Assembly (NCBI GenBank): GCA_028697885.1
Contig: JAQVER010000046.1
Location: 1 to 32,596 of the forward strand
Reading direction: 5' to 3'
Length of the DNA: 32,596 bases
Origin: Desulfocapsaceae bacterium
Lineage (GTDB): Bacteria > Desulfobacterota > Desulfobulbia > Desulfobulbales > Desulfocapsaceae
The notes below the pieces were generated by a model. That model saw only the letters and a program-made list of their open reading frames with translations, had not been told where the DNA came from and made no database searches. This document shows positions 1 through 32,596 of this stretch, piece after piece (the first letter of the stretch is position 1; each line of letters starts with the position of its first letter). A program made the translations under genes and the position numbers.

Positions 1-636
1 GGCCGTGGGTAGCGGGACTTGGGGAAGAGCGAGAAAAGGTGCGAAGAAGAGGGCTCCAATCCAGGCCTGGACCGCGGTGAGATAGAACGCCGGGTAGAAG
101 GCGGTGAGTCGTTTGACGGTAATGGTATAGATCGTGGCACAGATCATGGACATGAATTCATAGAAATTACCGAGCAGGGGTGCTGGGGCCTGCTCGGTTG
201 CTGATCCTCCAAGGCTGAGGATGATGGCTCCGCCCATTGCCAGAAAAAGACCGGTCAGGGTTTGTTTCGATGACCTTTCGCTGAGGAGGCAGACAGAGGC
301 AATGGTGATCAGAAGCGGCAGCATGGCAGTGATCAGTGATGCCTGTGAGGCGCTGGTGTTTTGCAGGGCAAGCGCTTCAAAAAAGAAATAAAGGCAGGGC
401 TCGCTTAATGCCATGACAGCGAAGAGATGCCGGTCCTGGCGGCGGATATGGATGGTGCGAAATCTGGGTAAAAAACAGAAGAAGGCTATTGAGGCCACCG
501 ACATCCTGCCAAAGATGACTACCATGGGGTGATAATCCTGAAAGGCCAGTTTCATGGCAACAAAAGAACTTCCCCACAGAAACATGGCCAGAATCAGGCA
601 GAGAGAGGGAACAAAAGGGGAATGGCGCGGGTGCAT
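1..636 (-). CDS. DMT-superfamily EamA-type exporter (partial, C-terminus beyond window)
   Basis: The reverse strand from the ATG at 636-634 stays open to the window edge, giving 212 codons with no stop, so the 3' end is missing. The protein begins MHPRHSPFVPSLCLILAMFL and continues WGSSFVAMKLAF, the usual first helix of EamA/RhaT-type drug/metabolite transporters. It then alternates hydrophobic helices with short charged loops (for example residues reading GRMSVASIAFFCFLP and ALSEPCLYFFFEALALQNTS, the latter typical of helix 3-4 of EamA repeats). Full-length members have about 300 residues, ten helices and two EamA repeats; about seven helices are present here. The likely role is export of a small metabolite across the inner membrane; the substrate cannot be read from the sequence. 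It is divergent from the next gene across a very AT-rich 130-bp gap that probably holds both promoters. Confidence 0.85.
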   Translation of the reverse strand, partial: MHPRHSPFVPSLCLILAMFLWGSSFVAMKLAFQDYHPMVVIFGRMSVASIAFFCFLPRFRTIHIRRQDRHLFAVMALSEPCLYFFFEALALQNTSASQASLITAMLPLLITIASVCLLSERSSKQTLTGLFLAMGGAIILSLGGSATEQAPAPLLGNFYEFMSMICATIYTITVKRLTAFYPAFYLTAVQAWIGALFFAPFLALPQVPLPTA

Positions 637-765
637 GAATTTTTTTTTTACAGTTTATTGGGAATTGATTATTGTTAATTTTTTGTTTTGTGGGCTAGGG
701 GGGTATGAGAAAGTATTATGGCTTTGATGTCAGGGAATAGTAAACATAAAAGTGATGAAGTGGGA

Positions 766-3300
766 ATGCAAAAGTTGAAAAAGGTGATGAGTAGAGAGAG
801 GCTTCTGCTGTTTTTTATACTGGTGCTGTTCTTGTCGTGGCCGCTAAGCAGTCTTGCCGGTTTGGGTGGTGGTAACGGTAAAATCAGTAGCGATCTTGCT
901 ACGGAACAGGCTTCTATACAGACGATGGAGGTCCTGGACAAGGTGAAGATGGATGCGAAACAACTCGCCCAGGCCAAAGAATTGATCAAGAATTTGAGTT
1001 ATACCAATATGCGGGCTCTCAGGGTTTTTGGTGGTTTACCCTCCATGACTGCTGAAGGAGTGCTGGAAGTCCTGCATCGGTTGCCACAGGCCCATATTTC
1101 TTTTGGCTATATTGTAGTTCTGGAACATTTTGCCACGCTCTCTGGGGTGGATGCTGAGGCTTGTTGGCAGTTGCTGGAGAAACTTGGATCTCTGAATTAT
1201 GTCTCCGCCCGGGTGGCAATGGCCATTGGTCAAGCGAAAGATTTGAATCCATCGGTAATGCTTGGGCTGATAGATCGGCTGGCATCGTTAAAGGAACCTG
1301 CCCTCTGGGCTTTCAAGGCCTTCCTGGAAGTGCCTGGACAAACAGTAGAGACCGTTGACAAAGGTTTGCTGCTCATTAATCGCATGACGGAAAAACAGTG
1401 CTGGGCCACCGAAAAGAGCTGCAAGATCAATGCAATGACCCCGAAGTCGGCTCTGGCCAACATGAGCTATCTGCAAAGATTGTCAAATACCGATGTTTGG
1501 AATGCCCGTTCGTTGTTTCAGCTTGCCGGAGTGACTCCCGCAACCTCACTTTCCTGGCTTAGTAATTATTTTTCTGTTTCGCAGGAAGTGCAGGAAACAG
1601 AGTTCTTTACATATCAGGCCAAGGATAAAAGCTTATTACTCCAGGCATTTTTTGATGCCGGAGATCATCTGATTTGGAAGATCAATAATCTGCATGATAT
1701 CACGGAGGCAACTGGTCAGGAGGTGGGGATCAAAGTTCTGTCTTCCTGTCCTGTCAGCTATCTCCGCGAGATTTTTCAGCGACTGGATGCAAAAGTTCAG
1801 GCCCGGTTCAATAATGAATTTTCCACTGCTCTTGCCAGAGGCAGAGGGGTTGCCATTGGCGTGCTGCGCCGTGCCACAGCGGCAGCCCGACTGCAGGGGG
1901 CAAAAGATTGCACCACCGCCAATGCTTATATCCTTCTTGCTCGGGGCAGTGACCTCTACGATTCCTCTTTTCGTGATATTCTGGTGCCGGTCTTAAAAGA
2001 AAGAATTGATACCCATTTTGGCGGTAACCTGCTGCTCTTCCTGAAAAAGATTGATCCTCAGAATACTCATGTCTCCGATTTTATCATCAGTCTGGCCCAG
2101 AAGGGGAAACTCACCGTCTTTTTTCCGGACCATGTGCGCGAGCAGGAGCAGGTCCTTGATCTGGTGGCTGAATCAGCTTTTCAGGATGAAAACAGTCTGA
2201 TCCTCTTTTCCGCCACCTTCATGACCCTGCTTCAGACCATTGAACCGCAGACGCGCACTTATCTTATCGCCAAGATGTTGACCGCAATTCGTGATAAAAA
2301 TACGGTTTTCAGCACCCAGTTACGGGTAATTCTCCAATATTATATCCAGGAGTATCCACAACTGGTCGGCGAGGTGGATAAGATCAGGATCAGGTTGATG
2401 ATGTCCGAGTATGGCATGATCCCCTTTGATCAGTATGTCAAAACCAGTTTTGCACAGTGGAAGATGGATGGGAAATTGAGCAGTTTATCGGTCTTCCATA
2501 GTGATGACGATGGAAGCCAGTCCTTCCGTTCCAATTGTCAGACCCTGATGGCCCATGGCTATCGACCGCGGATTTCCAATTCTTTTTCTCTGATGACGGC
2601 AGAGAGCGTCCGGGATCGTGCCGCAGTGGCGCAATTGAGGGCTCTTCTAGGGTCTCCATCTCAAAATCTGGAGCAGATTCATCAGCTACAGGTCAGGTAT
2701 CCTCTGGTTGTTGACTGGGTGAAGCATATGAATGGTATTGAGATTTCCCATTCTGTTGTAGTTTATTATGACGTGAGTCAACAGCAGCAGCTTCTTAAAC
2801 AGTTTTTGAAGGGTGGACATGAGATGTTTGTCCAGCGCGGTCATAGTTACTGGCGAAAAGAGCAGTTACTTGATCCGTTACAGGAGCTGTTGAAGTCCGG
2901 GGCCATTGTCCAGGCGGATCTGGTCAGTAAACAACGCTTTTTGAGTCTGGGCTCCTGTGGTGGAATTCGGGTTTATTCAGAGCTGGCCACATTTTTTCAT
3001 AACAAAGTGGATATCCTGGCAACGGTGGGGACCGGTAAGGCCATTGTCAATAACCCCTATAATCAACTTTTGTTTGAACTGGTTGCTTCCCGTTCTGCTA
3101 ATTTGAGTTGGAAAGATGTCAGCAATCAGGCGGCAATCATTTTTAAGCAGGGGATGGGAGAAGAGTATCTGCAACCTGGTTCCCTGCCTGCCATTTTGCA
3201 TAAGATCATGGATCAGAAACAGATTGAGAAACAGAATAATGGAAAGGTCGGGATACAGAACGTCCCCGAAGGTTGGAGCAGCAACAGGAGTAGAAATTGA
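766..3300 (+). CDS. Large exported protein of unknown function
   Basis: I do not recognise this family. From the ATG at 766 the protein has 844 residues. It starts with a clear export signal: basic MQKLKKVMSRER, then a hydrophobic stretch (LLLFFILVLFLSW), then SSLAG as a probable signal peptidase I site, so the product should be periplasmic or outer-membrane associated. An in-frame ATG at 718 would add 16 residues and give an unusually long n-region; the ATG at 787 has almost no ribosome-site spacing. The body looks helical and repeat-like, with many short leucine-rich amphipathic segments (for example LEVLHRLPQA, LGLIDRLASL, LEKLGSLNY), suggesting an alpha-solenoid. Only a few cysteines are present and no catalytic motif is evident. 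It ends 6 bp before holA, so the two may be co-transcribed. Confidence 0.8.
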   Translation: MQKLKKVMSRERLLLFFILVLFLSWPLSSLAGLGGGNGKISSDLATEQASIQTMEVLDKVKMDAKQLAQAKELIKNLSYTNMRALRVFGGLPSMTAEGVLEVLHRLPQAHISFGYIVVLEHFATLSGVDAEACWQLLEKLGSLNYVSARVAMAIGQAKDLNPSVMLGLIDRLASLKEPALWAFKAFLEVPGQTVETVDKGLLLINRMTEKQCWATEKSCKINAMTPKSALANMSYLQRLSNTDVWNARSLFQLAGVTPATSLSWLSNYFSVSQEVQETEFFTYQAKDKSLLLQAFFDAGDHLIWKINNLHDITEATGQEVGIKVLSSCPVSYLREIFQRLDAKVQARFNNEFSTALARGRGVAIGVLRRATAAARLQGAKDCTTANAYILLARGSDLYDSSFRDILVPVLKERIDTHFGGNLLLFLKKIDPQNTHVSDFIISLAQKGKLTVFFPDHVREQEQVLDLVAESAFQDENSLILFSATFMTLLQTIEPQTRTYLIAKMLTAIRDKNTVFSTQLRVILQYYIQEYPQLVGEVDKIRIRLMMSEYGMIPFDQYVKTSFAQWKMDGKLSSLSVFHSDDDGSQSFRSNCQTLMAHGYRPRISNSFSLMTAESVRDRAAVAQLRALLGSPSQNLEQIHQLQVRYPLVVDWVKHMNGIEISHSVVVYYDVSQQQQLLKQFLKGGHEMFVQRGHSYWRKEQLLDPLQELLKSGAIVQADLVSKQRFLSLGSCGGIRVYSELATFFHNKVDILATVGTGKAIVNNPYNQLLFELVASRSANLSWKDVSNQAAIIFKQGMGEEYLQPGSLPAILHKIMDQKQIEKQNNGKVGIQNVPEGWSSNRSRN

Positions 3301-3306
3301 GCAACC

Positions 3307-4674
3307 ATGGCCCTGATTAAACGAGATGAACTGACATCCTGGCTTGGTCGAGGCGGAGTGGAGCAGCAGGAACGGGTGTTTCTTTTTTTGGGAGAGAGAT
3401 ATCTGTGCCGTGAGGCGGCTGATATACTGCAGCAGGCTCTGCTCCAGAAGGACGGGGGGACAGTACATCCCATTGATGGAGATCAAGAGGACCCGAGCCG
3501 AACCCTTGGTCAGATCATGAATTTCAGTCTCTTGCCTGGTCGGCAGATTTACAGAGTGACCGACAGTCGTCTTTTTCATTCTAGGGCGGTGGCCAAAGAT
3601 ATCTGGAATAAGGCAATGCTGGCCCATGAGGCGGGGCGGCCCGGCCCAGCCTGTCTGCAGCTTCAGTGCCTGGTAGATTTGGCCACACTTGACGCGGATG
3701 AAAAGTTTTCTGAGATTGGCTCTGAGCAGTGGCAGCAGTTATTCAGCTTTGCCAAGCCAGGTGGCGATCTGAGCTGGGTTGACAAGCTGCTTGCTGAGTC
3801 CGGAACGCGAACCGGTGCCAAAGGTGGTGGAGCTGCAACTCTTGCTGATCGCTATCTTGCTGCCTTTGAAAAGGGCTTGCCGGGAGACAATTGTTTGTTT
3901 CTCAGTGCTGAAAATGTTGATAAGAGAAAACAGCTTTACAGCTTCATCAAAAAAAATGGCCTGATTGTTGATTGTTCCATTGAGGTGGGAGCCAGTTCTG
4001 CGGCGCAAAAGAATCAGAAAGATGTCTTACGGGAGTTGGCACTCAGGACGCTTGCCCCTTTTCAGAAAAAGATAGAGCCGCGGGCCATGGAGATACTTTT
4101 TGAACGGGTAGGTTTTTATCCGGTGGCGGTGGTCATGGAGCTGGAAAAGGTGGCCCTGTTTGTCGAGGATCGGCCGTTGATCAGTTGTGCGGATATCGAG
4201 ATAATGGTAGGTCGGACCAGAGAGGATGCCCTCTTTGAATTGACTGAGGCCTTTGGAAAAAGACAGGTTGCATCTACTCTGGTGATTCTTGACCGTCTTG
4301 TAGAAAATGGAATTCATGGCCTTGCTATTCTGGCCACCATGCGCAATTATATAAGAAAGATGCTTTTGTTTCGTTCCATCCAGTTGCAGGAAAATCCGTC
4401 TTGGCAGCGGAGGATGCAGGCCAAACAGTTTCAGGAGGTCTATTTGCCTGCTCTCAAGGAAAAGGGAGAATGGACTGAGATGTTGAAAGGTCATCCCTAT
4501 GCCCTGTTCATGAGTTTCAGCAAGGCGGAAGAGTTTTCCTGCCCGGTGTTAAAGGAGTGGTTGGCTCTTCTTTTGAAGACTGAATTTCAGCTCAAAGGAT
4601 CGCCTCTGCCACCAACGTTGCTTTTGGAAGAGCTTTTTCTAAACATGTTTACCTGGAAGAAAACGGAACATTAA
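3307..4674 (+). CDS. holA: DNA polymerase III subunit delta
   Basis: This 455-residue protein fits the delta subunit of the clamp loader, which opens the beta sliding clamp in the replisome. The N-terminal part has the expected pattern: VFLFLGERYLCREAADIL near residue 24 (cf. yLltGdE.flv.ea), then GQIMNFSLLPGRQIYRVTD around residue 65 (the conserved sLFg..rlv.l stretch). The C-terminal half has FQKKIEPRAMEILFERVG and the typical helical region ending NYIRKMLLFRSI, as in the DNA_pol3_delta C-terminal collar domain. It is about 100 residues longer than the usual delta of about 340, with extra sequence in the middle (residues about 110-200). It starts 6 bp after the upstream gene stops and is followed after 32 bp by clpS. 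Confidence 0.85.
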   Translation: MALIKRDELTSWLGRGGVEQQERVFLFLGERYLCREAADILQQALLQKDGGTVHPIDGDQEDPSRTLGQIMNFSLLPGRQIYRVTDSRLFHSRAVAKDIWNKAMLAHEAGRPGPACLQLQCLVDLATLDADEKFSEIGSEQWQQLFSFAKPGGDLSWVDKLLAESGTRTGAKGGGAATLADRYLAAFEKGLPGDNCLFLSAENVDKRKQLYSFIKKNGLIVDCSIEVGASSAAQKNQKDVLRELALRTLAPFQKKIEPRAMEILFERVGFYPVAVVMELEKVALFVEDRPLISCADIEIMVGRTREDALFELTEAFGKRQVASTLVILDRLVENGIHGLAILATMRNYIRKMLLFRSIQLQENPSWQRRMQAKQFQEVYLPALKEKGEWTEMLKGHPYALFMSFSKAEEFSCPVLKEWLALLLKTEFQLKGSPLPPTLLLEELFLNMFTWKKTEH

Positions 4675-4706
4675 AACAAATGAACAGCCTGATTGTGTGT
4701 TGAATA

Positions 4707-5021
4707 ATGAGTAAGACAAAAGATGAACATCAGGGATTGGTTGCTACCAGAGACAAAGAAGAAATTCGTGAGCCTTCTCTGTATAAGGCATTGTTGCATA
4801 ATGATGATTATACTTCCATGGAGTTTGTGGTCTCGATTCTGGAAAATATCTTTGGCAAATCAACATCGGTGGCGACCAAGATTATGCTTGACGTGCATCA
4901 GCAAGGGATTGGAATGGCAGGGGTTTATACCCTGGAGATCTGTGAAACCAAGATTGAACTAGTGCATCACCTGGCTCGAAAAAATGGTTTTCCTCTACGT
5001 TGTTCTATGGAGAAAATATGA
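4707..5021 (+). CDS. clpS: ClpS, N-end-rule adaptor of ClpAP
   Basis: The 104-residue product has the ClpS core: PSLYKALLHNDDYTSMEFVV, matching the YkVlLhNDdyTpmefVv signature whose Asn-Asp pair binds the amino group of destabilising N-terminal residues. It continues through an ILENIFGKS helix, then MLDVHQQGIGMAGVYTLEI (cf. Ml.VH..G.g..gvyt.eiAe.K) to the end. The first 25 residues form the mobile N-terminal extension that enters the ClpA ring in characterised homologues. ClpS delivers N-degron substrates to ClpAP in the cytoplasm, and clpA follows directly, so the pair is functionally linked. The stop codon (5019-5021) overlaps the first bases of a 126-bp terminal-inverted-repeat element, which separates the two genes. 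Confidence 0.95.
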   Translation: MSKTKDEHQGLVATRDKEEIREPSLYKALLHNDDYTSMEFVVSILENIFGKSTSVATKIMLDVHQQGIGMAGVYTLEICETKIELVHHLARKNGFPLRCSMEKI

Positions 5022-5145
5022 TGGCTAAGCACAAATGCCCAAATACTTCGTTGCTCTGCATCCTTCGTCTTTGCGGCGTACCTGTTGTACGCCTCATTCC
5101 TCAGGATTTGAGCGCCTCGTCTTTGTGCCTATGTGCTTAGCCATC
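5020..5145. repeat. 126-bp MITE/REP-like element with 14-bp terminal inverted repeats
   Basis: The ends are perfect inverted repeats: GATGGCTAAGCACA at 5020-5033 and TGTGCTTAGCCATC at 5132-5145. Near the middle is a strong hairpin, GGCGTAC-CTGTT-GTACGCC, and the flanking halves can pair further with mismatches, so almost the whole segment can fold back on itself. It encodes no protein. It starts inside the clpS stop codon (TGA at 5019-5021) and lies between clpS and clpA. Non-coding palindromic units of this kind are usually dispersed repeats mobilised in trans, but only one copy is in this window, so that part is inference. Confidence 0.6.
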
Positions 5146-5238
5146 CAACCAATGGTCTTTTGCAAGTTGATCAAAGATAGTCAAATATGGTGTCCAGCGG
5201 GAATTGTTTCCCTCTGTTGACAGGGATATGGTGAAAAA

Positions 5239-7521
5239 ATGCTGAGTAAAACATTGGAAACGGCACTGGTCAGAGCAATTAGAGAGGCAAAGAGCTACAG
5301 GCATGAATATGTGACCGTGGAGCATATGCTCTATGGACTGCTCTATGATGAGTTGACAACTCATATTATCAGTCAGTGTGGAGGTTCCATTGAAAACCTG
5401 AAACAGCGCTTGGAGGCCTTCTTTAGAGGCGAACTGCCGACTCTGGGGTCTGTCGGTCCCAGTGAACCGGCCCAGACCGTGGCCTTTAACCGGGTATTGC
5501 AGCGGGCGGTTTCTCATGTCCAGAGCTGTGGCAAAAATGAAGTGGACAGTGGTGATGTGCTGGCGGCCATTTTTTCTGAGTCCGAGTCCCATGCCGTCTA
5601 TTTTCTCGGCTCTGAAGGGGTCGGGCGTCTGGCGGTGATAGAGTATATCTCCCATGGTTTGCCCTCCGAAGGCTTGCAGAAGGAGCCGCTGCCCCGGATG
5701 CCTGCTGGGCCTGAACCAGGAACTGAGACCAGAGAGATGGATAAGGATGAGAAGATCCTTCAGGAATTTACGGTTAATCTTACGCGGCGGGCGGCAGAAG
5801 GTCACCTTGATCCCCTCATTGGGAGGAATATGGAGGTGAGTCGGATGATGCAGGTGCTTTGCCGGCGTAAGAAAAACAATCCTCTTCTGGTGGGAGAACC
5901 TGGCGTCGGTAAGACGGCCATTGCTGAAGGGCTGGCCCTGCGCATCCATGATGACCGTGTGGCCCGGGCTGAGGGGCTCAAGGCCCTGGTTCCTGATCTC
6001 CTGCAGGATACGGATATCTATCTGCTCGATATGGGGACGCTGGTGGCGGGTACCAAGTATCGAGGTGATTTTGAGAAGCGGATGAAAAGTGTGGTGGAGG
6101 CGGTGGAGCGGAAGAAAAAGGCCATCCTCTTTATTGATGAGATTCATACTATCGTTGGAGCAGGGGCCACCAGTGGCGGCTCCATGGATGCATCCAACCT
6201 CTTGAAACCGGCTCTGCAATCCGGGATCCTGCGCTGTATCGGTTCCACCACCTATGAAGAGTATAAAAACAATATCGAAAAGGACCGGGCACTCTCCCGT
6301 CGCTTCCAGAAGATTGATATCGAGGAACCAAGCGTTGAAGAGACCCGACTGATTCTGCAGGGCTTGCAGCAGAAGTATGAGCAGCACCATCAGGTCAAGT
6401 ATGCTGGAACGGCCATTAAGGCCATAGCAGAACTGGCTGACCGTTATATCAACGACCGATTTTTGCCGGATAAGGCCATTGATGTTCTGGATGAGGTGGG
6501 TTCGAATTTTCGTCTGGCCGGTAGGATAGGCAGGACAGTCACGGTCCGGGATGTGGAGGCGGTGGTTTCGCGTATGGCCAGGGTTCCGGCTAAAAGTGGA
6601 TCACACGCTGAGCTTGGTTCTTTAAAAGAGCTGGGTGCCACTATGAAAGGGGTGATTTTTGGTCAGGATGCGGCCATTGAAACGGTGGTCGGTGCGGTCA
6701 AAAGGTCGCGGGCCGGTCTTGGTCATCCGCAGTCGCCCACCGGTTGTTTTCTCTTTGCCGGGCCCACGGGAGTGGGTAAGACCGAGGTGGCCAGACAGTT
6801 GGCCCAGACCTTGGGGATCCATTTTGAGCGTTTTGATATGAGTGAGTATATGGAAAAGCATGCTGTGGCGCGTCTCATCGGAGCCCCTCCAGGTTATGTG
6901 GGCTTTGATCAGGGCGGACTGCTCACCGAGGCCATCCGTAAACATCCCTATTCCGTGCTCTTGCTTGACGAGATAGAAAAGGCCCATGCTGATATCTTCT
7001 CCATCCTTCTGCAGGTGATGGATCATTCGACGTTGACAGATAATTCTGGACGGAAGGCGGATTTTAGAAATGTGATCCTGATTATGACCACCAATGCCGG
7101 CGCCCGTGAGATGAGTAACACTCCAATTGGTTTTGTAACCGAAAAAAAAGGGCGTGACCAGAAGGCGGTCAAAAGTTTGTTTGCTCCGGAGTTCCGCAAC
7201 CGGCTTGACGCTATTATCTCTTTCGGGGCCTTGAACGCGGAAGCGGTGGAAAAGGTCGTAGATAAGATGATTATTGAATTACAGGCGCAACTGGCGGTAC
7301 GGAAGGTAACCATTACCTTGAGTCCCCGCGCCCGCAAGTATCTGGCCACCAAGGGCTATGATCCTGACTATGGCGCCAGGCCGCTTCGACGGCTGATTAT
7401 GACAGAGATCGGCGATGTGCTCACCGACGAGATCCTCTTTGGTGCTCTGACGCGGGGCGGTGAGGTCAAGGTGGATTTGCAGGGGAAAAAACTGGTCTTC
7501 ACCTATCCTGGTAAAGGTTAA
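5239..7521 (+). CDS. clpA: ClpA, ATPase/unfoldase of the ClpAP protease
   Basis: A complete 760-residue Clp/Hsp100 ATPase. The N-terminal double Clp_N repeat (residues 1-140; [20 protein letters not shown], then the VEHMLYGLL motif) binds adaptors such as ClpS. The first AAA+ module has Walker A GEPGVGKT (219-226), the LIGR motif and LFIDEIHT. The second has Walker A GPTGVGKT (508-515), [10 protein letters not shown] and a C-terminal D2-small domain with DYGARPLRR. No ClpB-type coiled-coil M domain separates the modules, which marks it as ClpA rather than ClpB. An IGF tripeptide at 630-632 is the ClpP-docking loop seen in ClpA/ClpX. The product unfolds substrates, including N-degron proteins brought by ClpS, and feeds them to ClpP; no clpP lies in this window. 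Confidence 0.97.
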
Positions 7522-7636
7522 GAGGTGACAGGTGCAAGGTAAAATGGAGAGGTCAGTAGAGGAAAGAGAAGATTATGTGTTTTGATACGAGTAGAGCTGT
7601 GGGAATGGTCACCCGGCTGGCTGGGCAGGTGTGGTG

Positions 7637-8332
7637 ATGAGTGAAGATGTCTTAAAACGCCCTTCCTCCCTGTGGCATATTCATCGTTGGATCTATTACT
7701 GGACTTTGCATTGGGCGTACACACCCTATGCTATCCCGGCGCTTATATGTATTTCGTTTGCCGAGAGTAGTTTTTTCCCCTTGCCTCCTGATGTCCTGCT
7801 TATCCCCATGGTTCTGGCCGCACCCACCAGATGGTGGCGGATAGCCTTTTATTGTACAATTGCTTCGGTTGTTGGCGGTCTGGCAGGATATGGTATTGGT
7901 GTTTTTGCCTGGGAAACTATGGGCAGATGGATTGTGGAGAACGTAGCGCATGTGCAACTGGTGCTGGTTGATGGACGCAATGATATCCCCTTGCCGTCTT
8001 ATTTCCTTAGCACTTTTGGTAGCGCTCTGGGAGGAGAGTACCTTTTTCAGGTGTATGATAAATGGAATGCCTGGATTGTCTATATCTTCGGGCTTACCCC
8101 CCTGCCATATAAGCTGATTACCATAACGGCCGGGGTCGCCAGGGTGAATTTATTTGTTTTTATCCTTGCGTCAGTCGCTGCCCGGGCCACCCGTTTTTTT
8201 GTTGTCGCCTGGCTCTTAAAGAAATGGGGCAAGAAGGCAATGCATTTTATTGACCGTTATTTCAACATCCTCTGCGTGATCTTTGTGGTTCTGCTTATTG
8301 GTGGCTTCTCCATTATAAAGATGGTGATGTGA
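7637..8332 (+). CDS. YqaA/DedA-like (VTT/SNARE-associated family) inner-membrane protein
   Basis: The protein has about 231 residues from the ATG at 7637, which has an AGG-containing ribosome site about 7 bp upstream; two GTG codons just before are alternative starts. It has several hydrophobic helices. The family signature is FAESSFFPLPPDVLLIPMVL (cf. E.s..fPiPpD.ll), followed by a glycine-rich helix (ASVVGGLAGYGIGVFAW) and, later, FGLTPLPYKLITITAGVARV, which matches the second re-entrant loop of the YqaA subgroup of the VTT superfamily. Related DedA proteins have been linked to membrane potential maintenance and to lipid-carrier recycling, but the exact role of YqaA-type members is not settled. 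It starts 115 bp after clpA with no obvious terminator. Confidence 0.85.
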   Translation: MSEDVLKRPSSLWHIHRWIYYWTLHWAYTPYAIPALICISFAESSFFPLPPDVLLIPMVLAAPTRWWRIAFYCTIASVVGGLAGYGIGVFAWETMGRWIVENVAHVQLVLVDGRNDIPLPSYFLSTFGSALGGEYLFQVYDKWNAWIVYIFGLTPLPYKLITITAGVARVNLFVFILASVAARATRFFVVAWLLKKWGKKAMHFIDRYFNILCVIFVVLLIGGFSIIKMVM

Positions 8333-8452
8333 CGGTTTTTTGTTGTTAGAAATGTTGAGTTTGTGCGATTTTTCTGGGTGGGATGTAAGTGAAAGAAAGA
8401 AAAAATTGTTTGATTGGAGAAGAGTAAGAAGAGATTGAGAGAGCGAGGGAAT

Positions 8453-9007
8453 ATGCAATATTGGCGCTGTTTAGTCATGGCGTTTGTGGGAGTGTTTCTT
8501 TGGCAAGGCATCTCTCTGAGCGCGGCTGAGCGTCTTGCTGTGCAGAGCGATTTGTCCGGATCTCGTGTGAGTCTAACGGATGCAGAGAAGGTTGTTGCCC
8601 TGCACAATAAAATCCGTGCAGAAGTCGGTGTCGGCCCTCTACGCTGGTCAGAAGAACTGGCTGCGTATGCCCAGCGATGGGCTGATCATCTTGCCATTTC
8701 CGGATGCGGGATTGAACATCGTCCCCGTTCCGGGAAGTGGCGGCAGGAGTATGGTGAGAATCTCTTTATCGGCACCGCCAGTCATTATGGAACAGCTGAT
8801 GCGGTCATGGCCTGGGCAAAAGAAAAATCCAACTATCGGGGGGACGCAATTCGAGCCTCTCGTTTTCCAAAGGTTGGTCATTACACCCAGATTGTCTGGC
8901 GGGATACCAAGCAAATTGGCTGTGGCACCGGGCTGTGTCGGGGCAATCTGATCGTGGTCTGTAACTATAATCCTCCCGGAAATTTTTTAGGGCAGAAACC
9001 CTATTGA
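8453..9007 (+). CDS. Secreted CAP/SCP/PR-1-family protein
   Basis: A 184-residue protein from the ATG at 8453, which has a GAGGGA ribosome site a few bases upstream; upstream in-frame non-ATG codons look less likely. Residues 1-24 (MQYWRCLVMAFVGVFLWQ then GISLSAAE) form a signal peptide. The rest is a CAP domain: HNKIRAEVGVGPLRW (first helix with histidine), a conserved ISGCGIEHR segment, GENLF, then GHYTQIVWRDTKQIGCG (the CAP1 motif) and VVCNYNPPGNFLGQKPY (the CAP2 motif). The spacing resembles plant/animal PR-1 more than the short bacterial YkwD type. Cysteines in ISGCGIEH, IGCGTGLC and VVCNY may form the disulfides usual in PR-1 folds. Extracytoplasmic function unknown; no partner gene is adjacent. 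Confidence 0.9.
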   Translation: MQYWRCLVMAFVGVFLWQGISLSAAERLAVQSDLSGSRVSLTDAEKVVALHNKIRAEVGVGPLRWSEELAAYAQRWADHLAISGCGIEHRPRSGKWRQEYGENLFIGTASHYGTADAVMAWAKEKSNYRGDAIRASRFPKVGHYTQIVWRDTKQIGCGTGLCRGNLIVVCNYNPPGNFLGQKPY

Positions 9008-9254
9008 TCCTCCTGATCACCATGAGCTCTTAGTATTGACTTCATTCTAATTCTGCATCAAGCAGTAACTTGTTGCTCCTACTTCCACCATTCCTGGCTT
9101 GTATGACACTGAGTCTTCTTGCTCCTCGGATTCGCAGTGCGTATCCATCGTGATTTAGAAATAGAATAATACAAAGACAGGAACTGATTCCTGTGAGTCT
9201 CTTTTGCTTCCCTCTTGATGCGGCCTTGAGCGGGGAATTCCTGTTGCCGCCATA

Positions 9255-10493
9255 ATGGAAATTCCCATGAGCTTTCCCTCCGTAAACGGTCAACCCGCTG
9301 AAAAAACGGCCTTTACCATCCTTGTTGTGATCAGTGTCTGTCATCTGCTCAACGACATGATGCAGACATTGTTGTCCGCGATCTATCCACTGCTTCAGAC
9401 TAATTATGGATTGAGCTTTGCTCAGATCGGCATGATAACCCTGACCTTTCAGGGCACGGCCTCGATCCTCCAGCCCATGGTTGGTTTTTATATTGATCGG
9501 CATCCGCGTCCCTATTCCCTGCCCGTGGGTATGGGCCTGACCCTGATTGGCCTTGTGCTTTTTTCCCAGGCCGGAAGTTATTTGGTGCTGTTACTGGCGG
9601 CGGCCCTGGTGGGGACGGGATCGTCGGTATTTCATCCGGAATCATCACGGGTGGCGCGTATGGCCTCGGGAGGGCGGCATGGCCTGGCACAATCCCTGTT
9701 TCAGGTGGGGGGGAATGCTGGATCGGCCATTGGCCCATTGCTTGCCGCCATTATCATACTCCGCCGAGGACAAAGCAGCGTGGCCTGGTTTGCTGGAGCG
9801 GCCTTGCTGGGAATATATCTTTTGATCCAGGTCGGTCACTGGTCCAAGAGGCAGGGGCTGATACAGTTTAAATCACGGGTAAGCACAGGCGTAAATCAGG
9901 TGGTCTTGCCGCGGGGCAAGGTCGCCCTCGCTCTGGCTGTGCTACTGGCCTTGATTTTTTCCAAGTTTTTCTATATGGCCAGTATGGGCAGTTACTTTAT
10001 CTTTTATCTGATTGAAAAGTTTCATATCCCGGTACAGAGTGCACAGCTTCATCTCTTTGTGTTTTACGGTGCGGTGGCCGTTGGCACTATTTCAGGAGGT
10101 CCGCTTGGGGATCGTTATGGCCGGAAAGTGGTGATCTGGAGTTCGATTCTAGGGGTGCTTCCTTTTACTCTGGCCCTGCCCTATGCCAACCTTTTTTGGA
10201 CAGGGATACTCAGTGTGCCCATCGGAATGATTCTGGCCTCAGCTTTTCCGGCCATTGTAGTCTATGCTCAGGAACTCCTTCCAGCAAGAGTCGGCACAGT
10301 GGCTGGGATGTCATTTGGTTTTGCCTTTGGTATGGCTGGGATCGGTGCCGCCGTATTCGGCCATCTTGCTGACAGAACCAGTCTTGCCTATGTGTATCAC
10401 TTGTGTTCGTTTTTACCCGCTATCGGTCTGCTCGCCATTTTCTTACCGGATCTGGAAACGGAGTCCAAACGGCGGAAACGCTTGGCTACGTGA
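9255..10493 (+). CDS. MFS exporter, Fsr (fosmidomycin-resistance) subfamily
   Basis: A 412-residue major facilitator with about 12 hydrophobic helices. The N-terminal region reads CHLLNDMMQTLLSAIYPLLQ, characteristic of the Fsr branch (cf. HfHNDm.qs...PlyP.l). The MFS A-like motif follows as VGFYIDRHPRPYSLPVGMGL, and VGTGSSVFHPESSRVARMAS is another Fsr hallmark (cf. G.gsa.fHPegsr.a). The second half repeats the loop motif as GGPLGDRYGRKVVIWSS. Fsr proteins are proton-driven exporters; E. coli Fsr confers fosmidomycin resistance, but the natural substrate here is unknown. An in-frame ATG at 9267 is a plausible alternative start. The 247-bp gap upstream shows no other gene. Confidence 0.9.
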   Translation: MEIPMSFPSVNGQPAEKTAFTILVVISVCHLLNDMMQTLLSAIYPLLQTNYGLSFAQIGMITLTFQGTASILQPMVGFYIDRHPRPYSLPVGMGLTLIGLVLFSQAGSYLVLLLAAALVGTGSSVFHPESSRVARMASGGRHGLAQSLFQVGGNAGSAIGPLLAAIIILRRGQSSVAWFAGAALLGIYLLIQVGHWSKRQGLIQFKSRVSTGVNQVVLPRGKVALALAVLLALIFSKFFYMASMGSYFIFYLIEKFHIPVQSAQLHLFVFYGAVAVGTISGGPLGDRYGRKVVIWSSILGVLPFTLALPYANLFWTGILSVPIGMILASAFPAIVVYAQELLPARVGTVAGMSFGFAFGMAGIGAAVFGHLADRTSLAYVYHLCSFLPAIGLLAIFLPDLETESKRRKRLAT

Positions 10494-10537
10494 TTATTGC
10501 TGTGTGGAGAACGAACCCAGCATAGAGGTATAAAATT

Positions 10538-11140
10538 ATGGGTGATTTCCCAATCATCGTACTTGATTTTGAGACAACAGGTTTGTCTCCTCAGCGTGGA
10601 GATCGTGCCATTGAGATCGGTGCTGTGCTGATTGATAAGAACAGGATAGTTGATCGCTTTCAAAGCCTGATGAATCCCGGTATTTCAGTGAGCCCTTTTA
10701 TCCAGGGCTTGACTGGTATTACCAATGCAATGGTGCGGAGTGCTCCTGATGGCGCTGAAGTTATGGCCCGATTTGTTGAATTCATGGGTGATTACCCCCT
10801 TGCGGCTCATAATGCGCCCTTTGACGGCAAGTTTCTCGATGCCGAGCTGGCTCGTATCGACAGGACAAGAAGCAGTGAAATGATTTGTACCCTCCGGACA
10901 GCGCGGCGAATCTATCCTCATCTCCAGAGTCATAACCTTGAATCTCTGGTTCGTTACAAAAAACTGCAAGTTGACGGCGTCTTTCATCGGGCCGCAGCCG
11001 ATGCCGAGATGACAGCCCGTCTGTGGCTGGCAATGATTGAGGATATCAAAAGGCTTTATAATGTGGCGGGGGTGTCCTTGGCCTCTCTTCAGAAGCTTTC
11101 CCGGATTTCCAGGGCGAAGGCCCAGAAGTTCTTTGTGTAA
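10538..11140 (+). CDS. DEDDh 3'-5' exonuclease (DnaQ/PolC-exonuclease family)
   Basis: The 200-residue protein carries all four exonuclease metal-ligand motifs: ExoI as VLDFETTGLSP (Asp and Glu near residues 9 and 11), ExoII as AAHNAPFDGKFLDAEL (Asp near residue 94) and the ExoIII/DEDDh part as HRAAADAEMTARLW (catalytic His then Asp). The intervening LTGITNAMVRSAPD and HNLESLVRY are standard for the epsilon/PolC-exo group. It is a stand-alone domain without BRCT, GIY-YIG or polymerase parts, so it may be a replicative proofreading subunit or a general nuclease of repair; the sequence does not decide. It begins 44 bp after the MFS gene. It is followed by 163 bp without a gene before the convergent PilZ gene. 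Confidence 0.88.
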   Translation: MGDFPIIVLDFETTGLSPQRGDRAIEIGAVLIDKNRIVDRFQSLMNPGISVSPFIQGLTGITNAMVRSAPDGAEVMARFVEFMGDYPLAAHNAPFDGKFLDAELARIDRTRSSEMICTLRTARRIYPHLQSHNLESLVRYKKLQVDGVFHRAAADAEMTARLWLAMIEDIKRLYNVAGVSLASLQKLSRISRAKAQKFFV

Positions 11141-11303
11141 TGTGTAAGATTGTTGTTGTGCCTTGCGCAGGGCCAGATGGAGCTATGGCTCATAGACAAC
11201 TTATTCTGCCTTGGTGGATGACTTGCCGATTTCAAATCATGAGGGCTCAATTTCCCTGGTATTTTTTTCTTTGAAGATATGCGGATGTGATCAGGTCTGC
11301 ATT

Positions 11304-11648
11304 TTATCTGACGAAACCCCACACATCTTTTTTTGTCGGTTCTATTTTGGACACGAACTCGGTCCACCCCCAGGGAGCGTCTTTTATTTCTGCCCCAAGT
11401 ACCATGTCAAACCCATTTTCTTCCTCCCACCTGCCTTGAGCATATACTTTAAACCGATGTCCCTGCTGGTCGGAAACAACCATTAGGAATTTGTTTCCTT
11501 TTATATACAATTTCCTGGGGAGCTCAGAGAGGCAAATGCCAAAACGGGAGACATCTTTTACATGTGCGGAACAGAATCCGATATCATCAGAGATGTCAGC
11601 TTCCATCCCTTGTACATCCATTCTGAAATATTTTCGTTTATTATCCAT
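11304..11648 (-). CDS. PilZ-domain protein (c-di-GMP receptor)
   Basis: From the ATG at 11648-11646, which has GGAGG five bases upstream, the protein has 114 residues; an upstream in-frame start would add 17 residues without a ribosome site. It shows both halves of the c-di-GMP-binding PilZ signature: RKYFR (RxxxR) at residues 5-9 and DVSRFGICL (D/NxSxxG) around residue 33. The rest reads as a beta-barrel (FLMVVSDQQGHRFKVYAQGRW, then GFDMVLGAEI). Single PilZ domains bind the second messenger c-di-GMP and pass the signal to a partner for motility, polysaccharide or other outputs; the partner is not in this window. It points toward the exonuclease gene and is the last chromosomal gene before the integrated element. 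Confidence 0.85.
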   Translation of the reverse strand: MDNKRKYFRMDVQGMEADISDDIGFCSAHVKDVSRFGICLSELPRKLYIKGNKFLMVVSDQQGHRFKVYAQGRWEEENGFDMVLGAEIKDAPWGWTEFVSKIEPTKKDVWGFVR

Positions 11649-11882
11649 ATTGTCCTCCACTAATGTAAAATGATGGATGGCAGGTTTTGCTGATAGCACA
11701 ATAGGACTTATTTATTTATTATGGGCATAAACGATCAGAAAATCAAGGAAATGTGAGTGTTTTGTTTGACATGAAAGGAGAGTACTCTTGTATTTCATGC
11801 GTTGCCGTTGCGTAAATTATTGTATGCTGTTTTTCCTTTTAGAAATGATAATAGCAGAAAGGCAGGATGCATGGAAACAAGA

Positions 11883-11916
11883 AAGGGGTTACAGGCTGAA
11901 CAGCCTGTAACCCCTT
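11883..11916 (-). terminator. Displaced original terminator of the tRNA-fMet gene
   Basis: Perfect 16-bp hairpin arms (11883-11898 and 11901-11916) with a 2-base loop lie 8 bp beyond the left copy of the tRNA 3' end. On the minus strand it is followed by TTTCTTGTTTC. It sits where a tRNA-fMet terminator would be if the element were removed, and its outer half-arm AAGGGGTTA is shared with the hairpin next to the intact tRNA (30612-30640). Confidence 0.65.
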
Positions 11917-11924
11917 GAGTTATA

Positions 11925-11972
11925 TTATGGTAGCGGGGGCTGGATTCGAACCAACGACCTTCGGGTTATGAG
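11925..11972 (-). repeat. attL: 48-bp direct repeat of the tRNA-fMet 3' part
   Basis: These 48 bases are identical to 30648-30695. They contain the tRNA-fMet sequence from the anticodon loop (CTCATAA on the minus strand) to the CCA end plus three bases beyond it. Right after the repeat the tRNA sequence stops and AT-rich element DNA begins (AACAAAAAC). The integrase gene starts 175 bp to the right. This is the displaced original 3' end of the tRNA gene left by site-specific integration. Confidence 0.92.
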
Positions 11973-12091
11973 AACAAAAACTTTCATTTCCCCAGGTTTA
12001 CCTTATTGTCCTTAATCCCTTGTTTTTGTTGGCATATAGAGGGTTTGTCTGTTTCTTGACTTACTCAAATTTACCCTGTAATATGTCAAAT

Positions 12092-12113
12092 GTGTGGGGG
12101 AGAGTGTGGGGGA
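12092..12113 (+). promoter_or_regulatory. Candidate integrase arm-type sites, left pair
   Basis: Two direct copies of GTGTGGGGGA (12092-12101 and 12104-12113) lie 12 bp apart between attL and the integrase gene. A matching pair with the same strand and the same 12-bp phase is found near attR (30569-30590). Short direct repeats in both att arms are typical of arm-type sites bound by the N-terminal domain of tyrosine integrases; that role is inferred here. Confidence 0.5.
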
Positions 12114-12147
12114 AGCCGGCATAAAAAAATGAATGGGGAGTTAGAAA

Positions 12148-13317
12148 ATGCCAAGACAGACAAGGACGGCTACCAGTTATCCTGGTGTTTATTTTGTTGA
12201 GGCTCCAGCAGTCGGCAGTAATAAAATTGAGAAAATTTATTATATCCGTTATCGGCGTGAGGGGAAGGTTGTTGAGGAAAAGGCGGGACGGCAATATCAG
12301 GACGATATGACACCGGCCAGGGCAGCGGGGATTAGATCGTCGAGGATTGAGGGCAAGCAGGAAAGCAATACTCAAAAGAGACAGGCTGAGATGGCAGTCA
12401 AGCAGGCCGAACAGAACAAATGGACAATCTCTCGTTTATGGGCTGAATACAAAAAATGCAAGACGAACTTGAAGGGTATTGTTACGGATGAAAATCGATT
12501 TAAGCTTTATCTTTTTCCGTCCTTTGGTGACAAGCAGCCTTCCGAGTTAATTGCCCTGGATATTCATCGATTGCGTGTTTCCCTCCTCAAAAAGAAATCC
12601 CCCGGCACCGTCAAGAATGTTTTGGAACTTTTGCGGCGCATTATCAATTTTAGCACAAACAATAATCTTTGCGAGAGTATCAATTTTAAGATTGAGATGC
12701 CAAAGGTTGATAATGAAAAGACAGAAGACTTGTCACCTGATCAACTCTCATCCCTCCTGCAGGCTCTTGATGAATCTACAAACATTATTGCTTCTGGTAT
12801 CATGAGGATGGCCCTTTATACCGGCATGAGGCGTGGGGAATTATTCAAGCTGCAATGGGCTGATATTGATTTTGAGCGGGGTTTTATCTTTCTTCGCGAT
12901 CCCAAGGGCAACAAGGGGCAAAAAATCCCGCTGAATGATGGGGCCAGGCTGATGCTGACCAGTATGCCACGGACAAGCGAGTATGTTTTCCCCGGCAAGG
13001 GTGGTGCTCAGAGGGTGGATATCAACAAGGCGGTCAACAAGATCAAAAAAGCTGCGGGGCTCTCTGATGATTTCAGACCTCTGCACGGTTTGCGTCATAC
13101 CTATGCCTCAATGCTGGCCAGTAGTGGCAAGGTTGACATCTACACCCTGCAAAAACTTATGACTCATAAGTCTCCTGTTATGACGCAACGATATGCCCAT
13201 TTAAGGGATGATGCCTTGAGACAAGCGGCAGACCTGGCCGGGGACATAATCAATGATGCAATAAATCTAAATTGCACAACAATAGTCCCACTTGCAAAGA
13301 AATTGAATAATGCATAA
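12148..13317 (+). CDS. int: Tyrosine site-specific integrase
   Basis: The 389-residue protein has the catalytic set of phage-type tyrosine recombinases: first Arg in TGMRRGEL (R228), HGLR (H313, R316), then a conserved H317 and Tyr in MTQRYAHL (Y349). The order R...HxxR...Y with YTGMRRGELFKLQWADID and LRHTYASML is standard for the family. The N-terminal 70 residues (GVYFVEAPAVGSNKIEKIYY) look like a beta-rich arm-binding domain, and residues about 90-180 form the SAM-like core-binding domain (LWAEYKKCKTNLKG onward). It cuts and rejoins DNA at att sites in the tRNA-fMet gene. Unusually for tRNA-targeting islands, it lies at the attL end, far from the intact tRNA. The ORF is intact, so it may still be active. 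Confidence 0.95.
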   Translation: MPRQTRTATSYPGVYFVEAPAVGSNKIEKIYYIRYRREGKVVEEKAGRQYQDDMTPARAAGIRSSRIEGKQESNTQKRQAEMAVKQAEQNKWTISRLWAEYKKCKTNLKGIVTDENRFKLYLFPSFGDKQPSELIALDIHRLRVSLLKKKSPGTVKNVLELLRRIINFSTNNNLCESINFKIEMPKVDNEKTEDLSPDQLSSLLQALDESTNIIASGIMRMALYTGMRRGELFKLQWADIDFERGFIFLRDPKGNKGQKIPLNDGARLMLTSMPRTSEYVFPGKGGAQRVDINKAVNKIKKAAGLSDDFRPLHGLRHTYASMLASSGKVDIYTLQKLMTHKSPVMTQRYAHLRDDALRQAADLAGDIINDAINLNCTTIVPLAKKLNNA

Positions 13318-13405
13318 GCAACGCGGATTCAAATGTGAAATTATTATATTTATTCCAGAATGAAAGAGTGAGCGACGAAAGTTTCTTGCTCATCATGGGA
13401 TAAGC

Positions 13406-13615
13406 GCGGAAGATTTTTTCTGGCGCACCACCCTGCAGCAAGTGGATTATGTTGAGGAGAATCGGTCTGGTCTTTTTGCCTGGGAATTCAAGTGGAATGT
13501 CAGGGCAAAGGCCCTTTTCCCGAAGACCTTCGTAGAAGCCTCTCCGCAATGTAAAACCGCCATAGTGACTCCTGATAATTTCGATTCATTCCTCCTGCTG
13601 CCGGAGGATGATTGA
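13406..13615 (+). pseudogene. C-terminal vestige of a DUF4143-type AAA ATPase
   Basis: In this frame the translation reads AEDFFWRTTLQQVDYVEE, then GLFAWEFKWNVRAKALFPKT, then FVEASPQCKTAIVTPDNF and DSFLLLPEDD before the stop at 13613-13615. The pattern YWRT..qqEiDyvEe...l.a.EfKw.........p..f...yp.....vitp.N...Fl is the C-terminal part of the common ATPase-plus-DUF4143 proteins. Only about 70 residues remain: an in-frame stop lies at 13361-13363 and no ATPase domain or start is upstream, where the integrase ends at 13317. It is a truncated remnant, probably left from earlier cargo or a previous insertion. The rest of the interval up to 13,909 shows no gene I can support. Confidence 0.65.
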
Positions 13616-13909
13616 TCCGGATCCTCACACCGCACTTCCTGCCACACAACCCTCTGTCTCAATTTTAAGTAGCACAAGTGGATTACTTTTGTTGAGCGTT
13701 GAGAGTAAGAAATCCTTGCCATGTTTTTTGAGAATTGAATTGACAATTTATTCATGCAGGGATAACTGGGACAAGAAGGGTAACCAAAAAACGACCCATT
13801 ACAATCAGTCTTCAAGCTGGATAGGGTAGCTCCCGAAAAGCCGTAACCTTGACGGCCTACCAGTTTGATTTCTATATCAAGGGAATGATCTAAAGAGGGT
13901 TAGGATATA

Positions 13910-14650
13910 GTGTATTTTCTCAAAGAGACGGCCGATAAAATACAGGATACTGAGAACGATATTTTACGCAGAGCAATGCTTAGCAATAATGCTGTTTCTT
14001 TTTTCAGTGACTACACAGATGTTTTTTTGTCAATTTGGTATACAGGTTTTCTTTGGAAAAGAAGTACTGAATATGTTTTGGGGGGTCTCAGGGAATGGAA
14101 TGGCCTCCTTGATATTCGTCCTGTTGATGTGCAAATAATTTTAAGAAATTTGAAGCCTGTTTACCTTTCCTCTTTTATAGAAAGACGCGATCAATATATA
14201 GCATTGGAATCGCGTCCTACTGGGCAATCATATGAAATAGATCCATATATCAATACCGAAGACACAAATGAGGGCGTTAGGTCTCGCTCTCTTGATCCTG
14301 AAAGACTCGTTCCCTTGATTAAGAAAGTGGAAGTTTCAAGAGATAACATTCTGGTCAGTGCCGGGAATTTTAGTCGGTTAAAGATGTTACATTCAAGTAA
14401 TACGAATTCGAAATCTCCATTTCCCGTTGAACCTGTCGCCCAAAAAGACATGTCCGTCATATTAAGGGAAAAAGAAAAACCGTTGCGTACCGTAGAGGCG
14501 ATCGCGAAGTATTGTGAAGTCCACGCAAGAACCATTAAGCTTTGGAGAAAACGTGATAAGGATTTTCCAGCGTCGCCAGTCGGTGGAGGAACTGTGACGG
14601 CATTACCGTCTGAGTTAAATGCGTGGATGTTGCGAACCAAAAAAAAATAA
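13910..14650 (+). CDS. Hypothetical protein with C-terminal helix-turn-helix
   Basis: The 246-residue ORF starts at a GTG with a weak purine-rich site (AGAGGGTTAGG) upstream; I do not recognise the N-terminal 170 residues. The last 60 residues read TVEAIAKYCEVHARTIKLWR, then KRDKDFPASPVGGGTVTALP and SELNAWM. That is the arrangement of HTH_17/Nu1-like winged helix domains: helix, turn, recognition helix RTIKLWRK, a wing with FP...GGG, then a final helix. Such domains occur in excisionases, phage terminase small subunits and regulators. Position between integrase and replication gene suggests an element regulator; the long N-terminal part is unusual for a simple excisionase. Base composition is AT-rich relative to the chromosomal genes. 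It is followed by C-rich repeats and a terminator. Confidence 0.6.
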   Translation: MYFLKETADKIQDTENDILRRAMLSNNAVSFFSDYTDVFLSIWYTGFLWKRSTEYVLGGLREWNGLLDIRPVDVQIILRNLKPVYLSSFIERRDQYIALESRPTGQSYEIDPYINTEDTNEGVRSRSLDPERLVPLIKKVEVSRDNILVSAGNFSRLKMLHSSNTNSKSPFPVEPVAQKDMSVILREKEKPLRTVEAIAKYCEVHARTIKLWRKRDKDFPASPVGGGTVTALPSELNAWMLRTKKK

Positions 14651-14665
14651 CTACACCCTCTTATC

Positions 14666-14729
14666 TTCCCCAATTTACCCCTGATTTCCCCCTGTATCAC
14701 TCCTCTGTTGTTCCCCGTTTACCCCCGTG
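14666..14729 (+). repeat. C-rich direct repeats TTCCCC..TTTACCCC
   Basis: Two related units are seen, TTCCCCAATTTACCCCTG at 14666-14683 and TTCCCCGTTTACCCCCGTG at 14711-14729, with another TTTCCCCCTG between them. A similar unit, TTCCCCAGGTTTACC, lies at 11988-12002 beside attL, and AATTTACCCTG at 12068-12078. The position just before the AlpA-like gene and near attL would suit a binding site for the element's excisionase or regulator. The role is inferred. Confidence 0.35.
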
Positions 14730-14766
14730 TTTGCTTCTGCAGCCTTTTTTGGATTGTGTAATTATA

Positions 14767-14799
14767 CCCCCATATCCCATAAGGTATGGGGGTTTTTTT
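14767..14799 (+). terminator. Intrinsic terminator
   Basis: CCCCCATA (14767-14774) pairs perfectly with TATGGGGG (14785-14792) across a 10-base loop and is followed at once by seven T. It ends transcription of the 246-aa HTH gene and isolates it from the AlpA-like gene that starts 27 bp downstream. Confidence 0.8.
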
Positions 14800-14825
14800 A
14801 TTATTCAACATAAGGAGAGTATGTG

Positions 14826-15041
14826 ATGGCAGAAAAAAAATGGATTAGTGAAAAAGAAGTTGAGGCGATGACAGGACGGAAATTACAGACCCTTCGGAAC
14901 GATCGGTTTCTTGGGCGTGGTTTTCCTTATGTGAAAAATGGAAAATCAGTGAGATATTTGGTCGATGATGTTGTGGCATTCATGGAGGCGAGGCGAATTT
15001 CTACCGCAGATGACCCGCGGAAACAGAATGTGGCCCTTTAA
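14826..15041 (+). CDS. AlpA/excisionase-like HTH protein
   Basis: The 71-residue protein starts at the ATG at 14826, with AAGGAG (14812-14817) eight bases upstream; a GTG three bases earlier is less likely. The sequence WISEKEVEAMTGRKLQTLRN, then DRFLGRGFPYVKNGKSVRYL and VDDVVAFMEARRI, is a complete HTH_17/AlpA-type winged helix: helix-turn-recognition helix (KLQTLRNDR), a wing with the 'P..k.g..vrY...dv..fl' pattern, and a closing helix. Family members act as excisionases (Xis) or activate the integrase promoter, as P4 Vis/AlpA do. It is the first gene after a strong terminator and its stop overlaps the start of the next ORF (TAATG), so it probably heads the replication operon. Confidence 0.8.
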   Translation: MAEKKWISEKEVEAMTGRKLQTLRNDRFLGRGFPYVKNGKSVRYLVDDVVAFMEARRISTADDPRKQNVAL

Positions 15042-15217
15042 TGACCGCACATGAAAAAGCGACTTCCTTTGAATTGGCTGGCAGGCCGGAAGTCGCTCTC
15101 TCACAACAGAAACATTATAGCATTATTCACAAACAAAAACAACAAGATAAGCTTTTTTACATGGACTGGGGGCCTGGCCGTGAAAATTGCGAGAAAACGC
15201 AAGGAGGCTGGCCATGA
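15041..15217 (+). CDS. Small 58-aa ORF translationally coupled between AlpA-like and prim-pol genes
   Basis: The ATG at 15041 shares bases with the stop of the upstream gene (TAATG), and its own stop overlaps the ATG of the prim-pol gene (ATGA at 15214-15217). The 58-residue product starts MTAHEKATSFELAGRPEVAL and contains a basic, glutamine-rich middle (HKQKQQDK) and a tryptophan/glycine-rich end (MDWGPGREN, then QGGWP). I do not recognise it and see no motif. The tight overlap on both sides is the main evidence that it is translated. Within it lies a 10-bp inverted repeat (15058-15067 and 15088-15097) that could fold in the mRNA and modulate translation of this ORF or the next. Confidence 0.55.
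   Translation: MTAHEKATSFELAGRPEVALSQQKHYSIIHKQKQQDKLFYMDWGPGRENCEKTQGGWP
15058..15097 (+). repeat. 10-bp inverted repeat inside the 58-aa ORF
   Basis: AGCGACTTCC (15058-15067) is perfectly complementary to GGAAGTCGCT (15088-15097), with a 20-base loop that has its own GGC-rich segment. There is no T-run, so it is not a standard terminator. It could be an mRNA hairpin or a protein-binding dyad upstream of prim-pol. Confidence 0.45.
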
Positions 15218-17514
15218 CCATAAGTAGAGAGTTGGCTCAAACAGCCATTGAACTCATCAGTCTGCACTTTTCTGTTATCCCGACAAATGCAGATAAAAAG
15301 GCAACGATTTCCTGGAAAGAATTTCAATCAAGAATAATGACCACCAGCGAAGTGCAACTGCACTTTGTTGACGGCATACGGCTTGCCCTTGTGGGCGGTA
15401 AGGTGTCAGGCAATCTTGAATGTCTTGATATTGATGATCCAGCCACATTCGAGCCGTTTTTGGAATTGCTGGATATGCATCATCCTGGTCTGCACGGGAG
15501 GTTATTGAAACGAAAAACGCCTTCAGGCGGGTATCATCTGATATATCGTTGTTCCGCTCCCGTTGCTGGTAATCTCAAGTTGGCCTGTACTGAGTCGGGC
15601 TCAGTCAGAATAGAAACCCGAGGCGAGGGTGGATACTTCCTCTCTGCCCCATCTCCTGGTTATGAGGTCCTTTCAGGGAATCTGAAAGATTGTCCTGTTT
15701 TGAGTCCAGAAGAAATTGTAGCAATTCATGTAGCGGCAATGGCTTTTGATAAGCGAGAAAAGCAATGTGCTGATTCACCGAAGCTGGCCCAGGACAGCGA
15801 GCTGCCTGGAACTCGTTTCAATCAGACACATACAATCGCTGAGATACTTCTAACGCATGGCTGGGCAGCGGACAAGCCCACTACCGCAGGGCAAGGATGG
15901 ACACGCCCTGGTAAATCGGCTGGAACATCTGGGGTATTGCTTCGTGACACAGGAAATTTCTTCGTGTGGTCGTCAAATGCTTCTCCCCTGGAGTCTGGCC
16001 GCTCGTATGATGCCTTTGGCCTTTATGCGGCGTACAACCATGCTTGTGATTTTACAGCGGCAGCTCGAACATTAGGCCGGTGCAATCTGCAAGTTGAAAG
16101 GCAGGATGATCTGCCTCTGGGGAACCAGTCGCAAGAATGGGAACCAACTCCCCCTGATTGGCCATCAATGAACCCGAGGGCTTACCATGGCATTATTGCT
16201 GATTTTATTGAGCTCGCCACCAGAACCAGCGAGGCTGATCCTGCGGCCATACTGGCAACATTTCTCGTTCGTTTTGGTGTGGAGTGTGGGCCTGGGGCGT
16301 TCATGCAGGTCGGCGACACAAAACATCGGGCACGACTTGCGTCCGTCATTGTCGGGGCGTCTTCCAAGGCTCGAAAAGGAACATCCGGCAAGCCGGTGGA
16401 GAGACTCTTCGATTTTACCAATGTGAATGAGCAGAATCTCATCCATCCCGCCCGCGTAAGCATGGGCCCATTTTCTTCCGGCGAAGGCATCATTTATGCG
16501 ATTCGAGATCCTTCTTCCAGGTGGAATCCTAAAACTCAGGCCGAAGAGATTGTTGACCTTGGTGTTGATGATAAGCGGCTGTTTGTCCTTGATGAAGAAT
16601 TTGGTGGTGTGCTGGCCAATACCAAGCGGGAAGGCAACACTCTTTCCATGGTCATCCGGCAGGCATGGGACAGCGGCAGTTTTGATCCTTTGACGAAAAA
16701 TAATAAAATCACGGCCACCGGTGGCCATGTTGGATGGGTAAGCCATATTACCCTGCAAGAACTCCAGGCAAAACTTGATCTCTCTGAAGGTTTTAATGGC
16801 TTTGCCAACCGGATTCTCTGGATATGTGCCAAACGCCAAAAGCTGGTGGCAGACCCCCTAATCATGCCCCAGTGTGAACTGGAATGTATCCAGCGGCATC
16901 TCATAGACATTCTCTTTCGTGTCGGGCAAGGCTGCGAGATCAAGTTAGGGCCACGGGCCAGATCAGCATGGTGTGAACAGTATTATCCTGAACTGACCAA
17001 AGACCGGCCCGGCCTTGTCGGTTGTATTACCAATCGAGGGGAGGCACAGGCATTACGACTGGCCATGATCTATTGTCTGCTGGCTGGCCAGACAGTCATC
17101 ACTCTTGACCATCTTCAATCAGGGATTGCCTTTTGGGAGTATTGTTTCCAGTCGGTCAAGCAAATCTTTCATGGGCGACAGACCGACCACAGAACACAGA
17201 TAATTCTTGAGGCCTTGCAGGGGGCAGGCAGGCTCACCGGCAGGGAGTTATATGCCCTGTTTAAAAACAATATCAGCAAGGTGGGCTTAGAGACTGCACT
17301 CTCTGAACTCATGGCTTCAGGTCAGCTGATTGTAGAGAAACAGAAAAACCAGAAAGGGGCGCCGACAAAAGTCTATCGTTTTCATGAAAATCTATACGAA
17401 TTTAACGAATTAAACGAATTAAATGCCAAGGACGATGATGATGACCCGATTAAATTCGTTAATTCGTTTAATTCGTTACCAGATGAGAGCACGCGTGAGG
17501 CCAGTGTGCTGTAA
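15214..17514 (+). CDS. Prim-pol/DUF3987 replication protein of the element
   Basis: The ATG at 15214 has a near-consensus AAGGAGG six bases upstream and overlaps the preceding stop, giving 766 residues. The N-terminal domain (about 1-190) is an AEP-type primase-polymerase: LECLDIDD gives D72/D74 (metal-binding DxD), TPSGGYHLIYR gives H108 (sxH motif), followed by RGEGGYFLSAPS. The second half is DUF3987 (YfjI-like), a P-loop helicase-type module: VGASSKARKGTS (380-391) at the Walker A position and LFVLDEE (D460-E461) as Walker B, then WDSGSFDPLTKNNKITATGG and FANRILWICAKRQK. Such proteins drive autonomous replication of phage satellites and integrative elements. The extreme C-terminus (EFNELNELN, acidic DDDDD run, FVNSFNS) encodes the iteron-like DNA repeats described separately. 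Confidence 0.88.
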   Translation: MTISRELAQTAIELISLHFSVIPTNADKKATISWKEFQSRIMTTSEVQLHFVDGIRLALVGGKVSGNLECLDIDDPATFEPFLELLDMHHPGLHGRLLKRKTPSGGYHLIYRCSAPVAGNLKLACTESGSVRIETRGEGGYFLSAPSPGYEVLSGNLKDCPVLSPEEIVAIHVAAMAFDKREKQCADSPKLAQDSELPGTRFNQTHTIAEILLTHGWAADKPTTAGQGWTRPGKSAGTSGVLLRDTGNFFVWSSNASPLESGRSYDAFGLYAAYNHACDFTAAARTLGRCNLQVERQDDLPLGNQSQEWEPTPPDWPSMNPRAYHGIIADFIELATRTSEADPAAILATFLVRFGVECGPGAFMQVGDTKHRARLASVIVGASSKARKGTSGKPVERLFDFTNVNEQNLIHPARVSMGPFSSGEGIIYAIRDPSSRWNPKTQAEEIVDLGVDDKRLFVLDEEFGGVLANTKREGNTLSMVIRQAWDSGSFDPLTKNNKITATGGHVGWVSHITLQELQAKLDLSEGFNGFANRILWICAKRQKLVADPLIMPQCELECIQRHLIDILFRVGQGCEIKLGPRARSAWCEQYYPELTKDRPGLVGCITNRGEAQALRLAMIYCLLAGQTVITLDHLQSGIAFWEYCFQSVKQIFHGRQTDHRTQIILEALQGAGRLTGRELYALFKNNISKVGLETALSELMASGQLIVEKQKNQKGAPTKVYRFHENLYEFNELNELNAKDDDDDPIKFVNSFNSLPDESTREASVL
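17398..17488 (+). repeat. Inverted iteron-like repeats in the 3' end of the prim-pol gene (candidate replication origin)
   Basis: Three tandem units of CGAATTWAA lie on the left. Three units lie on the right in opposite orientation. A 20-base stretch, TAACGAATTAAACGAATTAA (17403-17422), is perfectly inverted at 17459-17478 with a 36-bp spacer. The AT-rich units repeat every 8-9 bp. Iterons beside or in the initiator gene are typical of origins in satellites and small plasmids. The origin role is inferred. Confidence 0.55.
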
Positions 17515-17671
17515 ATACGGGCTGCCTATGGGTTAGACAAGGCGGGAGACTTGGAAGAACCAAATTTAATAAGGGGCTCTTGGGGAGGTGGTACAAGCAA
17601 CCTGATTACAGAGGAAAGAATCTAAGGGGCATTTTAAGCTGTTTTCAAGAACACCACATGGGGGCTAAGAT

Positions 17672-17938
17672 ATGGATATTAAGGAATATGCAGATGAAAC
17701 TAAGATTGTACCGTTAGAAACCTTGGAATGGATGGTTGGTGAAAAGATAATCCATAACCCGCTCACCAGCGATGATTTCCTGAGCTTGCATTGTTTTGAA
17801 CAAATATGGGGTGAGGAAGAAATGATTCTTCCTCAGATAGAAGGCTTGCCGGCAAAAGACAGACAGGAATTGTTTAATGAATTTGAGGGATTAGAGGAGA
17901 GGTATAATGAATATCAAAGATTATGCAACGACAAGTAA
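17672..17938 (+). CDS. Small HTH-like protein, paralogue A
   Basis: The 88-residue protein starts at the ATG at 17672 behind a G-rich site (GGGGG). It reads MDIKEYADETKIVPLETLEW, then MVGEKIIHNPLTSDDFLSLH. It aligns end to end with the N-terminal 70 residues of the next gene (MNIKDYATTSKI-PLKTLRAV, then VRKGFVPETLTDLDLYALKL). The layout of a helix, a turn and TL-x-x-(V/M)V-x-(E/K) resembles a MerR/HTH_17-like DNA-binding head, followed by an acidic helical segment (LFNEFEGLEERYNEYQRL). I cannot assign a function. It overlaps its paralogue by 32 bp, so the two are co-expressed, and it follows the replication gene after a 157-bp gap with no other content I can support. Confidence 0.6.
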   Translation: MDIKEYADETKIVPLETLEWMVGEKIIHNPLTSDDFLSLHCFEQIWGEEEMILPQIEGLPAKDRQELFNEFEGLEERYNEYQRLCNDK

Positions 17939-18377
17939 AATCCCTCTTAAAACATTGAGAGCGGTGGTCAGGAAAGGATTTGTTCCCGAAACACTCACTG
18001 ATCTTGATTTGTATGCCTTGAAATTGGTCGAGAATCTTTGGTTGTGGCGTGATTTCCTGAGATCCCAGATGGTCAAATTAAATGTAAAAGACAGAAAAGC
18101 ACTCATCGAAACCTGTAAATTCAATACCAAGTGGGAACGCTATGCGTACACCAGGATGATGAACTTGAAACCAGAGCAGGAGCTTCCCATGAAAAAGTTG
18201 TTTTATGAAATTGCAATGACTTTCCGTTTCAAGTTGTCTCCTCAGCAGGAAAAAATTCTGTATAAATTGCGAAAAAGTGTTCAAAATAAAAAGCAATATG
18301 TGGCTCGTGAAGAGAAGAAAAATTGGGCATCGCAATTAGATTGGGCACCTGATAAAGGATCGGAAAACGACTCGTAG
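17907..18377 (+). CDS. Small HTH-like protein, paralogue B (longer)
   Basis: The 156-residue protein starts within the end of paralogue A at the ATG at 17907, with AGGAGAGG upstream. Residues 1-70 are the paralogous head (MNIKDYATTSKIPLKTLRAV, LTDLDLYALKLVENLWLWRD); residues 75-156 are extra, basic and helical (YAYTRMMNLKPEQELPMKKL, KILYKLRKSVQNKKQYVARE). No known motif beyond the HTH-like head. Possible roles are a DNA-binding partner of the prim-pol, a copy-number regulator or a phage-interaction factor; the sequence does not choose. A hairpin with a T-run at 18495-18547 may end this transcript. Confidence 0.6.
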   Translation: MNIKDYATTSKIPLKTLRAVVRKGFVPETLTDLDLYALKLVENLWLWRDFLRSQMVKLNVKDRKALIETCKFNTKWERYAYTRMMNLKPEQELPMKKLFYEIAMTFRFKLSPQQEKILYKLRKSVQNKKQYVAREEKKNWASQLDWAPDKGSENDS

Positions 18378-18494
18378 ATATTGGTTTGTACACATAATAG
18401 AAGGCCCAGAAAGTTACTGAGAAATCATACTGAATCGCGCAAACAAAGAAAAAGAAACAGTAGTTTCTTGTGTACTGAAAAACGGGTCTATTCT

Positions 18495-18547
18495 GATCCC
18501 ATCAAATTTTCGCATGTCGTGGCAGTTTTGATGGGATCTAGTTTTTT
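18495..18547 (+). terminator. Candidate terminator after the replication module
   Basis: GATCCCATCAAA (18495-18506) is perfectly complementary to TTTGATGGGATC (18527-18538), followed by TAGTTTTTTG. The 20-base loop is larger than ideal. It would separate the replication module from the restriction-modification cargo. Confidence 0.5.
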
Positions 18548-18638
18548 GGGGGGATTAAAATTCGGAATATTTATGCTGCTACTTCTCGATTCTTGGTTGT
18601 CATTCGTAGCATTTCTTGACAACACATTTTTGAATTAG

Positions 18639-18860
18639 TATTCATTTTCAGGTATCCTTAAATTTCCTGTAAATACAAAGAGAACCCTCTTTGGAAATCT
18701 TTTGGCCCATTATGCTGACAAGCCGTTCATCGACCGCTGTGATATCTACCAATACCTGTTGGATTACTGGATGATAACGACATCTGATGCCGCTTATCAT
18801 TACGCCATCAATGACAATTCAATAAGGCTCTGTCTCAAAAATACCGTGGGAGCCAAATGA
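18639..18860 (+). pseudogene. Vestige of a second hsdM (type I methyltransferase C-terminal part)
   Basis: In this frame the translation contains KRTLFGNLLAHYADKPFIDR, then CDIYQYLLDYWMITTSDAAY, before a stop at 18858-18860. The intact HsdM downstream has LIDPYGVYQHLLDYWAETMQ near residues 566-585, and the same (L/F)ID..(D/G)(V/I)YQ.L.DYW pattern recurs in HsdM proteins generally. No start, catalytic domain or neighbouring HsdM sequence remains, and an in-frame stop (18636-18638) lies just upstream. It is a short leftover of a different type I system, about 300 bp before the intact operon. The rest of the 18.38-19.16 kb interval shows no gene that I can support. Confidence 0.5.
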
Positions 18861-19165
18861 GGTTGGCAAGGGATGCTGACATAGAAATTGTTCAAAGTAG
18901 CATTCTTCTGCGAACGGTTTTGCTGATAACAGTCACAGATGAAAGATGTTGCAATCACCACGGGGGTGTTAACGGCTTGGCTGAGCACTTCTTGATGTCC
19001 CCCGTCAACCATACGATAATTAGCTAATTTTCTTGTGAAAGAATTCCATTCTTGCTACATGGTAAAGATAGCTAAAATTGAGTTTTGGTCCTGGTTATAA
19101 GTATTTAAAGGCTCTCACCGGACAAAAAACAGCAGATAGTCCCGCACCCAACACTAAGGTAGTTC

Positions 19166-21565
19166 ATGGCCATCAAGAAATCCGAACTCTATTCCTCCCT
19201 CTGGAAATCCTGCGACGAACTGCGCGGCGGCATGGATGCCTCGCAATACAAGGACTATGTACTGGTCCTCCTGTTCGTCAAATATGTCTCCGATAAATAT
19301 GCCGGTGACCCCAACGCCCTGATTGATGTCCCTGCTGGCGGCGGCTTTTCCGACATGGTGGCCGCCAAGGGCGACAAGGAGATCGGCGACAGGATCAACA
19401 AGATCATCGGCAGGCTGGCCGACGCCAATGACTCCCTCAAGGGTGCGATCAACGTCGCCGACTTCAACGATGAGGAGAAGCTTGGTAAGGCACAGGCCAT
19501 GGTGGACCGGCTCACCAAGCTGGTGTCCATCTTCGAGGGGCTGGATTTCGGTCGCAACCGGGCCGAGGGCGATGACCTGCTGGGTGATGCCTACGAATAC
19601 CTGATGCGCCACTTCGCCACCGAGTCCGGCAAGTCCAAGGGCCAGTTCTACACCCCGGCGGAAGTTTCGCGCATCATGGCTATGGTGATTGATCTGGGTG
19701 CTGCCCGCGATCCGGACCAGAGTATCTATGACCCCACCTGCGGTTCCGGTTCGCTGCTGCTCAAAGCGCACGATGAGGCCAGGAGCCGTACCGGGCTGGA
19801 GCTGGCGCTCTACGGTCAGGAGATGGACAACGCAACCTCCGCCCTGGCGCGGATGAATATGGTGCTGCACGACTGTCCGACAGCGGAAATCTGGCAGGAC
19901 AACACCCTCGCCCACCCGCATTTCAAGAATGGTGACGGCGGTCTCAAGACCTTCGACTATGTGGTCGCCAATCCGCCCTTCTCCACCAAGGCGTGGACCA
20001 GCGGCCTCGATCCGGAAAATGACCTCTATGGTCGCTTCGAATACGGCACACCACCTGCCAAGAACGGCGACTATGCCTTCCTGCTGCACATGCTCAAAAG
20101 CCTCAAGAGTACCGGCAAGGCGGCAGTGATTCTCCCGCACGGCGTGCTGTTCCGGGGCGGCGCCGAAGGAGGGATTCGCAAGCGCATCGTCAGGCAGGGG
20201 TATATCAAGGGCATCATCGGCCTGCCCGCCAACCTGTTCTACGGCACCGGCATCCCCGCCTGCATCATCGTACTGGACAAGGAAGGCGCGGCCGGGCGCA
20301 AGGGCCTCTTCATGATCGACGCCAGCAAGGGCTTCATCAAGGACGGCAACAAGAACCGCTTGCGGGCGCAGGACATCCACAAGATCGTCGACACCTTGAC
20401 CCGTCAGCTGGAGACACCCAAGTATTCGCGCATGGTGCCGCTGGCTGAGGTTGAGGCCCACGACTTCAACCTGAATCTACCGCGCTATATCGACTCGACC
20501 TCCCCGGAGGACCTGCAGGACATTGAGGCCCATCTCAAGGGCGGCATCCCCAAACCCGATATTGATGGCCTTGCCGCCTACTGGCAGATTCTCCCCAACG
20601 TGCGCCGTGAACTCTTTGTTGATGCAGACCGCACCGGCTACAGCCAACCCAGGGTCGAAGCCAGTCAAGTCAAGGCAGCCATCTTCGGCCACCCCGAATT
20701 CACCGCCTTCAACAGCCAAGTCACCCAGTTGTTCGGCGCATGGAAAACCGCCAACACCCCGCTGCTCACTGGCATTCAGCAGGGAGACCGCCCCAAGGTG
20801 CTGGTTGAAGCCCTCTCGGAAACCCTGCTGGAAACCTTCCGCAGTTCGGATGGCATAGCCTCTCTGATCGACCCCTACGGTGTTTATCAGCACCTGCTGG
20901 ACTATTGGGCAGAGACCATGCAGGACGATGCCTGGATGATCGTCAGTGACGGCTGGCAAGCGATACAGGACAACAAGCCCAACACTGACCTAATACCACC
21001 CGCGCTGATCGTCTACCGCTATTTTGCCGCCGAGCAGGCCGCCATCGAACAACTGGAAGCCAAACGTGACGCCGTCAGCCGTGAGATGGAGGAGATGGAC
21101 GAGGAACACGGCGGCGAGGAGGGACTGCTGGCAGAGGGCAAGACTGATAAAGGGAAACTCAGCGCCAAGAGTGTCAAGGATCGGTTGAAAGCCATCAAGG
21201 GCGACAAGGATGCCAAGGACGAACTCAAGATGCTGGAAGCCTATGCGGCCCTGATCGACAAGGAGTCCACGGCCAGCAGGAAGGTGAAGGAGGCGCAAAA
21301 AACACTCGATGTCAAAGTTGCCGCCAAATACAGGCTACTGAGTGAGGCCGAGATCAAGACGCTGGTGGTGGATGATAAATGGCTGGCCGAACTGGCCGCC
21401 AGCGTGCAGGGTGAACTGGATCGCGTCAGCCAGGCACTGACCGGACGCATCAAGCAACTGGCCGAACGCTACGCCACGCCGCTGCCCAGGCTGGCCAAAG
21501 AAGTGGAAACCCTCGCCAGTCGCGTGGACGAGCACCTGAAGAAGATGGGGTTCGCATGGAAGTGA
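19166..21565 (+). CDS. hsdM: Type I restriction-modification DNA methyltransferase subunit M
   Basis: The 799-residue protein opens with the HsdM N-terminal helical domain (SSLWKSCDELRGGMDASQYK, then DYVLVLLFVKYVSDKY). The N6-adenine methyltransferase core follows: the QFYTP segment before motif I, motif I DPTCGSGSLL (CGSG at 192-195) that binds S-adenosylmethionine, and catalytic motif IV NPPF (269-272). It is longer than the 500-530 residues of classic HsdM; the extra C-terminal 250 residues are charged and probably coiled coil (QLEAKRDAVSREMEEMDEEH onward). In complex with HsdS it methylates adenines in the recognition site. GC content is visibly higher than in the surrounding element genes, which points to a separate origin. 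It overlaps hsdS by 10 bp. Confidence 0.96.
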   Translation: MAIKKSELYSSLWKSCDELRGGMDASQYKDYVLVLLFVKYVSDKYAGDPNALIDVPAGGGFSDMVAAKGDKEIGDRINKIIGRLADANDSLKGAINVADFNDEEKLGKAQAMVDRLTKLVSIFEGLDFGRNRAEGDDLLGDAYEYLMRHFATESGKSKGQFYTPAEVSRIMAMVIDLGAARDPDQSIYDPTCGSGSLLLKAHDEARSRTGLELALYGQEMDNATSALARMNMVLHDCPTAEIWQDNTLAHPHFKNGDGGLKTFDYVVANPPFSTKAWTSGLDPENDLYGRFEYGTPPAKNGDYAFLLHMLKSLKSTGKAAVILPHGVLFRGGAEGGIRKRIVRQGYIKGIIGLPANLFYGTGIPACIIVLDKEGAAGRKGLFMIDASKGFIKDGNKNRLRAQDIHKIVDTLTRQLETPKYSRMVPLAEVEAHDFNLNLPRYIDSTSPEDLQDIEAHLKGGIPKPDIDGLAAYWQILPNVRRELFVDADRTGYSQPRVEASQVKAAIFGHPEFTAFNSQVTQLFGAWKTANTPLLTGIQQGDRPKVLVEALSETLLETFRSSDGIASLIDPYGVYQHLLDYWAETMQDDAWMIVSDGWQAIQDNKPNTDLIPPALIVYRYFAAEQAAIEQLEAKRDAVSREMEEMDEEHGGEEGLLAEGKTDKGKLSAKSVKDRLKAIKGDKDAKDELKMLEAYAALIDKESTASRKVKEAQKTLDVKVAAKYRLLSEAEIKTLVVDDKWLAELAASVQGELDRVSQALTGRIKQLAERYATPLPRLAKEVETLASRVDEHLKKMGFAWK

Positions 21566-22713
21566 GGCCAGGGTATAAGCAGACCGAAGTGGGGGTGATC
21601 CCGGAGGATTGGGAGGTCAGGAAATTCGGAGAATTTGCTGCACCCCGCAAAGATCGGGTTGACCCGCGAAAGTCTGGTACTCAAGAGTTTTGTATCGAGT
21701 TGGAGCATGTTGGGCAGGCATCAGGAAGATTGGTGGGAAGTACAAGCACTGGCCCGGAAGCTTCCCTCAAAACCGCCTTTCAGACTGATGACGTACTGTT
21801 CGGAAAACTGCGAGCTTATCTTAGAAAGTATTGGCTTGCAGAGTGTGGTGGTGTTTGCTCGACTGAAATATGGGCTTTACATGCAAACCCGCGATGGGTA
21901 ACGCCAAGCTTTGTTTATCAAGTTGTTACGAGTGACTCATTTATTGAAGCGGCCAGTAATTCCTACGGAACGCACATGCCGCGCTCCGATTGGAATATAG
22001 TGAGAAGTTGTGAGTTCGCTCTCCCACCTATGCCCGAACAACGCGCCATCGCCGCCGCGCTGTCGGATGTGGATATCCTGCTCGCCAAGCTCGACCAGTT
22101 CATCGCCAAGAAGCGCGACCTTAAACAGGCTGCCATGCAGCAGCTCCTCACCGGCCAGGCCCGGCTGCCGGGGTTTAGTGGGGAGTGGGAGGTGAAGCTT
22201 CTCGGCAGCATCTGCGAGAAAATCACAACCGGAAAGCTTGATGCAAATGCAATGGTGGCCGATGGAGATTACCCATTTTTTACCTGCGCTAAAGAGCACT
22301 ACTGGATAAACAAGTATGCTTTCGACGTCGAGGCATTGCTTGTCTCTGGCAATGGTGCGAATGTTGGGTACATTCATCACTATCATGGGAAATTCAACGC
22401 GTATCAGCGCACTTATGTGTTGACTGGATTTTCGGAAGATATTCATTACACTAAGCTTTTCATGGAGAGGAACCTCCAAGAACGTTTGCGTGCCGAGGTG
22501 AATGCGGGGAATACGCCTTATATCGTGATGGATACTCTCGCAAAGATGGTCGTCACTCTTCCCAGCAAGATAGAAGAACAGCGCGCCATCGCCACCGTCC
22601 TCTCTGACATGGATGCCGAGATCACCGCCCTCGAAGCCCGTCGTGAAAAGACCCGTGCCCTCAAGCAGGGGATGATGCAGGAACTGCTGACTGGTAAAAT
22701 TAGATTGATTTGA
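21556..22713 (+). CDS. hsdS: Type I restriction-modification specificity subunit S
   Basis: The 385-residue protein has the two-fold layout of HsdS. It opens GYKQTEVGVIPEDWEVRKFG, the usual first-TRD lead-in; TRD1 covers about residues 15-150. A central conserved helical spacer follows (PEQRAIAAALSDVDILLAKL, then KRDLKQAAMQQLLTGQARLP). TRD2 covers about 215-330, and the distal repeat of the spacer closes the protein (EEQRAIATVLSDMDAEITAL, LKQGMMQELLTGKIRLI). The two spacer copies are clearly paralogous. Each TRD should read one half of a bipartite target; the target cannot be predicted by eye. The TRDs are lower in GC than the conserved spacers, as expected when TRDs are exchanged by recombination. 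It starts inside the end of hsdM (ATGGAAGTGA). Confidence 0.95.
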   Translation: MEVRPGYKQTEVGVIPEDWEVRKFGEFAAPRKDRVDPRKSGTQEFCIELEHVGQASGRLVGSTSTGPEASLKTAFQTDDVLFGKLRAYLRKYWLAECGGVCSTEIWALHANPRWVTPSFVYQVVTSDSFIEAASNSYGTHMPRSDWNIVRSCEFALPPMPEQRAIAAALSDVDILLAKLDQFIAKKRDLKQAAMQQLLTGQARLPGFSGEWEVKLLGSICEKITTGKLDANAMVADGDYPFFTCAKEHYWINKYAFDVEALLVSGNGANVGYIHHYHGKFNAYQRTYVLTGFSEDIHYTKLFMERNLQERLRAEVNAGNTPYIVMDTLAKMVVTLPSKIEEQRAIATVLSDMDAEITALEARREKTRALKQGMMQELLTGKIRLI

Positions 22714-22720
22714 GGCCCTA

Positions 22721-23647
22721 ATGAAAAATTATTACCGCGTTATGTTGGGCAGGAAGAGTATTCATGCCGCTGATGGATTTGCCGGTGATTTTATCGGTGC
22801 TGATTTTGAAATTCCTCAAGATTTGACTGGCGACTTACCTGATGATTGGCGGGCCTTCAATAAAAAATTCATCCCCGTCTTTCTCTCAACCCACCCAGAT
22901 AAAACCAAGATTGGTGCCGGTCTGGCCTGCGGTGCTTTGTGGACTGTCTCCAAGGGCATCCGCAAGGGTGACATCGTGTTATGCCCGGATGGTTCTGGCT
23001 GTTATCGGGTAGGTGAGGTCAGCGGAGATTACTTCTATGCACCGGGAGAGAACATTCCCCATCGACGCCCAGTGTACTGGCTCAACAACACCATTGACCG
23101 AGCAGACATGAGCGAGGCTCTGAAGAACTCCACTGGTTCTATTGGTACAGTAAGCACCATCACTAAACATGCGGTAGAGATCGAGAGGCTAATTGCCGGC
23201 GTCGCTGCACCTAGTTTGATTGCAACAGATGAGACAGTAGAAGATCCTGCTGTTTTTGCCCTGGAAAAGTATCTGGAAGATTTTTTGGTGCATAACTGGG
23301 CGCAAACTGATCTCGGCCGGGAATACGACATCTACGAAGAGGATGGGGATAAGGTCGGTCAGCAATATCCCTCAGATACTGGGCCGCTCGACATCCTGGC
23401 CATCAAAAAGGATAAGTCAGAGCTGCTGGTCGTGGAGTTAAAGAAAGGACGGGCAAGTGATGCGGTTGTCGGGCAAGTATTGCGCTACATGGGGTTCGTG
23501 CTACAGGAGTTGGCAGAGCCTGGGCAAAGCGTCAAGGGTGTCATTATCGCGCTGGACGATGATCAAAAGATACGTCGCGCGTTGGCGGTATCTCCGAACA
23601 TCGATTTTTACCGGTATCAGATTAGTTTCAAATTGTTAAAAGGATGA
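22721..23647 (+). CDS. PUA/EVE-like domain plus NucS-like PD-(D/E)XK nuclease embedded in the type I operon
   Basis: The 308-residue protein is two-domain. The N-terminal half (about 1-165) has WTVSKGIRKGDIVLCPDGSG, YRVGEVSGDYFYAPGENIPH, RRPVYWLNNTIDRADMSEAL and STGSIGTVSTITKH. This resembles the PUA/EVE-like head found in Mrr/McrB-type proteins, which in characterised cases recognises modified bases. The C-terminal half is nuclease-like: VGQQYPSDTGPLDILAIKKD gives D224, and LLVVELKKG gives E239-x-K241 (PD-(D/E)XK), then VVGQVLRYMGFV, as in NucS/DUF91 endonucleases. It therefore looks like a modification-dependent restriction enzyme. It sits 7 bp after hsdS and 1 bp before hsdR, so it is co-expressed. 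GC content is lower than in hsdM and hsdR. Function is inferred from motifs. Confidence 0.75.
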   Translation: MKNYYRVMLGRKSIHAADGFAGDFIGADFEIPQDLTGDLPDDWRAFNKKFIPVFLSTHPDKTKIGAGLACGALWTVSKGIRKGDIVLCPDGSGCYRVGEVSGDYFYAPGENIPHRRPVYWLNNTIDRADMSEALKNSTGSIGTVSTITKHAVEIERLIAGVAAPSLIATDETVEDPAVFALEKYLEDFLVHNWAQTDLGREYDIYEEDGDKVGQQYPSDTGPLDILAIKKDKSELLVVELKKGRASDAVVGQVLRYMGFVLQELAEPGQSVKGVIIALDDDQKIRRALAVSPNIDFYRYQISFKLLKG

Positions 23648-23648
23648 T

Positions 23649-26600
23649 ATGAGCACCGTCGGCCAGATTGAAAAGCGAACCCAAGCCCGCATCGTTGAGT
23701 TGTTCCGCAAGCGGCTGAACTATGATTACCTCGGCGACAGGACCGACCTCGACAACCGCAACATCGAGTTGGCCCTGCTGCGTGACTGGCTGATGAGGCA
23801 GGGCGTGAGCGACATGCTGATCAACCGGGCGCTGCATGAACTGAACCGGGCGGCAACGGATACCAGCAAGCACCTCTTTGACCGCAACAAGGATGTCTAT
23901 GACCTGCTGCGCTACGGCGTGAAGGTGCAGCCCGGCGCGGGCGAGAACCGGGTCACGGTCTGGCTGATCGACTGGAAGCACCCGGAGAACAACCACTTTG
24001 CCATTGCCGAAGAAGTCACAGTCAAGGGGGCCGATGCCAAGGCCAGCACCAAGCGCCCGGACGTGGTGATCTACATCAACGGCATCGCTGTGGGTGTGCT
24101 GGAGCTGAAGCGCTCCACCGTGTCGGTGGCCGAGGGCATCCGCCAGAATCTGGATAACCAGAGGAAGGAGTTCATCCAGCCCTTTTTCTCGACCATGCAG
24201 TGGGTAATGGCGGGCAATGACACCGAGGGGCTGCGCTACGCCACCATCGAGACGCCAGAGAAGTATTATCTGCGTTGGGTGGAAGACGGCGGCTCTTACG
24301 TGGCTGAGCCGAACCTTTTGGACCGTCACCTGTTGCAGGTATGCGACAAGGCGCGACTGCTGGAGCTGATCCACGATTTTGTGGTATTCGATGCAGGCAC
24401 CAAGAAGCTGTGCCGCCAGAACCAATATTTCGGCGTCAAGGCAGCGCAGGAATTCATCCACCGCCGCGAGGGCGGCATCATCTGGCACACCCAGGGCAGT
24501 GGCAAGTCGCTCACCATGGTGTGGCTGGCCAAGTGGATACGTGAGAAACGCGCTGGTGCACGGGTGCTGATCATCACCGACCGCACCGAGCTGGACGAGC
24601 AGATCGAGAAGGTGTTTCTCGGCGTCAATGAACAGATTTACCGCACCATCAGTGGTGACGACCTGATCGACAAACTCAATGGCACCACGGAATCATTGCT
24701 CTGCTCCTTGGTGCACAAGTTTGGCAGCAAGGGGAACGGTGAGGCGGAGGGTGACGAGGGAACCAAGGCATTCATCGAGTCCATCCAGAAGCTGCCACCG
24801 GATTTCAAAGCCAAGGGTGACATCCATGTGTTCGTCGATGAGTGCCACCGCAGCCAGAGCGGCGACCTGCACAAGGCGATGAAGGCCCTGCTGCCCAATG
24901 CACTGTTCTTCGGTTTTACCGGCACGCCGCTGTTGAAGGCGGACAAGCGAAAGAGCATTGAAGTCTTTGGCCGCTACATCCACACCTACAAGTTCGACCA
25001 GGCTGTGCGCGAGGGTGTGGTCCTGGATTTGCGTTACGAGGCACGGGATATCGACCAGCAACTGACCAACAAAGATAAGATCGACCAATGGTTTGAGGCC
25101 AAGACCAAGGGGCTGAATGACCTGGCCAAGGCGCAGCTCAAGCAGAAGTGGGGAACGATGCAGCGGGTGCTATCCAGTCAGGACAGACTGGGGAAAATCG
25201 TTGCCGATATCCTGCTCGACATGAATGACAAGCCACGCCTGATGGACGGACACGGCAACGCCATGCTGGTGGCAGGCAGCATCTACGAGGCGTGCAAGTT
25301 CTATGAGCTGTTTGCCAAGAGCGAACTCAAGGGCAAGTGCGCCATCGTCACCAGCTATGCGCCGATGGTGGCCGATACCAAGGGCGAGACAACTGGCGAG
25401 GGCGACACGGACAACCTGATCAAATACGGGGTGTACTCCCAGATGCTGGCCGACTGGTTCAATGAACCGGCGGAGAAGGCCATCAATAAAGTGCAGAGAT
25501 TTGAACAGGAGGTGAAGAAGAAGTTCATCACCGAGCCGGGCCAGATGAAGCTGCTGATCGTGGTGGACAAGCTGCTCACCGGCTTCGATGCCCCCCCGGC
25601 AACCTATCTCTACATTGACAAGCAGATGCGCGACCACGGGCTCTTTCAGGCTATCTGCCGCGTCAATCGGCTGGATGGCGATGATAAGGAATACGGCTAC
25701 ATCATCGACTATAAGGATCTGTTCAAGAGTCTGGAAGGCGCGGTTGGGGACTATACCAGTGGTGCGCTTGACGGCTATGACAAGGAAGATGTGGCTGGGC
25801 TGCTGGAAAACCGGCTGGTCAAGGCGCGGGAAGATTTGGAAGATGCCCGCGAGGCGGTCAAGGCGCTGTGTGAGCCGGTGGAGGCACCCAGGGATTCGGC
25901 GGCCTACCTGCATTATTTCTGCGCTAAGGAGTCGGGCAATGCTGACCAGCTCAAGGACAACGAGCCGAAGCGGCTGAAGCTTTACAAGTTCGTGGCAACC
26001 CTACTACGCGCCTATGCCAGCATTGCCAGCGAATTGGCGGAGGCGGGCTACAAACCGGACGAGATTGAGAAGATCAAGGCCGAGGCGGATCACTACACCA
26101 AGGTGCGCGATGAGGTGCGGCTGGCCAGTGGCGACTATATCGACCTAAAGGCTTACGAGCCAGCCATGCGCCACCTGATCGACACCTACATCCGCGCTGA
26201 GGAGAGCGAGAAGATTTCGGCCTTCGACGACATGAGTCTGATTCAGTTGATCGTCGAGCGTGGCCCTGACGCTGTGGATGCGTTGCCCAAGGGCATCAGG
26301 AAGAGCGAGGATGCGGTGGCCGAGACCATCGAGAATAACGTCCGCAAGCTGATCATCAACGAGTCACCAGTTGATCCGGCCTATTACGACAAGATGTCGA
26401 AGCTGCTGGATGCGCTGATTGAGCTGCGACGCAAGGGTGTGGTGAGCTATAAGGAGTATCTGGGGAAGATTGCCAGGCTGACCAAGGAGGCAACGATGCC
26501 GGGTGGTGATCCTGGCTATCCACCAGGCGTGAAGACGGCGGCTCAGCGGGCGCTTTATAACAACCTGGGGAAGGACGAGGAAGTGGCGCTGGCGGTGCAT

Positions 26601-26840
26601 GCGGCGATAGAGAGCAGCCGTATGGATGGGTGGCGTAGTAATGCTATGAAGACCAAACGGGTACGATTGGCCATCAGGGCCGTGCTGCTTGCTGATCGTG
26701 AGATGTTTACTACCACGACTGGCGAGATGGGTTGTCAGACTAAGGAAGCAGACGTCCTCTTTGCGACCGCCCGTACAGAAGAGGGTGAAGCACTGGTGGA
26801 GCGAATCCTCGAATTGGCAAAGAACCAAAATGACTACTGA
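23649..26840 (+). CDS. hsdR: Type I restriction endonuclease subunit R
   Basis: The 1063-residue protein has the full HsdR order. The N-terminal nuclease shows KRPDVVIYINGIAVGVLELK with D138, E152-x-K154 (PD-(D/E)XK). The SF2 translocase follows with Walker A QGSGKSLT (283-287 core), motif II DECH at 397-400 (VDECHRSQSGDLH) and motif III FGFTGTPL. The second RecA domain contains LLIVVDKLLTGFDAPPATYL and QAICRVNRLDGDDKEYGYII, with arginine-finger-type motif VI. The C-terminal 300 residues form the helical domain that contacts the methyltransferase core. It resembles the long EcoR124/HsdR_C type. Bound at an unmethylated target with HsdM2S, it translocates DNA and cleaves at a distance. GC content is high, like hsdM. 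Its end overlaps the next gene by 11 bp. Confidence 0.97.
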   Translation: MSTVGQIEKRTQARIVELFRKRLNYDYLGDRTDLDNRNIELALLRDWLMRQGVSDMLINRALHELNRAATDTSKHLFDRNKDVYDLLRYGVKVQPGAGENRVTVWLIDWKHPENNHFAIAEEVTVKGADAKASTKRPDVVIYINGIAVGVLELKRSTVSVAEGIRQNLDNQRKEFIQPFFSTMQWVMAGNDTEGLRYATIETPEKYYLRWVEDGGSYVAEPNLLDRHLLQVCDKARLLELIHDFVVFDAGTKKLCRQNQYFGVKAAQEFIHRREGGIIWHTQGSGKSLTMVWLAKWIREKRAGARVLIITDRTELDEQIEKVFLGVNEQIYRTISGDDLIDKLNGTTESLLCSLVHKFGSKGNGEAEGDEGTKAFIESIQKLPPDFKAKGDIHVFVDECHRSQSGDLHKAMKALLPNALFFGFTGTPLLKADKRKSIEVFGRYIHTYKFDQAVREGVVLDLRYEARDIDQQLTNKDKIDQWFEAKTKGLNDLAKAQLKQKWGTMQRVLSSQDRLGKIVADILLDMNDKPRLMDGHGNAMLVAGSIYEACKFYELFAKSELKGKCAIVTSYAPMVADTKGETTGEGDTDNLIKYGVYSQMLADWFNEPAEKAINKVQRFEQEVKKKFITEPGQMKLLIVVDKLLTGFDAPPATYLYIDKQMRDHGLFQAICRVNRLDGDDKEYGYIIDYKDLFKSLEGAVGDYTSGALDGYDKEDVAGLLENRLVKAREDLEDAREAVKALCEPVEAPRDSAAYLHYFCAKESGNADQLKDNEPKRLKLYKFVATLLRAYASIASELAEAGYKPDEIEKIKAEADHYTKVRDEVRLASGDYIDLKAYEPAMRHLIDTYIRAEESEKISAFDDMSLIQLIVERGPDAVDALPKGIRKSEDAVAETIENNVRKLIINESPVDPAYYDKMSKLLDALIELRRKGVVSYKEYLGKIARLTKEATMPGGDPGYPPGVKTAAQRALYNNLGKDEEVALAVHAAIESSRMDGWRSNAMKTKRVRLAIRAVLLADREMFTTTTGEMGCQTKEADVLFATARTEEGEALVERILELAKNQNDY

Positions 26841-27558
26841 GACGCATCGCATCACTATCAGCGGTTTCAAGGTGGAAGTGGTACGTAAGGATATCAAAAA
26901 CCTGCATCTTGGTGTCTATCCGCCTCATGGTCGGGTACGGGTGGCCGTCCCGCTGGCGGTAAATGATGAAGCCGTGCGCTTGGCGGTGATCGATAAGTTG
27001 GGCTGGATCAAGCGACAGAAGGCTAAATTTGTGGAGCAACCGCGCCAGTCGCGACGCGAGATGGTGAATGGCGAAAGTCACTACTTTCTAGGAAAACGGT
27101 ACCGTCTGCGTGTGCATGAGCACGATGGCCCGGCCAGGGTCGCTGTGCGCGGTATCGCCAGCCTCGACCTGTTCGTGCGTCCCGGCACCAGCCCTGAGCA
27201 GCGGGAAACCATCTTGTTACGCTGGCATCGTGAGCAACTCAAGGCGCTGATTCCGCCCTTGCTGGAGAAGTGGCAACCTATTCTTAATGTTCAGGTCGCC
27301 GACTGGGGTATCAAGAAGATGAAAACCAAGTGGGGCACCTGCAACATTGAGGCAGGGCGGATCTGGTTGAATCTGGAACTGGCCAAGAAACAGGTACGGT
27401 GCCTGGAATATATTATTGTGCATGAAATGGTGCATCTGCTGGAGAGACACCATAATGAACGGTTTATGGAGTTAATGGATCAGTTCATGCCCCAGTGGCG
27501 GACTTATCGCGAAGAGCTGAAGCAAGTGCCGTTGGGACATGAGGGCTGGAATTACTGA
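26830..27558 (+). CDS. YgjP-like metallopeptidase (M48/WLM-like, DUF45) of the type I operon
   Basis: The likely start is the ATG at 26830, inside the last codons of hsdR, giving 242 residues; an in-frame upstream start would overlap hsdR by 150 bp. The core is WGTCNIEAGRIWLNLELAKK, then VHEMVHLLERHHNERFMELM. HEMVH (198-202) is the HExxH zinc site and H208 is a plausible third ligand. The N-terminal part reads VEVVRKDIKNLHLGVYPPHG RV, the common DUF45 start. YgjP-like peptidases are frequent neighbours of hsdR genes, but their job is not established; they may process or turn over the restriction complex. Composition matches hsdR. It is the last gene of this operon. Confidence 0.9.
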   Translation: MTTETHRITISGFKVEVVRKDIKNLHLGVYPPHGRVRVAVPLAVNDEAVRLAVIDKLGWIKRQKAKFVEQPRQSRREMVNGESHYFLGKRYRLRVHEHDGPARVAVRGIASLDLFVRPGTSPEQRETILLRWHREQLKALIPPLLEKWQPILNVQVADWGIKKMKTKWGTCNIEAGRIWLNLELAKKQVRCLEYIIVHEMVHLLERHHNERFMELMDQFMPQWRTYREELKQVPLGHEGWNY

Positions 27559-27725
27559 TAAGCCCAAGCGAATTATAATTGAGGGATGGCTGGGTATGAT
27601 TGATCATGTATTCTAACGGGTGAGTGTCCTGCTTTAGAATGCTGATCAGCACATCTGGCAGGAAACCCCTTGGATCGAAGTGGCATCATCGATATATTTT
27701 CGACAAAGTTATTAACTTCTTCCCA

Positions 27726-27753
27726 TTGTTATTTGTATAGTTTGGTGTATAGT
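27726..27753 (+). promoter_or_regulatory. Candidate sigma70 promoter of the TIGR04255 operon
   Basis: TTGTTA (27726-27731) and TATAGT (27748-27753) are 16 bp apart, about 50 bp upstream of the first ATG at 27804. The -10 box overlaps the left arm of the 14-bp dyad that follows, so a protein bound there would block the promoter. Confidence 0.45.
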
Positions 27754-27785
27754 TAATTAATAAGTAACATTTTATTAATTAACTA
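27750..27785 (+). promoter_or_regulatory. Perfect 14-bp inverted repeat, candidate operator
   Basis: TAGTTAATTAATAA (27750-27763) and TTATTAATTAACTA (27772-27785) are exact inverted repeats with an 8-bp spacer, 18 bp before the operon's first ATG. There is no T-run and the arms are AT-rich, so an operator is more likely than a terminator. The HTH protein encoded as the second gene is the natural candidate binder (inference). Confidence 0.6.
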
Positions 27786-27803
27786 ATTGAGATAATTATT
27801 GCT

Positions 27804-28622
27804 ATGGTAGATCGAACTGGCATACTTCAGAATTCTCCACTGGCCTATATGTTGGCATCTGTTCGTTTTGCTCCATGGACTTTAATGGCAAAGAAAATCG
27901 ATGAAATTCACGATGAATTACGTGATATTTTGCCTTTGATTCATCGTATTCAGATGCAAAGAATTGGACCGGATGGACAAGTGACTACGCAAGGGGATGA
28001 AGCTACACAAACAACAATGTGGGTGTTCATGCCAAGTGATCGATCTTATGGGATTCAATGTGCACCAGATCAATTGCTTATGTTTTGTAAGAAATATATA
28101 AGATATATAGATTTCGAAACAATTCTTAGCAGAGTTTTTGATGTGCTTTTGAAATATATGCGTTTTGTCGATGTGGCTAACATGGGCGTAAGATATGTTG
28201 ATCATATCAAAGTGTCATCAGAGGAACAGCTTGAAAATTATATTGATGTTGGCTGGTTGCCAGCTGATATTAAGGGTATGGAAAAGCTTGGTGGTGTAGT
28301 TTTGGGAAGTTATAAGTCAGGATCTACTGAATTGCGCATACGTAGCATTAGCCAGCCGGGTATGTTGTCAGTTCCAGATGATTTGATTCACGTACTTGCC
28401 TTGTTTCAGGAGCCTAACAAAGTACTTCAGCTGGAAATACTAAAGAGCGGTGAAATGTTGCTTGATATAGATTCTATCAAGAACAATACAACTCCAGAGC
28501 GCATGGAAAAAGACGAAATTCTACGTCAGCTTAACTTGTTGCACCAAGAGGCGAATACTTTTTTCCGGCATGAGTCCGTTTGCACTGAACATGCCTTCGA
28601 AGTTTGGAAAGGAGATATCTAG
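27804..28622 (+). CDS. TIGR04255-like family protein
   Basis: The 272-residue protein starts at an ATG just after the dyad. It opens NSPLAYMLASVRFAPWTLMA, then KKIDEIHDELRDILPLI. The pattern N.PL......vrF......i..i...lr...P is the hallmark of the sporadic TIGR04255 family, whose function is unknown. The middle has VDVANMGVRYVDHI, another typical stretch (cf. r.glRYiN.i), and the C-terminal part contains LLDIDSIKNN and LNLLHQEANTFFRHE (cf. ...l...h......F). No catalytic motif is visible. It is AT-rich compared with the preceding restriction operon and forms an operon with the two following genes. Family placement is by pattern, function is unassigned. Confidence 0.75.
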   Translation: MVDRTGILQNSPLAYMLASVRFAPWTLMAKKIDEIHDELRDILPLIHRIQMQRIGPDGQVTTQGDEATQTTMWVFMPSDRSYGIQCAPDQLLMFCKKYIRYIDFETILSRVFDVLLKYMRFVDVANMGVRYVDHIKVSSEEQLENYIDVGWLPADIKGMEKLGGVVLGSYKSGSTELRIRSISQPGMLSVPDDLIHVLALFQEPNKVLQLEILKSGEMLLDIDSIKNNTTPERMEKDEILRQLNLLHQEANTFFRHESVCTEHAFEVWKGDI

Positions 28623-28626
28623 AGCT

Positions 28627-29313
28627 ATGTTAGCAAGTACTTTCTTAGCAGGCGTTATAGCTACAGCTCCTTCATCTTATGTCTGTCAAGCGCCAATGGA
28701 GAAAATAATTGAAAGTTATTACTCTTCGTCAATAGGGCTCGGAGAATACTTTTTGGAGTTTGAGAAAGCTACTCTTCCTTCTCCGTTCAAACAGAAGCCT
28801 CGTCGTATTATTTACATTGACGATCAACCATTGAGCATTACAAGGAATGCTCTGCCAATCGAACAACCCAAAGATACGATTGCAGCACAAACTAATATCT
28901 CTATTGATCGATTGAATCTAATTAGGGAGCGTTTTGCGTTATCCATTACACAGATGGCTGAATTGTTTGGCGTTACCCGTAAGTCTATTTATGATTGGTA
29001 TGAAGGAGTTGAGCCACGCGCGGCCATGACGAGCCGTATGGAAATTCTTATCGATGCCTTAGGGGCAGTTCCTGATGTGGTTGATTTGCAACGATTAAAG
29101 GTGGTCTGGAATATTCCTGTCTTAGGTCAATCATTTTGTACCGTATTTAATAATGCTAATTTGGACAACGATTCTCTTCTAAAAGAGCTAAAGATAAAAC
29201 TGCATGAACTTTCTCCTCGTATGGTTAAGAAAACTAGCTTGCCGCGCAAAACAACCACTCAACTTGGCGAAGCTCATCTTGCTGAATTCGACAGACATGC
29301 CGATTTCAGCTGA
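28627..29313 (+). CDS. XRE/HTH-like protein, second gene of the TIGR04255 operon
   Basis: The ATG at 28627, four bases after the upstream stop, has AAAGGAG (28608-28614) twelve bases before it, giving 228 residues. The reading frame extends back to an ATG at 28570, which lacks a ribosome site and would overlap the first gene by 53 bp. Residues about 95-140 hold a Cro/XRE-type HTH: LNLIRERFALSITQMAELFG, then VTRKSIYDWYEGVEPRAAMT, with an RF.ls..qmA.lfgVtr.siy.W pattern. The first 25 residues (MLASTFLAGVIATAPSSYV) are hydrophobic and might form a membrane or packing helix. The C-terminal 80 residues are not recognised. It may repress its own operon through the 14-bp dyad upstream, or act as a protein-partner module. 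Confidence 0.7.
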   Translation: MLASTFLAGVIATAPSSYVCQAPMEKIIESYYSSSIGLGEYFLEFEKATLPSPFKQKPRRIIYIDDQPLSITRNALPIEQPKDTIAAQTNISIDRLNLIRERFALSITQMAELFGVTRKSIYDWYEGVEPRAAMTSRMEILIDALGAVPDVVDLQRLKVVWNIPVLGQSFCTVFNNANLDNDSLLKELKIKLHELSPRMVKKTSLPRKTTTQLGEAHLAEFDRHADFS

Positions 29314-30211
29314 GTTAGCTGAAACTCTATTAGCTGAAATCAAAGCCAAGAAGTGGTGGCAAGGCTCATTGATTTTGGGAAGTGATTTGTCGAAAATCGA
29401 TGATAGTGGGGAGGAAACCGAGTGGTGGATAATCACATCGCAGACATGTAATCTTTATAATTCGTGTTTTCAAAAGATACCTGTATTTGAGATAGTGGCC
29501 GCATGTGGGATAGAGACTTGCGATCGTGGAAAAATCCGTGGTGACAATCCGCGTATTCTGCATATTGAAGCTCGATCTGGAGAAAAAGTTATTGCATTAG
29601 AGCTCAATATTCAGAAACGTCGATGGTGTCCTCGTAAAATATTGGGTAAACTGCCTGCGCCGACTTTTTATGTGCGCGATATCGAGCGGGGGACTGAGCC
29701 GGACTGGCAGAAGAAACAATGGTTGGATATTTTTGTTGGGTGGTTGGCTCGTAGCTACAATCGTGTCGCACTTCCGGATGCTTTTAGCTATGCCATGAAA
29801 AAGTCCAAGCTCCAAAATATCTTCGAAAAAAAACTTACTAGTTATAAAGAAGAGTTGTTCGGCATCTATTTGTCGCTTGGACGGGATAGCGAGGATCTGT
29901 GGGATGGAGTGCTTGGGGAGATGTTGCCTCCATATCTCCTCAATATCGTACTAGTTGTATATGAAAATGTTGACCCTGAACCACTCAAACAGCAATTGCT
30001 GCAACAGATTTTCAACGATAAAATAAAAAACCCCGAAAACAAACTTGAGGATGTAACCTGCGCTCAATTGGCACTGCAACACAAAATCCGTCTAATCGAA
30101 GATGATATTGAGGTATCGAGTATTGCAGATATTACGTTGTCCAGGCTTCAATCGCTTGTGCGCTATTCTCTTGTTGACCACCTTTCTGATTCTTCAATGG
30201 CAACTCCATAA
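29297..30211 (+). CDS. Unrecognised 304-aa protein, third gene of the TIGR04255 operon
   Basis: The ATG at 29297 overlaps the end of the HTH gene by 17 bp and gives 304 residues; an in-frame ATG at 29204 would overlap it by 110 bp. The N-terminal third reads EIKAKKWWQGSLILGSDLSK, then EWWIITSQTCNLYNSCFQKI and PVFEIVAACGIE. The SQTCNL-type turn between a hydrophobic strand and an acidic P..E...  strand recalls uncharacterised proteins with an SxDCDL motif, but I cannot name a family. Later parts include NPRILHIEA, a KRRWCPRKIL segment and a helical C-terminal half (GIYLSLGRDSEDLWDGVLGE, IFNDKIKNPENKLEDV). Cysteine-rich spots (TCN, AACGIETC) could bind metal. A likely effector or sensor of the three-gene module, by position only. 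Confidence 0.6.
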   Translation: MPISAELAETLLAEIKAKKWWQGSLILGSDLSKIDDSGEETEWWIITSQTCNLYNSCFQKIPVFEIVAACGIETCDRGKIRGDNPRILHIEARSGEKVIALELNIQKRRWCPRKILGKLPAPTFYVRDIERGTEPDWQKKQWLDIFVGWLARSYNRVALPDAFSYAMKKSKLQNIFEKKLTSYKEELFGIYLSLGRDSEDLWDGVLGEMLPPYLLNIVLVVYENVDPEPLKQQLLQQIFNDKIKNPENKLEDVTCAQLALQHKIRLIEDDIEVSSIADITLSRLQSLVRYSLVDHLSDSSMATP

Positions 30212-30568
30212 CCTTTTTCAAGACGATAAGGTAACTATTTAAAAGTAGAGTGGCCGGGTATTTTATCTTCTAACGCTCAACCTGTATCGTAACCATCTCT
30301 TTCACTACATGCCAAACTGGTAACAACCACGCTGTCTTCCAGCACCACAGCGCTAATCAATATCTTTTCTATACCTTTGACCTTCCCTAAAACTGAACCA
30401 TTGCGACCAACGTCCCTAGTCTGTAGTTCCTTATTAAGGAACTATACAGAAAATTTGGGTATTTATGACACCCACCTCTTCTAATCTTCTTTTTTGCAGT
30501 TTCCCAGAGGATGTACGCCTTCGCCGAGGCAGTGTAGCCGCAGAAAAATAAATCTATTTTGAGTGGGA
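30212..30568. other. Non-coding right end of the element
   Basis: I see no gene here. Short ORFs on both strands lack ribosome sites and recognisable sequence. The segment separates the last cargo gene from the candidate arm sites and attR. Confidence 0.5.
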
Positions 30569-30590
30569 GTGTGGGGGATAGCATGGGGGA
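30569..30590 (+). promoter_or_regulatory. Candidate integrase arm-type sites, right pair
   Basis: GTGTGGGGGA (30569-30578) and GCATGGGGGA (30581-30590) are 12 bp apart on the same strand, matching the pair at 12092-12113 in sequence and phase. They lie 58 bp from the attR core. Confidence 0.5.
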
Positions 30591-30606
30591 AAGAAAATTT
30601 AGACAC

Positions 30607-30640
30607 AAAAAAAGGGGTTAAGATATTATCTTAACCCCTT
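30607..30640 (-). terminator. Terminator of tRNA-fMet, supplied by the element
   Basis: On the minus strand a 13-bp perfect hairpin (arms 30612-30624 and 30628-30640, 3-base loop) is followed by a seven-U tract (30607-30613). It starts 11 bases beyond the tRNA CCA end. It is inside the element, so the element replaces the host terminator that was displaced to 11883-11916. Confidence 0.8.
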
Positions 30641-30647
30641 GAATTTG

Positions 30648-30695
30648 TTATGGTAGCGGGGGCTGGATTCGAACCAACGACCTTCGGGTTATGAG
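30648..30695 (-). repeat. attR: 48-bp direct repeat within tRNA-fMet
   Basis: Identical to 11925-11972. It supplies the tRNA from the anticodon loop to CCA plus three bases, so integration keeps an intact-length tRNA gene. Confidence 0.92.
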
Positions 30696-30727
30696 CCCGA
30701 CGGGGTACCAGACTGCTCCACCCCGCG
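30651..30727 (-). tRNA. Initiator tRNA-fMet(CAU)
   Basis: The minus strand gives a 77-base tRNA with CCA encoded. The anticodon loop is CTCATAA (CAU). The stem below it is TCGGG/CCCGA with the three consecutive G-C pairs of initiators. The first acceptor pair is unpaired (C1 with U72), also an initiator feature, though C1-A72 is the E. coli form. The T arm (GTTGG TTCGAAT CCAGC) is sound. The D arm is unusual: positions 22-25 are CCCC where GCTC would pair with GAGC (10-13), so two of four D-stem pairs are lost. The 3' half is part of the 48-bp att repeat. Confidence 0.88.
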
Positions 30728-30739
30728 ATGCATTTTTGC

Positions 30740-30767
30740 ATTATAGTAAATTGACAGGTAATGTCAA
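30740..30767 (-). promoter_or_regulatory. Sigma70-type promoter of tRNA-fMet
   Basis: On the minus strand TTGACA (30767-30762) and TATAAT (30745-30740) are both consensus and 16 bp apart, placing transcription start a few bases before the tRNA 5' end. The -35 box overlaps the stop region of the thioesterase gene. Confidence 0.8.
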
Positions 30768-31216
30768 GGGAATTCTCTTTGCAATGGAGCAGGAGATGGG
30801 AGAAAGGGTTGCAGCTTTTGAGTGATGTCAGTTGGCAGGGGGGTCAGTTTTCCCTCCCGATTGACCGAGGCATGGGTGGTGAAGCCCTTGGCCAGGAGGC
30901 GTGGCTTGCCTGCCTCTTCTTCTCTTAGTATCCGATAGCTGAAGGAGCAGGAAATCTTTTTCAGTTCAGTGAGACAGGTTTCTATTATGAGCAGATCATC
31001 ATAGCGAGCAGGGGCCTTGAATCGAATATGGCATTCGGTTACCGGCAGGATGATACCCCGTTGCTCAATTTCACGATAGGTGCAGATCCGATCACGCATG
31101 AATTCGGTTCTGCCCAGCTCGAAGTAGCGAAGGTAGTTGGCATTATAGACCACGGCTGCGGCGTCGGTATCGCCATAGAGGACACGATGCTGACTGCGGT
31201 GGGTCAGATTATCCAT
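30764..31216 (-). CDS. YbgC/FadM-like acyl-CoA thioesterase (hotdog fold)
   Basis: From the ATG at 31216-31214 the protein has 150 residues; the ATG overlaps the apgM stop (ATGGATAA), which argues for this start rather than one 31 codons upstream. The signature VLYGDTDAAAVVYNANYLRY, then FELGRTEFMRD, matches the 4HBT active-site region (cf. v.y.DtDa.GvvyhanYl.f.E.aR.e), with the catalytic Asp in YGDTD. The C-terminal part has the usual SFSYRILREEEAGKPRLLAK and GFTTHASVNREGKLTPLP. YbgC-type enzymes hydrolyse acyl-CoA thioesters in the cytoplasm; the preferred chain is unknown. It forms an operon with apgM. Confidence 0.9.
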   Translation of the reverse strand: MDNLTHRSQHRVLYGDTDAAAVVYNANYLRYFELGRTEFMRDRICTYREIEQRGIILPVTECHIRFKAPARYDDLLIIETCLTELKKISCSFSYRILREEEAGKPRLLAKGFTTHASVNREGKLTPLPTDITQKLQPFLPSPAPLQREFP

Positions 31217-32438
31217 TCTTGTGTCGTTCCAGGAGTTTCTCCATGAGCAGTTCCCCGTTGGCCATGCCATTGTGAAGCCGTTTGTCTTCGGCTTCTCCTG
31301 ATTTTTCACTGAAGGGGAGATTGCATCCGGAAGCGGTTTGCTGGGAGTCGTAGAGGATGGTGGGGACCGGCTTGTCAGTATGGGTGCGCAGACAAAGAGG
31401 GGTGAAGTGATCCATTGTGGCGATCAGGCGGAAATTTTCACCGCTTTCCTGGAGTCCCTGGAAGATGGGACCAACAACCTTTCGATCAAAGTCTTCAATG
31501 GCCTGGATCTTGTCCTGGAGTAATCCCTGGTGTCCGGCTTCATCTGGCGCCTCAACATGGACAAAGACAAAATCCTGGGAACGCAGGCTGTCGAGTGCGG
31601 CCTGGGCTTTGCCTTCATAGTTGGTGTCGAGATATCCGGTTGCCCCCGGTACATTGATGATGGAAAGCCCGGCATTCACTCCCAGCCCTTTGAGCAGATC
31701 CACTGCCGAGATCAGGCTGCCGCTCAGTCCGAAACGCTCAGTCAGAGTCGGCATGGTAGGTAATTTGCCTTCTCCCCAGAGCCAGATAGCATTGGCAGGA
31801 TTTTTCCCTGCGGCTATCCGCTCGGCATTGATGGGATGGACGGCCAGAATGGCTGAGGCCTTATCCAGGAGTGCGGCCCATTGGGGATGTTCGCGGTACC
31901 TTGCCAGGGGAGCGCTCACGTCCTTGCCGGTGAAGTCATGGGGGGGGACGGTATTCATCTGCGGATAATCCCCTTGCACCAGAAGGATATGGCGATAGCT
32001 GACTCCGGCATGGAAGTGAAAGGTGTCGCTGGCGCAACCTGCCTCGAGGGCGGCAATCAGCTGGTGGGACTCGTCACTGCTGATATGGCCGGCGGCATAG
32101 TCGATCATCCGTACTTGATTGTCCGCTTCGGGGGCCAGGGTGACCAGATTGCAGCGGAAGGCGGTTTGCTCGGGGCTAAGCGTAATCCCCATGGCTGCGG
32201 CCTCGAGTGGGGCGCGGCCAGTGTAATACTCTTCGGGTTTGTAACCAAGCAGGGAGAGGTTTGCCACATCGCTTCCCGGTGGATAGCCATCGGGAATGGT
32301 GTGCGTCAGAAAGAGTTCTCCCTGGCGGCACAGGGAGTCCAAAAAGGGAGTATTTGCGACCTCCAGAGGGGTACGGTTGCTCAGTTCGGCTATGGGCAGG
32401 TCTCCCATGCCGTCGCCTACCAGTATCAGATATTTCAT
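31209..32438 (-). CDS. apgM: Archaeal-type cofactor-independent phosphoglycerate mutase
   Basis: The ATG at 32438-32436 gives 409 residues. The N-terminus MKYLILVGDGMGDLPIAELS has the metal-site Asp in GDGMGD. DGYPPGSDVANLSLLGYKPE contains the catalytic Ser region (GSDVANLSLLGY) typical of ApgM. ATMDHFTPLCLRTHTDKPVP carries the C-terminal metal ligands (DH...H.D.PVP), and VHVEAPDEAGHQG is another alkaline-phosphatase-superfamily motif. It interconverts 3- and 2-phosphoglycerate in glycolysis or gluconeogenesis. Related genes are often annotated as homoserine kinase-like because they lie beside homoserine dehydrogenase, as may be the case here. Confidence 0.95.
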   Translation of the reverse strand: MKYLILVGDGMGDLPIAELSNRTPLEVANTPFLDSLCRQGELFLTHTIPDGYPPGSDVANLSLLGYKPEEYYTGRAPLEAAAMGITLSPEQTAFRCNLVTLAPEADNQVRMIDYAAGHISSDESHQLIAALEAGCASDTFHFHAGVSYRHILLVQGDYPQMNTVPPHDFTGKDVSAPLARYREHPQWAALLDKASAILAVHPINAERIAAGKNPANAIWLWGEGKLPTMPTLTERFGLSGSLISAVDLLKGLGVNAGLSIINVPGATGYLDTNYEGKAQAALDSLRSQDFVFVHVEAPDEAGHQGLLQDKIQAIEDFDRKVVGPIFQGLQESGENFRLIATMDHFTPLCLRTHTDKPVPTILYDSQQTASGCNLPFSEKSGEAEDKRLHNGMANGELLMEKLLERHKNG

Positions 32439-32504
32439 CAAAAAAAGCCTTGGTCTGAATTTGCGGTTGTACTGTCAGGGGATCGGAGTGGTTTTTTAAC
32501 GATT

Positions 32505-32596
32505 TTAATCCACGAGAAAGCGGATTTTGACCGTTGGCTCGTGGCAGAGATCCAGGGCGTCAATCTCGGCCAGAGCTTTTTGCACGGCTGCCTCCG
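32505..32596 (-). CDS. C-terminal end of probable homoserine dehydrogenase (partial)
   Basis: Only about 29 codons lie in the window, ending at the stop 32507-32505. They read EAAVQKALAEIDALDLCHEP, then TVKIRFLVD. The pattern aa...al..id.L......pt..iRi at the end of a protein is the closing helix and strand of the ACT domain of homoserine dehydrogenase, and hom next to apgM is a plausible arrangement in Desulfobacterota. The assignment rests on this short piece and on position. The start lies beyond the right edge; it is separated from apgM by 66 bp. Confidence 0.55.
   Translation of the reverse strand, partial: EAAVQKALAEIDALDLCHEPTVKIRFLVD

Follow-up and report, generated by a model that had tools for sequence, protein, structure and literature searches.

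A three-gene cassette (A-B-C) closes a mobile element in a Desulfocapsaceae bacterium; it is a real and conserved unit by the sequence comparisons described here, and is absent from the literature searched. Across the genomes compared, a TIGR04255 protein is its constant member and the third gene varies, with PemK, PIN and YhaV toxins recognizable by Pfam among the variants. We propose that TIGR04255 may be the hub of an undescribed and widespread tripartite toxin-antitoxin class, a non-SecB partner that would license a two-part adaptor antitoxin for many unrelated toxins and would possibly act as a phage sensor, with the unnamed third genes (window-type C, DUF7689, and the SVTR/DQHH and NlpC-like classes) representing new toxin families; we give this proposal as a whole nearly an even chance of being right. 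That the cassette is of the toxin-antitoxin type with C as its toxin seems probable, if not strongly so, and that A keeps B functional as a dedicated third partner is a more tentative suggestion. The window is the whole stretch of DNA analyzed (32,596 nucleotides), a single complete contig of the source genome, and the three genes lie within it as follows.

27804..28622, + strand: gene A, TIGR04255 protein, 272 aa, predicted third partner
28627..29313, + strand: gene B, 228 aa, predicted antitoxin and repressor
29297..30211, + strand: gene C, 304 aa, predicted toxin

The open reading frames give a 4 bp gap between A and B and a 17 bp overlap of B with C, in agreement with the contiguity described in a first-pass annotation, and the assignment of A to TIGR04255 made there is confirmed at 89.8 bits against an NCBIfam cut-off of 30. 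A also matches phrog_35157, a family of unknown function (E 1.4e-7), and has no Pfam match at E ≤ 1, SecB included; its predicted model has a pLDDT of 90.5, and its fold matches are ambiguous and close to background. The description of B as a helix-turn-helix protein stands in part, since matches to helix-turn-helix models were found, the only ones to emerge from a Pfam scan of A, B and C, but all of them are sub-threshold. The motif lies at approximately residues 95-140 (about 28909-29046) and is conserved across an alignment of 15 B proteins. C is as unrecognized as first reported, with no match in Pfam, NCBIfam, PADLOC or PHROGs, and PADLOC matches neither A nor C at E ≤ 1. The source genome contains a single match each for A and for C.

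Homologues of C number 91 in the protein database at E ≤ 0.001, and two peptide patterns from the C alignment, run against 84,980 species genomes, matched 50 stretches, of which 11 are relatives. These 11 loci are in Methylobacter, Methylicorpusculum, Pseudomonas, Caballeronia, Janthinobacterium and Parachlamydiaceae, plus a near copy of the Parachlamydiaceae locus. One record titled as a Chlamydia trachomatis metagenome-assembled genome (L012) has a cassette close to that of the Parachlamydiaceae locus L011, and its label may be wrong. The suggestion that the three genes are a single module carried with it the expectation that their homologues are adjacent elsewhere, and tblastn shows A and B preceding C at all 11 genome loci, with weak B matches (E 6e-6 to 6e-4) at the three most distant. 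Three of three plasmid records with C at 24-28% identity, two from Cyanobacteria and one from Meiothermus, have the order TIGR04255, small gene, C. The three genes thus stay joined across lineages as far apart as Gammaproteobacteria, Cyanobacteria and Deinococcota.

The third position is much more diverse when TIGR04255 genes themselves are followed. In the window's phylum TIGR04255 is present in 32 of 395 genomes (the window's genome counted), and all 38 other places were fetched, 35 of them legible as far as the third gene (L078 and L087 are at contig ends, and L114 has a broken A). All 35 have two more genes directly after A, overlapping or with short gaps; frames were sought behind A on the same strand only, so the same-strand arrangement is by construction and it is the recurring gene classes and short gaps that are informative. 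The third genes of these 35 belong to the SVTR (6), QDCD (6), PIN (5), HEPN-like (4), DUF7689 (4), DQHH (4), HicA-like (3) and PemK (2) classes, with one other. The class of Pseudomonas has TIGR04255 in 35 of 369 genomes, and 40 of its 43 places were fetched, the remaining three being the known L004 locus, one contig-edge place and one that is broken. Third genes among these 40 are QDCD (16), the SVTR/DQHH kind (13; 7 by BLAST and 6 by motif), PIN (3), NlpC-like (3, by eye), and HEPN-like, YhaV and HNH (one each), with two not assessable (L169 with a broken third gene, and L173 at a contig end).

These classes were named by eye, motif and BLAST, with Pfam applied to single representatives only, and the QDCD label unites subtypes by motif; among first-sample third genes, the window's C is the best match for 8 of the 16 Pseudomonas-class QDCD members. 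Representatives of PemK, PIN, YhaV and DUF7689 score over the Pfam cut-off and those of HicA, HEPN and HNH under it, and a second HEPN-like representative has no Pfam match. NCBIfam names none of ten third-gene representatives, and the best PADLOC E-value for seven is 0.002. The DUF7689-type gene, found in four cassettes (L081, L084, L085 and L097), is a candidate toxin family. In a tree built by a quick method from 76 TIGR04255 proteins (27 of 73 inner branches weak; SVTR and DQHH merged) the third-gene class changes 16 times, where at least 9 changes would be needed and shuffling gives 41 on average, so the partnerships are long-lasting yet exchanged.

There are also exceptions to the three-gene order. 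A Rhodococcus plasmid (L201:3992-7083) has TIGR04255, a gene annotated as a transcriptional regulator, and then an IS transposase at the third-gene place. Three cassette-bearing genomes have a second TIGR04255 gene (L129, L130 and L131), and L130 fits the cassette pattern with an NSCD-type third gene. Gene 2 of L129 again has a helix-turn-helix; no third gene is visible within the short loci of L129 and L131.

A natural swap indicates how the parts relate. L080 and L082, from genomes of different families, have A proteins that are 85% identical and third genes that are unrelated (QDCD and PemK, respectively), and their second genes share 57% identity over residues 1-82 with no similarity beyond. 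L083 repeats the swap, with 82% identity in A and 47% in gene 2. In gene 2, then, the N-terminal part travels with A and the C-terminal part follows the toxin. A weak repeat is provided by L186 (HEPN-like) and L187 (QDCD), whose A proteins are 57% identical, whose third genes are unrelated, and whose second genes have 30% identity across 53 residues (E 9e-5). No gene-2 match at E < 1e-3 is seen in six further pairs that cross classes and have related A. With SVTR and DQHH merged, gene-2 BLAST matches among classified cassettes comprise 134 same-class pairs and 2 cross-class pairs, both of which are the L080 swap; in the first sample, with these classes unmerged, there are 40 matches within classes and 5 across. 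The second gene of the YhaV cassette weakly matches the PrlF tail, over PrlF positions 46-90 only. Pfam antitoxin families match none of ten gene-2 proteins, and none matches the gene-2 partner of PIN in L185 either. A hydrophobic client segment is not a general feature of gene 2, with 18 of 66 proteins having a peak of at least 1.6 as against 31% of shuffles.

The swap bears directly on whether A itself neutralizes C, or else detects infection and keeps hold of the toxin, with B merely linking A to the toxin and repressing the operon. A is the constant component, with gene 2 and the toxin variable, and the excerpted text of PMC10440598 describes PanAT systems in which a constant antitoxin domain is paired with exchangeable neutralizing parts and for which a sensor role is proposed, both of which suit this reading. 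However, near-identical A proteins (85%) stand beside unrelated toxins and what changes with the toxin is the C-terminal portion of gene 2, which places toxin specificity in gene 2, and we consider this reading to be unlikely.

The window-type cassettes have a second attribute, a candidate operator, that is seen in the region upstream of A.

27734-27742 and 27746-27754, + strand: tandem direct repeat TGTATAGTT, period 12 bp, candidate operator for B
27726..27753, + strand: candidate promoter TTGTTA - 16 bp - TATAGT, from a consensus scan only
27750..27785, no strand: perfect 14-bp inverted repeat with 8-bp spacer (arms 27750-27763 and 27772-27785)

The repeat TGTATAGTT upstream of A was absent from the first-pass annotation, and the sole perfect match to TGTWWASTNNNNTGTWWAST in the window is at this position. 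Side-by-side comparison of upstream regions reveals a tandem TGTWWAST repeat of 12-bp period, and before A all 15 C-family loci (a set that counts the window and two near copies) match it at 14 or more of 16 positions, 11 of them perfectly, with none of 64 cassettes of other types scoring above 13; the pattern was derived from these 15 loci, which are therefore no independent test of it. Eleven further window-type loci were selected ahead of testing, on the type of their third gene or a visible helix-turn-helix, and a B profile afterwards confirmed 10 of them, L188 being outside the profiled set. Only 3 of these 11 reach at least 14 of 16 to the exact pattern, but a repeat of any sequence at a lag of 12 (8 of 9 identical) is present in 7 of the 11 versus 1 of the 64 others (Fisher p 1.3e-6), and other lags from 9 to 24 give a repeat in at most 3. 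The lag-12 repeat is missing from the other 4 of the 11, and, at 8 of 9 identity, from 6 of 13 C-family loci (L012 and L014 having been dropped as near copies). The B profile, built from 15 window-type proteins, found 10 of 72 other gene-2 proteins, all ten in window-type cassettes. The B proteins of window-type cassettes are thus related to one another, and a tandem repeat with a period of 12 bp often precedes A in these cassettes; B would be the natural reader of that repeat.

The claim that the genes have their own promoter and dyad survives for the dyad, which is perfect and has no equal in 40 shufflings of the letters of the 220 bp upstream, but the promoter-like sites at 27712-27741 and 27726-27753 are not above chance in number, with 10 such sites in 27400-30700 versus 7.6 in shuffles (sd 3.0). 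The TATAGT -10-like hexamer falls within the second repeat copy, which also touches the dyad; the dyad is not conserved among relatives.

With toxin-family third genes, a two-part gene 2 and a candidate operator, "toxin-antitoxin-like", one of the roles first suggested for the cassette, is now its best-supported reading. We propose that C is a toxin, B its antitoxin and repressor, and A the dedicated partner of B. B would bind the tandem repeats and repress its own promoter, its C-terminal part would neutralize C, and its N-terminal part would be bound by A, which would fold or stabilize B; loss of either A or B would free the toxin. In CmdTAC the chaperone is reportedly drawn away by a phage capsid protein, freeing the toxin.

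In the N-terminal half of C, residues ~18-158 (about 29348-29770) are predicted to adopt a MazF/CcdB-type barrel fold, and C51, E65 and R156 are invariant among 23 relatives. The earlier hint of a metal-binding domain is unsupported, as the SQTCNLYNS segment lies inside the predicted barrel and C51 is the sole invariant cysteine of C in the alignments. C differs from the MazF/PemK and CcdB toxins in lacking a profile match, in its invariant residues and in having an additional C-terminal half. No Pfam family, PemK included, matches C at E ≤ 1; hhalign of C against MazF/PemK gives a probability of 3-9% with an implausible register; and Foldseek E-values for C are all at least 0.01, with the first MazF ranked below two type III secretion ring proteins. 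Arg and Thr are the catalytic residues of MazF/PemK, and R25 and T49 are invariant in 25 PemK proteins; neither is evident in C, which has no reliable alignment to PemK. The missing profile link to MazF and the different invariant residues would suit C as a non-toxin, a nucleic-acid- or protein-binding barrel member in a regulatory or repair cargo module. Sister cassettes hold PemK, PIN and YhaV toxins at the same operon position, though, and one swap trades a C-type (QDCD) protein for PemK beside a near-same A, and we regard a non-toxin C as improbable.

The cassette is cargo of an 18,771 bp element bounded by 48-bp direct repeats, which bear out its attachment sites.

11925..11972, + strand: left attachment repeat, 48 bp, identical to 30648-30695
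12148..13317, + strand: element integrase (phrog_1 integrase, 196 bits)
19166..27558, + strand: type I restriction-modification operon, cargo beside the cassette (PADLOC MTase_I, Specificity_I, REase_I; M 19166-21565, S 21556-22713, R 23649-26840, plus two others)
30648..30695, + strand: right attachment repeat, 48 bp, overlapping a tRNA-Met gene (30651-30727, - strand)

A-B-C is the final gene group before the right repeat and, as first noted, is AT-richer than the restriction operon (41% G+C for the cassette stretch versus 56%). Similar hairpins at 11883-11916 and 30612-30640 (AAGGGGTTA ... TAACCCCTT) stand one beside each repeat, as would result if a terminator flanking the tRNA had been copied along with the element. 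Within the restriction operon, the gene at 22721-23647 matches the PADLOC candidate-defence model PDC-S02 (521.5 bits), and that at 26830-27558 (HEMVHLLERHHNERF), which we take to be metallopeptidase-like, overlaps the end of the restriction subunit gene and has no PADLOC match.

Location hints at a possible defence role for the cassette. In the L008 locus of Pseudomonas juntendi, 93 bp separate the end of C from the 3' end of a P2-type portal gene, beyond which come terminase and scaffold genes; E. coli P2-like phages have defence genes between gpA and gpQ according to the excerpted text of PMC9122126, and the L008 cassette is on the portal-gene side, where those phages carry them. An integrase-like gene is within the fetched flank of L007, L010 and L011, and on the Meiothermus plasmid too. 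The restriction operon in the same element and the portal gene adjoining the L008 cassette would fit anti-phage abortive infection by the three proteins as one complex, with no antitoxin logic. The two-part gene 2 and the candidate operator are toxin-antitoxin traits, however, and neither A nor C is modelled in PADLOC; we think abortive infection of this kind has a low probability.

The tripartite toxin-antitoxin reading finds its closest likeness in the TAC systems, in which, in the excerpted text of PMC5105189, a constant third protein is paired with different toxin-antitoxin pairs (HigBA, HicAB and MqsRA). The TIGR04255 cassettes resemble Mtb-TAC and CmdTAC as three-gene operons with a constant third protein and a varying toxin-antitoxin pair (gene 2 being the presumed antitoxin) and, by our proposal, in having a separate stretch of the antitoxin that connects it with the third protein. 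They differ in that TAC uses a SecB-like chaperone, whereas TIGR04255 has no SecB match in Pfam; in encoding the third protein first rather than last; in having the partner-linked part of gene 2 at the N-terminus rather than as a C-terminal ChAD; and in their third genes, which include PemK, PIN, YhaV and unnamed families. A may act as a chaperone. PanAT/NetFlax systems similarly join a constant module with many unrelated toxins, and their neutralizing parts are linearly attached and exchanged; the excerpted text of PMC10440598 describes two-gene architectures and makes no mention of TIGR04255, whereas the constant module here is a separate protein. YhaV-PrlF is resembled by the one cassette with YhaV third and a gene-2 end weakly like the PrlF tail, but this cassette has the extra TIGR04255 gene and its similarity is confined to that stretch of PrlF.

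If true, this would provide the first role for TIGR04255, a sporadic family named by number only, and would add a non-SecB kind of third partner to the tripartite toxin-antitoxin systems. The natural swap gives an exact and testable joint in the presumed antitoxin, at residue 82 of gene 2 in L080 and L082, and the third position of the cassette would be a place in which to seek new toxins.
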